DNA of 64,000 nucleotides, from the NCBI GenBank assembly GCA_958295725.1, contig OY282368.1, positions 3,258,365 through 3,322,364 on the forward strand. Reading direction: 5' to 3'. The notes under the pieces are model-generated. The model worked only from the letters and a program-made list of their open reading frames with translations. It made no database searches and was not told the origin of the DNA. This DNA is from an uncultured Alphaproteobacteria bacterium. Its GTDB lineage: Bacteria > Pseudomonadota > Alphaproteobacteria > UBA2966. A program made the translations under genes and the position numbers. Positions 1 to 64,000 of this stretch are shown here, in pieces (the first letter of the stretch is position 1; each line of letters starts with the position of its first letter).

Positions 1-731
1 ATGCCGTCGGGAGGTGCGCCGTCGCCCTCGTCTTCCCGACCCTCCTGATCCGACCGATCTTCGCTGGATGTCTGTTCCTGCTCCTCGTCCCCACCATCCC
101 AATCCTCCGCCAGATCGAGATGGGCGATGAGCCGCCGCGCCGCGGCGGCAAACGCCGCTTGATCGTCGACGGTTGCGGCGAGCTCCCGAAAGTCGGTGCC
201 CGCCTTGTTCTCGATCTCGTCCCGCCACAACTCGACGATCCGCCGACCGAGTTCCGGCGTCGTCGCGCCAGTGAATCGCTCCCGCAGCATGAGTCGCACG
301 GCGTCGGCCAGGGGCGCCTGCTCGCGATGCTCCATCTTGGCGAAGCCACGCGTTTCGCATTCCTTTTCAAGCGCATCGCTCAGGTTCCGCGCGACGCCGA
401 CCATGCGCCGGGCACCGAGCGCCTCGATCCGAGCAAGCTCCACAGCGTTGAAAAGGGCGCGCGCGTCCTGCCCCTTGGGCGCTCTCGCGGCGTGTAACCG
501 TTCATCGTGGTGCCGGACACGCAGCGCCAGAGAGTCCGCCATGCCGCGAATCTGGCCGACTTCCTTCGGGGGCAGCTCCCGCGACGGCAGTGGCAGCCTG
601 GCCCGAGAGCCGTTGATGCCGGCACCTTCCGAGCCGTAGGAGACCTCGATCTCGTCGTTCTCGGCGATGGCGCGCAGTGTCGCGGTGACGGCCCGCTTGA
701 ACGGTTCGACGGGATTCTCTGGCTGGCTCAT
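1..731 (-). CDS. cobT: Cobaltochelatase subunit CobT (N-terminal part, cut by window edge)
   Basis: CobT is part of the CobN-CobS-CobT complex that inserts cobalt into hydrogenobyrinate a,c-diamide in aerobic cobalamin synthesis. The frame starts MSQPENPVEPFKRAVTAT and stays open for about 243 codons to the left edge, so the 3' end, which would carry the von Willebrand-type metal-binding domain, is outside. The last visible ~40 residues are very rich in Asp and Glu, as expected for the acidic linker of CobT. It lies 31 nt downstream of cobS on the same strand, which supports the assignment. Identity rests on the N-terminal pattern plus context. Confidence 0.88.
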   Translation of the reverse strand, partial: MSQPENPVEPFKRAVTATLRAIAENDEIEVSYGSEGAGINGSRARLPLPSRELPPKEVGQIRGMADSLALRVRHHDERLHAARAPKGQDARALFNAVELARIEALGARRMVGVARNLSDALEKECETRGFAKMEHREQAPLADAVRLMLRERFTGATTPELGRRIVELWRDEIENKAGTDFRELAATVDDQAAFAAAARRLIAHLDLAEDWDGGDEEQEQTSSEDRSDQEGREDEGDGAPPDG

Positions 732-762
732 GGTCACGGGGCGGCCGACTCCGTTGGCGCGC

Positions 763-1767
763 CTACATCAACCGGATGTTCGCCGCCGATTCTGGAAGTT
801 CCTCGCCAATGCAGCGCTGGTAGTACTCGGCCACGGTCGTGCGTTCCACTTCGTCGCACTTGTTCAGAAACGTGAGCCGGAACGCGAAGCCGATATCGTC
901 GAAGATGTCGGCGTTCTCCGCCCAGGTGATCACCGTCCGTGGGGACATCACCGTGGACACATCCCCATTCATGAATCCGGCGCGCGTCAGGTCCGCGAGA
1001 TTGACCATGTTCGAGACGATCTTCCGGCCCTCCTCGGTATTGTAGGCCGGGGTCTTGGCCAGGACGATCTCGAGTTCGGCCTCGTGAGGCAAGTAGTTGA
1101 GAGTCGAGACGATGTTCCATCGATCCATCTGGCCCTGGTTGATCTGCTGGGTGCCGTGGTAGAGGCCGGTCGTATCGCCGAGCCCGATGGTGTTGGTCGT
1201 GGAGAACAGTCGGAACGCCGGATGCGGGCGGATGACCTTGTTCTGGTCGAGCAGCGTCAGTTTACCCTCCGCTTCCAGCGCCCGCTGGATGACGAACATC
1301 ACGTCGGGCCGGCCGGCGTCGTATTCGTCGAACACGAGCGCGGTCGCGGATTGCAGCGCCCACGGAAGCATTCCCTCTCTGAATTCCGTGATCTGCTTGC
1401 CGTCCCGGATCACGATCGCGTCCTTTCCGATGAGGTCGATACGGCTTATGTGCGAGTCCAGATTGACCCGAATACACGGCCAGTTGAGCCGCGCCGCGAC
1501 CTGTTCGATGTGGGTCGATTTTCCCGTGCCGTGGTAGCCCTGGATCATGACGCGGCGGTTGTAGGCGAAACCCGCCAGGATCGCGAGGGTCGTCTCGCGG
1601 TCGAAGCAGTAGGCCTCGTCGATGTCGGGCACCAGTTCGTGCGTCCACGAGAACGCCGGCGCCTGGAGCTCCGTGTCGAGGCCGAACACCTGGTTGACCG
1701 ACACCGTGATGTCGGGAACGGCCAACGGCTTTTCAGCCCCTTCGACTACGGTATCCGTGGTTTCCAT
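763..1767 (-). CDS. cobS: Cobaltochelatase subunit CobS (AAA+ ATPase)
   Basis: CobS is the AAA+ motor that works with CobT in cobalt insertion during aerobic B12 synthesis; both are MoxR/chelatase-like. The 334-residue product has a Walker A motif GYHGTGKST at residues 77-85 and a Walker B segment ALVFDEYD at 143-150. Length and the end ([12 protein letters not shown]) fit the family. It starts with ATG at 1767, 30 nt after the J-domain gene stops, and is followed by cobT, so J-domain gene, cobS and cobT look like one transcription unit. Confidence 0.96.
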
Positions 1768-1797
1768 GAATTACGTCCGTGTTTCTGGGGCTATGTT

Positions 1798-2385
1798 TCA
1801 AACGTAGCCGGAAGACAGCAAGTAACCGTAAGCTCGATTGACGACCTTCAGCTTTTCTTCGGCTTGCCTGCTGCCGCCGTTGGCGTCGGGGTGGAATTTC
1901 TTGACGAGTTCCTTGTACCGGTCCTTGATTTGTTGCAAGTCCGCATCCGAGTCAAGGTTCAGTTCAGCCAGCGCGCATCTTTCTGCGGGCATTGTACGCT
2001 TTCGCGTGCCGTCGTCATCGTTCGCTCCATCCGCGCCATCGCCCCACAGGATCCCGATATCGTCCCGAAAACCGGCGAAGAAATCACGCCGCGGGGCGAA
2101 TTGCCGCGCGCCGTCGCCGCGCGAAACGCCGGTGAACGGCCAAGTCGGACGATGCCACGTGACCGCGCTCCTCTGGAACCGCTCGATCTCGCTCTGCGAC
2201 ATACCCTCGAAATAATCCCAGGTAGCGTTGTACACGCGGACGTGATCGAGGCAGAACCAGTAGTGGGTGTTCAGATTGTCCGGCGACTTCGGGGCGCGGA
2301 ATCCGCCTTCCGCGGCGCAGTCCGGGTGATCGCAGACACGCGCGGCACGCGCCGGGGAGAAATCCTTGAGTTTCGACGGCGGCAT
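1798..2385 (-). CDS. C-terminal J-domain (DnaJ-like) protein
   Basis: A 195-residue protein whose last ~55 residues form a J domain with the diagnostic HPD tripeptide at residues 165-167 and a following RAYGYLL helix. J domains stimulate the ATPase of Hsp70 proteins. The N-terminal part has Cys18, Cys23 and Cys45 in a compact, possibly metal-binding arrangement and several Trp/Tyr residues; no other named domain is recognised. J-domain proteins of this layout often lie between bolA and cobST in alphaproteobacteria, as here, with bolA divergent. The exact client is unknown. Confidence 0.85.
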   Translation of the reverse strand: MPPSKLKDFSPARAARVCDHPDCAAEGGFRAPKSPDNLNTHYWFCLDHVRVYNATWDYFEGMSQSEIERFQRSAVTWHRPTWPFTGVSRGDGARQFAPRRDFFAGFRDDIGILWGDGADGANDDDGTRKRTMPAERCALAELNLDSDADLQQIKDRYKELVKKFHPDANGGSRQAEEKLKVVNRAYGYLLSSGYV

Positions 2386-2690
2386 GATTCAAGTATGGAG
2401 TCCGATCCAGGCACTGACAACCTTCGCGGGATTTTCGCGCCGGGGCCGGCACGACCGCGTCGATAGAGAACGCCGTCGCCCTCGGGCGGAAGGCACGGGC
2501 CAGGGCGCCATCATCGGCGTCAAGCATGAAGGCGACATCTTCCTCAATGCCGGCGCGGTCGGCGCAGGCACTTCACCACAACATGAAACTCGACGTTGCC
2601 CAAGCGACACCTGCCGCGGCGAGTCTTCTTGACAGTACGCGGGGCTGTGGTCACCTTGCGGGACACGTCGGTTCTTCATGGAGACGAAGC
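2386..2690. other. Intergenic region between the J-domain gene and bolA
   Basis: About 305 bases separate the divergent J-domain gene and bolA. Open frames exist on both strands but none resembles a known protein, and they overlap each other. The stretch probably holds both promoters; I see no clear consensus boxes, RNA gene or terminator. Confidence 0.5.
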
Positions 2691-2963
2691 ATGAGTGTCG
2701 CAGCTTCCATGCATGCCAAGCTCACCGATGTGTTCGAGCCGGTCCATCTCGCCGTCGTCGACGAGTCACGTCTGCACGCAGGACACGTGGGCGCACGTCC
2801 CGAAGGCGAGACCCATTTTCGCGTCGAGATCGTGGCCACGGCCTTCGACGGGATCTCCCGCGTGGAACGTCAGAGAATGGTCTACCGCGTGCTCAAGGAC
2901 GAGCTCGGCGACCGCGTTCATGCCCTCGCGCTTCGAACGCTGTCGCCGAGCGAGAACTCCTGA
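2691..2963 (+). CDS. bolA: BolA family protein
   Basis: A 90-residue BolA-type protein. BolA proteins partner monothiol glutaredoxins in Fe-S/iron homeostasis and some act as transcription factors. Family features are the N-terminal VFEPVHLAVVDESRLHAGH segment, then a FRVEIV strand, and the C-terminal RMVYRVLKDEL helix followed by HALALRTLSP. The ATG at 2691 is chosen because upstream residues in the frame do not look like protein. It is divergent from the J-domain/cobST genes and convergent with argG. Confidence 0.92.
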   Translation: MSVAASMHAKLTDVFEPVHLAVVDESRLHAGHVGARPEGETHFRVEIVATAFDGISRVERQRMVYRVLKDELGDRVHALALRTLSPSENS

Positions 2964-3015
2964 TCCCCTGTCGCATGCCTGGGTTGCTCTCCCGGCGGCC
3001 GAGCCGCCCGTAAGC

Positions 3016-4227
3016 TCATGATCGGCCCCGCTTGTTGAGAAGCCGCAGACGCAGTGCATTGAGCCTGATGAAGCCTTCGGCATCGCGCATGTCGTAGACC
3101 TCGTCGTCCTCGAAGGTGACGTGATCCAGGGAATAGAGGGAATCGTCCGACTCTCGGCCGACCACGCCGACGTTGCCCTTGTAGAGCTTGACGCGCACCT
3201 TGCCCGAGACGTGCTCCTGACTCTTGTCGATGGCGGCCTGGAGCATCTCGCGTTCCGGCGAGAACCAGAAGCCGTTGTAGATGAGCTCGGCGTACCGCGG
3301 CATGAGCTCGTCCTTGAGGTGGGCCGCGCCCCTGTCGAGCGTGATGCTCTCCATGCCGCGATGGGCCGCGAGCAGAATCGTCCCGCCGGGCGTTTCGTAG
3401 ATGCCGCGGTTCTTCATGCCGACGAAGCGGTTCTCCACCAGATCGAGCCGGCCGACGCCGTTCGCGCCGCCCAGCGCATTGAGCTCGGCCAGCAGCGCGG
3501 CGGGGGAGCGTATCTGGCCGTCGATGGCGACGGGGTCCCCGCCTTCGAACTCGATCTCGACGACGGTCGGGCGATCCGGCGCGTCTTCCGGCGACACCGT
3601 ACGCGTAAACACATATTCCTCGGCCTCGACGGCCGGATCCTCAAGTGCCTTGCCCTCCGAACTGATATGCAGCAGGTTCGCGTCCTGAGAGAACGGCGCC
3701 TCGCCCCGCCGGTCCCGTGGAATGGGGATCTGGTGCCTTTCCGCGAACTCGATCAGCGCGGTCCGAGAGGCCAGGTCCCATTCGCGCCATGGCGAGATCA
3801 CGCGGATGTCGGGTTCGAGCGCATAGTAGGAAAGTTCGAAACGCACCTGGTCGTTGCCTTTGCCCGTCGCTCCGTGGGCGACGGCGTCCGCGCCGGTCCG
3901 ACGGGCGATCTCGATCTGCCGCTTGGCGATCAGGGGACGGGCGATCGACGTGCCCAATAGATACAGGCCTTCGTAGAGCGCGTTGGCCCGGAACATGGGG
4001 AAAACGAAGTCACGGACGAAATCCTCGCGCAGGTCCTCGATGTGGATTTCCTTGACTCCCAGCATTTCAGCCTTGGCCCGGGCTTCCCCAAGCTCGTCGC
4101 CTTGGCCGATGTCGGCCGTGAAGGTCACGACCTCGCAGCCGTAGATCTCCTGTAGCCATTTGAGGATCACCGAGGTATCGAGTCCGCCCGAATAAGCGAG
4201 CACCACCTTCTTCACATCGGTTGTCAT
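3016..4227 (-). CDS. argG: Argininosuccinate synthase
   Basis: Joins citrulline and aspartate with ATP in the penultimate step of arginine synthesis. The 403-residue length is normal. The P-loop-like AYSGGLDTS pyrophosphatase motif is at residues 10-18, followed by the conserved [13 protein letters not shown] region. The ATG at 4227 is chosen because the protein then begins [15 protein letters not shown]; this codon overlaps the rlmN stop as ATGA, so the two genes are translationally coupled. The ORF could be read further upstream, but that part is rlmN in another frame. Confidence 0.97.
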
Positions 4228-5360
4228 GTGTCCCTCCCGCGTCGGCCTCCGGGTTGCCTTACGCTCATGGATTTCAGTTGACCGCAGGCAGCCATGACGT
4301 CGCGGCCACGGGGCGCGCGAACCGGCGATGCGTAGCCGGCCCGGTTCACGAACTCGCCGAACCGGACGATGGTCTCCGGATCGGAGCACTCGTAGGGCGC
4401 GCCGGGCCACGGGTTGAAGGGGATGAGGTTGATCTTCGCCGGAATGCCCGAAATCAGCCTGACCAGGGACTTGGCGTCGTCCAGAGAGTCGTTGATCCCT
4501 TTCAGCATGACATACTCGAACGTGATCCGCCGGGCGTTGCTGGCGCCCGGATAGGTTCGGCATGCCTCCAGCAACTCCGCGATCGGATATTTGCGATTGA
4601 GGGGCACGAGCACATCGCGCACGGCATCGTCGACCGCATGCAGCGAGACCGCCAGGTTGACCCCGAGTTCGGCGCCGACCCGGGGCATCATCGGCACCAC
4701 GCCCGCAGTGGACAGGGTGATCCGCCGACGTGATATCGAGATACCCTCGGCGTCCATCACGATGTTCAACGCCCGTGCGACGTTGTCGTAGTTGTAGAGC
4801 GGCTCGCCCATGCCCATGAGTACGATGTTGGAGATCCGCCGGGGTTCACCGGGGCTCGGCCACTCTTCCAACGAATCGCGGGCGAACAAGAGCTGGAAAA
4901 CGATTTCGGCCGCCGTCAGGTTTCGCACCAACCCCTGCGTTCCCGTATGGCAGAAACGGCAATTGAGCGTGCAGCCGACCTGAGACGAAATGCAGAGCGT
5001 GCCCCGATCCTCCTCCGGGATATAGACGGTCTCGACCTCGTTTCCGTCAGGGAATCGGATCAACCATTTCCTGGTGCCGTCGGAGGAGATCCGTTCCGAG
5101 ACGGCCTCTCCGCGCGACAGGACGTAACGATCTCCGAGTGCCGCGCGGAAAGACTTGGAGACATCGGTCATCGCGGCGAAATCGGTGACGCCGCGATGGT
5201 AGATCCAGTGCCAGAGCTGGGACGTCCGCATCCGGAGCTCGCGTTCGGGAACGTTCACGGCGAGGAGCGCCGCGCGGAGCCCTTCCCGGTCGAGCCCGAC
5301 GAGGTTCGCGGGATTCGCCATCGACGACCGGCTGTGTGCGGCTTCCAGCATCACGCTCAT
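4224..5360 (-). CDS. rlmN: Dual-specificity RNA methyltransferase RlmN (radical SAM)
   Basis: Methylates C2 of A2503 in 23S rRNA and A37 of some tRNAs. The 378-residue product has the radical-SAM cluster motif CxxxCxxC at Cys130, Cys134 and Cys137, the SAM-binding [14 protein letters not shown] segment, and the C-terminal [16 protein letters not shown] region with the methyl-carrying cysteine. The ATG at 5360 ([10 protein letters not shown]) is preferred over an in-frame GTG further upstream. It ends in an ATGA overlap with argG. Confidence 0.96.
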
Positions 5361-5428
5361 GCGGTGTCTCCGGCCCGACTCGACCGCCAGGGCCTTCCGC
5401 CCGTTCAGCGATCGGTTCCGTTCCACGG

Positions 5429-5947
5429 TTACTTGACGCCGCAGGCCTTGGAAATCGCCTTGTGGGCCGCGGTAAATCCCGCCAGGGAGTACCGGTCGCG
5501 CGTACGGGTACCCCGCTTGGACCGGCCTTCCACGATCATGGCATTGCCTTTGATCATGGCTTTGACCATGTTCCGGTCGCCGGCCGCATCGTAGTTCCAG
5601 GCCGAATCGGCATCCGTGAACAGCTCGAACTTCTTACCGGCGATCGTCACCTTGACGGTGCTACTTTCCTTGAAGGGGTAGCCCACGAATATGCTGATCT
5701 CGTCGCGCACCTTGTCGCCGGGTCGATGAGTCACCAGCGTGTAGATCTGCCCCCGCCGGACGTTCTTGGGCCTGGTAGACATGGGCTCCGAATCCATGAA
5801 GCAGACCTTGCGGCCTTTGGCCTCGTTATAGACATAGGCCCGCCAAGCCTTATAGGTGCCGATTTCCTTGGGTGTCTGGGCCGGTGCCCGACCCGGCGCC
5901 GCCATCAGCAGGACGGCGACTGCCACCATCGCGGTCTTTCCAATCAT
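5429..5947 (-). CDS. Invasion-associated locus B (IalB)-like secreted protein
   Basis: A 172-residue protein with a clear N-terminal signal peptide (hydrophobic core [18 protein letters not shown], likely cleavage near residue 24), so periplasmic or exported. The rest, with YKAWRAYVY, a conserved lone CFMDSEP segment and a beta-rich body, fits the IalB family of alphaproteobacteria, whose biochemical role is poorly known. A strong ribosome-binding site (AGGGGAG) precedes the ATG. It sits 68 nt upstream of rlmN and may share its transcript. Confidence 0.72.
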
Positions 5948-6377
5948 ACTCCCCTACATACTCATGGCCCACGTGTCTGTCCATTCAAGAGACGTGTGGC
6001 CGGACTGCGCGTCGGCAAGGGAGAACCCGGTATCGATGGCGAGAATGAAATTCGTGCCGAAGGCATGGGCCATCACCGTTTGCCGATCGTGTGCTCATGC
6101 ACGCCCGGTTCCGCCGCCACCACTTGTTCGGCAGACCCTCGGCGCAACGCAGGATCATACGACAGCGATCCGACATCGACCGGACGATCCAGTGACGGCA
6201 AACCCGTCCCTCCAGACTAAAGACCGTTCTTCCGCGCCCGGAACCAGCGTCGCAATCTACCGGCCCCCGCTACGCGCCATCGTTTGGGCCCTCATGACGC
6301 GAAAAGACCCCTCATCCCTCCCCGCCTCGGTTGTCCGACGGGGCGCGCGAAACCGGGCCCGGCGGTGCGTACGCCGG
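5948..6377. other. Gene-free stretch
   Basis: About 430 bases without a convincing gene. Short overlapping frames exist on both strands but show no family resemblance. The right edge meets the stop of the DUF4170 gene; the left edge should contain the promoter of the IalB-like gene. No tRNA or long repeat is apparent. Confidence 0.5.
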
Positions 6378-6581
6378 TCAGATGCCCTGGAGGGCGGGCT
6401 CCTCGGCCACGGTGAAGCGGGCGTAGCAATCGCTCCGGGTCTCCTCGGCGACCCGGCGCCACGCGACCAGCGCCGTGTCGTGATCCAGATAGGGGCCCAT
6501 CACGCGCTCGCTGCCGCTCACCAGCTCGTTGAAAGTGGTGTCCGTGTACTCGCCGCCGACGACCCAGAACCTCGTATTCAT
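6378..6581 (-). CDS. DUF4170 domain protein
   Basis: A 67-residue protein beginning MNTRFWVVGGEYTDTTF, the typical opening of the small alphaproteobacterial DUF4170 family, followed by a GPYLDHDTALVAWRR segment. No biochemical function is established. It has no signal peptide or membrane segment. It begins 40 nt downstream of aceA on the same strand and could be cotranscribed with it. The start at 6581 has an upstream purine-rich GGAGGA stretch. Confidence 0.8.
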   Translation of the reverse strand: MNTRFWVVGGEYTDTTFNELVSGSERVMGPYLDHDTALVAWRRVAEETRSDCYARFTVAEEPALQGI

Positions 6582-6621
6582 CGCTGAATCCTCCGTCGAT
6601 CGATGTGCGCCGCGCTGCGCG

Positions 6622-7926
6622 CTATTCGGCCGCGATCGCCGGCGGTTCCGCCGGCGTCTCGAATTGGGAGATCTCCGTCGAGTCGGCGAGGGCCGTGGTC
6701 GAGGATCGGCCGCCGCCGATGGCCTCGGCGACCGCGTCGAAGTACCCGGTGCCCACCTCGTGCTGGTGGCGTGTCGCGGAGTACCCCTTGGCCCGCGCCG
6801 CGAACTCGGCATCCTGAAGTTCGGCGTACCCTGCCATGCCGCGGTCGCGATAGGCCCCGGCGAGATCGAACATGCCGTAGTTGAGGGCATGGAACCCGGC
6901 GAGGGTCACGAACTGGTATTTGTAGCCCATGGCACCGAGCTCGCGATGGAACCGTTCCATGGTGGGAACGTCGAGGTGGGCCGACCAATTGAAGGAGGGC
7001 GAGCAGTTGTAGGCGAGCATCTTGCCCGGAAATTCCGCTTGTATGGCCTCGGCGAAGCGGCGCGCCTGTTCCAGATCGGGCGTGGACGTCTCCATCCAGA
7101 GGAGGTCGGCGTACTCTGCGTAAGCCAGGCCGCGGGCGACGCAGCGCTCGAAACTCGTGCCTTCCCTGAGCCGATAGAAGCCCTCCGGTGTGCGCTCGCC
7201 GGTGAGGAACTCCCGGTCCCGCTCGTCGATGTCGCTGGTGATCAACTTGGCGCTTTCCGCGTCGGTCCGCGCGAGGAGAACCGTGGGCACGCCCATGACG
7301 TCGGCCGCGAGCCGCGCGGCGAGGAGGTTGCGGATGTGGTGCGCGGTGGGAACGAGGACCTTGCCTCCCATATGACCGCACTTCTTCTCGGAGGCGAGCT
7401 GATCTTCGATGTGGACACCCGCGGCGCCGGCCTCGATGTAGGCCTTGGTGACCTCGAACGCGTTCAGGACGCCGCCAAACCCAGCCTCGGCATCGGCAAC
7501 GATGGGAGCGAACCAGTCCATACCGTCCTCGCCGTCCAGCGTTTGGATCTGATCGGCCCGGCGCAAGGTGTTGTTGATGCGGCGAACGAGCTCGGGCCCG
7601 CTGTCGCTGGGATAGAGGCTCTGGTCGGGATACATCGATCCCGCCTTGTTGTTGTCCGCGGCGACCTGCCAGCCGGAAAGGTAAATGGACTCGAGGCCGG
7701 CCCGCACCATCTGCATGGCCTGGTTGCCGGTGACGGCGCCCAGCGATCGCACCGGCTCGTCCCGCCGCAGCAACTCCCAAAGCCGCTCCGCGCCCTGACG
7801 GGCAAGGGTATGCTCGATACGAATGCTGCCGGAGAGCCGCTCGACGTCGGCGACGGTGTAGTCCCGACGGATACCGTCGAAACGGCCGGACGGCGCCCGG
7901 GTGTGTCGCTCCATCTCCTGCTGCAT
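6622..7926 (-). CDS. aceA: Isocitrate lyase
   Basis: Splits isocitrate into glyoxylate and succinate, the entry step of the glyoxylate shunt needed for growth on acetate and fatty acids. The 434-residue length is that of the short bacterial form. The catalytic KKCGHMGGK loop is at residues 181-189 (Cys183), with AEAGFGG and IEDQ motifs before it and SPSFNW later. It is divergent from a ScfR-type regulator whose relatives control glyoxylate or short-chain acyl-CoA genes, which suggests direct control from the shared AT-rich gap. No malate synthase is present in the window. Confidence 0.97.
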
Positions 7927-8094
7927 CGGTCCCTCCTCCGTTTCGATCTCGCGCCGGATGCATATGCTGGACAGAGTCTAATTGACAAAAATCCGAATCG
8001 TCTATACTTCACTGAATGTAAAAGGGTCATCGAGACAACTTTGCAAATTTCTAATTTGTGAATATGTAAATTCAGAAAATAATACGGGTCGTGG
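7927..8094. promoter_or_regulatory. Divergent aceA/regulator control region with a RamB-like box
   Basis: This 168-bp gap is clearly AT-rich compared with the flanking genes. It holds ACAACTTTGCAAA at 8035-8047, close to the AACTTTGCAAA-type operator I recall for RamB of Corynebacterium, a relative of the adjacent regulator. A related TTTGTGAA follows with its start 15 bp after that of TTTGCAAA, so there may be two half-sites. A TTGACA (7982-7987) and TATACT (8003-8008) are 15 bp apart, short for sigma-70, and point towards the regulator. The operator assignment is inference from context and motif. Confidence 0.5.
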
Positions 8095-9552
8095 ATGATG
8101 GCGACGACGGACCGGTCGGTGGGACGGAAAGTCCTGTTGGGACACAAAATCCGCCGCTTTCGCGAGGATCTCGGTCTCAAGCAGAGCGAGATGGCGGAGC
8201 AGCTCGAGATCTCGGCGAGTTATCTGAACCTCATCGAGCACAATCAGCGGCCGCTGACGGTCCAGCTCCTGTTCCGCCTCGGACAGGCGTTCGACATCGA
8301 CCTCAAGGAATTCGCCGAAGACGGCAACGCCCAACTCTACGCGGGCCTTCGGGAGGTGTTCGGCGACCCCCTGTTTGGAGACCGTCCAGTACGGGACGCG
8401 GATATCCGGGCCATCGCCGAGGCTGGCCCGACGGCGGCCGAGGCCATGCTCGCGCTCTACAAATCCTATCGCGAGTTGCGCGAGGATTCCCAGGTCCTGG
8501 CCGAGCAGGTGGCGAGCCGGGACACGGCACACGGGATCGGCGGGCAGGTCTTTCCCGTGGAGGAAGTCCGGGAGTACCTGCAATCGGAATCGAACCACTT
8601 CCCCGAGATCGAGGCGAGCGCGGAGAACCTGTGGATCGAGGCCGACCTGGATCCGACGGACGTGTTTCGAGGTCTCGGCGACTACCTGCGCGACGTTCAC
8701 GGGATCGAGACGCGGGTGCTCCCCGTCGACGTGATGCCCGAGACCACGCGCCGCTACGATTTCCATCGCCGGCGCGTGCTTCTTTCCGAAATGCTGTCGC
8801 CGGCGGCGCGCAGCTTCCAGCTCGCCGTCCAGATCGCCCTCAAGGCATACGGAGACCTGCTCGACCGCCATGTGGAGCGGGCGGAGCTCTCGAGTCCGGA
8901 GGCCGAGCGCCTTTGCCGCCTGTCGCTCGCCAACTACCTCGCGGCCTGCGTGATCATGCCCTACGGGCGATTCCTCGACGCGGCCCGGACGCTGCGTTAC
9001 GACATCGAGATCCTGCAACGCCGCTTCGGCGCCAGCTTCGAACAGATATGCCACCGCCTGACCACCCTCGACCGTCACGGCGCTCGCGGAGTTCCCTTCT
9101 TCTTCATCCGGGTCGACAACGCCGGGAACGTCTCCAAGCGCCTCAGCGGAGGCGGGTTTCACTTCGCCCGGTTCGGCGGCACCTGCCCGCGCTGGATCGT
9201 GCACGACGCCTTTCGTATGCCCGGGCAGATCCGGATCCAGATCGCCGCCATACCCGACGGCTCGCGGTTCTTCACGATCGCCCGAACCGTCGACCCAGTC
9301 GAATCCCGGACATGGGAACAGCCGCCGCAATACGCCATCGGCCTGGGCTGTGACATCCGCGACGCGGGACAGCTCGTCTACGCGGACGGTCTCGACCTCG
9401 GGAACGAGCGGGCGGCGACACCCATCGGCGTCGCGTGCCGCATCTGCGAGCGCCTCGATTGTCGGCAGCGGGCGCACCCGCCGCTCAACTACCGCCTGAA
9501 GATCGACGAGAACGTACGGCGGACCACGCCGTTCACCTTCGCGCCGGCGTGA
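8095..9552 (+). CDS. Short-chain fatty acyl-CoA regulator family (ScfR/RamB-like) transcription factor
   Basis: A 485-residue XRE-type regulator. Residues ~14-75 form the helix-turn-helix (KIRRFREDLGLKQSEMAEQL... SYLNLIEHNQRPL). The middle corresponds to the IrrE/ImmA peptidase-like region but lacks an obvious HExxH, so it is probably a sensor. The C-terminal ScfR domain carries the cysteine cluster CRICERLDCRQRAHPP. Relatives (RamB, MccR/PrpR type) sense acyl-CoA and control glyoxylate, methylcitrate or acetate genes. Divergent placement next to aceA supports that role. ATG 8095 and 8098 are both possible starts. Confidence 0.9.
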   Translation: MMATTDRSVGRKVLLGHKIRRFREDLGLKQSEMAEQLEISASYLNLIEHNQRPLTVQLLFRLGQAFDIDLKEFAEDGNAQLYAGLREVFGDPLFGDRPVRDADIRAIAEAGPTAAEAMLALYKSYRELREDSQVLAEQVASRDTAHGIGGQVFPVEEVREYLQSESNHFPEIEASAENLWIEADLDPTDVFRGLGDYLRDVHGIETRVLPVDVMPETTRRYDFHRRRVLLSEMLSPAARSFQLAVQIALKAYGDLLDRHVERAELSSPEAERLCRLSLANYLAACVIMPYGRFLDAARTLRYDIEILQRRFGASFEQICHRLTTLDRHGARGVPFFFIRVDNAGNVSKRLSGGGFHFARFGGTCPRWIVHDAFRMPGQIRIQIAAIPDGSRFFTIARTVDPVESRTWEQPPQYAIGLGCDIRDAGQLVYADGLDLGNERAATPIGVACRICERLDCRQRAHPPLNYRLKIDENVRRTTPFTFAPA

Positions 9553-9557
9553 GTCGC

Positions 9558-10325
9558 CTACAACTCCATCTCGCCGGCGCGGACAAGGCCTGTCGCCTCG
9601 CCGCCGTCGACCCGATACTCCGATCCGGTCACGTAGTCGGCGTCGTCGGACGCCAGAAACACGGCGACCTTGGCCACGTCCTCGGGCCGGCCCCAGCGAC
9701 GCGCCAGGTTGTCCTTCGCCCACCGGGGGCCGATGTCCCCGTCCTCGGCGAGCGAAATGTTGAGCGGCGAGGCGATCATGCTGGGACAGAGCGCATTGAC
9801 ACAGACGTTGTCCGCCGAGAGATCCATGGCGAGCGCCCGGGTCAGGCCGACGATACCGAACTTCGCGGCAACGTAAGCCACGCGGTTGGGCCGGCCGCCG
9901 ATTCCCGCGATCGAGGCGACGTTGACGATCTTGCCTTTCCCACGCGCGATCAGGTGAGGCGCCACGGCCTTGGCCGCCAAGAACTGTCCGGTCAGGTTGA
10001 CGTCGAGGATGCGCCGCCAGTCTTCCTCCGTGTGGTCAAGGAAGGACTTGACGATGCGGATGCCGGCGTTGTTGACGAGCGCGTCGATGCCGCCGAACCG
10101 TTCGCTCGCGGCCGCGGCCGCGGCCTCGAGCCGGTCGAGCTTGGTGACGTCGGCCTCGAACGCCGCGGCATCGCCGCCCAACTCCGCAGCGATCTCTTCG
10201 GCGGCGGACAGGTCCACGTCGAGCAGGGCGACCCGTCCGCCTTCCTCGACGACCGCCCTGGCGACCGCGGCGCCGATACCGCCGCCGCCACCGGTGACGA
10301 CCGCCACCTTGTTCTCCAACCTCAT
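9558..10325 (-). CDS. SDR family NAD(P)-dependent oxidoreductase
   Basis: A 255-residue classical short-chain dehydrogenase. It has the cofactor-binding TGGGGGIG at 11-18, the NNAG motif near 86 and the catalytic triad Ser138, Tyr151, Lys155 (YVAAK). Asp at the end of the second strand (LLDVD) suggests NAD(H) preference. The C-terminal YRVDGGEATG is typical of the FabG-like branch. The substrate cannot be told from sequence. It is convergent with the ScfR-type regulator with only 5 nt between stops. Confidence 0.88.
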   Translation of the reverse strand: MRLENKVAVVTGGGGGIGAAVARAVVEEGGRVALLDVDLSAAEEIAAELGGDAAAFEADVTKLDRLEAAAAAASERFGGIDALVNNAGIRIVKSFLDHTEEDWRRILDVNLTGQFLAAKAVAPHLIARGKGKIVNVASIAGIGGRPNRVAYVAAKFGIVGLTRALAMDLSADNVCVNALCPSMIASPLNISLAEDGDIGPRWAKDNLARRWGRPEDVAKVAVFLASDDADYVTGSEYRVDGGEATGLVRAGEMEL

Positions 10326-10474
10326 GTCGCTCCCCCCATCGCTTTACCCGTTACCGGTTCCTCAAGGGCCGATCAGACCACGTCCGCCGAGTCGCCGCCA
10401 GCGTCATTCGTGGTACAAGGAGCACCCATGGGACCGCGGCGAACGCGCATGCGGCGGGAAACGGAAATTGGGAC

Positions 10475-10945
10475 ATGGCGAAAGAGCATACCTATACGGC
10501 GACCGTGACGTGGACGGGCAACCGGAGCGCGGGGACGACCGGCGTCGAGGCCTATACCCGGCATTACGATATCGCCTGCGACGGCAAGCCGACGATCAGG
10601 GGGTCCGCCGATCCTGCGTACATGGGCGACGCCGGTCGCCATAACCCGGAGGACATGCTGCTGGCTTCCCTGTCCGCCTGCCACATGCTCTGGTATCTGC
10701 ACCTCTGCGCGGTCCGCAAGGTCGTGGTGAAGACTTACGAGGACACCGCGCGAGGGACGATGCGAGTCAATCCGGACGGGTCCGGCGAGTTCACCGGCGT
10801 GACCCTGAAACCCCGGGTGACGATCGCGCCCGACAGCGACCTGGCGCTGGCGGAAAGCCTGCACGAAAAGGCGAACGCCATGTGCTTCATCGCCCGGTCC
10901 GTCACCTTCCCCGTCGAGCACGACGCGGCGACCGCACTGGAATGA
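10475..10945 (+). CDS. OsmC family peroxiredoxin-like protein
   Basis: A 156-residue OsmC/Ohr-family protein; members reduce organic hydroperoxides with a pair of cysteines. Cys69 lies in the family motif PEDMLLASLSACHM and Cys137 in NAMCFIARS, the expected spacing of peroxidatic and resolving residues. It starts with ATG at 10475 and is followed 43 nt later by the LLM oxidoreductase on the same strand. Closer to the OsmC branch than Ohr. Confidence 0.88.
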   Translation: MAKEHTYTATVTWTGNRSAGTTGVEAYTRHYDIACDGKPTIRGSADPAYMGDAGRHNPEDMLLASLSACHMLWYLHLCAVRKVVVKTYEDTARGTMRVNPDGSGEFTGVTLKPRVTIAPDSDLALAESLHEKANAMCFIARSVTFPVEHDAATALE

Positions 10946-10988
10946 ACGGCCGCGACGCGCCAACGCGACAAGGGAGGCCTCGAACACC

Positions 10989-11903
10989 ATGAAATACGCC
11001 GCGCTCATGCCCATGATGGAGGAACACGCGACGGCGGAGAACCTCGTCGGCTTCGGAAGGAAGGCCGAGGCGTTGGGATTCCACGCATTGTTCGCCAGCG
11101 ATCACGTGGTCATCCCCTACGAAATCGATCCCGTCTACAAGGGTTCCGCCGACGGCCAATTCCCGTTCCCGAAGGAAGGCGTCATCGTCGATCCGCTCAT
11201 CGCCATGTCCGTCGTCGGCATGGTGACGGAGCGCATCAAGGTGGCGACGGCGATCCTCGTCCTTCCCCATCGGCATCCCCTGCTCGTCGCCAAGCAACTG
11301 GCGTCGATCGATTATCTTACGGGCGGACGCGTGATTCTGGGCGCTGGTGTCGGCTGGATGAAGGAAGAGATCACCATGCTGGGCCAGCCCTTCACGGAGC
11401 GGGGCGCCTGGTGCACCGAGGCCATCGATCTGATGCGCGTCATGTGGGCCGAAGAGAAGACCAGCTTCCAGGGACGGTACTTCCAGATACCCGATGTGGG
11501 CTTTCAGCCCAAGCCCGTGAACAAACGCATCCCGATCCTGATCGGCGGCACGTCGAAACCGGCGCTGCGCCGGGTGGTCAAGCAAGGCGACGGCTGGCTG
11601 CCGTCGAACGCGACCTTCGAGATGCTGGAGGATGGCATCGCGACGCTGAGGGGCGGGTGCGAGCGACAGGGCCGCGACTACGGCGAGTTGACGATCTGCC
11701 TGCGGGCGCGCATGGCCTTCGAGGCGCTGGATACGAGGTACAAGGTGATGTTCGTGGGTTCCGAGGACCGGATCGTCGACAACCTGGGCCGCCTCGACGA
11801 AATGGGTGTCGGCATGGTGCTCTTCGAGCCGGTCTACAAGGACTACGATCGCTGGGTCGAAGCCCACGAACGGATCGCCGAAGACATTATGCCGAAGGTC
11901 TGA
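10989..11903 (+). CDS. LLM class oxidoreductase, TIGR03619-type
   Basis: A 304-residue luciferase-like TIM-barrel flavin-dependent oxidoreductase. Family marks are FASDHVVIP near the N terminus, ATAILVLPHRHPLLVAKQLA, LGAGVGWMKEE and the PILIGGTSKPALRR segment. The TIGR03619 group is named F420-dependent, but FMN use cannot be excluded; no F420-synthesis gene is visible here. It is preceded by AGGGAGG and follows the OsmC gene. It is convergent with ilvA. Confidence 0.85.
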   Translation: MKYAALMPMMEEHATAENLVGFGRKAEALGFHALFASDHVVIPYEIDPVYKGSADGQFPFPKEGVIVDPLIAMSVVGMVTERIKVATAILVLPHRHPLLVAKQLASIDYLTGGRVILGAGVGWMKEEITMLGQPFTERGAWCTEAIDLMRVMWAEEKTSFQGRYFQIPDVGFQPKPVNKRIPILIGGTSKPALRRVVKQGDGWLPSNATFEMLEDGIATLRGGCERQGRDYGELTICLRARMAFEALDTRYKVMFVGSEDRIVDNLGRLDEMGVGMVLFEPVYKDYDRWVEAHERIAEDIMPKV

Positions 11904-11916
11904 TCCCCGATGGCCG

Positions 11917-11940
11917 AGATCCCGGCGGAACGCCGGATCT
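11917..11940. terminator. Possible bidirectional terminator hairpin
   Basis: Between the convergent LLM and ilvA genes is a near-perfect inverted repeat: left arm 11917-11927, loop GAA, right arm 11931-11940, with one unpaired C. It lacks a clear T-run and overlaps the first base pairs of the ilvA stop, so it may act only weakly or be rho-assisted. Confidence 0.4.
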
Positions 11941-13459
11941 ACTTCAGGAACATCCGATAGACCAGATTTTCGGTCTCCTCGACGTACTGGAATTTCGTGT
12001 TCTCGAGGAAGTCCTGGAACTCGCGCTCGCCGTCCGCCGGCACCTGAAAGCCCATCAGGACGCGCCCGTAGGCCGATCCATGGTTGCGGTAGTGGAACAG
12101 GCTGATGTTCCAGCGCTGACCCATCTCGTTCAGGAAGCCGAGCAGGGCACCGGGCCGTTCGGGAAAGAAAAAGCGGTAGAGCTTCTCGTCCAGTCCCGGA
12201 TCGCCGTGACCGCCAACCATGTACCGGACGTGAATCTTGGCAAGCTCGTTGTCTGTCATGTCGACGACGGGAAAGCCCTCGCTTTCCAGGGTCGAGAGCA
12301 GACCGTCCCGTTCCCGCCGGCCCTGATGCAGCTCGAGGCCGACGAATATCCGCGCATCGTCGCTGTCCGCGAAGCGGTAGTTGAACTCGGTGATGGCGCG
12401 CTTGCCGATGACCTCGCAGAACTGCCGCAGGCTGCCGGGCCGCTCGGGAATGGTGACGGCGAACAACGCTTCGCGCTCGCGCCCGATGTCGGCGCGCTCG
12501 GAGATGTGCCGCAGGCGGTCGAAGTTGACGTTGGCGCCGGACAGGATCGCGATCAGCGTCTCGTCCCGGGACCGCCGCGCGGCGGCGTAGCTCTTCAGTC
12601 CGGCGAGGGCGAGGGCACCGGCGGGTTCGGCGATCGAGCGGGTGTCCTCGTAGATGTCCAGAATGGCGGCGCAGATCTCGTCGGTGTTGACGAGCACGAT
12701 GTCGTCGACGCATTCCGTCGCGATGCGATGGGTCTCCTCGCCGACGGTGCGCACGGCGACGCCGTCGGCGAACAGGCCCACCTCGTTCAACTCCATCGGA
12801 CGACCCGCCTTCAGCGCCGCGTGCATGGTGGCCGCGTCTTCCGGCTCCACGCCGATGATCTTGACGCCGGGCCAGAGCGACTTGACGTAGGCCGCGATGC
12901 CGGCGATCAGGCCGCCGCCGCCGACAGGCACGAAGATGGCGTCCATCCCGTTGCCGTTTTGGCGCAGGATCTCGAGCCCGATCGTGCCCTGGCCGGCGAT
13001 CACGTCGACGTCCTCGAAGGGATGAACGAACGCCAGACCGTCTCTCTCCGCCATGGCATGGGCCCACGCGAACGACTCGTCGACGGAAATCCCGTGCAGG
13101 ACGACGTCTCCACCGAGTCGCGCGACGCCGTCGGACTTGATCCGCGGCGTCGTAGTGGGCATGACGACGACCGCTCTCAAACCCAGCACGGCCGCCGCGA
13201 GCGCCACGCCCTGGGCGTGATTGCCCGCCGACGCGCAGATCACGCCGTTGGCGCGCACATCCTCGTCGAGGTTGGCGATCTTGTTGTACGCGCCCCGAAT
13301 CTTGAACGAGAAGACCGGCTGCAAGTCCTCGCGCTTCAGCAGTACGTTGTGGCCGATCGCCTTCGACAACAGATCCATCCGCTCGAGGGGAGTCTCTCGG
13401 GCCACGTCATAGACGTTGGCGCGCAGAACTCGCTCCAGATAGGACTTCGGCATGGCCAT
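11939..13459 (-). CDS. ilvA: Threonine ammonia-lyase, biosynthetic (long form)
   Basis: Deaminates threonine to 2-oxobutanoate, the first step of isoleucine synthesis. The 506-residue protein has an N-terminal PLP domain with the Schiff-base lysine Lys53 (FSFKIRGAYNK), the SAGNHAQG loop and the glycine loop VPVGGGGL. The last ~170 residues contain two ACT-like regulatory domains (FAVTIPERPGSLRQF and YRFFFPERPGALLGF), as in isoleucine-inhibited biosynthetic enzymes. ATG 13459 and 13453 (MAMP) are equivalent choices. The SDR gene lies 86 bases upstream on the same strand. Confidence 0.96.
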   Translation of the reverse strand: MAMPKSYLERVLRANVYDVARETPLERMDLLSKAIGHNVLLKREDLQPVFSFKIRGAYNKIANLDEDVRANGVICASAGNHAQGVALAAAVLGLRAVVVMPTTTPRIKSDGVARLGGDVVLHGISVDESFAWAHAMAERDGLAFVHPFEDVDVIAGQGTIGLEILRQNGNGMDAIFVPVGGGGLIAGIAAYVKSLWPGVKIIGVEPEDAATMHAALKAGRPMELNEVGLFADGVAVRTVGEETHRIATECVDDIVLVNTDEICAAILDIYEDTRSIAEPAGALALAGLKSYAAARRSRDETLIAILSGANVNFDRLRHISERADIGREREALFAVTIPERPGSLRQFCEVIGKRAITEFNYRFADSDDARIFVGLELHQGRRERDGLLSTLESEGFPVVDMTDNELAKIHVRYMVGGHGDPGLDEKLYRFFFPERPGALLGFLNEMGQRWNISLFHYRNHGSAYGRVLMGFQVPADGEREFQDFLENTKFQYVEETENLVYRMFLK

Positions 13460-13545
13460 GGCCCGCTTCGCCGCCGGCGGATGAAGGATCGGGGCGCTCA
13501 CATGGCAGCTTCGCGCCGGCATTGCAAGGTATCCCGCCGGAAACC

Positions 13546-14310
13546 TCAGTCTCTGCGCGGGGAATGGCGGGCTGTCGTCCAGCCGCCGTCGACGGCGATG
13601 ACCTGGCCGGTAACGAAGGATGCGTCGTCCGAGGCGAGAAAGCACAGAACCGATGCGACCTCCTCGGGCGTGCCGGAACGGCGCAGCGGGGCGGCCTCGA
13701 TGAGCGACCTCCGATAGTAGTCGTCGCCGATGATCCGGTCATGGGTCATCGGGGTATCGATGACGCCGGGCGCGACGGCGTTCACCAATACCCCTTCGGG
13801 TCCGAGTTCGGCGGCGAGCTGCCGCGTGGCGTGGGCGATGCCCGCTTTCGCGGCGGCGTACACCGTGCTGTTCGGATGCACGCCGACGCCGAAGGCCGAC
13901 GAGACGCTCAGGACGCGCCCGCCGGGGCGGGCGATGTGCGGCGTCACGTCGCGGATGACGCGCAGAACGGCAACCAGATCGACGTCCACGATCCGGACGA
14001 GATCGTCATCGCCGGTGTCTGCGAGCCCGTGCGGAAATCCGATGCCAGCGTTGTTGACCAGGATGTCGATACGCCCGAAGGCAGCGAGCGCCGCCGATGC
14101 CAGCCGCTTGCCCGCGTCGGTTCCGGAAACATCCAGTTCGAGCGGTACGCCGCCGAGCCCGGCGGCGACCGCCGCGGTTTCCGGAGACCGGTCGACCAAG
14201 AGAACCCGTGCCCCTTCATCGACAAATCGCCGGGCGGTGGCGGCGCCGATTCCGCTTGCCGCGCCGGTGACGACGGCGCAGCGGCCGGCGAGTCGTCGAG
14301 GGTGGGGCAT
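13546..14310 (-). CDS. SDR family oxidoreductase
   Basis: A 254-residue short-chain dehydrogenase with TGAASGIG near residue 15, NNAG around residue 89 and the YAAAK catalytic motif. The C-terminal VDGGWT is typical of FabG-like members. LLVDR at the end of strand two suggests NAD(H). The start at 14310 (MPHPRRLAG) is chosen because the upstream extension is not protein-like. Substrate unknown. It is distinct in sequence from the other SDRs in the window, so not a recent duplicate. Confidence 0.87.
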   Translation of the reverse strand: MPHPRRLAGRCAVVTGAASGIGAATARRFVDEGARVLLVDRSPETAAVAAGLGGVPLELDVSGTDAGKRLASAALAAFGRIDILVNNAGIGFPHGLADTGDDDLVRIVDVDLVAVLRVIRDVTPHIARPGGRVLSVSSAFGVGVHPNSTVYAAAKAGIAHATRQLAAELGPEGVLVNAVAPGVIDTPMTHDRIIGDDYYRRSLIEAAPLRRSGTPEEVASVLCFLASDDASFVTGQVIAVDGGWTTARHSPRRD

Positions 14311-14366
14311 GACGTCACCGATCCGTCGAAGTCCTCTTTGGTCCTCAAGCGGCTTCCATGGAACTT

Positions 14367-15017
14367 CTATGTCCCGCGCACGGCCCGGGGCTCGAGTTGG
14401 CAAGCGACGATACCCGCCAAGTGCGTCGCAAGCTTCTTGAGACGCCTTTCGAGATACTTTCTCGGCTCGGCCGCTTCCGCCATCCTCGGGATAACCTCAT
14501 TCGCCCTGGACGGGAGAAATTCGCCGAAGGGATCGATCAACACCAAATCGTCTTCATCCAACTCGCCGTGACCGACAATCTCCTCGAACGCCTTGTAAGC
14601 GTCGTGACCAATGCCCGGAAACTCTTCATCCAGCATAGACAATCCCGATTCCCCAAGTCTCTCGCGGCGCGCCTGGCAAGGGTCGTTGGCCAGGACGCGC
14701 ACATCTCCGTTCCCGGTTTGGGTGGCGACTTCGTATGCCAAGAGGCCGCTGCCGTAGTAACGATCTTTCCCGATGTCGGTCTGCGCCCTCCTCAGCGCGA
14801 CCCATTCCGGCAACTCCCCGACGCGCATCGCCACCATCCGGACACGTTTGGCCGCCTCATCACCGCTATCAGGCGCTGATTGGTTACACGGCTCGCCGCC
14901 GAACAGGTCGATGAAGCGAAACGACTTGCCCCGCTCGCATTACCAACGGACGAACTCCGCCAGAACGCCGTGCTTGAGCAGATCGCCCGCATTTCCCATG
15001 TCGTAAGTCAGCGTCAT
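14367..15017 (-). pseudogene. RlmJ-like methyltransferase-family gene interrupted by an in-frame TAA
   Basis: From ATG 15017, with GGGAGG just upstream, the frame reads MTLTYDMGNAGDLLKHGVLA and on to FVRW, then meets TAA at 14940-14942. The same frame continues without further stops for ~190 codons (CERGKSFRFIDLFGGEP ... LIDPFGEFLPSR ... EPRAVRGT) to a stop at 14367. GNAGDLLKHG and the later DPFGEF resemble the GNHADVLKH and DPPYE elements of RlmJ-type (DUF519) 23S rRNA adenine methyltransferases, so a methyltransferase is likely but not certain. One CAA-to-TAA change explains the break. Recent inactivation, readthrough or a sequencing error are all possible. Confidence 0.72.
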
Positions 15018-15058
15018 CGCCGCGCCTCCCTGATCCGTTCCGCGCCGGCGACACGTCA

Positions 15059-15146
15059 TGGCGGAGGGGGTGGGATTCGAACCCACGGTACGCAAGCGTA
15101 CACGCGCTCTCCAAGCGCGCGCCTTCGACCACTCGGCCACCCCTCC
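15059..15146 (-). tRNA. tRNA-Ser(GGA)
   Basis: The minus strand folds as a class II tRNA: acceptor GGAGGGG pairs with CCCCTCC, anticodon stem CGCGC/GCGCG encloses the loop TTGGAGA with anticodon GGA, a long variable arm follows (GTACGCTTGCGTAC region), and the T arm carries GTTCGAATC. Discriminator G and CCA are encoded at the 3' end (15059-15061). It reads UCC and UCU serine codons. It lies just upstream of the broken methyltransferase-like gene on the same strand. No integrase is adjacent. Confidence 0.97.
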
Positions 15147-15293
15147 CCGGGGACGCGCGGCACGTTATGTCCGCTCCCGCCGTTTTGCAACGCCGGATGG
15201 GCCGGCCGGGACGCGAGGAACAACGGAGGTTCCGGGATAGAGGGCCGCCGATTCCAATCCGGACGGGATATGCTCTAGTGTTTCCGGGGAAGA

Positions 15294-16265
15294 ATGGGAG
15301 AGCGTTCATTGTCGGTCCTGGTAACGGGCGGTACGGGCTTCATCGGGAGCCGTGTCGCACGGGTTCTGCTGTCGAAGGGCGAGACGGTCGTCTGTCTGGA
15401 CCATGCGCCCGACGCGCGGCGGTTCTCGGACCTCGGGGACGGGTCGCGTCCGGCCATCGTCCAGGGCGATATCTCGCGGATGGACGACCTCGTCGCCGCG
15501 GTCCGGGAGCACGGAGTCCGCCGCGTCGTCCATCTCGCGGCGCTGCTGGCCCCGGTGACGGAGGACGAACCGCGGCTCGCCATGCGCGTCAACGTGATGG
15601 GGGCGACGAACGTTTTCGAGGCGGCCGCGAGGCTGGGTCTCGAACGCGTCGTCTACGCCAGTTCCGTGGCCGTGTTCGACGATCAGGCGTACTACGGCGC
15701 CCGTGCCGTCGATGAGGACGACGAGCTCCGTCCGAACATCGTTTACGGCCACACCAAGGCGATGAACGAGACCGTCGCGCGACGATACATGGAGCGCTTC
15801 GGCCTCGACACGCGGGCGTTGCGGCCAGCCTCCGTCTTCGGATACGGCAGAACGACGGGGCGCAGCGCGGAGGTGTCGCGGATGATCCACGGCGCCGCGC
15901 TCGACGGGCGGTTCGCGTCGACGCAATCCCCAGAGCAGACGTCGTCGCTCATCCACGTCGATGACGTCGCCGAGATGTTCGCGCGCCTGTGCCTGGCGGA
16001 CGTCCTGGAGCGAGACGCCTACGTGTCGGGCGGGACGACCGCCAGCCTGGAGGAGGTCGCGGCCATGATCCTCAGGCATCTTCCGGACGCGAAAATCTCG
16101 TTCCCCGAAGGCGTCGCCCCCTATCCGAACCTGCGGATGTCGGATGGCCGCCGCCTCGCCCGCGATATCCGATACCGGCTCCCCGATATCCAATCGCGAA
16201 TCGCGGATACCATCGCCGAGGCTCGTCTCGACCGCGGCATGACGCCGTTGGGCCGCTCCCCATGA
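15294..16265 (+). CDS. NAD-dependent epimerase/dehydratase (extended SDR)
   Basis: A 323-residue extended short-chain dehydrogenase. The Rossmann motif GGTGFIGS lies at residues 12-19, with the catalytic YGHTK motif in the middle and LIHVDDVAEMFARL further on. Such enzymes act on nucleotide sugars or related substrates; the exact substrate is unclear and no sugar-synthesis cluster is nearby. ATG 15294 is preceded by GGGGAAG; a TTG six codons later would also give a normal N terminus. Its stop overlaps the start of the next gene (ATGA). Confidence 0.85.
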   Translation: MGERSLSVLVTGGTGFIGSRVARVLLSKGETVVCLDHAPDARRFSDLGDGSRPAIVQGDISRMDDLVAAVREHGVRRVVHLAALLAPVTEDEPRLAMRVNVMGATNVFEAAARLGLERVVYASSVAVFDDQAYYGARAVDEDDELRPNIVYGHTKAMNETVARRYMERFGLDTRALRPASVFGYGRTTGRSAEVSRMIHGAALDGRFASTQSPEQTSSLIHVDDVAEMFARLCLADVLERDAYVSGGTTASLEEVAAMILRHLPDAKISFPEGVAPYPNLRMSDGRRLARDIRYRLPDIQSRIADTIAEARLDRGMTPLGRSP

Positions 16266-16576
16266 TCGCCGGACGCGTCCTGGGCTGGATCGTCACCGCG
16301 GCCGCGTTCATGGCGGCGGGGGCGGAGATCCTCGCCTCGCTCGAGGCAGGAGCCTACCAGGGATTGGCCATCGGTCATCTCTGGTTCAAGATCGACGCGG
16401 CCAGCCTCAATCTCTCTCAGGCCGTGGTTCAGCGGTACATCCATCCATCGGTCTGGGACCCCGGGATCGTGACGGTTCTCGGCTGGCCGGCCTGGATCGT
16501 CTTCGGTGTCCTCGGGCCGGCGCTCGCCTTCCTCTTCCGTAAACGCGACCGCCGAACCTCGACCGAGTGGCTTTGA
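16262..16576 (+). CDS. Small membrane protein, unknown
   Basis: A 104-residue protein coupled by ATGA overlap to the epimerase gene. It has an N-terminal hydrophobic helix (residues ~6-30) and a second near the C terminus (~75-95, VTVLGWPAWIVFGVLGPALAFLF), ending in a basic tail RKRDRR. This predicts an inner-membrane protein with two segments. The WFKIDAASLNLSQAVVQRYI loop recurs in my memory of small alphaproteobacterial membrane proteins, but I cannot assign a function. Confidence 0.7.
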   Translation: MIAGRVLGWIVTAAAFMAAGAEILASLEAGAYQGLAIGHLWFKIDAASLNLSQAVVQRYIHPSVWDPGIVTVLGWPAWIVFGVLGPALAFLFRKRDRRTSTEWL

Positions 16577-17000
16577 CCCGGATTTCTCACGCTGTGGTGT
16601 GCATCGGGGTTCTGCGTGTGAGATAATTCTTTGTGAGCAAAGGGTTATCTGACGGCAGAGGAGTACCCCGATGCAGACGGAGTGTAGTGCGACGTCGTTT
16701 GGTTTCCGACAGGCCCGGCGCCGCGCCGCCGCACACAACGCCAGGCGCTTCCTCGACTAGCTCCAGGCCGACATGCCCTACCTTCCGACCACACCAGGCC
16801 CTTGGCGGACATACCCCTGTCGAGTACCTTGGCAGACACACAGCCGAAGAAACCTTCCCGTCTCATATGTCTTGAACCAGAACACCTACTTGCGCGTCAC
16901 GCCTAAAAACGTAAACTAGTGCCGGTCTGGGAATCGGGGGGGTCCCGAAGGCTTTGAACCTTATGGCGTCCCCGGGGCGCGTGGGAGTCGGAGGCAGACA
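16577..17000 (+). mobile_element. Insertion-sequence graveyard (IS481-type tail, possible IS1380-type head)
   Basis: This 424-bp gap holds transposase debris. Around 16780-16875 the plus strand encodes PHQALGGHTPVEYLGRHTA, the usual C terminus of IS481/IS3-type transposases, ending in a stop. Immediately after, up to 16884, the complement reads TGTTCTGGTTCAAGACATA, an IS481-style terminal repeat. At 16671 a short frame starts MQTECSATSFGFRQARR, resembling the N terminus of IS1380 transposases, and is soon stopped. So two partial elements seem fused. The last ~100 bases hold the promoter and ribosome-binding site (CGGAGG) of the next gene. Confidence 0.6.
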
Positions 17001-17207
17001 ATGTCACAGGAAGACGCGACAACGGCCGAGGCGCAAGCGGTACTCGACGCACGTACTCATCAGGATCGCAAGATGGTCCTGGATTGGAGCGATCCCGCCA
17101 CTTGGATGATATATGGTTTCGGCGCGGTCGGGCTGATCCTGCTGTCGTTCCTCATCTTCGGCTTCCTGTTCATTCGCGTCATCCCGTTCCTCGTCGATTA
17201 CTTTTAG
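17001..17207 (+). CDS. Small single-pass membrane protein, unknown
   Basis: A 68-residue protein with a polar N terminus rich in Glu/Asp/Gln (MSQEDATTAEAQAVLDA), then one long hydrophobic helix from about residue 35 to 64 (MIYGFGAVGLILLSFLIFGF and on) ending LVDYF. A good Shine-Dalgarno (CGGAGG, 8 nt spacing) marks ATG 17001. No family is recognised. It directly follows an IS graveyard. Confidence 0.7.
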   Translation: MSQEDATTAEAQAVLDARTHQDRKMVLDWSDPATWMIYGFGAVGLILLSFLIFGFLFIRVIPFLVDYF

Positions 17208-17237
17208 CCACCGGTCCGGACAACCGGAACCTCCGGC

Positions 17238-17663
17238 GTGGCGACCCGTCGGCACGGTATTCGTGTGTCCGCCGGGGAGGTCTGCCTCGACGTCTGGCAG
17301 TTCGTGCGGATCATGGTACGGCTCGAGGAAACGGCCGAAGTCCGTGGAACCCGTTCGCGCGATCGCCTGTATCGAGCGTGGCGAGCGCCCTGGGACGAGA
17401 TAGACCGGGAACTCGCGCGTCTCGGCAAATCCGACGCCGGCGCCTTCGCCGACCTGATGATGGACCACGGCGTCGTCCTGCCGTTTCCGGAAAACCAAAA
17501 AGGCCAACTCGGCCAGACGATCGACGAAGTGATCGCGCAGTTGTCGAAAACCATCGCCGTCGAGGAGGAGGACACGGAGCGGCGGCACCATCTCCGGTTC
17601 GAGCGGGCCGAGCTCGGCAAGCTGAGGAAACGGATCGTTCCGGTCGGCGGGTCGCGGGAATGA
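17238..17663 (+). CDS. Hypothetical protein
   Basis: A 141-residue frame starting at GTG 17238, with an alternative ATG at 17313 (MVRLEETAEV) that would give 116 residues. The sequence is strongly charged and predicted helical (DEIDRELARLG, QTIDEVIAQLSKTIAVEEEDTE), with no signal peptide or membrane helix. I recognise no family. Codon use looks like that of neighbouring genes. It is convergent with the aminotransferase. Confidence 0.55.
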   Translation: MATRRHGIRVSAGEVCLDVWQFVRIMVRLEETAEVRGTRSRDRLYRAWRAPWDEIDRELARLGKSDAGAFADLMMDHGVVLPFPENQKGQLGQTIDEVIAQLSKTIAVEEEDTERRHHLRFERAELGKLRKRIVPVGGSRE

Positions 17664-17705
17664 ACAGCCCACCCCACGGTCGAGTTCGGCCGGACTGGAA
17701 CGGTT

Positions 17706-19100
17706 TCAGATCTCGCCGTCCTGCCTGAGCATGTGCAGGGCCCGGGAGAACGCTTCCGCCGTGCGTGATATGTCCGCCTCGCCATGAGCGATCGATACGG
17801 TGCCGCCGGGCCAACCCGTGACGTCGACGCCGTTGACCAACAGGGCGAGGCGGAGTTTGTCGATCGTTTCCTTCGGCTTCAGTGCGAGCTCCTCGAAATC
17901 GTAGTCCAGAGGGTCGAACTCGCCGGCCCTGATCACCCGGCCCCTGGGATTCGTGAAGATGTGGAACACGGAGAACTCGCCGTATGCCGCCCACTGCACG
18001 TTCGCGTCCTCGATGACCGTGTTCAGCGCGTTTCTCAACGATTCGGCGGAGCGACTCGCGCGTTCGCAGGCGTCCGTTTCCGCGATGACGGTAAGCGCCG
18101 CGACGCCCGCCGCCGCTGTCACGGGATTGGCGTTGTAGGTCCCCTGGTGGCCGATCTTCGCCCTGCCGTGTCGGGCGGCCGCCTCAAAGTCCAACAGCTC
18201 CAACAGATCTGCCCGGCCGGCGATGGCCCCGCCAGGGACACCGCCCGAGACGACCTTCGCGAGCGTCGTCAGGTCAGGCATCACCCCGTAGTGTGCCTGT
18301 GCACCCCCGCGCGATACGCAGAATCCGGTCACCACTTCGTCGAAAATCAGGAGCGTGCCGCGTGCCCGCGTGACCTTCCGCAACCCGGAGAGGAATCCCG
18401 GGAGATGCGGGACCTGGCCCGTCTGGCTACCGATGGGCTCGAGAATGACCGCCGCGATGTCGCCATGCATCTGGAAGGCGTTCTCCACCGCGTCGATGTC
18501 GCCGGGCGGACACAAGACCACGGCGCCGGCCACCTCGTCCAGCACGCCCGGGGTCGGCGATCCGTCGAAATGGCCGTGGACGCCGGATGCCATGTGGTCG
18601 TGCCAACCGTGGAAATGCCCCAGGAACCTCAGGATCCGCGGTCGTCCGGTGAACGCCCGCGCGATGCGCACGGCCATGTGGGTCGCTTCCGTGCCCGAAG
18701 CCGTGAAGCGCACCTTCTCCGCCGACGGTACAAGCCGCGCGATCAGCCGGGCCCAGCGAATCTCCATCTCGTGGCTGCTGCCGAAGTGCGTGCCGCCGTC
18801 GAGGGCCGCATGGACGGCGGCCCGGATCTCCGCATGGCCGTGGCCCAGGATCAGGGCACCGTGGCCGCCGAAGTAGTCGACGTAGTCGTTGCCGTCGACG
18901 TCCCATTTGCGCGACCCCTCCGCCTTCTCCACGTAGATGCCGTAGGGCGCCAGACGGCGGCTGTCGTGGGTCAGTCCGCTGGGGAACAGCGTATGCGCCT
19001 CGGCGGCCAGACGCTCGGACGTCGGCGTCTTCTCCCGATAGGCCGCCACGACCGGGGAGTTGGTGAGTGGCCGCTTTAGGGCCTCGGCGATGCCCGACAT
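17706..19100 (-). CDS. Class III aminotransferase / glutamate-1-semialdehyde aminomutase-like
   Basis: A 464-residue fold-type I PLP enzyme. PLP-binding Asp254 lies in LIFDEVVTGF and the Schiff-base lysine is Lys282 in TLAKVVSGGVPGG. The SGTEATHMAVRIARA segment binds the cofactor phosphate. It resembles HemL, but the YFGGHGALILGHGH opening and lack of haem-gene context suggest a catabolic amino-acid or amine aminotransferase. A second, only distantly similar homologue is at 47337-48647. The substrate is not deducible. Confidence 0.88.
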   Translation of the reverse strand: MSGIAEALKRPLTNSPVVAAYREKTPTSERLAAEAHTLFPSGLTHDSRRLAPYGIYVEKAEGSRKWDVDGNDYVDYFGGHGALILGHGHAEIRAAVHAALDGGTHFGSSHEMEIRWARLIARLVPSAEKVRFTASGTEATHMAVRIARAFTGRPRILRFLGHFHGWHDHMASGVHGHFDGSPTPGVLDEVAGAVVLCPPGDIDAVENAFQMHGDIAAVILEPIGSQTGQVPHLPGFLSGLRKVTRARGTLLIFDEVVTGFCVSRGGAQAHYGVMPDLTTLAKVVSGGVPGGAIAGRADLLELLDFEAAARHGRAKIGHQGTYNANPVTAAAGVAALTVIAETDACERASRSAESLRNALNTVIEDANVQWAAYGEFSVFHIFTNPRGRVIRAGEFDPLDYDFEELALKPKETIDKLRLALLVNGVDVTGWPGGTVSIAHGEADISRTAEAFSRALHMLRQDGEI

Positions 19101-19145
19101 GACGACTTCACGACCTCACGAGCGGGACCGACACCCGTCCCGACC

Positions 19146-19940
19146 TCAACGGCCCCTGAACACGGGCTCCCGCTTCTCCATGAAGGCGGCGGCGGCCTCG
19201 GTCGCGTCCTCGGTCAGCGCGCAGCGCGTATGACGGTCCGCCTCCAGGTCGAGCGCTTCGCTGAAACGCGGCCGCTCGGAATCGTTGAAGTTGGCCTTGA
19301 TCCGCCGCAGCGCGAGCGGAGCCGATTTCGACAGCTTCTCCGCTACATGACGGATGAACGGCATGAGCTCGTCGTCAGGCAGGGCCCGCACCACGAGTCC
19401 GATACGCTCGGCGTCCTGGGCGGTGAAACGCTCGGACAGCATGTACAACTCCCGGGCCTTCGACGGACCAACGATCCTCGGCAAGGTCCACGTTCCCCCG
19501 AAGTCTCCAGAGACGCCCGCCGACAGAAACGCGGTATTGAACTTGGCCGATTCCGCGGCGTACCGAAGGTCGCAGGCGCAGGCCCACGACAGGCCGGCGC
19601 CCGCGCAGGCACCGTTGATCGCAGCGATGGTCACCTTGGGCATCTCGCGCAGAAGCTGGGACGTCCGCATCGCGCGACGCAGGCTCTCGATCTGTTGTCG
19701 GACGGGACGATCGTCGAAGACGCCGCCGCCGGCGCCGCCCCCGAGGTCCCCGCCGGCGCAGAACGCGCGACCGTTACCCGTGAAGACGACGACCCGGATC
19801 GCGTCTTCCGACGCGACGCGCTCGAACACATCCGCCGCGGTCGCGAGCAGATCGTCGTTCATCGTGTTCATGTTGTCGGGGCGGTTCAGGGTCACGGTCG
19901 CGATGGCGCCGTCGGTCTCGTACAGAACGGTGTCGCTCAT
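19146..19940 (-). CDS. Enoyl-CoA hydratase/isomerase family protein
   Basis: A 264-residue crotonase-fold protein. It shows NRPDNMNTMNDDLL near the N terminus, the oxyanion-hole segments AFCAGGDLGGG and NGACAGAGLSWACACDLRYA, and the C-terminal LDLEADRHTRCALTEDATE region. Crotonases hydrate or isomerise acyl-CoA intermediates. The start at 19940 (MSDTVLYETDGAIATV) is clear, since the far longer open frame upstream is antisense to the MFS gene. It lies 45 nt upstream of the aminotransferase on the same strand. Confidence 0.92.
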   Translation of the reverse strand: MSDTVLYETDGAIATVTLNRPDNMNTMNDDLLATAADVFERVASEDAIRVVVFTGNGRAFCAGGDLGGGAGGGVFDDRPVRQQIESLRRAMRTSQLLREMPKVTIAAINGACAGAGLSWACACDLRYAAESAKFNTAFLSAGVSGDFGGTWTLPRIVGPSKARELYMLSERFTAQDAERIGLVVRALPDDELMPFIRHVAEKLSKSAPLALRRIKANFNDSERPRFSEALDLEADRHTRCALTEDATEAAAAFMEKREPVFRGR

Positions 19941-20141
19941 GTCTTCGTTCCTGTCTGTCGCACGCCGACGTTTCCTCGCGCCGCGCCGGTGGGGCGTATC
20001 CGGCGCGAGGTTTGCGCCGCTCGCGCGATGGTGGCACAAACGCCCGGTACTGGCCAGACGGGCGCGGCCGACCGTCGGCGTCCGTCGCTCCTGTCGTGCA
20101 TCCATGGTTGTCGAATCCATCTCGCTTGAGAAGAGCGCCCG

Positions 20142-21395
20142 ATGATCCGCCTCTCGGGCCTCGCGCGGATCATCCAGACGCTCGGACAGCCGAACTACGG
20201 CGTCTACATGGCGGGAATGTCGGTATCCATGGTCGGCTTCTGGATGCAGCGGGTCGGCGTGGGATGGCTGACCTGGGAACTGACGGAGTCCGCCGCTTGG
20301 CTGGGGGCGGTCGCCTTCGCCGACCTGTTCCCGGCGGTCCTGGTGGCACCCATCGGGGGCTCCGCGGCCGACCGGTGGAACCGCCTCAAGCTTACCAGGA
20401 TCAATCAAGCGCTGTCGCTTCTCCAGGCCGTCGCACTCTTCGGGCTGACGGTCTCGGGATCGATCACGATCGAGATCCTGTTCGCCCTGACGTTGTTCCT
20501 GGGCATCGTCAACGCGTTCCACCAGCCCGTGCGGATGGCTCTCGTGCCCAGCCTTGTGCACCGCAGATACCTGCCCACCGCGGTGGCCCTGAACTCCATA
20601 TCCTTCAACCTTGCGCGCTTCGTCGGCCCGGCCCTCGCCGGCGTGACGATCCTCGCGTTCGGGACGGGCGCGACCTTCGGCCTCAACGCGCTGAGCTTCG
20701 CCGTGTTTCTGTGGGCGCTCGGCCGCGTCCGTATCAAGAGCGCCGCGGCCCCGCCTCGACAAGACCGCCCCGGCCTTATCCGCGAGTTCGGCGACGGGGT
20801 TCGTTACGTGGCGTCCCACCCCGGCGTCGCCCCGATCCTGATGATCCTGATCGTGGTCTGCCTCGGCATCCGTCCGTTCCAGGAACTTCTTCCAGGCTTC
20901 GCGGACCGCGTGTTCGGCGGTGGCGCGGACGTCCTCGCCGTGCTGACCTGCGCGACGGGCGCCGGCGCCGTGACCGGCGGCCTGTGGCTGGCGCAGCGTG
21001 GCGGACCGGAAGGCCTCGCGAGGCTGATCCTGATCGCGACGGTCATCCAGGCCCTGGCGATGTTCGCGTTCGTCGCGACGGACTCCCTCTGGGTGGCGGT
21101 GCCCGCCGTCACGGTCGCGGGCCTCGGAATGACGATCACTGGAATCGGCGTGCAGACCCTGATGCAACTGACCGTCGACGCCTCGGTCAGGGGACGAGTC
21201 CTGAGCATCTTCGGCCTGACGTTCCGGGGTGTGCCCGCGATCGGCGCCCTGATCATGGGCGCGGCGTCGGAGAGCGTCGGAATGGGCTGGCCGCTGGCCG
21301 CGGGAGCACTGCTGGTGCTGTCGTCCCTGACCTGGGCGTGGCGTCGACTGGGCGGCATCTCCTCGTCCCTTGAAGCGCAGGCCGCGCGGGGGTGA
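20142..21395 (+). CDS. MFS transporter (EntS/DHA3-type)
   Basis: A 417-residue integral membrane protein with about 12 hydrophobic segments. The N-terminal YGVYMAGMSVSMVGFWMQRVGV and the loop GGSAADRWNRLK (motif A-like) match the MFS_3 / enterobactin-exporter-like branch, which commonly exports small molecules. Substrate unknown. It is divergent from the enoyl-CoA hydratase gene over a 201-bp gap that must carry both promoters. Confidence 0.88.
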   Translation: MIRLSGLARIIQTLGQPNYGVYMAGMSVSMVGFWMQRVGVGWLTWELTESAAWLGAVAFADLFPAVLVAPIGGSAADRWNRLKLTRINQALSLLQAVALFGLTVSGSITIEILFALTLFLGIVNAFHQPVRMALVPSLVHRRYLPTAVALNSISFNLARFVGPALAGVTILAFGTGATFGLNALSFAVFLWALGRVRIKSAAAPPRQDRPGLIREFGDGVRYVASHPGVAPILMILIVVCLGIRPFQELLPGFADRVFGGGADVLAVLTCATGAGAVTGGLWLAQRGGPEGLARLILIATVIQALAMFAFVATDSLWVAVPAVTVAGLGMTITGIGVQTLMQLTVDASVRGRVLSIFGLTFRGVPAIGALIMGAASESVGMGWPLAAGALLVLSSLTWAWRRLGGISSSLEAQAARG

Positions 21396-21500
21396 GGAAC
21401 GGCCGTCGACGGACGGGATACGTCATCCGGGGGCAAAATCCGATAGAATGCGCGATGCGCCGTGAAACGGCGTCGCGCGGCGGACGGAGAAGATACAGAG

Positions 21501-22082
21501 ATGGCGATTCGCAAGATCGTTCTGATGGGCAATCCCATTCTCAGGGAAGCGGCGGCGCCGGTGACGGACGCTCGCGCCGACGACGTGGTGCGTCTTGCCG
21601 AGGATATGAAGGACACCCTGACCGACATCGACGCCCGAGGGTTGGCCGCGCCGCAGGTCTCCGTCGGGCGGAGGTTGGTGGTCTATCGCCTCCCCGCGGA
21701 ACACATACCGAAGGGGTCGGCGACCGAGCCGGTGCCCTGGACCGCCATGGTCAATCCGGTCATCGAGCCGTTGAGTGCCGAATCGCAGACGATCTGGGAA
21801 CGCTGCCTCTCGCTGCCCGGCCTGTTCGGCAAGGTGAAACGGCGCCGGAACATTCGGATAACTTATTCGACGCTGGACGGAACGAAGGAAGAGCGCATCG
21901 CCCACGGATTCCATGCCATGCTCCTTCAGCACGAGTGCGACCACCTCGACGGCGTCCTCTATCCGATGCGTATCGAGGACATGAAGATGGAATTCAGCTT
22001 CGCCTCGGAATTCGGCGACGGCGTCGTCCACTTCGATTATTCCGTCGAGGAGTTCGACGGCGCCCCGACCGGCCGGACGTAG
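21501..22082 (+). CDS. def: Peptide deformylase
   Basis: Removes the formyl group from N-terminal methionine with a bound metal. The 193-residue product has the metal-ligand motif HECDH (LLQHECDHLDGVLYP), the cysteine ligand in WERCLSLPG, and motif 1 as RGLAAPQ. Canonical motifs are GxGLAAPQ, EGCLS and HExDH; here the first Gly of motif 1 and the EG before Cys differ, as in accessory deformylase-like proteins. ATG 21501 (MAIRKIVLMGNPIL) is chosen over an upstream frame extension. It may be the second deformylase, since the usual def-fmt neighbours are absent. Confidence 0.88.
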   Translation: MAIRKIVLMGNPILREAAAPVTDARADDVVRLAEDMKDTLTDIDARGLAAPQVSVGRRLVVYRLPAEHIPKGSATEPVPWTAMVNPVIEPLSAESQTIWERCLSLPGLFGKVKRRRNIRITYSTLDGTKEERIAHGFHAMLLQHECDHLDGVLYPMRIEDMKMEFSFASEFGDGVVHFDYSVEEFDGAPTGRT

Positions 22083-22267
22083 ACCCTCGACGGTTTGGCC
22101 GGTCGGCCCCGACCCCCACACAGCAAGCCGGCTCTGCCACGCTCTCCTGGAATGCCGTGCGTCCGCCCACGGATGGCGTCGCGAGACGCAAACGCATTGC
22201 CGGGAGACCCGCTTCCTCGGAACACTTTCCCGACTCGTATCGCGGCTTAGGATCGAGAGGCGATCGC

Positions 22268-23083
22268 ATGACAGGTTCGGACCACGAATCGCCGGACGCC
22301 CGGGCGACCTTGGTGGATCTCCTGCGGGATCCCGGAACGGGGTGGAGTCTGGGGATCCCCGGCGCGATCGCCGAATTCCTCCACGGCGATCGGGACACCT
22401 ACGACGTCCATGCCCCGGAGGATCTCGTCGTCGCGACCGGCCGCGGCGCTATCCGTATCCACCCGCGGCCGGGCATCCGGCCGATCGCCTACGAGGCGCC
22501 GTCGAAACGGGACGACCGCTGGCGGCGCGGACTCGTCGTCGCGCTGCCCGCACGCGCCGCGCGCATGACTGGCCCGAAGGGCCTCGCGGACCTTGGCCCC
22601 GACACGGGCGCCGTTCGCGAGCGGGATCGGAACTCCGCACTGTTCGATCTCGGCCTTCCGACGGACCGCATCCGGGCCTGCGTCCGAACGGGCGATCGGA
22701 ACTTGGCGGAACGCCTGCGGACGATGTCGGACATGTCCGTGCTCGCGCCCGGCGGCGAGCTCGGCCGCACCATTGTCGAGGCCAGCCCCCACCGGATATT
22801 CCTGTCGGCCCTCGGTCGCATCGAGGTCTACCAGCCGATCCCCAGGTCGCGCGACGACGCACACCTTCTCGACGGCCCCCACACGCACCTCCTGCCCGGT
22901 CTCTTCGGCGGCGAAGAAGACGCGCCGTGGGTCCCACTCGTGCCGTCGACCCACGCCGTCTGCCTGCAAGCCCATCCGCCATATCCCCTGCTCGACCGCC
23001 AGGGTCGCTGGACCTCGCTCGACAGGGACGCGCACGAAAGGTTCCAGAGGTTGCTCGGGCGCTGGGGCGCGACGGAGACGTGA
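22268..23083 (+). CDS. Conserved hypothetical protein
   Basis: A 271-residue soluble protein starting MTGSDHESPDARATL at ATG 22268. Recognisable stretches are SLGIPGAIAEFLH, LFDLGLPTDRIRACVRTGD and HTHLLPGLFGGEEDAPWVPL. The overall pattern (TGRGAIRIHP, then an HTHLL motif) matches unnamed proteins found in Rhodospirillales, possibly the DUF6925 group, but I am not certain. No catalytic signature or membrane segment is seen. It stands between def and ribF on the same strand. Confidence 0.72.
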   Translation: MTGSDHESPDARATLVDLLRDPGTGWSLGIPGAIAEFLHGDRDTYDVHAPEDLVVATGRGAIRIHPRPGIRPIAYEAPSKRDDRWRRGLVVALPARAARMTGPKGLADLGPDTGAVRERDRNSALFDLGLPTDRIRACVRTGDRNLAERLRTMSDMSVLAPGGELGRTIVEASPHRIFLSALGRIEVYQPIPRSRDDAHLLDGPHTHLLPGLFGGEEDAPWVPLVPSTHAVCLQAHPPYPLLDRQGRWTSLDRDAHERFQRLLGRWGATET

Positions 23084-23145
23084 CGCGCCGGACCCCGCGT
23101 TCGTGCTATGCCAACGGAAAATCCTCGACGGAAGGCGGGGCCCGA

Positions 23146-24153
23146 ATGGCCGACAAGTCGATACGTGTCTTCAGCGAATATGCCGATCTACCCGGAGACG
23201 TGCGCGGTGGCGCCGTGGCGATCGGCAACTTCGACGGTGTGCACCACGGCCATCGGGCGGTCATCGGCGAGGCGGGTCGCCTGGCCGCGGATCTGGATAT
23301 CCCGTTCGGCGTGCTCACCTTCGAGCCGCACCCGCGCACGGTGTTCCAACCCGACTTCCCGCCCTTCCGTCTAACGCCGTCGCGGGCCAAGGCCCGCCAG
23401 ATCGAGAAGCTGGGCGCACGGTTCATGGTGGCCGTCCGCTTCGACAGGGAGTTCGCGTCCATCGCTGCGGAAGACTTCATCCGCGACGTCCTCGTCGGCG
23501 CGCTGAAGGTCCGGTGGGTGGTTGTCGGCTACGACTTCGTGTTCGGCCGCGGGCGTGCGGGAAACCGCGAACTTCTCGCGCGCATGTCCGACGAAAGTGG
23601 TTTTGGACTGACCGTGGTCGAGGGAATCACGCACGGGGATCCGGCAGAAGGGGGGGAGATCTACGCCTCCAGCCGGATCCGGGAGTACCTGATGGCGGGT
23701 AGGCCGCTGCCCGCCGCCGACCGCCTCGGCCGCTGGTGGGAGATCGGCGGCACGGTTCTTCCCGGGGATCGGCGCGGCCGCCGCCTGGGCTTTCCGACCG
23801 CCAACGTCGCCCTGAGCGATCATCTGGAGCCGGCCCTCGGAGTCTATGCCGTCCGCGTCGTCATCGAGCGCGAGGGGTCGGAAACCCGGCACGGCGGGGT
23901 CGCCAATCTCGGCCGGAGGCCTACGTTCGACGGCAAGAGCACGCTTCTGGAAGTCCACATCTTCGATTTCGACGGGGACATCTACGGTCGGGACGTGCGC
24001 GTGGCGTTCCTGGACTTCCTGAGGCCCGAGCGCAAGTTCGACGTGCTGGACGCGCTTAAGGCGCAGATCGCGGCCGACTGCGAGGGCGCCCGGGCGATCC
24101 TCGCCGATCCGGCGTATTCCGAGGACCGCTTCGCTCCTCGTCCCGACCGGTAG
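23146..24153 (+). CDS. ribF: Bifunctional riboflavin kinase / FAD synthetase
   Basis: Phosphorylates riboflavin to FMN and adenylates FMN to FAD. The 335-residue protein starts at ATG 23146. The N-terminal nucleotidyltransferase carries IGNFDGVHHGHRAVI (residues ~25-40) and later YASSRIREYL; the C-terminal kinase domain has GRRLGFPTANVAL and GVANLGRRPTF. It stands upstream of ileS and lspA, the common proteobacterial order ribF-ileS-lspA. Confidence 0.95.
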   Translation: MADKSIRVFSEYADLPGDVRGGAVAIGNFDGVHHGHRAVIGEAGRLAADLDIPFGVLTFEPHPRTVFQPDFPPFRLTPSRAKARQIEKLGARFMVAVRFDREFASIAAEDFIRDVLVGALKVRWVVVGYDFVFGRGRAGNRELLARMSDESGFGLTVVEGITHGDPAEGGEIYASSRIREYLMAGRPLPAADRLGRWWEIGGTVLPGDRRGRRLGFPTANVALSDHLEPALGVYAVRVVIEREGSETRHGGVANLGRRPTFDGKSTLLEVHIFDFDGDIYGRDVRVAFLDFLRPERKFDVLDALKAQIAADCEGARAILADPAYSEDRFAPRPDR

Positions 24154-24247
24154 GCACCGCCACGGGCCGCACGCACCGGACGCCCGGGCACGCGACGCTC
24201 GACACCGAGTCGAGACACTGTTAGATAAGGGCACCCACAAGGACGTC

Positions 24248-24313
24248 ATGCTGTCGGCAATGCGCCAACGAGTCGCGGAAAGCGGGCGAATTACGATCCC
24301 GGCCCTCCACTGA
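24248..24313 (+). promoter_or_regulatory. Possible Ile leader peptide upstream of ileS
   Basis: A 21-codon frame with AAGGA just upstream reads MLSAMRQRVAESGRITI then PALH and stops at TGA 24311-24313. Its two isoleucine codons (ATT 24290, ATC 24296) sit immediately before, and at the edge of, the stable hairpin at 24298-24321, and the stop lies in the hairpin. This geometry suits ribosome-mediated attenuation of ileS by charged tRNA-Ile. It is inference: two Ile codons in 21 could be chance, and no anti-terminator has been worked out. Confidence 0.3.
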
Positions 24314-24321
24314 GGGCCGGG
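24298..24321 (+). terminator. Strong GC hairpin between ribF and ileS
   Basis: A perfect 10-bp stem (CCCGGCCCTC / GAGGGCCGGG) with the 4-base loop CACT. A T-rich stretch (CCTTTCCGCCTTTTT) follows after about 8 bases, so it is not a textbook intrinsic terminator but could end the ribF transcript or regulate ileS, 52 bases downstream. Confidence 0.65.
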
Positions 24322-24373
24322 CTGCGAGCCTTTCCGCCTTTTTCGCATCCCGTCCGCGAAAGCCGCACCGACG

Positions 24374-27235
24374 ATGTCTACCGAAGAACAAGTTTCCAAC
24401 CGTTCCGGCGCCGACTACCGATCGACGGTATTTCTGCCCAGGACCGACTTCCCCATGCGCGCCGGGCTGCCCAGGCGCGAACCGGAGCTGCTCGAGCGCT
24501 GGGCCAGGCTCGACCTTTACGCCCGGCTGCGGGAGGCTTCGAAGGGCCGTGAGACGTTCATCCTCCACGACGGCCCCCCCTACGCGAACGGCAACATCCA
24601 CATCGGCACGGCGCTCAACAAGATCCTCAAGGACGTGGTGAACCGGTCGCAGCAGATGATGGGAAAGGACGCGAACTACGTCCCCGGATGGGATTGCCAC
24701 GGCTTGCCCATCGAGTGGCAGGTGGAGCAGGCATACCGGGATTCGGGCCGCGACAAGGACGACGTGCCGATCGTGCAATTCCGCCGGGAATGTCGGGAAT
24801 TCGCGGAGAAGTGGATCGGAATCCAGAGCGAGGAGTTTCAGAGGCTCGGCGTGCTCGGCGATTGGAAGCGCCCCTACGCCACCATGCACCGCGAGTCCGA
24901 AGCCATCATCGCGGGGGAGATCTGCCGGTTTCTGATGAACGGCGGCCTCTACAAGGGGTCGAAGCCGGTCATGTGGTCGGTCGTGGAGAAGACGGCGCTC
25001 GCCGAAGCCGAGATCGAGTATCACGACCGCGTGTCGACAACCGTCTACGTACGGTTCCCTGTTCCCGACTCGTCTCCGGTCGCGGCGGCGGCGGGCGCCA
25101 GTATCGTGATCTGGACGACGACCCCCTGGACCATGCCCGGGAACCGCGCGCTCGCCGCTTCGCCCAAGGTCCAGTACGCGCGGATTCGCGTAATCGAGAC
25201 CGGCGACACGAGTCTCGCCGTCATCGGCGAGGAGATCGTGGTGGCCGCGGCGCTGGTCGATGATGTGTGCCGACAAACGGGAATCACCGGCCACGAAACG
25301 GTGGAACGGTTCGGCGGTGCCGATCTGGCCGGCTCGCTCTGTCGGCATCCACTCCACGGGCGGGGCTACGATTTCGACGTGCCGTTGCTGCCGGCGGATT
25401 TCGTCGATATGGGGCAGGGTACCGGGTTCGTGCATATCGCCCCGGGCCACGGAGCCGAAGACTTCGAGCTCGGCCAGGCCAACGGTATCGAGGCACCCCG
25501 CACCGTGGACGAGGACGGCGCCTATTTCGATCACGTGCCGCTTTTCGCCGGAATCCACGTGTTCGAGGCCGACGACCCGGTGTGCGAGGCGCTGCAAGAT
25601 GCCGGCGGACTTCTGGGACGCGGCGAGATCACCCACTCCTACCCACATTCATGGCGGTCGAAGGCTCCTCTGATCTTCCGCAATACGCCGCAGTGGTTCA
25701 TCGGCATGTCCGAGAACGACCTGCGGAAGACCGCGCTGACAGCCATCGACGAAGTGAGATGGGTGCCGAAAAGCGGTCACGCCCGGATCTATTCCATGGT
25801 GGAGCAGAGACCGGAATGGGTGATCTCGCGCCAGCGCGCCTGGGGCGTTCCCATCGCCGTTTTCGTCGATAAGAGGACCGGCGAGCCGCTGCGGGACGAG
25901 AAGGTCAACGAACGGATCGTCGAGATCTTCAGGCAGGAAGGCGCGGACGCCTGGTTCACCAGCGGCGCAGAACGCTTCCTCGGGCCGGACCGTGACCAGG
26001 CCAACTACGACAAGGTCGATGACATCGTCGATGTGTGGTTCGAGTCGGGATCGACTCACAGCTTCGTGCTCGAGGTCAGGGAAGACCTCTCATGGCCGGC
26101 ATCGCTCTATCTGGAGGGATCCGATCAGCATCGCGGCTGGTTCCATTCCTCGCTGCTCGAGTCCTGCGGCACGCGCGGCCAAGCGCCCTACGACGCGGTG
26201 TTGACCCACGGCTTCGTCCTCGACGAGCACGGACGGAAGATGTCGAAGTCACTCGGCAACGTGATCGGCCCCCAGGAGATCATCGACCGGCACGGGGCCG
26301 ATATCCTGCGGCTCTGGGTGGTCAGCTCGGATTTCACGGAAGATCTTCGGATCGGCTCCGAGATCGTCAAGACGCAGGTGGATGCCTATCGGAAACTCCG
26401 CAATACCTTGCGCTTCCTGCTCGGCAACCTCGCGGGCTTCGACGAGTCCGAGCGCGTTCCGGCGAACGAGATGCCCGAACTGGAGCGTTGGGTGCTGCAT
26501 CGGCTCCACGAGATCGACCGGCTCGTCCGCCAGTCGTGTCACGACTTCGATTTTCATCGCATGTTCATCGCTCTCTACAACTTCTGTACGGTCGACCTGT
26601 CGGCGCTGTACTTCGATATCCGCAAGGACTCGCTCTATTGCGACAGGCGGGATTCGCTCCGCCGCCGGGCGGCCCGCACGGTGCTCGATACCTTGTTCGA
26701 CTGCCTGACGGCCTGGTTCGCGCCGATCCTGTGCTTCACGGCCGAAGAGGCTTGGCTATCCCGGAATCCGAGCGAGGACGGCAGTGTCCATTTCCGAACC
26801 TTCCCGGATCTGCCGGAAGAGTGGCGCGACGACGCCTTGGCGCGGAAGTGGAAAACTGTCCGCAACCTGCGGCGGGTCGTCACGGGGGGGATCGAGGTGG
26901 AGCGCCGGGAAAAACGGATCGGCTCCAGCCTCCGGTCCCGGCCCAAGGTCTACGTCACCCCGGAGTTCGCCAAGGCCCTCGAGGGACTCGACCTGGGCGA
27001 GGTCGCCATCACCTCGGATGCCGAGGTCGTCGTCGCCGAAGGGCCGGAGGATGGTTTCCGCCTCGACGAAGTGGGGGGCGTGACCGTCGTGCCCGGCCTT
27101 GCCGACGGGACCAGGTGCGAGCGGTGTTGGCAGGTGTTGCCGGAAGTGGGCGACGATCCGGATCGCCCCGATCTCTGTCGCCGGTGCGGGAACGCGGTCG
27201 ACGCTGCGCCATCGGTCGCTGCGGCGAATACCTGA
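24374..27235 (+). CDS. ileS: Isoleucine-tRNA ligase
   Basis: Charges tRNA-Ile. The 953-residue protein has the HIGH-type motif in [16 protein letters not shown] (residues ~70-85), KMSKS in [10 protein letters not shown], the editing domain ([14 protein letters not shown]) and a C-terminal zinc-binding set CERCWQVLP ... CRRCGNAV. The length and zinc domain fit the bacterial type-1 enzyme. It overlaps lspA by one base (TGATG). Confidence 0.98.
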
Positions 27236-27735
27236 TGTCGCGTGCGGGCCTGACGCGCGCGGGAGGAGTGCGCGTGGGCCTTGGGGCCGCGGTCGCGACC
27301 TTCGCCGGCGACCGCCTGACCAAGTGGTTGATCCTCGACGCCTGGAGCCCCTGGGAAGCGCGCCACGCAGTCACGCCTTTCTTCGACGTCGTGGTCGTGT
27401 GGAATACGGGTGTGAGCTTCGGGTTGTTGCAGAGCGAATCCTCGCTGACGCCTCTATTGCTATCGGGGCTCGCCCTCGCCATTGTCGCGGCATTGGTCGT
27501 CTGGCTGCGCCGGGCGGAAGACCGGTTCGTGGCGAGTGCCCTCGGTCTTGTCATCGGGGGCGCACTCGGCAACACGTTCGACCGTCTGTCCTTCGGCGCC
27601 GTCCTCGACTTTCTGGATTTCCACGTGGCGGGATATCATTGGCCCGCCTTCAATGTCGCCGATTCGGCGATTGTCGTCGGTGTGATTGCGCTACTATATG
27701 ATGGCTTCTTCCGTGCGCGGACGGACGAGACCTGA
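27235..27735 (+). CDS. lspA: Lipoprotein signal peptidase (signal peptidase II)
   Basis: Cleaves the signal peptide of diacylglyceryl-modified prolipoproteins in the inner membrane. The 166-residue protein has four hydrophobic segments, the NTGVSFGLL motif, and the two catalytic aspartates in GNTFDRL and FNVADSAI. It starts at ATG 27235, within the ileS stop (TGATG), so it is translationally coupled. The following gene encodes a lipoprotein, a likely substrate. Confidence 0.96.
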   Translation: MSRAGLTRAGGVRVGLGAAVATFAGDRLTKWLILDAWSPWEARHAVTPFFDVVVVWNTGVSFGLLQSESSLTPLLLSGLALAIVAALVVWLRRAEDRFVASALGLVIGGALGNTFDRLSFGAVLDFLDFHVAGYHWPAFNVADSAIVVGVIALLYDGFFRARTDET

Positions 27736-27763
27736 ATCCTGATCGAGCGAGCGGTTCCCGAAG

Positions 27764-28351
27764 ATGACGACACGCCCGACGTCCCGATGCCTCGTCATTC
27801 TCCTTGCCATTCTCCTGCCGGGAATGGCGCTGCCCTCCTGTACCGGCATCAAGGAGCAGCTCGGGCTGACGAAGTCGGCCCCGGACGAATTCACCGTGGT
27901 CACCAAGGCGCCGCTCATCATCCCGCCGGATTTCACCCTGCGGCCGCCGAGGCCGGGGGCGAGTGGACCGCAGGACGTCCAGGCGCGCGAGCAGGCTCGG
28001 CGCGCGCTGGTCGGGGCCGTAGAGGACCAATCCCGTACCGCTCCGGAAACCGCCGCGCGGCCGACCCATAGCCGCGCGGAGACCGTCTTCCTGAAGAAAG
28101 CGGGTACGGACAAGGCGGATCCGCAGATCCGCACCGTCATTCGCCGTGAGACCCTGGCATTGGCGGAAAAGGACTCCTCGTTCATCCGTCGTTTGATGTT
28201 CTGGCGGGATGGTTCCGGGGAGGAGCCGGTCGTAGACGCGAAGAAGGAGGCCGAACGCCTGCGGGAGGCGGTGGCGAAGGGCGAGCCGCCGGCCGAGAGC
28301 GAAGTGCCTGTGATCGAGCGCAAGAGATCGACCTTCAAACGCGCTTTCTGA
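27764..28351 (+). CDS. DUF3035 (BamF-like) outer-membrane lipoprotein
   Basis: A 195-residue lipoprotein: signal peptide with hydrophobic core CLVILLAILLPGMAL and a lipobox ending in LPSC (Cys near residue 26). After it comes the DUF3035 signature PLIIPPDFTLRPPRPGA. In alphaproteobacteria this family is linked to the beta-barrel assembly complex (BamF). The C-terminal half is charged and likely helical. It lies between lspA and the M16 peptidase gene, the usual alphaproteobacterial order. Confidence 0.85.
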   Translation: MTTRPTSRCLVILLAILLPGMALPSCTGIKEQLGLTKSAPDEFTVVTKAPLIIPPDFTLRPPRPGASGPQDVQAREQARRALVGAVEDQSRTAPETAARPTHSRAETVFLKKAGTDKADPQIRTVIRRETLALAEKDSSFIRRLMFWRDGSGEEPVVDAKKEAERLREAVAKGEPPAESEVPVIERKRSTFKRAF

Positions 28352-28495
28352 TCGATTCCGCGCGGCCAGCGGTCGCCCGCCCTGAAACCCGGACTTGAGG
28401 ACGGGAGGAACCTGCGGCTTGCGGCTGTCTTTCACGGCCCCCTATTCTTTGAGGATCGTGCGCGATATCCGGGAACGGAGGGAGCGGATAGCGAC

Positions 28496-29887
28496 ATGAG
28501 CGGGACTCCGCCGCGGCAATTGGGGGGGAAACGGTGCCCGCAGCTGCACTTCTCGGCCATTGTCGCGGTCTTGTTGCTGGTCTTTTTTGCGACCGATGTC
28601 CGTGGAGACGCGCGAGCGGGCCTGTTCGATCCACAGCAGTTCACCCTCGACAACGGGCTGCGGGTTGTCGTGATTTCGGATCATCGGGCCCCCGTCGTCA
28701 CCCACATGGTCTGGTACAAGGTGGGTGCGGCCGACGATCCGCCAGGCAGGTCCGGCCTCGCTCATTACCTTGAGCACATGATGTTCAAAGGGACGCGCAA
28801 CGTCCCGGCAGGTGAATTCTCGCGGATCGTGGCCCGACTCGGCGGCCGGGAGAACGCCTTCACGGGCCACGACTACACGGGCTATTACCAGACGATCGCC
28901 TCCCGGCACCTGGAGACGGTGATGCGGCTGGAGGCCGATCGCATGACCAACCTCGTGGTGCGCGAAGAGGACATCGCCGCCGAGCGCGAAGTCGTTCGGG
29001 AAGAGCGTCGGTCGCGGCTGGGGAACGATCCGGGCGCTCTTCTGGCCGAGCAGATGAGCGCCGCTCAGTTTCTTTCTCATCCTTACGGGCGCCCCGTGAT
29101 CGGCTGGGAGCACGAGGTGGCGGAACTCTCGCGGCGGGACCTTCTCCACTTCTATGCCGGTCATTACGCGCCGAACAACGCTCTGCTGGTCGTCGCGGGA
29201 GACATGACCCCACACCAGGCGCGTCGGCTGGCCGAGAAACACTACGGCCCCATTCCGGCGCGAGAGATCGCGACGCGCGAGCGTCCGCGGGAGCCGCCGC
29301 ATCGGGCCGCCCGGCGCGTCACGATGCGCGATCCACGGGTTCGCGTGCCGTCTTGGAGACGGACCTATCTGGCGCCCAGCGGAACGGCCGGCGAGACACG
29401 ACACGCGATACCGCTTCAGGTTCTTTCGGAAATTCTCGGAGGCGGGACGACCTCGCGCCTCTACAGGCGTCTGGTCGTCGAGGAAAAGGTGGCGAGCGGC
29501 GCCGGGGCGTCGTACAGCGGTAGCTCGATGGACCTCTCGCGCTTTTACCTCTATGGCAGCGCGCGGCACGGCGGGGGCCTCGAGACCGTCGAGGCGACGA
29601 TCGAGGAGGAGATCTCCAGGCTGTTGGAATCCGGGGTGACGGAGCAAGAGCTGCGACGGGCGAAGACCGGCATGACGGCCGACGCCGTGTTCGCCCGGGA
29701 CAGTCTGGCAACCGGCGCGCGCTTGTTCGGCGCCGCGCTGGCGGTCGGTCGCACCGCGGAGGATGTGGAGGCTTGGCCGAATCTGGTCCTCGCCGTGACC
29801 GCCGAAGACATTCTGGCGGCGGCGCGGCACGTGTTCGACGACCGGGCGTCGGTGACCGGTCTCCTGTTGCCGGAGCGGGATGGTTAA
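28496..29887 (+). CDS. M16 family zinc metallopeptidase
   Basis: A 463-residue insulinase/pitrilysin-family protein. The inverted zinc motif HxxEH is present as LAHYLEHMMFKG (residues ~88-98), with the downstream glutamate in AAEREVVREERR. An N-terminal hydrophobic segment (IVAVLLLVFFATDVRG) predicts export to the periplasm. Alphaproteobacterial loci usually have two tandem M16 genes, the second lacking HxxEH; here only the first is present and a transporter operon follows after 57 nt. ATG 28496 precedes a basic stretch typical of a signal n-region. Confidence 0.93.
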   Translation: MSGTPPRQLGGKRCPQLHFSAIVAVLLLVFFATDVRGDARAGLFDPQQFTLDNGLRVVVISDHRAPVVTHMVWYKVGAADDPPGRSGLAHYLEHMMFKGTRNVPAGEFSRIVARLGGRENAFTGHDYTGYYQTIASRHLETVMRLEADRMTNLVVREEDIAAEREVVREERRSRLGNDPGALLAEQMSAAQFLSHPYGRPVIGWEHEVAELSRRDLLHFYAGHYAPNNALLVVAGDMTPHQARRLAEKHYGPIPAREIATRERPREPPHRAARRVTMRDPRVRVPSWRRTYLAPSGTAGETRHAIPLQVLSEILGGGTTSRLYRRLVVEEKVASGAGASYSGSSMDLSRFYLYGSARHGGGLETVEATIEEEISRLLESGVTEQELRRAKTGMTADAVFARDSLATGARLFGAALAVGRTAEDVEAWPNLVLAVTAEDILAAARHVFDDRASVTGLLLPERDG

Positions 29888-29944
29888 GACGGACTTCCCA
29901 CCGCTCGCGCAAAGGTCCCTCCGAGTGACGCGCGCGCCCTCGCC

Positions 29945-30895
29945 ATGAGCGTCTTTCTCGCCAAACGGTTCGCCATCTTCGTCGCCACACTGCTCGGCGC
30001 GTCGGTCGTCGTCTTCCTGGCGCTGGAAATCCTTCCGGGAGACCCCGCCTACGCCATTCTCGGCGCCGACGCGGAACCCTCGGCCTACGAAGCGTTGCAC
30101 CGGGAGCTCGGTCTGGACCGGCCTGCCGTCGACCGCTACCTCGGCTGGCTCGGTGGAATACTGACGGGCGATTTCGGCGTGAGTTACACTTACTCCGTGC
30201 CCGTCTTCGAGCTCGTGGTCGAACGCCTCGCCCTGACCGTGCCCCTCGCCGTGCTCGCCATGGCGTTGACCGTCGTCGCGGCCATCGGCCTCGGACTCCA
30301 CGCAGCCACGCATCATAACAAGATCGGCGATTGGGGGGTGATGGCGTTCAGCCAGCTCGGCATCGCCCTGCCGAACTTCTGGTTCGGTATTCTTCTGATC
30401 CTGTTCTTCTCGGTCTATCTGGGCTGGTTTTCGTCTGGTGGATTTCCGGGTTGGGGCGCCGGGACGTGGCCCGCGCTGAAGTCCCTGCTCCTGCCGGCGA
30501 TCGCCCTGGCGACGGTCCAGACGGCCATCCTGGCGCGGGTCATGCGGTCGAGCGTGCTGGAGACGATTCGCGAGGATTACGTTCGGACCGCCCGCGCCAA
30601 GGGGCTGACGCGGCGGGCGACTCTGTGGCGCCATGTGCTTCGGAACGCGCTCATTCCCGTGGTGACCGTCATGGGCCTTCAGTTCGCCAACCTGCTCGCC
30701 GGAACGATCGTCATCGAGAACGTCTTTTTCCTCCCGGGATTGGGCAGGCTGGTGTTCCAGGCTATAGCCAATCGGGATCTCGTCGTGGTCAAGGACGTGG
30801 TCCTGATACTCGCGGCCATGGTCGTTGTCGTCAATTTCATCGTGGATCTCGCCTACGCGGCAATCGACCCGCGGCTCGGAGCGCGCGACGCGTGA
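29945..30895 (+). CDS. ABC transporter permease, DppB/OppB type
   Basis: A 316-residue inner-membrane permease with about six hydrophobic segments. It has LEILPGDPAYAILGADA near the N terminus and the EAA loop EDYVRTARAKGLTRRATLWRHVLRNAL that contacts the ATPase. It belongs to the peptide/nickel/opine transporter family. It is the first gene of a four-gene operon with 4-base overlaps. No substrate-binding protein gene precedes it, which is unusual. Confidence 0.94.
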   Translation: MSVFLAKRFAIFVATLLGASVVVFLALEILPGDPAYAILGADAEPSAYEALHRELGLDRPAVDRYLGWLGGILTGDFGVSYTYSVPVFELVVERLALTVPLAVLAMALTVVAAIGLGLHAATHHNKIGDWGVMAFSQLGIALPNFWFGILLILFFSVYLGWFSSGGFPGWGAGTWPALKSLLLPAIALATVQTAILARVMRSSVLETIREDYVRTARAKGLTRRATLWRHVLRNALIPVVTVMGLQFANLLAGTIVIENVFFLPGLGRLVFQAIANRDLVVVKDVVLILAAMVVVVNFIVDLAYAAIDPRLGARDA

Positions 30896-31761
30896 ACGCC
30901 TTCCGACAACCGAACTTCCTGGCCCTCGCGCTGCGCCGCGGGAATTTCCTTCTGGGCGGCGTTCTCGCCGGCCTCGTCGCGCTGCTCGCGCTGGTCTCCC
31001 TTGCGTGGACGCCACACTCGGCCTACGAACTGGATATCGCCAACAAGCTGAACCCCCCGTCGCCGACGCACTGGCTGGGCACGGACCACTTCGGCCGGGA
31101 CGTCGCCTCCATGATCATGGTGGGCGCCCGAAACTCCCTGCTCGTCGGATTCGTCGCGGTGGGCACGGGACTCGCGGTCGGAGTGTTCCTCGGTCTGTGG
31201 GCGTCGGCCCGGCGGGGTTGGGTCGAGGAACTGATCATGAGGTTCTCCGACTTCGCGTTCGCCTTTCCGGCCATTCTGTCCGCGATAATGATCACCGCGA
31301 TCCTCGGGCCCGGCGCCGTCAACTCGATCCTCGCCATCGGCATCTTCAATGTCCCGGTGTTCGCGCGCGTCACGCGGGGCTCCGCCAACGCCATCTGGGC
31401 GCGGGAATTCGTCCTGGCGGCGCGCGCAGCGGGCAAGGGTCATGCCCGGATCACCCTGGAGCATGTGTTGCCCAACATTCTCGGCGTGGTCGTCGTGCAG
31501 GCGACGATCTTCTTCGCCATCGCGATCCTCGCCGAAGCGGCCCTCTCCTATCTCGGGCTGGGAACCCAGCCGCCGCATCCGAGTTGGGGGCGCATGCTGA
31601 ACGAGGCGCAGACCTTCCTCCATCTCTCTCCGCACCTCGTCCTGTTTCCCGGTCTGGCCGTCGTGATTTCGGTATTGGGGTTCAACATGCTGGGTGACGG
31701 GCTGCGCGACCTCCTGGACCCACGACTGTCCCGGACACGGCTGGCGGGATACCCGCGATGA
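30892..31761 (+). CDS. ABC transporter permease, DppC/OppC type
   Basis: A 289-residue partner permease. GTG 30892 overlaps the stop of the DppB-type gene. N-terminal membrane helix GGVLAGLVALLALVSL, then the family motif HWLGTDHFGRDVASMIMVGARNSL and the EAA loop REFVLAARAAGKGHARITLEHVLPN. Together with the DppB-type protein it forms the membrane channel. Confidence 0.94.
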   Translation: MNAFRQPNFLALALRRGNFLLGGVLAGLVALLALVSLAWTPHSAYELDIANKLNPPSPTHWLGTDHFGRDVASMIMVGARNSLLVGFVAVGTGLAVGVFLGLWASARRGWVEELIMRFSDFAFAFPAILSAIMITAILGPGAVNSILAIGIFNVPVFARVTRGSANAIWAREFVLAARAAGKGHARITLEHVLPNILGVVVVQATIFFAIAILAEAALSYLGLGTQPPHPSWGRMLNEAQTFLHLSPHLVLFPGLAVVISVLGFNMLGDGLRDLLDPRLSRTRLAGYPR

Positions 31762-32746
31762 GCATGCTCGAGGTCGATCGTCTGACCGTCGCGTTCCCCG
31801 CGCCGGCGGGCCCGGAGCGCGCGGTTCGTGACGTGAGCTTCGAGCTCGAACGCGGCGAAACGCTCGGCATCGTGGGAGAGTCCGGATGCGGCAAGTCGAT
31901 GACGGCTCTCGCACTGATGGGATTGTTGCCGGAGGGAACCGACACGCAAGGCGGCATCACCCTGAACGGTCGCGATTTGCGGACCCTCGATGAGGAAGCG
32001 ATGTGCCGCGTTCGCGGCAATGCCATCGCCATGGTGTTCCAGGAACCCATGACGTCGCTCAATCCCGTGCGCGCCATCGGAAAACAGGTCGTCGAACCTC
32101 TGATGCTGCACCTCGGTCTGGACCGTGGCCAAGCCAAGGTCGAGACGCTCTCGTTGCTGGAGCGCGTCGGACTGGTCGACCCGCGCCGGTTCTACGCCGC
32201 CTATCCGCACCAGCTCTCCGGGGGTCAACGCCAGCGCGCGATGATCGCGATGGCTCTGTCCTGCCGTCCGGAGGTGTTGATCGCGGACGAACCGACGACC
32301 GCGCTCGATGTGACGGTCCAAGGCCAGATTCTCGATCTGATTCGCGACGCCGTCGGCGAAAGTCGAATGTCGCTCATTTTGATTTCCCACGATCTCGGCG
32401 TCATCGCCGAGACCGTCGATCGGGTTATCGTGATGTATGGCGGCGCGGTGGTCGAGCAGGGACCGACATGGGACGTCTTCACCAGGCTCGCCCATCCCTA
32501 TACGCGGGGCCTTTTCGCCGCCATGCCGCGACTCGGCGAGGGACGTCGACGGCTCCGCACGATCCCCGGGACGGTGCCCGAGCTCGCCGACCTGCCCACC
32601 GGCTGTACCTTCGCCGACCGATGCTCCCTGGCGCGCGAGACATGCCACTCGCAGCCTCCCGACATGCGTCCGGTCGGCGAAAGTCACTCCGCGGCCTGTC
32701 TGCGCCTCGATGCCGCGACAGCCACGCCGTCCTTCGGGTCGCGCCG

Positions 32747-32750
<4 letters not shown>
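31758..32750 (+). CDS. ABC transporter ATP-binding protein, DppD/OppD type
   Basis: A 330-residue ATPase. Walker A GESGCGKSM near residues 38-46, signature LSGGQRQRAMIA, Walker B VLIADEPTTALD. The C-terminal oligopeptide-type extension carries the cysteine pattern CTFADRCSLARETCHSQ, which in this family can bind an Fe-S cluster. The ATG overlaps the DppC-type stop (ATGA), showing tight coupling. Confidence 0.95.
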
Positions 32751-33724
<974 letters not shown>

Positions 33725-33812
33725 GCCGGGGCCGTCTTCCTTCCCTTGTTCCGCCAATGTCGGGCGTGGCATGTTTCGTGACAGCACGATGACAACCCGG
33801 GAGGCCGTTGAC

Positions 33813-34181
33813 ATGAGCGAGGTTGTCGCCTTCGAAGGGCGCGGGCCCGCCCGGCCGACGACGAGCGGCCGGACGGGCAAAACACCCCTCGTCATCTTCG
33901 ATCGCCACGAGCTCGACGCCATGCTGCAGGTGTACAGCCGCATGGTGAGAGCGGGAGAGTGGCGGGACTACGCCATCGAATTCGAACCCGACCGCGCCAC
34001 CTTCTCGGTCTTCCGGCGCGCGTCGGAAGACGCGCTCTACCGCATCGTCAAAACCCGCGGACCGTCCCGGCGCCGGGGATTGTTCGCGGTGATCTCGGCC
34101 GGAGGGCGGATTCTGCGGCGCGGACGCGAACTGGGCCCCGTGCTCGCCGCGTTGAACGCCAAGGGACTGCGGCTCGTATGA
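33813..34181 (+). CDS. DUF2794 domain protein
   Basis: A 122-residue protein of the alphaproteobacterial DUF2794 family, recognised from VIFDRHELDAMLQVYSRMV, GEWRDYAIEF and the C-terminal LGPVLAALNAKGLRLV. Function unknown. ATG 33813 is chosen because GGGAGG sits 8 nt upstream; in-frame ATGs at 33771 and 33789 lack that. A strong terminator follows its stop immediately. Confidence 0.85.
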   Translation: MSEVVAFEGRGPARPTTSGRTGKTPLVIFDRHELDAMLQVYSRMVRAGEWRDYAIEFEPDRATFSVFRRASEDALYRIVKTRGPSRRRGLFAVISAGGRILRRGRELGPVLAALNAKGLRLV

Positions 34182-34185
34182 AAAA

Positions 34186-34210
34186 GGCCCGGCGGCATCG
34201 CCGGGCCTTT
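34186..34210. terminator. Bidirectional intrinsic terminator
   Basis: A perfect 9-bp GC stem (GGCCCGGCG / CGCCGGGCC) with loop GCAT, flanked by AAAAA on the left and TTT on the right, so it works in both directions. It separates the convergent DUF2794 and YccA-type genes. Confidence 0.9.
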
Positions 34211-34242
34211 CGGTTCTCCGGGTCGGTACATCGTCCAGATGC

Positions 34243-34962
34243 TCAGCGCCGTTCGCCGAACAGCCTGAGCAGCAGCACCATCAGGTTGATAAAATCGAGA
34301 TAGAGCGTCAGCGCCCCCATCACCGCCTTCTTGGTGGCGAGGTCGGCGCTGTCGGCCTCGAAGTACATGTTCCGGATCTTCTGGGTGTCGTAGGCCGTCA
34401 ATCCCACGAACACGAGCACGCCGATCACCGAGATGGCGAAATGGAGCGCCGAAGACGCGAGGAAGAAGTTCACGATACTGGCGATGATGATGCCGATCAG
34501 GCCCATGAACATGAAGTGGCCCATGCCGGTCAGATCGCGCTTCGTCGTATAGCCGTAGAGGCTCATGGCACCGAAGGTCGCCGTCGTGATGAAGAACACC
34601 CGCGTGATGCTGGCGCCCGTGTAGGCCACGAAAATCCACGAGAGCGACGCGCCCATCACGGCGGCGAAGGCCCAGAAGAGGGCTTGCGTGGCCGTCGCGC
34701 TGAGACGGTTCACGCCGAAGCTGAGCACCAGGATGAACCCCAGCGGAGCGAGCATGACGACCCATTGCAGGCCCGTCCCGTAGATCGCCTGCAGCAATGC
34801 GGGCGAGGACGCCACGAGAGCGGCGACGATGCCGCTCAGCGCCACGCCGGACGCCATGTAGTTGTATACCCGGAGCATGTAGGCGCGCAGACCCTCGTCG
34901 ATCGCCGCCCGCTCCATTGCGGTCGCGCCAAGCGAAAGGCGCGCCTTGATGTTTTCCGCCAT
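34243..34962 (-). CDS. Bax inhibitor-1/YccA family membrane protein
   Basis: A 239-residue inner-membrane protein with seven hydrophobic segments, for example GVALSGIVAALVASSPALL and the FMGLIGIIIASIVNFFL region. The C-terminal GLTAYDTQKIRNMY motif is diagnostic of the BI-1/YccA family; relatives interact with FtsH or leak calcium. ATG 34962 (MAENIKARL) has AAGGGGG upstream; a longer start at 35004 is less likely. It is next to the accessory island starting near 35.08 kb. Confidence 0.92.
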   Translation of the reverse strand: MAENIKARLSLGATAMERAAIDEGLRAYMLRVYNYMASGVALSGIVAALVASSPALLQAIYGTGLQWVVMLAPLGFILVLSFGVNRLSATATQALFWAFAAVMGASLSWIFVAYTGASITRVFFITTATFGAMSLYGYTTKRDLTGMGHFMFMGLIGIIIASIVNFFLASSALHFAISVIGVLVFVGLTAYDTQKIRNMYFEADSADLATKKAVMGALTLYLDFINLMVLLLRLFGERR

Positions 34963-35132
34963 GGTCTTCGGCCCCCTTGTCCGGCCTTCCAGAGTGACGG
35001 ACAATATATTGGAGACAATTGCGGCGATTCAAGGACGGCGCGGGCCTCCCCGCCGACGACGGATTTCCCGGGCCTTGCCCCGCCGTCATTCCGCCCTGAG
35101 AACGGCCATGACGTTTTCCCCGACTGACCTAG

Positions 35133-36319
35133 GAAAGCTCTGATCAAGCTGCCTGGTTATGCGGAGGGAGTATTCCCGAGGCCCGATGGGGCTTGGGGAA
35201 GCGCCATTGAGGCTCGGAACCCCCGGTTTCGATGCCCCGGCGGTGGTTTTCGAAGCCGCCCGGTGGTTTCCGTACCGCCCGGACGGGTCGCTTCCGCCTC
35301 ACGCCAGCGCCAGATGGCGCTCGCCGATCATCAGGTTGGCGAAGCCCAGCAGAAGCGCGATCCGTTGCCTGTTCTTCGCCAGCCCCCGGTAGCGCACCCT
35401 GGCGTAGCCGAAGCGCCGTTTGAGGTACAGGAAGGGATGCTCGACCTTGGCACGCACCGACGCCCTGGCCCGCTCGCACGCCGCCGCCGCGCTGTCGGGC
35501 GCCAGCGCGCGCCGCTTGCCCGGCTTCAGCGCCACACGCCAGTCCACCGCGCCGCCATTGTTCTCCGGGCGCTTGCCAACCCCCTGGTAGCCCGCGTCCC
35601 CCCACACCCGCCGCTCCGCGCCGTGCAACAGCCGATGCGCCGCCGTCACGTCGCTCACGTTCGCCGCCGTCGTACACAGGCTGTGGACGACACCCGACCG
35701 GACGCCCACCCCGATGTGCGCCTTCATCCCGAAGTACCACTGGTTCCCCTTCTTCGTCTGGCGCATCTCCGGGTCCCGCCTGCCCGCCTTGTTCTTCGTC
35801 GACGACGGCGCCTCGATAAGGCTCGCATCCACGATGGTCCCTTCCCGGAGCCGCAAGCCCCGCGACGCCAGGTGCTCGTTGATCCCTCCCAACAGCACCT
35901 CGCCCAGGCCATGCCTCTCCAACAGATGCCGGAACTCGAGGATCGTCGTCTCGTCCGGCAGCGGACCCGACAGCCGCAAACCCACGAACCGACGAACCGA
36001 CTCGACCTCGTGGAGCAGGTCCTCCATCCCCGGATCGCTCAGGTTGTAGAACAACTGCACGCAGTGCACCCGCAACATGACCGACAACGCGTAAGGCCGC
36101 CGACCCCGCCCCTCCTTCGGATAGAACGGCCGAATGCGCCCCTCCAGACGCTCCCACGGGATCAACCCGTCCATGCGGGCAAGAAACTTCTCCCGGCGCG
36201 TCACCCGCTTCTGCGACACGTACTCCAAATCCGCAAACGTCGCCTGTCCCATCGTCCAGCCTCAACCCCAAACCATGAAAGACTATTGTAACAAAACACC
36301 AAACTTGATCAGAGCTTCC
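35133..36319 (-). mobile_element. Complete IS5-group insertion sequence
   Basis: A 1187-bp element. The ends GAAAGCTCTGATCAAG and, inverted at the right, GGAAGCTCTGATCAAG match at 15 of 16 bases. It is flanked by the 4-bp direct repeat CTAG (35129-35132 and 36320-36323), fitting the YTAR target rule of the IS5 group. One intact transposase gene fills most of it. The insertion lies inside the left inverted repeat of the ~160-bp element, so it came later. Intact ends, gene and target repeat suggest recent arrival. Confidence 0.92.
35299..36252 (-). CDS. IS5 family transposase
   Basis: A 317-residue DDE transposase. The DUF772-type N-terminal region includes RPYALSVMLRVHCVQLFYNL. Catalytic residues are likely Asp142 (IVDASLIEAPSS), Asp219 (WGDAGYQG) and Glu271 (VEHPFLYLKRRFGYARVRY). 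The length fits the IS5 group and all three acidic residues are present, so it should be active. ATG 36252 lies 67 nt inside the right end of the element. Confidence 0.93.
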   Translation of the reverse strand: MGQATFADLEYVSQKRVTRREKFLARMDGLIPWERLEGRIRPFYPKEGRGRRPYALSVMLRVHCVQLFYNLSDPGMEDLLHEVESVRRFVGLRLSGPLPDETTILEFRHLLERHGLGEVLLGGINEHLASRGLRLREGTIVDASLIEAPSSTKNKAGRRDPEMRQTKKGNQWYFGMKAHIGVGVRSGVVHSLCTTAANVSDVTAAHRLLHGAERRVWGDAGYQGVGKRPENNGGAVDWRVALKPGKRRALAPDSAAAACERARASVRAKVEHPFLYLKRRFGYARVRYRGLAKNRQRIALLLGFANLMIGERHLALA

Positions 36320-36662
36320 CTAGTTCAAACAGATGTGAGAGGCGGTCCTTGAAAGAGGGCTCGTGTAACCTGACGGAGTAGGCCGAAGGTCTGCATGGGG
36401 GGCCTCCTTCAAGCTGTCTGTTCGAACCAACGGCTTCGGAGACCTCCACCGTCTCATATGTCCCGAACCAGGACACACGTGCCGGCAAAACCGAGCAGAA
36501 TCGTCACGGCGACACCGGCGGCAACGGCGAAAACGACCGCGAATGGATCGAAGCTAGCCGCCCTCCATGACGAAGCGCATCACGGCGTAGCTCGTGGCGG
36601 TGCCGATTGTCAGGCTCGCCGCGCGGGCCGTCACTTCGCTCCGAACCCCTCCACCGACGTCC

Positions 36663-37400
36663 TTATTTGGGGCCCAACGAAGAGTTTGTTCTATTTTGTC
36701 GATGATATGCTGAAAGAATCGCCCCTTCGAGTTTGTTGGGTTGCACTCTATAGTTTTCAAATTCCTCAATATTATCATGTTTGATATGCAACTGACCTTC
36801 ACCGATATTCCCACGATGCTGGCCTTGTGAATAATATCTGTTAGATTCAATTTCCTTAGATGATAGTACCCAATACCTAATGACATCCCTCCACACTGCA
36901 ATCCAAACAAAAACATCGCAGAACCTTGGTTTGATCTGTTGAAAGTTCATCCAGAATTCCTTTGTCGAATCTGAAGATAGAGCCTTCACATAGAGTGGAG
37001 CGTCCGAATTTGCATCAACTACACGTGATGCTTTGACTTCGATGCGAATACCATCCATATAAAAATCATATTGACCGGAATAGTCTGGATCTATCCTTTT
37101 CGATGGTTTTTCTAAAGTTGGAACCAACTCTTTTAAATGACCCTGTGCCCAAGATTCACCAAAGGTACGGGGTGCACTAATCTCAAAAATATAGAGATAA
37201 AGATTCCTTGAAGTATATTCATCTCGAAGTTCTAAATAATCATCTAAACTAAGAACGCTCATCGCAAGTAAGTGAGATATAATGTATTCATACTCGTTAA
37301 ACGGATAAACTGATACGAGAGTTTCAAGTCTGTCCCGGATGTCACTTTCATTGAAAAGCTGAGCCAGCAGGGTATCGAGCTCTTTTTTCAGATGTTCCAT
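36663..37400 (-). CDS. Type II restriction endonuclease, PD-(D/E)XK-like (putative)
   Basis: A 245-residue protein. The central segment holds a PD-(D/E)XK-like core: Asp112 in QYDFYMDG, then Glu121 and Lys123 in IRIEVKASR, a typical Mg-binding D...ExK arrangement. Other stretches are FGESWAQGHLKELVP and WIAVWRDVIRYWVLSS. It follows a DNA methyltransferase gene by 12 nt on the same strand, with AGGAG upstream of ATG 37400, so a restriction enzyme is the natural reading. Family and recognition site are not identifiable by eye. The gene is clearly AT-rich compared with the surroundings, a sign of transfer. Confidence 0.78.
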   Translation of the reverse strand: MEHLKKELDTLLAQLFNESDIRDRLETLVSVYPFNEYEYIISHLLAMSVLSLDDYLELRDEYTSRNLYLYIFEISAPRTFGESWAQGHLKELVPTLEKPSKRIDPDYSGQYDFYMDGIRIEVKASRVVDANSDAPLYVKALSSDSTKEFWMNFQQIKPRFCDVFVWIAVWRDVIRYWVLSSKEIESNRYYSQGQHRGNIGEGQLHIKHDNIEEFENYRVQPNKLEGAILSAYHRQNRTNSSLGPK

Positions 37401-37412
37401 GGAATCAAACTC

Positions 37413-38399
37413 CTAAAATAGTCTTCCTTGGAAGCTAGTTTCAGGAACGGTCGTCGTCCCGAGACCAATATCTGATACATCGTTCTCAAATGGATGGCCG
37501 TTCTGCCATCCAGTTTTTCCTGTAGAGCGAAACCGTTCAAGACGTCGAATTGTTATCTCGGTGTAGATTGGATCAATATCCAATGTGAAACATTTTCGGT
37601 TGAGGATTTCAGATGCAATCAAGGTTGTTCCGGAGTGTGCAAAGAAATCGATCACTAAATCATTAGATGATGAGCTCGCTCGAAGAATTCTGTCAATACA
37701 CTTCAGCGGCTTTTGGGCATAGCAACCAGAAACATTTTCCTCCATTCGATAAAATACCTGTTGAATATCAATCCAAACATTTCCTGCTCTTATTGTATTT
37801 GAATGACTTCGTTCTAAATTTTCCGTTTTTCTCCCATTTATTTCCTTATAATATCCGCGAACTATCTTCGGAATATCTGTGTATTCGGCATCAACATGGA
37901 AGGTAGGATTCCCCTTAACATAATAAAGTAACTCCTGACGAATCGCCATCCAGTTCTTTTGAGTTCCGTATCCACGCTGGTTCCTCATGGTGATCAGACT
38001 TCGTGGGCGAAACGATTGATCTCGCATCATGAGAACAAAGTCAGGCAGTGGCTGAAAGCCATTATTCTGATCAGCGCCAATCCAAATATATAAAGAGGAA
38101 TCAGAAGCCAGAACAGCGTGTGTGTGAGACACCCACGCTTGACACCACTTGATAAATTCCACTATCGACTTTCTTTCAAATGCCCCAAGATTGTATGGTG
38201 GATCGTGAATTGCCAGCCGTGCCCATTCTCCAGACATAATGCTATCTATATCCCTCAGGTTGGATGCGTCGAGACACCCGACACGATGACCACGTATTCT
38301 GTCAACCCAAATGTCCCCTGCCCGAAGACGGCAGTACGGCAGCAATTTTCTTCTCAATTCCGGCGATCTGTCCAGTCTGGGGAGAGGATTATTCTTCAT
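37413..38399 (-). CDS. DNA methyltransferase (beta-class N6-adenine/N4-cytosine)
   Basis: A 328-residue DNA methyltransferase. The catalytic motif DPPYNLG lies at residues 66-72 and the SAM-binding motif VIDFFAHSGTTLIA near 249-262; motif IV before motif I defines the beta class. DPPY indicates methylation of an exocyclic amino group (N6-A or N4-C). ATG 38399 (MKNNPLPRL) is preferred with AGGA upstream; a TTG at 38438 is an alternative. The base composition is low-GC. With the downstream nuclease it forms a type II R-M pair, methyltransferase first. Confidence 0.93.
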   Translation of the reverse strand: MKNNPLPRLDRSPELRRKLLPYCRLRAGDIWVDRIRGHRVGCLDASNLRDIDSIMSGEWARLAIHDPPYNLGAFERKSIVEFIKWCQAWVSHTHAVLASDSSLYIWIGADQNNGFQPLPDFVLMMRDQSFRPRSLITMRNQRGYGTQKNWMAIRQELLYYVKGNPTFHVDAEYTDIPKIVRGYYKEINGRKTENLERSHSNTIRAGNVWIDIQQVFYRMEENVSGCYAQKPLKCIDRILRASSSSNDLVIDFFAHSGTTLIASEILNRKCFTLDIDPIYTEITIRRLERFRSTGKTGWQNGHPFENDVSDIGLGTTTVPETSFQGRLF

Positions 38400-38612
38400 G
38401 TTACTGAATCCTGCTATTGTCACATTAGAGATAATCAATTCGTACCCGTGGTTTGCTCAAGGTGACGCATCAGTCCATGTATCGGTGAGAGAAGAAGGTA
38501 TTTCCCACAGTCGATAACTATCCACGGCAAGGAGTATTGCGATACCACGACAAGCCGCTGATAATCGAAAGTTTACCAACGGCCTCCAGGGTCGTAAAGG
38601 TCGCACCCGCCG
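38400..38612. other. Upstream region of the R-M operon
   Basis: About 210 bases, AT-rich on the right side of the methyltransferase start, becoming GC-rich near 38585 where permease-linked sequence resumes. It should hold the R-M promoter. I see no convincing controller-protein gene or palindromic C-box. The shared sequence with the duplicated permease tail begins near 38607. Confidence 0.5.
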
Positions 38613-41195
38613 TCATTCTGCCCTGAGAACGGCCATGACGTTTTCCCCGAGGGCCTTCCACGTGCCGGCGAAACCGAGCAGAATCGTCACGGCGATACCG
38701 GCAGCGACGGTGAGAACGACCGCGAACGGATCGAACGCCCAGTCGCCTTCCATGACGAAGCGCATCACGGCGTAGCTCGCGGCGGTCCCCGCGACCGCGG
38801 CAAGCACGGCCGTTACGGCTCCGAGCATGGCGTACTCGATGACGAAAGCCCGCATGACGTCGGCCCGCGTGGCGCCGAGGACCTTGAGGATAACGGCGTC
38901 GTAGACGCGGCGGCGATATCCGGCGGCGACGGCGCCGGCGAGGACGAGGAGCCCCGCGGCGACGGTGACGCTGGCGCTGGCCCTGACCGCCGTGGCGATA
39001 CGCGAGAACACGTCGGCGATCGTCTCCAGTACGTCGCGAATGCGGACTGCGGAGACGTTGGCGAACCGGTCGGTCACCGCGCGATGGAGCCGGTCCTCCG
39101 CTTCCGGAGTGACGCCGACGGCGGCGACATGGGTCTGCGGCGCGTCTTCAAGCGCGCCGGGGGCGAAGATCGTCGCGAACTCCGCCCGGATACGACTCCA
39201 GTCGATGGCGCGCAGGTTATGGATCTCGGCTGTGACGCGGCGACCCAGAATGTTGAAGGTCAAAGTGTCGCCGACACCGATGCCGAGTTCTTCCGCGATA
39301 TCGGCATCCAGCGAGATGGCTGGTGGACCCGAGTATCCTTCGGGCCACCAAGCGCCCGCGACGATGTCCGCACCCTCGGGCGGCGTCGCCGCGTACGTGA
39401 GGCCCCGTTCGCCATTCACGAACCAGGACGCCTGCGGGTCGTAGGTGGCCTCGTCCACCGGCGTACCGTCGATCAGCGCCAGCCGTCCCCGCAGATTGGG
39501 CATGCGCTGAAGCAGATCCGCGCCATCGGTGCGCGCGACGATATCCTCGAACGGTCGCACCTGGTCCGGCTGGATATCGATGAAGAAGAACGACGGCGCC
39601 CGCTCCGGGATGTGATCCGCGATCTGACGGGAGAGGCTGGTATCGAGCAACGCCACGGTGACCATGACCGACAGGCCGGTACCGATCGACACGACGACGC
39701 CGGCCGTTGGCGCGCCGGGTCGCGTCAGGCTGGAGAGCGCCAGCCGCCAGGTCGGCGACTGTGGCCGCTTCAACCTCGCGGCCCCGGCGACGATCAGCTT
39801 CGCCACGATCCAGAACGCGACCAGCAAGGCCGCCGCGCCGGCGATGAACCAGCGCGCGACCAGAAGATACGCCGTCGTCGACAGTGCCAGTCCGACCAGG
39901 ACCACGAGCGCGAGCGCCGTGGCCCACACGTAACGCATCGGGGGAATGCGCCGCGCGGGCGCGACGATGTCCCGGAACAGGCCTGCGGCCGGCACGCCGC
40001 GCGCCCGTGACAGAGGCCACAGGGTGAAGACGGTCGTGGTCAGTATTCCGAATGCCGTGGCGACGACGAGGGGCGTGGGATACAGGCCCGTCACGGGGGA
40101 TACGGGAAGGGAGGCGCCGGTCAGCGAGGCCACCAGGACCACCGTCCCACCGCCCAGCCCGAGCCCGAGTGCGATACCCAGGAGCGCCAGGACGCCCACT
40201 TCGAGGAAGTAGGTCCGGAAGACGACATCCGACGTGGCGCCGAGACACTTGAGCGTGGCGATGGTCTCCATCCGACCCGCGAGATGGCTCGCCACCGCAT
40301 TGGCGATCCCGACACCGCCGATCACCAGGGCCGTCAGGCCGACAAGCGTCAAGAACATGCCGAGGCGATTGACGAACCTCTTGACCGAGGGTTGCGCGTC
40401 GTCGAGGTCGTACACGCGCCACGCCGCGTCGGGAAAGGCCGAGTCGAGTTTCTCGACCCACGATCCCACCGTCTCCGCGGGCGGAAGGCGCACGCGATAT
40501 TTGTGCCGCAACATGCTGCCGGGACGGACGAGACCCGTGGCATCGAACGTTTCGTTCGTCACCATGAGGCGGGGTCCGAGCGTGAAGGCGCCCGACACGC
40601 GGTCGGGTTCGCGAACGATCGTCGCGCGAACCTCGATTTCCGTGTCTCCGACCTGCAGGCGATCTCCGACGGCGAGACCGATACGGGAAAGCAACGTCTT
40701 CTCCGCCACGGCACCCGGCGCGCCGTCGCGAGTCTCCAACGCCTCCGCGAGGGAGATGAACGGCGACAGCGTGACCGAGCCGTAGAGCGGATAGGCCGGA
40801 TCGACCCCCTTGAATTCCACCAATGTCCGCGCGGGCGACGCTGTCGCGTAGGCCATGGCGCGCATTTCACGGACGATGATCAGCGTTTCGCTGTTGTCCT
40901 TCAGCCAGGCCAGTTGATCTCCCGTAGCGCCGTGAGCGGCGACGCGGATTTCCACATCCGCGCCCAACAGCGCCCGGGCGTTCCCGGCCAGCCCGGCGCG
41001 GAATGCTTCGGCCAGGGAACCCACGCCCGAAATGGCGGCGACGCCGAGGACGATACAGGCCAGGAAAATACGAAAGCCCCTTGTTCCGCCTCTGAGCTCG
41101 CGGCGCGCCAGACGCCACGCGATGAGCCATTCGGCAAGCTGCGGGCCGGGGGTGGAAACGCCGACGGGCCGAGAACCCGCTTGCGGGAAGCTCAT
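38613..41195 (-). CDS. FtsX-like ABC transporter permease (YbbP-type)
   Basis: An 860-residue inner-membrane protein with two FtsX/MacB-like domains. A first helix (FRIFLACIVLGVAAISGVGS) is followed by a large periplasmic domain, then FLTLVGLTALVIGGVGIANAV and more helices, and a second such half ending with VLTVAAGIAVTILLGFAGTW. This is the YbbP layout, thought to work with a YbbA-type ATPase in envelope lipid or lysophospholipid handling. ATG 41195 overlaps the ATPase stop (ATGA). Its last ~70 codons are duplicated as a decayed copy beyond the R-M module. Confidence 0.92.
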   Translation of the reverse strand: MSFPQAGSRPVGVSTPGPQLAEWLIAWRLARRELRGGTRGFRIFLACIVLGVAAISGVGSLAEAFRAGLAGNARALLGADVEIRVAAHGATGDQLAWLKDNSETLIIVREMRAMAYATASPARTLVEFKGVDPAYPLYGSVTLSPFISLAEALETRDGAPGAVAEKTLLSRIGLAVGDRLQVGDTEIEVRATIVREPDRVSGAFTLGPRLMVTNETFDATGLVRPGSMLRHKYRVRLPPAETVGSWVEKLDSAFPDAAWRVYDLDDAQPSVKRFVNRLGMFLTLVGLTALVIGGVGIANAVASHLAGRMETIATLKCLGATSDVVFRTYFLEVGVLALLGIALGLGLGGGTVVLVASLTGASLPVSPVTGLYPTPLVVATAFGILTTTVFTLWPLSRARGVPAAGLFRDIVAPARRIPPMRYVWATALALVVLVGLALSTTAYLLVARWFIAGAAALLVAFWIVAKLIVAGAARLKRPQSPTWRLALSSLTRPGAPTAGVVVSIGTGLSVMVTVALLDTSLSRQIADHIPERAPSFFFIDIQPDQVRPFEDIVARTDGADLLQRMPNLRGRLALIDGTPVDEATYDPQASWFVNGERGLTYAATPPEGADIVAGAWWPEGYSGPPAISLDADIAEELGIGVGDTLTFNILGRRVTAEIHNLRAIDWSRIRAEFATIFAPGALEDAPQTHVAAVGVTPEAEDRLHRAVTDRFANVSAVRIRDVLETIADVFSRIATAVRASASVTVAAGLLVLAGAVAAGYRRRVYDAVILKVLGATRADVMRAFVIEYAMLGAVTAVLAAVAGTAASYAVMRFVMEGDWAFDPFAVVLTVAAGIAVTILLGFAGTWKALGENVMAVLRAE

Positions 41196-41911
41196 CGAAG
41201 TTCCCCGGAGGTCGCCGCGGCGGGCGCGGCATCCGTGGGCCGGGCTATGCGCCCGTCGTTCAGGTGCACGACGCGGTCGCACCTGTCGGCCACCGCGGAG
41301 TCGTGGGTGATGAGCACCAGGGTCGTGTCCTCACGCGCCCTGATCTCGAACATCAGATCGATAATCTGGGACCCGGTGACCGTGTCGAGATTACCGGTGG
41401 GCTCGTCGGCCAGGACTAAAGCCGGGCCCGTGGCGAACGCGCGCGCCAGGGCCACGCGCTGCTGTTCGCCGCCGGAGAGTTGCGCCGGGTAATGGTCGAC
41501 ACGGCCGTCCAGTCCAACGGCGGCCAGACCCGCGCGGGCCCGGTCGAATGCGTCCGAAAAACCGGACAGCTCCATCGGCACGGCGACGTTCTCCAGAGCC
41601 GTCATCGCCGGGATGAGGTGAAACGACTGAAACACGATACCCACGTGGCGGCGGCGGAACAGAGCCAGCGCATCTTCGCTCAGTCCGGCGAATTCGGTGC
41701 CGGCGACCACAACCCGGCCGGCACTGACCCTTTCCAGTCCGGCGATCACCGCAAGCATGGTCGACTTTCCGGATCCCGACGGTCCGACCACGCCGACGGA
41801 TTCTCCCGTGTCGATGGCAAGGTCGATACCACGCAGGATGTTGACCTCGCCCGCCCGACTTTTCAGAGTGAGGTGCACGTTTTCCAGAACGACCATCGGT
41901 CGCGAAGGCAT
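41192..41911 (-). CDS. ABC transporter ATP-binding protein (YbbA-type)
   Basis: A 239-residue MacB/LolD-type ATPase with Walker A GPSGSGKST, signature LSGGEQQRVALARA and Walker B ALVLADEPTGNLD. It is coupled to the permease gene by ATGA overlap. ATG 41911 (MPSRPMVVLENVHLTL) is chosen; ATG 41944 is possible. It is divergent from the esterase gene, the same ybbA-tesA divergent arrangement known from enterobacteria. Confidence 0.94.
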   Translation of the reverse strand: MPSRPMVVLENVHLTLKSRAGEVNILRGIDLAIDTGESVGVVGPSGSGKSTMLAVIAGLERVSAGRVVVAGTEFAGLSEDALALFRRRHVGIVFQSFHLIPAMTALENVAVPMELSGFSDAFDRARAGLAAVGLDGRVDHYPAQLSGGEQQRVALARAFATGPALVLADEPTGNLDTVTGSQIIDLMFEIRAREDTTLVLITHDSAVADRCDRVVHLNDGRIARPTDAAPAAATSGELR

Positions 41912-41960
41912 GGTTGAACGATCGAGGACGACGCGGGCGGACATGTTAAGGCGATGTCGA

Positions 41961-42647
41961 ATGGTCTCGATGGGATCGCGCGGGGCGCCCGGGCGGCGCG
42001 CGCGCCTCTACCATATAGGTCGCATTTCGACCTTCGCCATCCTTGCCGCGTGTCTCGTGCCCGGAATCGGTGTCCGTTCACTGTCGGCGGACCCGGAGTT
42101 CGTCATCGTGGCGTTGGGCGACAGTCTGACGGCCGGATATGGTCTTGTGGCCGCGGACGCCTTTCCGGTCCGGCTGGAATCCGCGTTGCGCAAGGCGGGA
42201 AAGCGCGTCCGCGTGATCGACGCCGGCGTGTCCGGCGATACCACGGCCGGCGGCCGTGCGAGGCTGGACCGGGTTTTAGCCGACGAGCCCGATGCCGCGA
42301 TCGTCCAGCTTGGCGCCAACGATGCGCTGCGCGGGATCGATCCCGAAGAGACGTCGGGAAATCTCGCGGCCATTCTCCAGGTCCTGAAGAAGCGCGGCAT
42401 TCACGTGTTACTCGCCGGCATGTTGGCGCCGCCGAATCTTGGCGATCGCTACGCCAAGGCCTTCAACGCCATCTATCCGGCACTTGCGGCGACACACGAC
42501 GTGTTGCTGTATCCGTTCTTTCTCGACGGTGTCGCGGCGAATCCGGGGCTCAATCAAGCGGATGGCGTTCATCCGACCGCCGAGGGAGTTGAACGTATCG
42601 TGAAGGGGATATTCCCCTACGTCATCCGCGTCATCGACACTGAATAA
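41961..42647 (+). CDS. Arylesterase / TesA-like GDSL lysophospholipase
   Basis: A 228-residue secreted GDSL hydrolase. The N-terminal region RISTFAILAACLVPGIGVRSLSA predicts a signal peptide, so it is periplasmic. The catalytic serine is in ALGDSLTAGYGL, followed by the GVSGDTT block, GANDALRG, and the Asp-His pair in QADGVHPT. TesA-type enzymes hydrolyse lysophospholipids and acyl-thioesters. ATG 41961 has AAGG upstream; in-frame ATGs at 41943 and 41970 are close alternatives. It is divergent from the YbbA-type ATPase. Confidence 0.93.
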   Translation: MVSMGSRGAPGRRARLYHIGRISTFAILAACLVPGIGVRSLSADPEFVIVALGDSLTAGYGLVAADAFPVRLESALRKAGKRVRVIDAGVSGDTTAGGRARLDRVLADEPDAAIVQLGANDALRGIDPEETSGNLAAILQVLKKRGIHVLLAGMLAPPNLGDRYAKAFNAIYPALAATHDVLLYPFFLDGVAANPGLNQADGVHPTAEGVERIVKGIFPYVIRVIDTE

Positions 42648-42650
42648 AGC

Positions 42651-43193
42651 ATGATCCGGCTGTTCGTCGCGATAAATCTGCCGGAGAGCGTGCGCGACCG
42701 GCTCGCCTCCCTGTGCGCCGGGTTACCCGGGGCGCGGTGGATCGAACCCCGGAACCTGCATCTGACGTTGCGCTTCATCGGCGAGGTCGAGGAACCGCGG
42801 TTTCCCGAAATCGTTTCCGTGCTGTCCGCGATCAGATCGCCCGCCTTCTCGCTCGTCATGGATGGAGTCGACTGTTTCGGCGATCGCCGTCGCGCCCGGG
42901 TTCTCTGGGCCGGCGTGCGACCGTGCGAGAGGCTGTTCGCCCTGCGGTCGAAAACCGAGATGGCTCTCGCGCGCGCGGGACTGGAGCCCGAAACCCGGAA
43001 ATTCCACCCGCACGTTACCCTGGCCCGGCTCGACGGCACGAAGTTCAACCGGCTGGCGAAGTATCTCGAGGCGTATGGCTCCTTCCTCACCGAAGAATTC
43101 CCGGTCGGAGAATTCGCGTTGTATTCCAGCTACTTGGGGCGCAACGGCGCCTCTTATACCCGGGAAGCCGGTTACTCCTTGATATCCGCCTGA
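42651..43193 (+). CDS. thpR: RNA 2',3'-cyclic phosphodiesterase (2H family)
   Basis: A 180-residue LigT/ThpR protein that opens 2',3'-cyclic phosphates on RNA ends. The two catalytic HxTx motifs are present as HLTLRFIG (residues ~40-47) and HVTLARL (~120). It starts at ATG 42651, 3 nt after the esterase stop, so it is likely cotranscribed with it. Length is typical. Confidence 0.94.
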   Translation: MIRLFVAINLPESVRDRLASLCAGLPGARWIEPRNLHLTLRFIGEVEEPRFPEIVSVLSAIRSPAFSLVMDGVDCFGDRRRARVLWAGVRPCERLFALRSKTEMALARAGLEPETRKFHPHVTLARLDGTKFNRLAKYLEAYGSFLTEEFPVGEFALYSSYLGRNGASYTREAGYSLISA

Positions 43194-43480
43194 TCCGTTT
43201 CGGGGTCGCCAATGCCCGGGCGGACCGGAAGCGCCGGGATTTCGAGATCCCCGATGACGATGTCGGTGGACCGGCCCCGCAGCAGCGGGCCCTCGCACCC
43301 GAGGACGAACAGGTTGTAACCGTCCCGCTTGATCCGGGCGCCAAACCGCAGGGCTTCGACAGCCTGCCCCTGTCCCAGAACACCGGCAAGCGGCTTCACG
43401 GCCGCTGTCATCCGGAACGGAAGTCCAGACAGGCGGCACCGCGTGTAGAGCGCGCCCTTGCTCAATGGCCGAGAGGCCAT
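43172..43480 (-). pseudogene. N-terminal stub of a Lon-like (LonB/COG1067) AAA protease gene
   Basis: From ATG 43480 the frame reads MASRPLSKGALYTRCRLSG then LPFRMTAAVKPLAGVLGQGQ and AVEALRFGARIKRDGYNLFVLG, matching the beginning of Lon-like AAA proteases up to the strand before the P-loop. Where Walker A (PPGTGK-like) should follow, it reads CEGPLLRGRS and ends after ~45 more residues, so the ATPase and protease domains are gone. The 3' end overlaps thpR. It is most simply a deletion remnant of a ~800-residue gene; expression as a short protein cannot be excluded. Confidence 0.7.
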
Positions 43481-43569
43481 GACATCAACCGGTTGGGGCG
43501 AGGTCAAAGCGCGCCGGGGCGGACGAAGCGTCGATTCATGGGGCCGCGGACATCTGACGTCACGGGACG

Positions 43570-43980
43570 TCAATCCTCGCGTTCGATCGCCTCCATGTCC
43601 GCGTCCGACAGTCCGAAATGGTGGCCGATTTCGTGAACCAATACGTTACGCACGATCGCCGCGAGGGATTCGCCCGTCTCGCACCAGTAATCGAGGATAG
43701 GGCGACGGTAGAGAAATACGATGTCGACGTCGGTCGGGGTATCGAGAATGCTTCGCTGATCGAGACTCACGCCACGGTAGAGACCGAGCAGATCGAACGC
43801 GTCGTTGACGCCCAGCTCCTCCATGGTTTCCGAATCGGGAAATTCCACGACCTGGAAAACGACGGCGCTCGTCAGCGCGCGAAATTCCTCGGGAAGCGAC
43901 TCGTAGATCGCGGCCGCCAACGCTTCGATATCTGCCGCGCTGGGCGGAGCGTCGACGGGGGGCGGGCCGTTCTGCCCCAT
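43570..43980 (-). CDS. Zincin-like metallopeptidase family protein
   Basis: A 136-residue protein with the zinc motif HExxH in LVHEIGHHFGLSDADM near its C terminus, matching the small 'metallopeptidase family' (formerly DUF1025) with a minimal zincin fold. The middle has LLGLYRGV and IFLYRRPILDYW. No signal peptide. ATG 43980 (MGQNGPPPVDA) is chosen because the upstream frame runs into the SDR gene on the same strand. Substrates unknown. Confidence 0.88.
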   Translation of the reverse strand: MGQNGPPPVDAPPSAADIEALAAAIYESLPEEFRALTSAVVFQVVEFPDSETMEELGVNDAFDLLGLYRGVSLDQRSILDTPTDVDIVFLYRRPILDYWCETGESLAAIVRNVLVHEIGHHFGLSDADMEAIERED

Positions 43981-44017
43981 TCGCGGATACGTCTCGCGCG
44001 GGGTGGGGCGAAACGCC

Positions 44018-44782
44018 CTATCTCGGCGCCATGCGCAACGCCCCGTCCAGCCGGACGACCTCGCCGTTGAGCATCCGATTCCCGCAGATGTAGAGGACCA
44101 TCGATGCGTACTCCTCCACGTCGCCGAGCCGGGACGGGAATGGGACACTCTCACCGAGCGCCTTCTGTGCCTCCTCCGGCAACGAGAACATCAGCGGCGT
44201 CGCGAACAGCCCCGGGGCGACGGTCATGACCCGAACGCCCCGTGGAGCGAACTCACGCGCGAGCGGCAGGGTGAGCGCGACGATACCACCCTTGGACGCC
44301 GCGTAGGCCGGCTGCCCGATCTGACCGTCGTAGGCCGCGACCGACGAGGTGTTCACGATCACTCCGCGCTCGCCGTCGTCGTTGACAGGGTCCTGTTCGA
44401 GCATGTCGGCGGCCGCGAGACGCGCGCAGTTGAAAGTCCCGATCAGGTTGATCTCGATAATCTTGCGGAAATCGTCAAGCGGAAGAGGCCCGCGGCGGCT
44501 GACGGCGCGGCCTGGCGGGCCGATGCCGGCGCAGTTGACGAGCACCCGGGCGGCGCCGTGCGCCTCCCGCGCGGACGCGACGGCGTCCCGCGCCACCTCG
44601 TCGCTCGCGACGTCGCATTCGATGCCCAACCCGCCAATCTCGGAGGCGACCGACTTGGCGGCCTCCGCGTTGACGTCGAAGATCGCGACCTTGGCGCCGG
44701 CCGCGGCGAGCGCGCGCGCCGTCGCGGCCCCGAGACCCGATGCACCGCCGGTCACGATGGCGGCCACTCCCTCGAGTTCCAT
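44018..44782 (-). CDS. SDR family, 3-hydroxyacyl-CoA dehydrogenase type II-like
   Basis: A 254-residue short-chain dehydrogenase resembling HSD17B10 / 3-hydroxy-2-methylbutyryl-CoA dehydrogenases. TGGASGLG at residues ~11-18, FDVN after strand two (NAD preference), NCAGIGPPGR, INLIGTFNCARLAA, catalytic YAASK. Members oxidise short branched 3-hydroxyacyl-CoAs in isoleucine or fatty-acid breakdown, fitting the nearby acetoacetyl-CoA ligase. It lies upstream of the zincin gene on the same strand. Confidence 0.9.
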   Translation of the reverse strand: MELEGVAAIVTGGASGLGAATARALAAAGAKVAIFDVNAEAAKSVASEIGGLGIECDVASDEVARDAVASAREAHGAARVLVNCAGIGPPGRAVSRRGPLPLDDFRKIIEINLIGTFNCARLAAADMLEQDPVNDDGERGVIVNTSSVAAYDGQIGQPAYAASKGGIVALTLPLAREFAPRGVRVMTVAPGLFATPLMFSLPEEAQKALGESVPFPSRLGDVEEYASMVLYICGNRMLNGEVVRLDGALRMAPR

Positions 44783-44847
44783 GGATCCTCCCCTCGTCCC
44801 CGATCGATGTCATCCATCGGCAAGCTGGTTTAGCAGATCACATTCCG

Positions 44848-45264
44848 ATGCGCGACAGGATGTCCGTTGCGGATCGCGTCACTCCTTCCTATATGCGAAG
44901 GATGTCGCCTTCCGATCATGGAGCCGATTCGATCGCCGAATCGAGAGGATTCTGGGACAAAGTCCGACGTACCCTGGGGCGCGTACCGTTCCTCGACGAA
45001 GCCGTCGCCGCCTATTATTGTGCTACGGATTCCAAGACCCCACGCCACGTCCAGGCGGTGCTGTTGGGGGCGCTCGGCTATTTCGTGGTTCCCGCCGACA
45101 TGATCCCGGATTTCATTGCCGGTCTCGGTTTCTCCGACGATGCGGCGGTTCTGGCGGCGGCCATCGGCGCCGTGCGCCGCTACGTCACGGACGATCACCG
45201 GGATCGAGCCCGCGGAGTCCTGGGGCGTCTCGCCGATACCGACGAGCCCGCGGACGACGTTTAG
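44848..45264 (+). CDS. YkvA family (DUF1232) membrane protein
   Basis: A protein of up to 138 residues with the YkvA signature: HVQAVLLGALGYFVVPADMIPDFIAGLGFSDD forms a hydrophobic helix followed by the conserved PxDxIPDF motif. Function unknown. The start is uncertain: ATGs at 44848, 44860, 44893 and 44902 are in frame and none has a strong ribosome-binding site. It is divergent from the SDR gene and 57 nt upstream of the acetoacetyl-CoA ligase gene. Confidence 0.85.
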   Translation: MRDRMSVADRVTPSYMRRMSPSDHGADSIAESRGFWDKVRRTLGRVPFLDEAVAAYYCATDSKTPRHVQAVLLGALGYFVVPADMIPDFIAGLGFSDDAAVLAAAIGAVRRYVTDDHRDRARGVLGRLADTDEPADDV

Positions 45265-45321
45265 ATTCGCCACCGGAACGTCGTTCGGACCGACCGAGGC
45301 TCGCGAGCGGGAGAAAACTCG

Positions 45322-47283
45322 ATGCAGGATGCTATCCAGCCGTTGTGGACGCCGGCGCCTGACCGCGCCGAGCGGACGAACATGCGCGCGTTCATGCGCG
45401 CCATGGAGGAACGCTGGGATGTGGCCTTCCGGGATTTTCCGGCCTTCCGGCGCTGGACGGTCGAGGAGGACGAGAAGTTCTGGCTTTCGCTCTGGGACTT
45501 CTGTGGAGTCGTGGCGGAGACGCGCGGCGAGCGCGTCGTCGCCGACAAGCACCGAATGCCCGGCGCCCGCTGGTTTCCGGATGCCCGCCTGAGCTTTCCG
45601 GAAAACCTGCTGCGGCGGCGGGACGACACGGTCGCCATGATCTTTCGGGGTGAGGACCGGGTCCGCCGGGAACTCACCTTCGACGAGGTGTACGACCTGG
45701 TCTCGCGAACGGCGCAGGCACTCGCGGCCATAGGTGTCGCGAAGGGTGACCGGGTGGCGGGTTTCATGCCCAACATGCCTGAGACCGTCATCGCCATGCT
45801 GGCGGCGACGAGCCTGGGCGCGGTCTGGTCGTCGTGCTCGCCGGACTTCGGCGTCAAGGGCTTGCTCGACCGTTTCGGGCAGATCGCCCCCAAGGTCCTG
45901 TTCGCGGGCGACGGATACTTCTACAACGGCCAGCAGTTCGATTCCCTCGAACGCGTCGCCGCTCTGCAGAAGGAACTCGGCGATCTCGAACGGACCGTGA
46001 TCGTCCCATATTCGCGCGACGAACCTCCGCTCGATGGTCTTCCCGGAACGGTCCTGTTCAAGGATCTGATCGCTGGCCACGAAGCCCGCGATATAGACTT
46101 CGCGCAAGTGAACTTCAACGACCCCCTGGTCATCCTCTACTCGTCGGGCACGACGGGCCTGCCCAAATGCATCGTGCACGGACACGGCGGGTCTCTCCTG
46201 CAGAACCTGAAGGAACACTGCCTCCACTCGGACATCAAACCGGGCGACCGGCTCTACTACTTCACGACTTGCGGCTGGATGATGTGGAACTGGCTCGTGG
46301 CGGGCCTCGCGTCCGGAGCAACGCTGCTGCTCTACGACGGATCGCCCTTCCATCCGGACGGTAATGCCATCTTTGACTACGCGGACGCCGAGAAGATGAC
46401 CGTCCTGGGGACGTCCGCCAAATACATCGACGCGGTGCGGAACCGGGGGTTGTCGCCCATCGACTCGCACGACCTGTCCTCGGTGAAGGCGATCCTGACG
46501 ACGGGGTCGGTGCTGGCGCCCGAGTCGTTCGATTTCGTCTACGAGCGCATCAAGAAGGACGTTTGCCTGTCCTCCATCTCGGGCGGTACGGACATCATGG
46601 GATGCTTCCTCGGAGGGAATCCCGCGGGTCCCGTCTGGCGGGGCGAGATCCAGACCCGGGTGCTCGGCATGGCGGTGGATGTCTTCGACGCGAACGGGAA
46701 CCCCGCGCGGGGAGAACGCGGCGAGCTCGTCTGCACGTCCTCCTTCCCGTCCATGCCGGTCTCGTTCTGGAACGACCCGGACGGCTCCAGATACCGGGAA
46801 GCCTACTTCGAGGTCTATCCGGGGGTATGGCGGCACGGCGACTGGTGCGAGTTGACCGACCACGACGGTATGATCATCCACGGACGCTCCGACGCCGTTC
46901 TCAACCCCGGCGGCGTACGCATCGGCACGGCGGAGATCTACCGGCAGGTGGAACAGTTGGACGAGGTCGAGGAAGGTCTGGCGGTCGGCCAAGAGTGGCG
47001 GGGCGACACCCGCGTCGTCCTGTTCGTCCGTCTGCGCGAGGGACTGACGCTCGACGACGATCTGGCCGACCGGATCAAGGCGCGAATACGCCGGAACGTC
47101 TCGCCTCGGCACGTGCCCGCGAAGGTTCTGCAAGTGCCCGACGTGCCGCGCACGATCTCGGGCAAGATTACGGAGCTCGCGGTGCGGGAGGTGGTTCACG
47201 GCAGGCCCGTGAGGAACACCGACGCCATGGCCAATCCCGAAGCCCTGGACCACTATCGCGACCACCCGGAGCTGGCAACCTGA
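45322..47283 (+). CDS. Acetoacetate-CoA ligase
   Basis: A 653-residue ANL-superfamily adenylating enzyme that makes acetoacetyl-CoA from acetoacetate, ATP and CoA. The nucleotide loop is [17 protein letters not shown], followed by [30 protein letters not shown] and the C-terminal acylation lysine in [19 protein letters not shown]. The length and the N-terminal [13 protein letters not shown] fit the acetoacetyl-CoA synthetase branch, not acetyl-CoA synthetase. It probably feeds ketone-body or PHB-derived acetoacetate into metabolism. Confidence 0.94.
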
Positions 47284-47336
47284 CGCCCTCGTCGCGGATG
47301 TAGGGAACGCGAACGAGACCCGCGTTCCAGACGGCC

Positions 47337-48647
47337 TCAGTCGGCCAGCAGCGATCTCCGGCTGAAAAAGAACTCGTCCACGGCGGCGACGAGGCCCTCG
47401 ATCTCCGTTCCGGTCATCGGCAGCGACAGGGCGATCATGCCGGTGCGCGCGAGAAAGTGGTCCTGGTCCATCATGTCGAAGTGGAAGAGATCACGCTTGC
47501 GCAGGTCCGTCCCGCGCACATCTCGCGGCGCGCGGATGGGCGCGGCCGTGAAATGGATGTTGAGCATGGATCCTGCCCCGGTGAACTGCACCGGCAGGCC
47601 ATGCTTGTCGGCGAGCCCGTTGAGCCGCGCGCGCAGGTCGTCTCCCCGGGCGTTGAGGTCGCGCGCGGCGTCCTCGGTGTAGATTTCCTCGATGGCCGCC
47701 AAGCCGGCGGTCATCGTGAGAACGTTGTTGTTGAAGGTGCCGGACTGCGGCAGCGACTTCTCGCCCGTCTGGTCGTAGTGCTTCATCAGGTCGGCGCGGC
47801 CGCCAAAGGCGCCGAACGACAGACCTCCGCCGAGGTGCTTGCTGACCGTCATCAGATCCGGCATGACGCCGACCTCGTCCTGGTAGCCGTTCGGCCCGAG
47901 GCGGGAGGTCATCACTTCGTCGAAGACGAAGACGATCCCCTTTTCCCGCGTCGCATCGCGTAAGGCTTGCAGGAATTCCCGTTCCGCCGGGATGCATCCG
48001 GAAGCGCCCGCCATCGGCTCGACGATTACGGCCGCGAGGTCGTTCCCATGCCTGTCGATCAGGGCGAGGGCGCCGTCGAGGTCGTTGTAGGGCGCCAGCA
48101 CCCAGGGAATGGGATAGTTCACCGGCGCGGGGCCGTGCTCGAAGTTGAATACGCCGCCGTGATAGCAGCCCTCGAACGCCATCACGTGGGTTCTGCCCGT
48201 TGCGGCGCGCGCGAGTGTCAGGGCCCAGATGTTGGCCTCGGTGCCGGAGTTGGCGAAGCGGATCTGCTCGAAGGCCGGGAAACGCCGACACAAGGCCTCG
48301 GCGAAGGGCGCTTCATGCCTGTGGGGCCCGTTGAGGGCGATGCCGCCGTCCAGGGTTTCGACGATCACGCGGCGAACGGCTGGATGGGTATGACCGAAAA
48401 TGCCCGCCGTGTAGTCGCCCATGAAATCGGCATAGCGGTGATCGTCCACGTCCCAGATGTAGGCGCCCTCGCCGCGCAAGAAGGCGAGGGGAAAGGGCCG
48501 GAAGTAGAGTGCGCTGCGACCGACGCCGCCGGCGATCGGCCGGGAGGCGATCTCGTGATAGGCGCGGCTATTGGGATTGGCGATGGCGTACTTGTCCTCC
48601 GCCTCCTTGAGCGCGGCGTCGAGGTCGACGTTGGGTTGCATGGCCAT
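47337..48647 (-). CDS. Class III aminotransferase / GSA aminomutase-like
   Basis: A 436-residue PLP enzyme. Cofactor loop FANSGTEANIWAL, Asp in FVFDEVMTSRLG, Schiff-base lysine in TVSKHLGGG. It resembles glutamate-1-semialdehyde aminomutase in fold but lacks its context, so is likely another transaminase or mutase. ATG 48647 is chosen because AAAGG lies 8 nt upstream; ATG 48641 and 48665 are in frame. It is clearly different from the homologue at 17706-19100. Confidence 0.87.
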   Translation of the reverse strand: MAMQPNVDLDAALKEAEDKYAIANPNSRAYHEIASRPIAGGVGRSALYFRPFPLAFLRGEGAYIWDVDDHRYADFMGDYTAGIFGHTHPAVRRVIVETLDGGIALNGPHRHEAPFAEALCRRFPAFEQIRFANSGTEANIWALTLARAATGRTHVMAFEGCYHGGVFNFEHGPAPVNYPIPWVLAPYNDLDGALALIDRHGNDLAAVIVEPMAGASGCIPAEREFLQALRDATREKGIVFVFDEVMTSRLGPNGYQDEVGVMPDLMTVSKHLGGGLSFGAFGGRADLMKHYDQTGEKSLPQSGTFNNNVLTMTAGLAAIEEIYTEDAARDLNARGDDLRARLNGLADKHGLPVQFTGAGSMLNIHFTAAPIRAPRDVRGTDLRKRDLFHFDMMDQDHFLARTGMIALSLPMTGTEIEGLVAAVDEFFFSRRSLLAD

Positions 48648-48702
48648 GGGGCACCCTTTCGTCATCCGGTCCCCGACAGGCTGCGCCCCGTCTCCGGACG
48701 AG

Positions 48703-49089
48703 TCAATCGCCTGTCCCGCCAATCGACGGCGGGCCATATCTCGTGTTCAGGACCCGATTTCTCCAGGCCGGCAACGTCCACGGCAGCCGGGCGCGCGACC
48801 GGCCACTGTCCACGGTCTCGCCGCCATCGCGCGCAACATTCGCAAAGGCGCCAGGTTTTCGCGCCTCCATGGCGTCGTCGAACCGGCACGCGAAGCGGTT
48901 GTGGTGGGTCTTGTGTGGGCCGTACTCGGGCGGCGCGTCGCGCCACCCGAGGCCGTCGCGGATGACGTGGACGATGCCGGAGATGACGCGCCGGTCATCG
49001 ACCCCGGGCACGCCGAGAACCTTGTTGGGCAACAGCGACCGGATACGGTCGAAACGGGCGCCGGATAACCAGAAGTGGTAATCGGACAT
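48703..49089 (-). pseudogene. IS5-type transposase remnant (DUF4096 domain)
   Basis: The frame from ATG 49089 reads MSDYHFWLSGARFDRIRSLL then VPGVDDRRVISGIVHVIRDG and LGWRDAPPEYGPHKTHHNRF, the standard N-terminal domain of IS5-family two-frame transposases. After NRF it departs from the family and runs through unrelated sequence to a stop at 48703, with no DDE catalytic core. It is a truncated remnant, different from the complete IS5-group transposase at 35299-36252. It lies between the aminotransferase and trpS genes. Confidence 0.8.
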
Positions 49090-49183
49090 GATGACCTCCC
49101 CTATATCTGGGGAACTTGAACCGCATGCCGCCCGAATACTCAAGATCGCCTATAGGGCCTGAGCCTGGAATCCGGTCAGGAGT

Positions 49184-50182
49184 CTACGCAGCCAGAAAAC
49201 CGACGATCTCCTGGACTTCGCGCGTGACGGGTCGCGCGAGGCTTCGCGCCCGTTCGGCGCCGTCTTGAAGGACGGACTCCACATAAGCCAAGTCGTCCAT
49301 CAGGCGCTGCATTTCGGCCGTGATCGGCGCCAGCTCGGCGATCGCGAGCTCCGTCAATGCTTCCTTGAACGTCGAGAACTGGGCACCCTCGAACCGCCGA
49401 CACACATCCGCCACGGAGGCATCGCACAGGGCCGCGAATATGCCGACCAGATTGGCCGCTTCTGGCCGCGTCGCCAATCCGTCCGGCGTGCCGGGAAGCG
49501 GATCCGGATCGGTGCGCGCCCGTCGAATTTTCCTGGCGATCAGGTCGGGCGGGTCGGTCAAATTGATGCGCGCATGGTCGGACGGATCCGATTTGCTCAT
49601 CTTCTCGGTCCCATCCCGAAGGCTCATCACGCGGGTTGCTTCGCCGAGGATCAGAGGTTCCACCAACGGGAAGCAGTCGACGCCGTACTGGCTGTTGAAC
49701 GCCTGCGCGATATCGCGGCAGAGCTCCAGGTGCTGCTTCTGGTCTTCTCCGACAGGCACGTGAGTCGCTTTGTAGGCGAGGATGTCGGCCGCCATGAGGT
49801 TTGGATAGACATAGAGACCGACACTGGCGTTCTCGCGGTGCTTCCCAGCCTTTTCCTTGAACTGAGTCATGCGGTTGAGCCAGCCCAGACGCGCGATACA
49901 GTTGAATATCCAGGCGAGCTCCGCGTGCGCGCTGACCTGGCTCTGGTTGAACAGGATACCCGTCTTCGCGTCGACCCCCGCGGCCAGCAGGCTCGCCGCG
50001 ACCTCGCGCGTGCTGGCTCGCAGCTCGGCAGGATCTTGCGCGGCCGTGATGGCGTGCATGTCCACCACGCAATAGATACATTCGTATTCAGCCTGCAACG
50101 TAACCCAGTTGCGTATCGCGCCCAGGTAATTGCCGAGATGCAGATTCCCCGTTGGCTGGACTCCCGAGAAAATGCGCCGCAT
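49184..50182 (-). CDS. trpS: Tryptophan-tRNA ligase
   Basis: Charges tRNA-Trp. The 332-residue class Ic synthetase has [19 protein letters not shown] (HIGH-type GNLHLGN) at residues ~4-22, then VVDMHAIT, and KMSKSDPS in the middle. ATG 50182 (MRRIF) is chosen over ATG 50194 because GAGG lies 8 nt upstream. It lies downstream of murJ and glnD on the same strand, an order common in alphaproteobacteria. Confidence 0.97.
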
Positions 50183-50236
50183 CGCTTGCCTCATGCTCGT
50201 CAGCGCACCGAGTTATGGTACCTGCGCACGTGAGGG

Positions 50237-51787
50237 TCAACCATCGGGAGCGGGACGGAAGGACCGCAGATCGTCCGGACGAACCGCGCCGGTGGCAAAG
50301 GCGGCGAGCCCGAACAGTCCGAGACCTCCGACGACCAAGAGCACGACGGACAGGATACGCGGTAGGAACGTGCCCGCCAGCCAGGCGTCGAGGCCCGTGT
50401 GCGCCACGGCGAGCCCCCCCGCCATGATCGCCGTCGCCAGTAGTATCCTTGGCAACCGCCGCCGCAATCGGGCATCGGCGACGAAGTCGCCGCGCCGGGA
50501 TAACGGGCGCGCGAGCAACCACGTGTTGAGCCACGCCGAGAGTGCCGTGGCGAGAGCGAGCCCGACGTGATCGAGCCACTGCATCAGGACGAGATTGAGA
50601 GCGAGATTGACCAGCACGCAAATGGCGGCAATCCGCACCGGCGTGGCCGTGTCCTGTCTCGCGAAGTACGCGGGGGTCAGCACCTTGACCAGGACGTAGG
50701 CCGGCAGGCCGACCGCGTAGGCACGCAGAGCCAGTGCCGTGAGGTCCGATTCACGGGGTCCGAATTCCCCACGCTCGAACAACACTGACACGAAAGGATG
50801 CGCCAGCACGACGATGGACGCCGCGGCGGGCAGGGCGAGAAGCAACGCGAACTCGGTTGCCCGATTCTGATGGCGGATAGCCCGACCCCTCCGGCCCCCG
50901 CCAAGTTCCCGCGAGATCAGCGGCAGCAACGCCGTGCCCACGGCCACGCCGACCACGCCGAGGGGCAATTGGGTGAGCCGGTCCGCATAGAAGAGATACG
51001 AGACCGCGCCGGACGGCAGCAGGGATGCCAATACGATATCGACCACGAGATTGATCTGAACGACACCTGCGCCGATCGCCGCGGGAGCCATGAGCCGTAG
51101 CAGGCGTTCGACCCGCGGCGTGAACCGGGGTCTGGGAAACCGTAACGGCATGTCGGCGCGGTCAAGGGCGACGACCAGCCAGACGAACTGAATCGCCCCG
51201 GCCACGGCGACACCCCATGCAAGCGCGTGCCCCGGTGTCGGCGTCGATTTCGCGAGCCAGAGAAGTGCCCCGATAAGGCAAAGATTGAGGAGCACCGGCG
51301 TGACCGCGACCGCGGCGAAGCGTCCCAGACTGTTCAGAATGCCCCCCATCAGCGACACCACGCTGATGAACAGCAGATAGGGAAACGTGATGCGTGTCAG
51401 TGCGACCGTCAGGTCGAACTTCTCCGGCCAAGCGACGAACCCGGGCGCCATTCCGTACATCAACCAAGGCATCAGGGCCTGGAACAGTCCGACCAGGAGG
51501 ACGAGGACGACGACGAGAACGGCCAGAGCGGACTGAGCGAAATCGCGGGCGGCGTCGCGCCCGTCGCGTTCGAGGATCTCGGAAAAGATGGGAACGAATC
51601 CCGCGTTGAACGCGCCTTCGGCGAACAGACGACGAAAGAAATTGGGCAGCTTGAACGCGACGAAGAAGGCATCGGTCACCATTCCCGCGCCTAGGAACGC
51701 CGCGATCAGGACATCCCGGACGAAGCCGAGAACGCGGCTCAACATCGTGTAGCCACCGACGGTCGTGATAGCCGGGAGTAGCTTCAT
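50237..51787 (-). CDS. murJ: Lipid II flippase MurJ
   Basis: A 516-residue integral membrane protein of the MOP/MVF superfamily with about 14 hydrophobic segments. It flips lipid II across the inner membrane for peptidoglycan synthesis. Conserved N-terminal features are TMLSRVLGFVRDVLIAAFLG, FKLPNFFRRLFAEGAFNAGF and FVPIFSE; later come FYADRLTQLPLGVVGVAVGT and PAYFARQDTATPVRIA. It lies between glnD and trpS on the same strand. Confidence 0.97.
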   Translation of the reverse strand: MKLLPAITTVGGYTMLSRVLGFVRDVLIAAFLGAGMVTDAFFVAFKLPNFFRRLFAEGAFNAGFVPIFSEILERDGRDAARDFAQSALAVLVVVLVLLVGLFQALMPWLMYGMAPGFVAWPEKFDLTVALTRITFPYLLFISVVSLMGGILNSLGRFAAVAVTPVLLNLCLIGALLWLAKSTPTPGHALAWGVAVAGAIQFVWLVVALDRADMPLRFPRPRFTPRVERLLRLMAPAAIGAGVVQINLVVDIVLASLLPSGAVSYLFYADRLTQLPLGVVGVAVGTALLPLISRELGGGRRGRAIRHQNRATEFALLLALPAAASIVVLAHPFVSVLFERGEFGPRESDLTALALRAYAVGLPAYVLVKVLTPAYFARQDTATPVRIAAICVLVNLALNLVLMQWLDHVGLALATALSAWLNTWLLARPLSRRGDFVADARLRRRLPRILLATAIMAGGLAVAHTGLDAWLAGTFLPRILSVVLLVVGGLGLFGLAAFATGAVRPDDLRSFRPAPDG

Positions 51788-51830
51788 GGCCTGTCACGTA
51801 GCGCGAGACGGTGGCGGAAAGACGACCGTT

Positions 51831-54668
51831 TCAAACAGCCGCCACCGCTCCCCGAAGATTCCGGCCTCCCGGATCCCGGGCCACCTCTTCGGCCCCCCCT
51901 CCCAACACCGCCATCAGCTCCGTCCGAATGCGATCCAGTTTTCCTTCATGCACGACCTTCAGACCGAACACGTCCTTGACGTAAAAGACATCGATCGCGC
52001 TTTCGCCGTAAGTCGCAACCCGCGCCGTGGCGATCGACAAGCCCAGATCGGCGATGGCACGAGTGACGTCGTAGAGGAGTCCCCGACGGTCGCGCGCGTT
52101 CACCTCGATCACCGTAAAGACGTGACTCGCGGTGTTGTCGACAATGACCCGCGGCGTCACCTGGAATACCCGGGCGCGTCCGGAAATGCCGAACTGGCGC
52201 GCGAGAGCGCGGCCGGGATCGATCACGCCCGCGAGCGTCCGTTCGACAGTCGATTCCAGCTTGGCCAGGGCGCGCGCCTCCTCGAGGGGACCGCCCGCCG
52301 GATCCTGAACCCAGAACGTGTCGAGAGCCATGCCGTCGTTCGTCGTGAATATCTTGGCTTCGACGATGTTGGCGCCCGACATCGCGATGGCGCCGGCCAT
52401 GAGGGCGAAGAGTCCATGGTGATCCTGAGTGTAGATGGTGACTTCGGTGACCGCATGAAACGAGTCGGAGCGGAAATCCAGCGCCAGGCGCCGGCCTGCC
52501 GAGTCGGCGCGGCGCACCAACCCGGCGTGTCGCGACAGCGTCTCCGCGTCCGCGGACAGCCAGTAGGAGGAATGACCGCGTACCAGATAGGTCTCGAACT
52601 CGTCGTCCGACCAGTCGGACAGGCGGGATCGAAGCTCCGCTTGCGCGGCGGCGACGCGTTCGTCGTCTCCCTCCTCGGACAAGCCTCCGGACAACGCCTC
52701 CTCGGTTCGATGGTAGAGGTCGCGCAGAAGCTGGCCTTTCCACCCGTTCCAGACAGCTGGGCCGACCGCTCTGATATCGGCGACCGTCAACACCAGAAGA
52801 AGCTTGAGGCGTTCGGGGCTCTGTACGAGAGCCGCGAAGTCGGACACGGTCTTGGGATCCTGTATGTCCCTCTTGAAGGCGGTGGAGCTCATGGCGAGGT
52901 GATGACGAACCAGCCACGCGACGGTTTCCGTTTCCGCATTGCTCAAACCGAGGCGGGGACCGAGCCCGAAGGCGATGTCGGCACCGATCTCGGAGTGATC
53001 CCCGCCCCGGCCCTTGGCGATATCGTGGAGCAGCATCGCGAGGAACAGGACGGGACGCGATTGGATTTTGTGAATGATCTCGTTCGACAGGGGAAGGTCT
53101 TCCTCCAGCGAACCGCGTTCGATCCTAGCCAGCATTCCGATCGCGCGGATCGTATGCTCGTCCACGGTATAGACGTGGTACATATCGTGTTGCATCTGTG
53201 CGACGATCCGCCCGAAGTCCGGCACGAATCGCCCGAACACCCCCGCCTCGTTCATGCGCCGGAGCGTGGTCTCGGGATCCCGCCTCGACGTCAGTATTTC
53301 GAGGAATAGCCGATTGGCCTCGGGGTTCTCCCGCAGGGACGTGTCGATCAAGTGGAGACTACGGGTGACGAGTCTCAGGACGCGCGGGTGAACATCCACC
53401 TCGTAGCGGTCCGAATGGCGGAAGAGCCGGATCAGCGAGACTGGATCCCGTCGGAACAGATCGTCATCGACGACGTCGATGCGTCCTCCCTCGATGACGA
53501 AACCGACGAGCCGTTCCTGCCGCTGACCGATACGCGGCAGGCGGAAGCGAGACCTCCGCTTGAACTGCTCCTCAAGGGCCGCACAGAAGATACGCGTGAG
53601 ATCGCCAACTTCCTTGGCGACGAGATAGTAGTGCTTCATGAAACGTTCGACACCACGCGAACCTGGGCGGTCCGTGTACCGCATACGCCGTCCGATCTGT
53701 GGCTGGACGTCGAAGGTCAGCCTTTCCTCCGCGCGATGCGTCAGGTAGTGCAGATGGCAACGGACGACCCAGAGATACTCTTCTGTTTTCGCGAAGCGCC
53801 GGAACTCGGCCCGAGTCAGCACCCCATGGTCCACGAGGCCGGCGACCCTGGGAACCTGAAAGACGTACTTGCCGATCCAGAACAGAGTGTGCAGATCGCG
53901 CAACCCCCCTTTACCCTCCTTCACGTTGGGTTCCACGACATAGCGCGAATCGCCGAAACGTTTGTGGCGCCGGTCCCGCTCCGCGAGCTTGGCTTCGACG
54001 AAGGCGGGACCCGTTGAGACCACGATCTCCTCCCGGAAGCGCCGTCGCAGATCTCGATAGAGATCAGCGTCGCCGCACAGATACCTTGCCTCGAGCAAGC
54101 CGGTGCGGATCGTAATGTCGGACCGACCCAAGCGCATGCACTCGTCGATCGAGCGAGCGGCATGCCCCACTTTCAGACCGAGATCCCAAAGCATATACAA
54201 CAGGTACTCGACGACCTGCTCCCCCCACGGCGTCTGCCTGTAGGGGAAAAGAAACAGCAGATCGACATCCGAGAACGGCGCCATCTCGCCGCGGCCGTAT
54301 CCCCCGACGGCAATGACGGCAAGTCGCTCGCCGGCCGTTGGATTCGACTGCCGATAAACGTGGCGCACCGCGAAGCTGAACAGCGTCCGGACGAGTTGAT
54401 CTACCGCCCAGGCGACCGCCCGAGCGGCGGCGCGACCCGACAAGCCGGCTTCGAATCTCTCTCGAATGGATCGTTGGGCTTCAGAGAGCGCACGCCTGCT
54501 CGAGGACAACACGTCGGCGCGCACTCCCGGCCCCGGAGTACCACCCGCTTCCACCAAGGCGTTCAGGGCTTCGGCAAACTCCTTCGCATCCAAAACCTCC
54601 CGGCGGCTCCGAAAGGCGGCTACGGCGCGGCGCGGCGTGACCGTGGGATTGTCGGCCCGGACCTTCAC
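51831..54668 (-). CDS. glnD: PII uridylyltransferase / uridylyl-removing enzyme
   Basis: The main nitrogen sensor: it uridylylates PII when glutamine is low and removes UMP when high. The 945-residue protein has the nucleotidyltransferase motif [20 protein letters not shown] near residue 120, the central [10 protein letters not shown] region, an HD hydrolase domain ([17 protein letters not shown]) and two C-terminal ACT domains ([15 protein letters not shown]-like and [19 protein letters not shown]) that bind glutamine. All four parts are present. It is divergent from the dehydrogenase gene over ~146 bases. Confidence 0.97.
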
Positions 54669-54814
54669 TTCTGAGTCCTCACGGCTTGCGCGGTCTCGGT
54701 GGGTCTTGCATCATCATACCGGTCGACGCGTATCACAGACAGTGCTCATCGGATCGCCGACCAGAACCTGCGGTCGCGCGTCCGGGCGCTTATCGAACGA
54801 GGCAGGGAGGAATC

Positions 54815-55927
54815 ATGGACGTCCGCGCCGCAGTCGCTCACAGAGCCGGCGACCCCCTTTCGATCGAGACCGTCCGGCTCGATGGTCCCAAGGCCGGCGA
54901 GGTTCTGGTCGAGGTCAAGGCAACGGGGATCTGCCATACCGATGCCTACACCTTGTCCGGCGCCGACCCGGAAGGGTTGTTCCCGTCCGTTCTCGGACAC
55001 GAAGGCGCCGGCGTCGTCGTCGAGGTAGGGCACGGCGTCGCCAGCGTCGCGCCCGGCGACCACGTGATTCCCCTCTACACGCCGGAATGCCGACAGTGCG
55101 AGTACTGCCTTTCGGGGAAGACCAACCTGTGCCAGGCCATTCGAGAAACCCAGGGCCAAGGAGTCATGCCGGACGGAACCAGCCGTTTCAGCCTCGGAGG
55201 CGAGAAGCTGTATCACTACATGGGCACGTCGACGTTCGCCAATTTCACGGTGCTGCCCGAGATCGCCGTCGCCAAGATCCGGAAGGACGCGCCGTTCGAC
55301 AAGGTCTGCTACATCGGCTGCGGCGTGACGACGGGGATCGGAGCCGTCATCAACACGGCCAGGGTCGAAGCCGGCACCAACGTCGTGGTCTTCGGCCTGG
55401 GTGGCATCGGCCTCAACGTCATCCAGGGTTGCCGGCTCGTGGGCGCCGACATGATCGTCGGGGTCGACATCAACGACGGAAAGAAGAAGCTCGCGGAACG
55501 GTTCGGCATGACCCACTTTGTCAATCCAAGGGAAGTCGACGGCGACCTCACGTCCTATCTCGTGACGTTGACGAACGGAGGCGCCGATTATTCGTTCGAG
55601 TGCATCGGCAACGTCGACACCATGCGTCAGGCACTCGAGTGTTGCCACAAGGGTTGGGGTGAAAGTACGATCATCGGCGTTGCGCCCGCCGGGACGGAGA
55701 TCGCGACACGTCCCTTCCAACTGGTGACGGGTCGCGTATGGCGCGGAACGGCCTTCGGTGGCGCCAAGGGGCGCACGGACGTGCCGAAAATCGTCGACTG
55801 GTACATGGACGGCAAGATCAATATCGACGACCTGATCACGCACACCATGCCATTGGATAATATCAACGATGCCTTCCGCTTGATGCATGAAGGCGAATCC
55901 ATCAGATCGGTCGTCGTATACGACTGA
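54815..55927 (+). CDS. S-(hydroxymethyl)glutathione dehydrogenase (class III ADH)
   Basis: A 370-residue zinc-dependent alcohol dehydrogenase of the AdhC/FrmA class, which oxidises the glutathione adduct of formaldehyde. Catalytic zinc ligands lie in [14 protein letters not shown] and GHEGAG, the structural zinc cysteines in [17 protein letters not shown], and the NAD site in [28 protein letters not shown] is typical of class III. ATG 54815 has a strong ribosome-binding site (AGGGAGG). It is convergent with mutS, 13 nt apart. Confidence 0.96.
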
Positions 55928-55940
55928 ACGCGTCGAGATC

Positions 55941-58742
55941 TCAGAAACGAACCTGCGTCATCTCGTGCGCTTGGCCGTTGTCGGAAGAAGCGTCGCGCGC
56001 CAAGGCGACGAGACGATAGATCAGATCGAGAGCGTCGCGCGGGCTCAGTTCGTCGGGATGGATGGACTTCAGGGCATCCACCACGGGATTCGAACCGGCC
56101 GTGGTGCTGGAAGCCCGTTTTCCGACCATGGTCGAGAACAACGGCAGGTCGTCGGCGAGCGTGTCGGCCGCTGCCGCCTTCTCGCCCGTCTCGAGGGCCT
56201 TGAGAACATCGACGGCGCGGTCGATGACGCTGGCCGGCAGACCGGCCAGCTTGGCGACATGAATGCCATAGGAACGATCCGCAGCACCGGGGGCTACCTC
56301 GTGCAGGAACACGACCGAGCCCCGCCATTCCTTGATGCGCATGGTTCGATTGGACAAGTGCTCGAGCTTCGTGGAAAGCGCCGTGAGCTCATGGTAGTGG
56401 GTCGCGTACAGGGCACGACACCGGTTGACCTCGTGCAGGTGCTCGGCCACCGCCCAAGCTATGGACAGGCCGTCGTAGGTGGCGGTCCCGCGCCCGATCT
56501 CGTCCAGAATGACGAGGGCGCGCGGGCCCGCCTGGTTGAGAATGGCGGCGGTCTCCACCATCTCGACCATGAAGGTCGAACGTCCCCGCGCCAAGTCGTC
56601 CGACGCGCCGACGCGAGAGAACATCCGGTTGACCACCCCGATGCGGGCGGCATCGGCAGGCACGAAGGATCCTGTCTGGGCGAGAATCGCGATCACTGCG
56701 TTCTGGCGCAGGAACGTGCTTTTACCCGCCATGTTGGGGCCGGTCAGCAGCCACAGGCGCTGACCTTCCGAAAGATCGCAATTATTCGCGACGAACGAAC
56801 CTTCCCCGGTCCGTTCCAACATGGCCTCCACCACGGGATGTCGGCCGCCGTCGATCTCGAACGCGAGCGAATCGTCGACCGTTGGTCGCACGTATCGTCG
56901 CACTTCCGCGAGCTCCGCCAAGGCGGCCGCCACATCCAGTCGCGCGATCGCGCCGCCCGCGGCCGCGATGGCGGGCGCGTGCGTTTCGATCTCGCGACAC
57001 AACATCTCGAAAATCTCGACTTCGAGAGCCACGGCTTTGTCGGCCGCCGAGCTCAACCGCGATTCGAGGTCGGCTAGTTCCGTCGTCGTGAATCGAACAG
57101 CGTTGGCCATCGTCTGCCGATGGATGAAGGGGCCATCCTTACCGGCCAGCAACTTATCGGCGTGCGTGTTCGTCACCTCGACGAAGTACCCGAGCACGTT
57201 GTTGTGCCGGATCTTCAACGAGGGGATTCCCGTCTCCTCCGCATACGCCAACTGCATCGCGGCGATGTGCCGCCTGCTCTCGTCCCGCAGCATCCGAAGC
57301 TCGTCCAGGCTTCTGTCGTATCTCGAAGCCACGAAATTGCCGTCGCGCGCCTGTAATGGCAGTTCCTCGCCAAGGGCGCGAGAGAGCTTTGCGATCAGCG
57401 GACCGTGCTCGCCGAGACCGGCGCCAGTGTCGGCGATGCCGCGCGGTATGGCGTGAAGGGCATCGTCCGACAGCAGGTCGCGAAACACGTGCGCCGCGCG
57501 AAGTCCGTCCCGCACCGCGGCCAGATCGCGAGGCCCACCCCGGCCCAGCGTCAGCCGCCCGAGTGCCCGCTCCATATCGGGCGTTGTGCGCAAATTGGCG
57601 CGCACCGTCGCGCGCAAGCCATCTTCGCCGACGAAAAACGCCACCTCGTCATGCCGGTCCCCGATCTCGCCGACGTCCGTCGAAGGCGCGCCCAGCCGAC
57701 GCGACAGAAGCCGGGCGCCAGATCCCGTGACGGTGAAGTCGATCGTCGAGAACAGGCTGCCCGTCGACTCGCCCGCCAATGTCCGCGTGAGCTCGAGATT
57801 GCGCCGCGTCGCGGAGTCGATGAGCATGGCTGCGTCGGTTCGGATCCTGACAGGAGGCTTCAGGCCGGGGAGCTTCCCGCGCTGGGTGAGTTCGACGTAA
57901 TCGAGCAGCCCGCCGAGCGCCGCCAGCTCCGCCCGACTGAACGCCCCGAACCCTTCGAGAGTGGCGACACCGAAGCTTTCCTTGAGGCGCCGCTCCGCCC
58001 CTTGGGAATCGAATCGCTCCGCAGGCAGCGTGGTCAGCACCGACTCCCACTCCGCGAGAACCCCGCCCAATTCCGGCGCCTCCACCAGCCGATCCGAAAC
58101 GAGCACTTCCCCAGGATCGAGCCGGCCGAGAGCGCCCGCCAGCTCCGTTCGCTCCATCGGCGCCGCAGCGATATCGCCCGTGGAGACATCGACCCAGGCA
58201 ATGGCCAAGCTGCCTTCCGCCCGCGCGGTCGCAACCAGATGGTTGTTGGCCCGCGCGTCGAGGAGCGCGTCCTCGACCACGGTGCCCGGCGTGACGATGC
58301 GCGCGACTTCCCGCTTCATGACGGCCTTGGCGCCGCGTTTCCTGGTTGCCGCCGGCTCCTCGAGCTGTTCGCAAACGGCCACCTTGAAACCGCGGCGGAT
58401 CAGGCGCTGAAGGTAGCTCTCGTAAGAATGGACAGGCACGCCGCACATCGGAATGTCCTGCCCCCGATGACGCCCTCGCTTGGTGAGCACTATATCGAGC
58501 GCCTCCGAAGCCGCCTCGGCGTCGGCGAAGAAGAGCTCGTAGAAATCGCCCATGCGAAAGAACAACAGGGCGTCCGGATGCTCGTCCTTGATACCCAGGT
58601 ACTGAGCCATCACGGGCGAAACCGCTCCCTCGGAGGATGGCGATTTCGGAGGCAACCGCCCATCGACGACGACGTCGGGGGAGGGTTCAGGCGCCCCGGA
58701 GTGCGGAGGAAAAGAGAGGGCAGACGGCCCGGCCCGGGTCAT
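55941..58742 (-). CDS. mutS: DNA mismatch repair protein MutS
   Basis: Recognises mismatches and starts repair with MutL. The ~933-residue protein has the mismatch-binding domain motif [14 protein letters not shown] (Phe-x-Glu as FYE), the Walker [15 protein letters not shown] and Walker [13 protein letters not shown], and the [12 protein letters not shown]-like region after. The start is uncertain: ATG 58742 (MTRAGPSAL) gives a ~45-residue variable leader; an in-frame ATG at 58610 ([12 protein letters not shown]) would begin at the conserved domain. Convergent with the alcohol dehydrogenase gene. Confidence 0.96.
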
Positions 58743-58794
58743 GCGAGGAAAATACCACACGGTCGAGCACAGCACCCTACATCGATACGGACTT

Positions 58795-59583
58795 TCAGAT
58801 GCAGGGTGTCATGCCGCCGTCCACGTCGATCATCGATCCCGTGATGAATCCGCCGCGAGAGGATGCCATCAGGACGGCCATCGAGGCGATCTCCGTTGGC
58901 GCGGCAAGACGCTTGAGGAGAGTATCCTGGCACATCTCCGCGACGGCCTCGTCGTAAGTGATGTCCTGGGTCTCGGCCTTGAGGTTGGCGAGATAGGTCA
59001 CCCGCTCGGTATCCGTGAGTCCGGGATTGATGGCGTTTACCAGGACGTTGTGCGGCGCGCCTTCCTCGGCCAACGCCTTGGTCAGGTTGAGCAGCGCGGC
59101 ATTCACCACGCCCGCGGTGATGGCATAGGCGTGCGGATAGCGGCCATGGCTGCCGATGATGTTGATGATGCGTCCCTCGTTGCGCTTCTTCATGCGCGGG
59201 AAGACCTCGCGCGAGGGTCGCATCTGCGCCATGAATTTGATGTCGAGGGCCTCCCGCCAGTCCTCGTCGGAGAGTTCCTCGAAAGGTTTGGTGGGCGGTC
59301 CCGCCGAGCTGTTGACGAGGATGTCGATGGGACCCAAATCCTTCTCGACGCCATCGACCAGTTTTCGCACCCCGGCATCGTCGAGCAGGTCCGCCACGTA
59401 GGTGGCGACGTCCTTGCCCGTCTCCTGCTTGATCGCACCCGCCGCCGCCTTGAGGGCGTCGTCGCGACGCGACGCAATGGCGACGTTCGCGCCTTCGTTG
59501 GCGAGCTCCCGCGCGATCGCACGGCCGATGCCCTTGCTGGCCGCCGTCACCAAGGCCACCTTGCCGTCAAGACCCATATCCAT
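58795..59583 (-). CDS. SDR family oxidoreductase (FabG-like)
   Basis: A 262-residue short-chain dehydrogenase: TAASKGIG cofactor loop near residue 14, IASRRDD after strand two (Arg suggests NADP), NSSAGPPT in place of NNAG, and VDGGMTPCI at the end. The usual catalytic YxxxK appears replaced by [12 protein letters not shown], so the Tyr is there but Lys is not four residues later; this is typical of some divergent SDRs and may change activity. ATG 59583 or 59577. It lies 57 nt downstream of the BKACE-type gene on the same strand. Confidence 0.85.
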
Positions 59584-59640
59584 GTCTCTTCCTCCCTGCC
59601 CCCGCCACGAAATCGGGAGGCCCCGAACGGATGGAGATCG

Positions 59641-60564
59641 TCAGGCGGCGCGCCTGGCCGACTTCCTCGGCATCAACATCTCGCTCGCTTCGCCGGCCGA
59701 GGCCACGTCCCGTCCGATTTCCCTCGCGATTCCGACGACGTTCTCGACGATCTGAACGTTGCTTTCGGCGCGCCGACCGTCCGCCAAGCGCCGACTATCC
59801 TCGATACCACATCGCACCATGTTGCAACCGAGAAGCATCGCGGTCGCGACGATGCGATAGCATTCGTCCGCGGCGGCGCTCACGCAAATCTCCGCGTTGG
59901 GGAACAGCTTCTGTGATTCTTCGTGCAGATACATAAGCTGCTTCATCGTCGCGGGCTGGCCGCCGTGGCCCATCACGAAGTGCAGATAGCATCCGGGAGA
60001 GCTCAGCCCGGCAGAGCCGAAAAGCCCTTCTTCCTCCAGTATCTTGGCGTTGTACAGACAGCCGACATCGAAGATTTCCAGCTCCAGGCACATATCCCGT
60101 TCCATGATGTAGGGGACCGCCTGCCGCAAGAACGTGGGCGAGTTCCGCAGACCAATGGTTTCGTAGTTCTCGGCCGGAACCCGAAGCTCGACCGCACCGA
60201 TCTTCACCGTGAACATGTCCGGCGCCGGCTTCGTCTCGAGAGCGCGCAACCGGTCTTTCTCGGTGAAGGGATAGCCGACGATGCCGGTGTCGGGGTCGCG
60301 GACAGGGCCGAGTGCTCCCCCGATTTGAATGAGCACGGCGGACTTCGCTCTCACCTGCGCGACCAGCCGGCCATAAATCCCGGGATCGCCCGAATTGGCA
60401 CCCCGTTCATCCCTGACATGAACGTGATAGACGGACGCGCCAGCGTCCTCGCAGCTTTTCGCCTCCACGGCCTGTTCCTCGACGGTATAGGCCATGTACG
60501 GTGCCGATTCCCGCGTGTTGAGCGCCCCTGTCGGCGCGACGACGACGGCAACCTTGTCCATCAT
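59641..60564 (-). CDS. BKACE family beta-keto acid cleavage enzyme
   Basis: A 307-residue member of the 3-keto-5-aminohexanoate cleavage (Kce/BKACE, DUF849) family, zinc TIM-barrel enzymes that react a beta-keto acid with acetyl-CoA. The metal-binding histidines lie in VYHVHVRDERG; other marks are VAPTGALNTRESAPYM near the N terminus and the C-terminal GCNMVRCGIEDS. Substrate varies across the family. ATG 60564 and 60561 are adjacent alternatives. Probably in one unit with the downstream SDR. Confidence 0.88.
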   Translation of the reverse strand: MMDKVAVVVAPTGALNTRESAPYMAYTVEEQAVEAKSCEDAGASVYHVHVRDERGANSGDPGIYGRLVAQVRAKSAVLIQIGGALGPVRDPDTGIVGYPFTEKDRLRALETKPAPDMFTVKIGAVELRVPAENYETIGLRNSPTFLRQAVPYIMERDMCLELEIFDVGCLYNAKILEEEGLFGSAGLSSPGCYLHFVMGHGGQPATMKQLMYLHEESQKLFPNAEICVSAAADECYRIVATAMLLGCNMVRCGIEDSRRLADGRRAESNVQIVENVVGIAREIGRDVASAGEASEMLMPRKSARRAA

Positions 60565-60781
60565 TTCGCTGTCTCCCGTTCGAGTGAAGGGCGGAAACGC
60601 CGAACGCCGGTCCCCGACGAAAGGCCGGAACGTCCCGGTGTTTCGCTTGCTCCACAGTCCGTCATGCCGACCGCCGAGTGCACCCGCCAAGCGGCATTAT
60701 CCCGCTCGCCGCCGACGTGTCAAAACCCGCGGGCATTTGGTTCGAAGCCCGCGCCTGTGCCACACTTGGGAATATGCGAGC

Positions 60782-61333
60782 ATGGCGATGACCCAAGACA
60801 CGACCGGCTCTGGAACGCGGTCAGCCTTACCGATGGCGGACGGTCTTCGTATGGCAATGCGCCAGTTGGCGGCAAGCGTCTCCGTCGTCGCGGTGAAGTC
60901 CGGGAATGCGCGCGGCGGCCTCACCATGACCGCGGTCTGCTCCGTTTCGCTGGACCCGCCGACCATGCTCATCTGCGTGAACCAGGCGTCGTCGTCGCAT
61001 GACCTGATCGCCGACGCACGGTGCTTCTCGGTCAACATCCTCAACGAGAAACAGCGTCCGATCGCCGAGGTGTTCGCCGGCCGAATAGGCACTACGGACT
61101 GGGACGAACGTTTCACCGCGGGCAGCGCCGTGTGGAAGGATTCGGCGATGGGCGCGCCCATACTCGACGAAGCCCGCGCCAACGTCATCTGCCAGGTTCG
61201 GGAAGCTGTCACGTCTGGATCCCACACGATATTCTTCGGTGACGTCGTGGAAGTCCGGATGCACGACCATGAGGACGGTCACGCATTGCTCTACAGCCAA
61301 GGGGATTATCGAGGCGTATCGGACCTCGGCTGA
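60782..61333 (+). CDS. Flavin reductase family protein
   Basis: A 183-residue FMN-binding split-barrel protein, resembling small components of two-component flavin monooxygenases. It has the start MRQLAASVSVVAVKSGNARG, then GLTMTAVCSVSLDPPTMLICV, FSVNILNEKQRPIAEVFAG and the C-terminal HALLYSQGDYRGVS. It would supply reduced FMN to a partner oxygenase, but none is adjacent. ATG 60782 (MAMTQD) is chosen. Divergent from the BKACE-type gene; convergent with the phosphatase gene. Confidence 0.9.
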   Translation: MAMTQDTTGSGTRSALPMADGLRMAMRQLAASVSVVAVKSGNARGGLTMTAVCSVSLDPPTMLICVNQASSSHDLIADARCFSVNILNEKQRPIAEVFAGRIGTTDWDERFTAGSAVWKDSAMGAPILDEARANVICQVREAVTSGSHTIFFGDVVEVRMHDHEDGHALLYSQGDYRGVSDLG

Positions 61334-61371
61334 CGGCGCGCCGGAACGGTTCCGGCCGGACCGGAACACCT

Positions 61372-61938
61372 CTAACCCGCGAGTGCCGCCGCCGACACCC
61401 CGTCCAGCGTGTAGCCGATGACCGTCAAGCGGCCGCCAATCTGTTCGATGACGGTCGTATCGGTGTTGTCCGGATGGAAACAGATCACCCGGTCGTCGTT
61501 CGTCGCCGCACCCACGACGGCGTTGATGACGACGTAGTGGGTCACTATCACGGTATCCTCGCGAACCGCGCCGACCGTGCCGAGCACGTCGTCCCGCCAC
61601 GCCCGCAGATCCGCGTCCATGTCCAGCCAACGGGAAGCAAGCGTCCGCATCAACCAGTCGCCGCGCGTTTTGGGATCCGTGCCCGGCGCGGGGATCTCCG
61701 CGATCCGGGGATCGATACGGACATCCGTGTTCCAGAGCGTGGCGAGATGATCTGCCGTCTGGCGCGCCCGCCGCAAGGGACTGGACCAGAGGGGCAGCGG
61801 TCCGAAGGGCGCCAGATCGCGCGCCGCCTTCTTGGCCTGTCCATGCCCGACCTCGCCGAGCGGGGCGTCCGGAACCGCGCGCCAGGATTCCACGGTCTTC
61901 GCGTGGCGCATGAGGTAGACGCGGACAGGTCTTTCCAT
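61372..61938 (-). CDS. Histidine phosphatase family protein
   Basis: A 188-residue phosphoglycerate-mutase-like protein. The catalytic histidine is in YLMRHAKTVES (RHG-type motif as RHA), with SSPLRRARQTADHL and a second histidine in VIVTHYVVINAVVG. Could be SixA-like protein phosphatase or a small-metabolite phosphatase. ATG 61938 is clear. It ends convergently with the flavin reductase gene. Confidence 0.9.
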   Translation of the reverse strand: MERPVRVYLMRHAKTVESWRAVPDAPLGEVGHGQAKKAARDLAPFGPLPLWSSPLRRARQTADHLATLWNTDVRIDPRIAEIPAPGTDPKTRGDWLMRTLASRWLDMDADLRAWRDDVLGTVGAVREDTVIVTHYVVINAVVGAATNDDRVICFHPDNTDTTVIEQIGGRLTVIGYTLDGVSAAALAG

Positions 61939-62225
61939 GTCAAGTTCGCCTTCAAGACAGGAGTCGCGCCAACCCTATGGTTTCCTGTCCGTTTCGCAAC
62001 CCCCCACGGACTCGTTGAAATCTCGGCACGGACACTCCGACAGACACCCCGGTCCTCCCGGGTGACTCGCCGCTCCCAGAGGCTCCGAGGGCAGCCATGA
62101 CCGTAAGCGAGCTTCCGGATACGGCGAGGTCGGATACTGGCTGACCCGATGGTCCATGTCTCACGAGGTCATTTCATGGCCCTCGTCGTGCAGAAAAACC
62201 GGCGCGGGAACCGGTATCGCCGTGA
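61939..62225. other. Gene-free stretch left of the ankyrin remnant
   Basis: About 287 bases with only short overlapping frames and no family resemblance. It should include the promoter of the histidine phosphatase gene. Confidence 0.4.
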
Positions 62226-62553
62226 AGAAATATCGGACGTTACGCTGTCGATGTCGGTGCGCGGGGGAGAGAACATGACGTCTTCAAGAAAGCCGCGGCG
62301 GCGGACGTTCCACGTCACATGGCGGATGGTGCCGATGTAGACGAACGAAACCATGAAGGACAAACACCCTCGCACCGGGTTGGGACGGCGCGTGGCGAGA
62401 CGTCCGTGGGGTGGTAAAGGCCCTGCTCGACGCGGGCGCCGACCCGACGGGAAGAACGGGACTGGTCGCACCCCCGGTGACCTCATGGAGAAAAATTCCG
62501 TGACCAAGGGAACGGATGCGTACTGGCGGCTCAACGACGCACGTTTCCGGTAG
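62226..62553 (+). pseudogene. Decayed ankyrin-repeat protein gene
   Basis: Three pieces in three frames. First frame: VFKKAAAADVPRHMADGADV then DERNHEGQTPSHR (62277 on), an ankyrin-like repeat. Second frame: WRDVRGVVKALLDAGADP (about 62393-62448), another repeat. Third frame: GRTPGDLMEKNSVTKG then TDAYWRLNDARFR and a stop at 62553, the usual C terminus of small secreted ankyrin proteins. Each junction is explained by a one-base loss or gain. The N-terminal repeats and any signal peptide are missing, so the gene is dead. Ankyrin repeats mediate protein binding. Confidence 0.75.
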
Positions 62554-62715
62554 CCCGCCATTGTCGCGGGGATAGCGCCGCGGGCGATCGACATGGCGAG
62601 GATGAGGCCCACGCTGCTATTGCGACGGCGTATCGGAACGGCGTATCGGCCCCGCCCCACATCGGGCCGTCGGCACGCGGTTCCCGGACAACGGCGACCA
62701 GCACCAACAGCCAAG
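62554..62715. other. Intergenic region between the ankyrin remnant and addA
   Basis: About 160 bases. It contains a short near-direct repeat, CGGCGTATCGGAACGGCGTAT at about 62629-62649, but no gene or terminator I can support. Confidence 0.35.
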
Positions 62716-64000
62716 TCAGCCCGCGCGGGGTGGGCAATCGCCGCGATCGACTTCCATCAGTATCGGACCGTCCGTCCAGAGCAGCGCGCAACGTACCGTT
62801 CTCATGGGATATATCCTCTCCAGGATCCCACGATAGGCCGCCAGTTGCCCGAGATAAGCCGGGGCCACGTCGTCCGCCGTCCGGGGAGCAGGACGGTCGG
62901 ACTTGTAATCCACGACGAGGACCGAGTCCTCGGTCACCAGCAGACGGTCGATCCGGCCCGACACGACGCGGGCTCCCTCGACACCGGCAATCGCCACCTC
63001 GGCCCGACTGCCGGGACCGAAGAGCGGCGCGAAGGAAGGATCTTCCAGAACGCTCAACGCCGCGTCGACGATCTCCTCCCGCGCGCACGGTTCCAATCCG
63101 TGGAGCGGATTGGATAGGAGCTCCCGTGCCACGGCCGGGCGCCGCGCCGCCGGAATTTCCGGGAGAAGCTCCAGCAGTCGATGAATGAGACGCCCTCTCC
63201 GGAACCGCGCGCCGGAGTCGGGACCGATAGGGGAGCGGACTGGTGGTTCCGCTCCCTCCGGCCGCGAGGGCGCCAACGGGGTCGGCGGGGACGGTTCCGG
63301 CGGCGCGGCCACGCGCGCCCACGAGGGCAGAGGCGCGTCGCCGTGCGACGGCGCCGCTCGCGCGTCCGCCCGATCCGGTGGGCGGGATTGTTCATCCCGC
63401 AACGTCAGGATTTTCTCGCCGTCCGGCCCCTCGATCGGCATTCCGATCTCCCGCATCGCGCGGTCGATCGTGTCGTACCAGCATCCCGACGGACGTCCTT
63501 GCGCCCCTTCGAACCCGCCGATGTACAGGCGATCCTCCGCCCGGGTGAGGGCGACGTAGAGCAGCCGTCGGGACTCCTGTTCCCGACGCTGGCGCGCGGT
63601 CTCGCGGGCGTTTCGCGCCGCGTCGCCTTCGCGGTCGCGCCGAGTAGACCAGAGAGGAAAGGCCGCTCGGCCGGTCTCGTCGCGAATCCAGTGGATCCCG
63701 CTGGACTCCCGCGAAACCCGACAAGTATCGGGAAGAAACACGATTGGGGCCTGAAGTCCCTTGGCACCGTGTACCGTGAGAACCCTCACCTCGTCGCGGC
63801 CGATCTCCAAATCCCGCTTGACCTCCGCATCGCCCGCCGTCACCCATTGCAGGAACCCCTGGAGCGACGGCGCATGCAGCCGCTCGAACTGGAGGCAGAG
63901 AGCGAGGAATTCGTCGATGGGGTCGTTGGCTTCCGGGCCGAGCCGTGCCAGCAGCTTGCTCCGGCCTTCGCCCGGGCCCAGAACGCGGGCGAAGAACTCG
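62716..64000 (-). CDS. addA: ATP-dependent helicase/nuclease AddA, C-terminal part (cut by window edge)
   Basis: The C-terminal ~427 residues of the AddA subunit of AddAB, the alphaproteobacterial double-strand-break resection enzyme. Helicase motif V (VRVLTVHGAKGLQAPIVFLP) and motif VI (RRLLYVALTRAEDRLYIGG) are followed by the RecB-type nuclease domain: RGRLIHRLLELLP, then the catalytic GRIDRLLVTEDSVLVVDYKS (D...DxK) and YLGQLAAYRGIL. The frame stays open to 64000, reading FFARVLGPGEGRSKLLARLG, so the N terminus lies beyond the window. addB would be expected further upstream on this strand. Confidence 0.93.
   Translation of the reverse strand, partial: EFFARVLGPGEGRSKLLARLGPEANDPIDEFLALCLQFERLHAPSLQGFLQWVTAGDAEVKRDLEIGRDEVRVLTVHGAKGLQAPIVFLPDTCRVSRESSGIHWIRDETGRAAFPLWSTRRDREGDAARNARETARQRREQESRRLLYVALTRAEDRLYIGGFEGAQGRPSGCWYDTIDRAMREIGMPIEGPDGEKILTLRDEQSRPPDRADARAAPSHGDAPLPSWARVAAPPEPSPPTPLAPSRPEGAEPPVRSPIGPDSGARFRRGRLIHRLLELLPEIPAARRPAVARELLSNPLHGLEPCAREEIVDAALSVLEDPSFAPLFGPGSRAEVAIAGVEGARVVSGRIDRLLVTEDSVLVVDYKSDRPAPRTADDVAPAYLGQLAAYRGILERIYPMRTVRCALLWTDGPILMEVDRGDCPPRAG

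Follow-up and report, generated by a model that had tools for sequence, protein, structure and literature searches.

A probable decaying pseudogene of an RlmJ-related methyltransferase-like family beside tRNA-Ser in an uncultured alphaproteobacterium, and the HEPN-like gene next to its intact relatives

The analyzed window, a 64,000-nt stretch of the genome of an uncultured alphaproteobacterium, carries on its minus strand the remnant of a methyltransferase-like gene adjacent to a tRNA-Ser gene (Table 1). The reading frame starts with ATG at 15017 and contains exactly one internal stop: 25 residues precede the internal TAA and 190 open codons follow it. Such openness exceeds chance. Only 19 of 5,000 dinucleotide-preserving shuffles of the 190 codons downstream of the internal TAA were stop-free, and 67 of 5,000 shuffles of all 216 codons contained at most one stop. 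The plus-strand reading of 14367-15017 is also nearly open, but the family evidence lies on the minus strand, and this reading was rejected. Both flanks of the internal TAA align with one protein family, which bears out the description of the gene as methyltransferase-like and family-like on both sides of the stop in an earlier note on this DNA. The AlphaFold2 model of the read-through protein was poor (pLDDT 46.5). The G+C content at the three codon positions was 0.65, 0.43, and 0.73, compared to 0.74, 0.54, and 0.81 in the SDR gene and 0.70, 0.49, and 0.85 in the epimerase gene; the values are below those of both genes and of the intact relatives at all three positions.

Table 1. Features of the methyltransferase-like locus and of related loci outside the window.
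Feature	Sequence	Position	Strand	Remarks
Methyltransferase-like remnant reading frame	window	14367..15017	-	216 codons plus terminal stop TAA
In-frame TAA, codon 26	window	14940..14942	-	Gln in six of seven relatives, His in one
GGGAGG, Shine-Dalgarno-like	window	15025..15030	-	7 nt before ATG
YDMGNAGDLLKHGV block, counterpart of RlmJ motif X	window	14964..15005	-	alignment; motif definition from excerpts of PMC3814359
FRFIDLFGGEP, motif-I-like stretch	window	14889..14921	-	alignment; motif named by analogy
LIDPFGEF, at the place of motif IV	window	14517..14540	-	alignment and hhalign
Downstream ATG	window	14835..14837	-	opens 156 aa; start of no intact relative
Junction, ~69 family codons missing in frame	window	14465..14466	-	after window residue 184
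tRNA-Ser(GGA)	window	15059..15146	-	ends 41 nt before ATG 15017, same strand
Tail-to-tail pair, Vicinamibacteria-class genome	L034	8163-10030		
Tail-to-tail pair, Vicinamibacteria-class genome	L035	8042-9787		
Tail-to-tail pair, Vicinamibacteria-class genome	L036	5225-6957		
Tail-to-tail pair, Vicinamibacteria-class genome	L037	6751-8573		
Tail-to-tail pair, Vicinamibacteria-class genome	L038	807-2511		
HEPN-like gene beside the L058 scrap	L058	4319-5165		
Distant HEPN-like relative, window's genome outside the window	L060	4217-4894		E=1.1e-25
Distant HEPN-like relative, window's genome outside the window	L061	6340-7089		E=1.1e-22

Searches of 78 related genomes yielded two matches, the window's own genome and one with an RlmJ-type protein. 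Six of the 385 genomes of the class matched (its own, a relic in G299, and four weak RlmJ-type matches, one of them shared with the 78-genome search), as did two of the 398 genomes of the phylum (its own and a weak match in G446). With a larger alignment, 289 genomes of the class gave its own, G299, and weak matches in G029 and G199; these draws of 78, 385, 398, and 289 genomes overlap. The proteins of G047, G175, G272, and G203 were recognized by eye as RlmJ-type. A collection of genome contigs, scanned with two peptide patterns only, contained copies L009, from an uncultured Vicinamibacterales MAG, and L010, from the same alphaproteobacterial contig as the G299 relic, while the downstream 156 aa, used as sole query, had no match in this collection. 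A family alignment searched against 193 genomes of the L009 class matched six, namely G754 (the genome of L009) and five genomes with intact copies (G937, G938, G922, G920, and G921), and the larger alignment matched G754 and, weakly, G936 among 396 genomes of the L009 phylum. The weak matches in G446, G029, G199, and G936 had E values of 5e-4 to 4e-5.

Within the window's class, just one further copy was confirmed, L010 of G299, and it is more damaged than that of the window: a few N-terminal residues are followed by a jump to RYYGS, frame breaks, and a stop. In the L009 copy, the main frame is without the motif-I region, and an N-terminal piece is present in tandem at L009 6001-6160, with the first of the two truncated, as would result from partial duplication. 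The same genome contains L058, where an isolated, frame-broken scrap of the N-terminus adjoins a HEPN-like gene whose frame is open. Since five of the nine copies or scraps are intact, loss of the methyltransferase-like gene is common. A phage or plasmid origin was considered and rejected. No match was found in 50,697 phage records, in two viral-contig scans with a few peptide patterns only, or, for the window copy only, among PHROGs, and 72,556 plasmid records contained no match to the window copy or the L009 protein.

The intact copies (n=5) encode 277-292 aa. Damage to the window copy was measured against the five intact copies and one further relative whose C-terminus is complete. Relative to L009 and L014 alike, it is 69 residues short between positions 184 and 185; this stretch of about 69 codons (about 207 nt), directly after the DPF motif, is retained by all six relatives. 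In addition, the alignment revealed about 12 extra residues between the motif-I-like stretch and RYYGS. The proposal of a single TAA in an otherwise intact gene, with no frameshift or other damage, is thus correct for the number of in-frame stops and wrong for the rest of the gene. The last 32 residues of the window copy match the end of the family, with a local score of 43 to L009 (0 of 300 shuffles as good) and 40 to the end of L014 (1 of 300), a weak score of 27 to L017 (20 of 300), and a non-significant 22 to L016 (122 of 300). MAFFT placed this tail in the middle of the family, a placement that was rejected because the score in the middle of L014 was only 24, compared to 40 and 43 at the end.

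Upstream of the deletion, 82 aligned residues are the same in all five intact copies; the window copy keeps 65 of these and has changed 17. When each of the intact copies was left out in turn, it kept 83/84 to 83/95. Over the columns covered by both, 37 of 51 invariant residues are kept in the window copy and 41 of 51 in L009; the loss in the window copy may partly reflect lineage distance. In an eight-row tree, the end branches of the three broken copies are the longest (0.53, 0.66, and 0.83 versus 0.09-0.39). The window copy groups with L009 at 89/88, a value obtained with eight partial rows and below the program's mark.

A functional shortened variant, which lost the ~69 codons in frame, kept its tail, and has a later strain-specific stop as its sole real lesion, would agree with the in-frame deletion, the family-end-like tail, and the open frame downstream of the stop. 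We consider it improbable, since the missing stretch is kept by all six relatives with a complete C-terminus and most of the 34 family-invariant columns downstream of the junction are lost. Nevertheless, because both length changes are in frame and 190 codons are open, a shortened protein may have been produced before the stop appeared.

The position of the stop is occupied by Gln in L014, L015, L017, L018, L009, and the L058 scrap, and by His in L016. The Gln codon is identical in all six sequences and differs from TAA at two bases, so that the suggested change of CAA to TAA names the right residue but not the codon found in the relatives. The presence of only one stop in 216 codons could mean that a functional gene was misread or misassembled. 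This explanation is very unlikely, given the two-base distance of the relatives' Gln codon and a deletion of about 207 nt, which is not explicable as a base-calling error. Equally unlikely is that the stop is read through, or translation restarted at ATG 14837, to make a protein on purpose. The frame is open downstream of the stop, and this ATG opens 156 aa, but all five intact relatives start upstream of it, and a natural start at this ATG, which the earlier note had named as grounds for refutation, was thus seen in none of them. A restart here would yield a product devoid of the counterparts of motifs X and I, read-through would still leave the protein about 69 residues short, and TAA is an ordinary stop in the host genome. 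A changed genetic code was rejected, since TAA terminates 2 of the 30 likely window genes, picked by codon composition, with a separate gene directly after each. These two genes (28496-29887 and 41697-42647), each followed by a separate gene in the same frame, resemble one long interrupted frame but are not.

The methyltransferase-like gene was absent from all six closest genomes, two of the same genus and four of the same family (G001-G006). In the congener G002, the tRNA-Ser gene and the epimerase gene beyond it are conserved (84% over 1348 nt), and homology with the window stops exactly at the tRNA-Ser 3' end, past which G002 has a transposase-like reading frame (recognized by eye). In G001, the closest relatives of the SDR and of the epimerase are on different contigs, and blastn detected nothing significant between the window gene and the stretch before the SDR relative. 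The pattern in G002 and G001 fits arrival at a tRNA flank, and the window gene was presumably acquired horizontally. An island bounded by a repeated tRNA end was considered and rejected, as an attachment-site repeat, that is, a second copy of the tRNA 3' end, was not found within the 64-kb window. Neither a HEPN-like partner gene nor defence-type neighbors (Septu, HEC-01) were identified in the window.

The window copy is in itself an ordinary pseudogene, and the stop codon is just one of its several defects. A pseudogene carries one or more disabling lesions that its intact homologues lack; here these are the codon-26 stop and the ~69 missing codons. Translation from ATG 15017 would end after 25 residues, and a product made by passing the stop would still miss the ~69 residues after the DPF motif; the loss would remove most of the C-terminal part together with a hydrophobic segment of LLFVLN type that probably forms the next core strand. 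We infer that the function has been lost. In full, the gene is very probably a decaying pseudogene from a rare, uncharacterized family of RlmJ-related methyltransferase-like genes that probably reached its place beside tRNA-Ser by horizontal transfer. This reading is based on the stop, the in-frame deletion, the lack of the gene in the six closest genomes, the existence of intact copies elsewhere, and the failure to find in the host genome the second copy that the earlier note had proposed to look for, as well as on the changed invariant residues, the long end branches, the lower G+C content, and the lack of a HEPN-like partner in the window. Counting against it, a ribosome-binding-site-like sequence is still in place, the tail match is uneven among relatives, and MAFFT placed the tail differently. 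The choice offered earlier between a recent lesion and a stop that is read through presupposed the absence of other damage and falls with it, given the ~69 missing codons.

The best PDB match of the window copy was RlmJ (phmmer, E=0.57), and a PDB profile search with the family returned RlmJ entries as sole matches (E=1.7-1.9). The family profile aligned with that of RlmJ over 149 columns (hhalign probability 71, E=3.7e-5), a comparison of only 5 versus 3 sequences. RlmJ is the 23S rRNA m6A2030 methyltransferase represented by PF04378. No PF04378 match was detected in the window copy, in the three of five intact relatives tested, or anywhere in the window's genome, while the control search found this domain in 3 of 14 genomes. 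The window copy had no match to Pfam, NCBIfam, or PHROGs models, and the three intact relatives gave only chance-level matches to unrelated families in Pfam (best E=0.18) and NCBIfam (best E=0.025).

According to excerpts of the RlmJ study (PMC3814359), motif X is located at the N-terminus (Asn12, Asp15, Lys18, and His19), Tyr4 and His6 are needed for activity, their mutants being inactive, and motif IV is DPP(Y/F). The family resembles RlmJ in the GNxxDxxKH block, which contains counterparts of the motif-X Asn, Asp, Lys, and His, in the order of the motif-like stretches, and in the length of the intact copies. Unlike RlmJ, it has DPFF at the place of motif IV in all five intact relatives and DPFG in the window copy and L009, and no counterpart of Tyr4 and His6 was seen by eye, both positions lying outside the hhalign alignment. 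An RlmJ orthologue was rejected, because motif IV is not DPP(Y/F) and PF04378 was not matched; the family is termed RlmJ-like here, a distant cousin and not RlmJ. Intact homologues are presumably SAM-binding proteins that act on a nucleic acid. The label "RlmJ-type" thus holds as a distant resemblance in phmmer and hhalign searches and no further. With DPFF/DPFG at motif IV and no Pfam or NCBIfam fit, an unmethylated 23S A2030 does not follow; the predicted consequence of the loss is unsupported, and the ideas of lost 23S methylation and of stop read-through should be dropped.

All five intact copies are arranged tail-to-tail with a HEPN-like gene, with an overlap of 7 nt or a gap of 18-22 nt. 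L036 and L037 represent one locus in sister genomes (flanks ~90% identical), which leaves four independent loci. The HEPN motif is R-x4-6-H. The four aligned partners share an invariant R and H spaced as R-x4-H (VVRxQIVHG) and a YWIAYEAA block, and by this motif the partner gene is putatively HEPN-like. The HEPN-like gene at L036 5225-5995 is itself broken by one in-frame TAG. HEPN-like matches were found in 7 of 10 genomes searched, including two in the window's genome outside the window, one homologue of which gave a sub-threshold match to PF18735 (E=0.13), and two in G754 away from L009. Such relatives also occur without a methyltransferase-like gene, which counts against an obligatory pair.

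On the other side of the methyltransferase-like gene, L034 encodes a HEC-01A-type ATPase (E=1.1e-97), L036 PtuA (E=1.5e-141) and PtuB (E=3.6e-46) of Septu, L037 a PtuB remnant (E=1.3e-14), L038 a protein with a weaker PDC-S11 match (E=1.2e-11), and L035 a phage-type integrase. The reading frame at L037 8438-8722 starts like L036 PtuA (by eye) and otherwise matches PtuB, as if the middle of Septu had been deleted. The broken L009 copy comes after a NERD-helicase similar to the one in DRT loci (E=2.1e-52), and its protein had a marginal PADLOC match to mad2 (E=0.005).

The tail-to-tail arrangement at four independent loci and the defence-type genes ahead of several copies suggest that the methyltransferase-like and HEPN-like genes form an undescribed defence-associated pair. 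No methyltransferase-HEPN pair was found in the literature titles or abstract openings listed, which are no proof of absence in print. More tentatively, and with the balance somewhat against it, the window could hold a wrecked half of an undescribed two-gene module, probably anti-phage, made up of an RlmJ-like nucleic-acid methyltransferase or methyltransferase-fold sensor (D-P-F-F) and a putative HEPN-like ribonuclease, with copies in Vicinamibacteria beside HEC-01A and PtuA/PtuB, and with the window copy and L010 as dead captures in Alphaproteobacteria. The result is a small protein family without Pfam or NCBIfam match in the members tested and linked to a HEPN-like gene in all five intact copies and to defence-type genes in several. 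This pair, located outside the window, is a concrete two-gene candidate and a more interesting lead than the window pseudogene.

Among known systems, RlmJ differs from the family also in that the latter is linked to a HEPN-like gene. The partners resemble HEPN ribonucleases in the R-x4-H motif, but none reached the cut-off of curated HEPN models. Three-Cys-motif partner proteins (TcmP) are methyltransferase-like, with a DPFG-like motif and a GS-containing motif, and may resemble the family in these features. The three intact relatives had no relevant NCBIfam match at E values up to 5. As for Septu and HEC-01, PADLOC models gave no match when compared with four partners and one intact methyltransferase-like protein, but intact copies adjoin components of these systems in L034, L036, and, as a PtuB remnant, L037.
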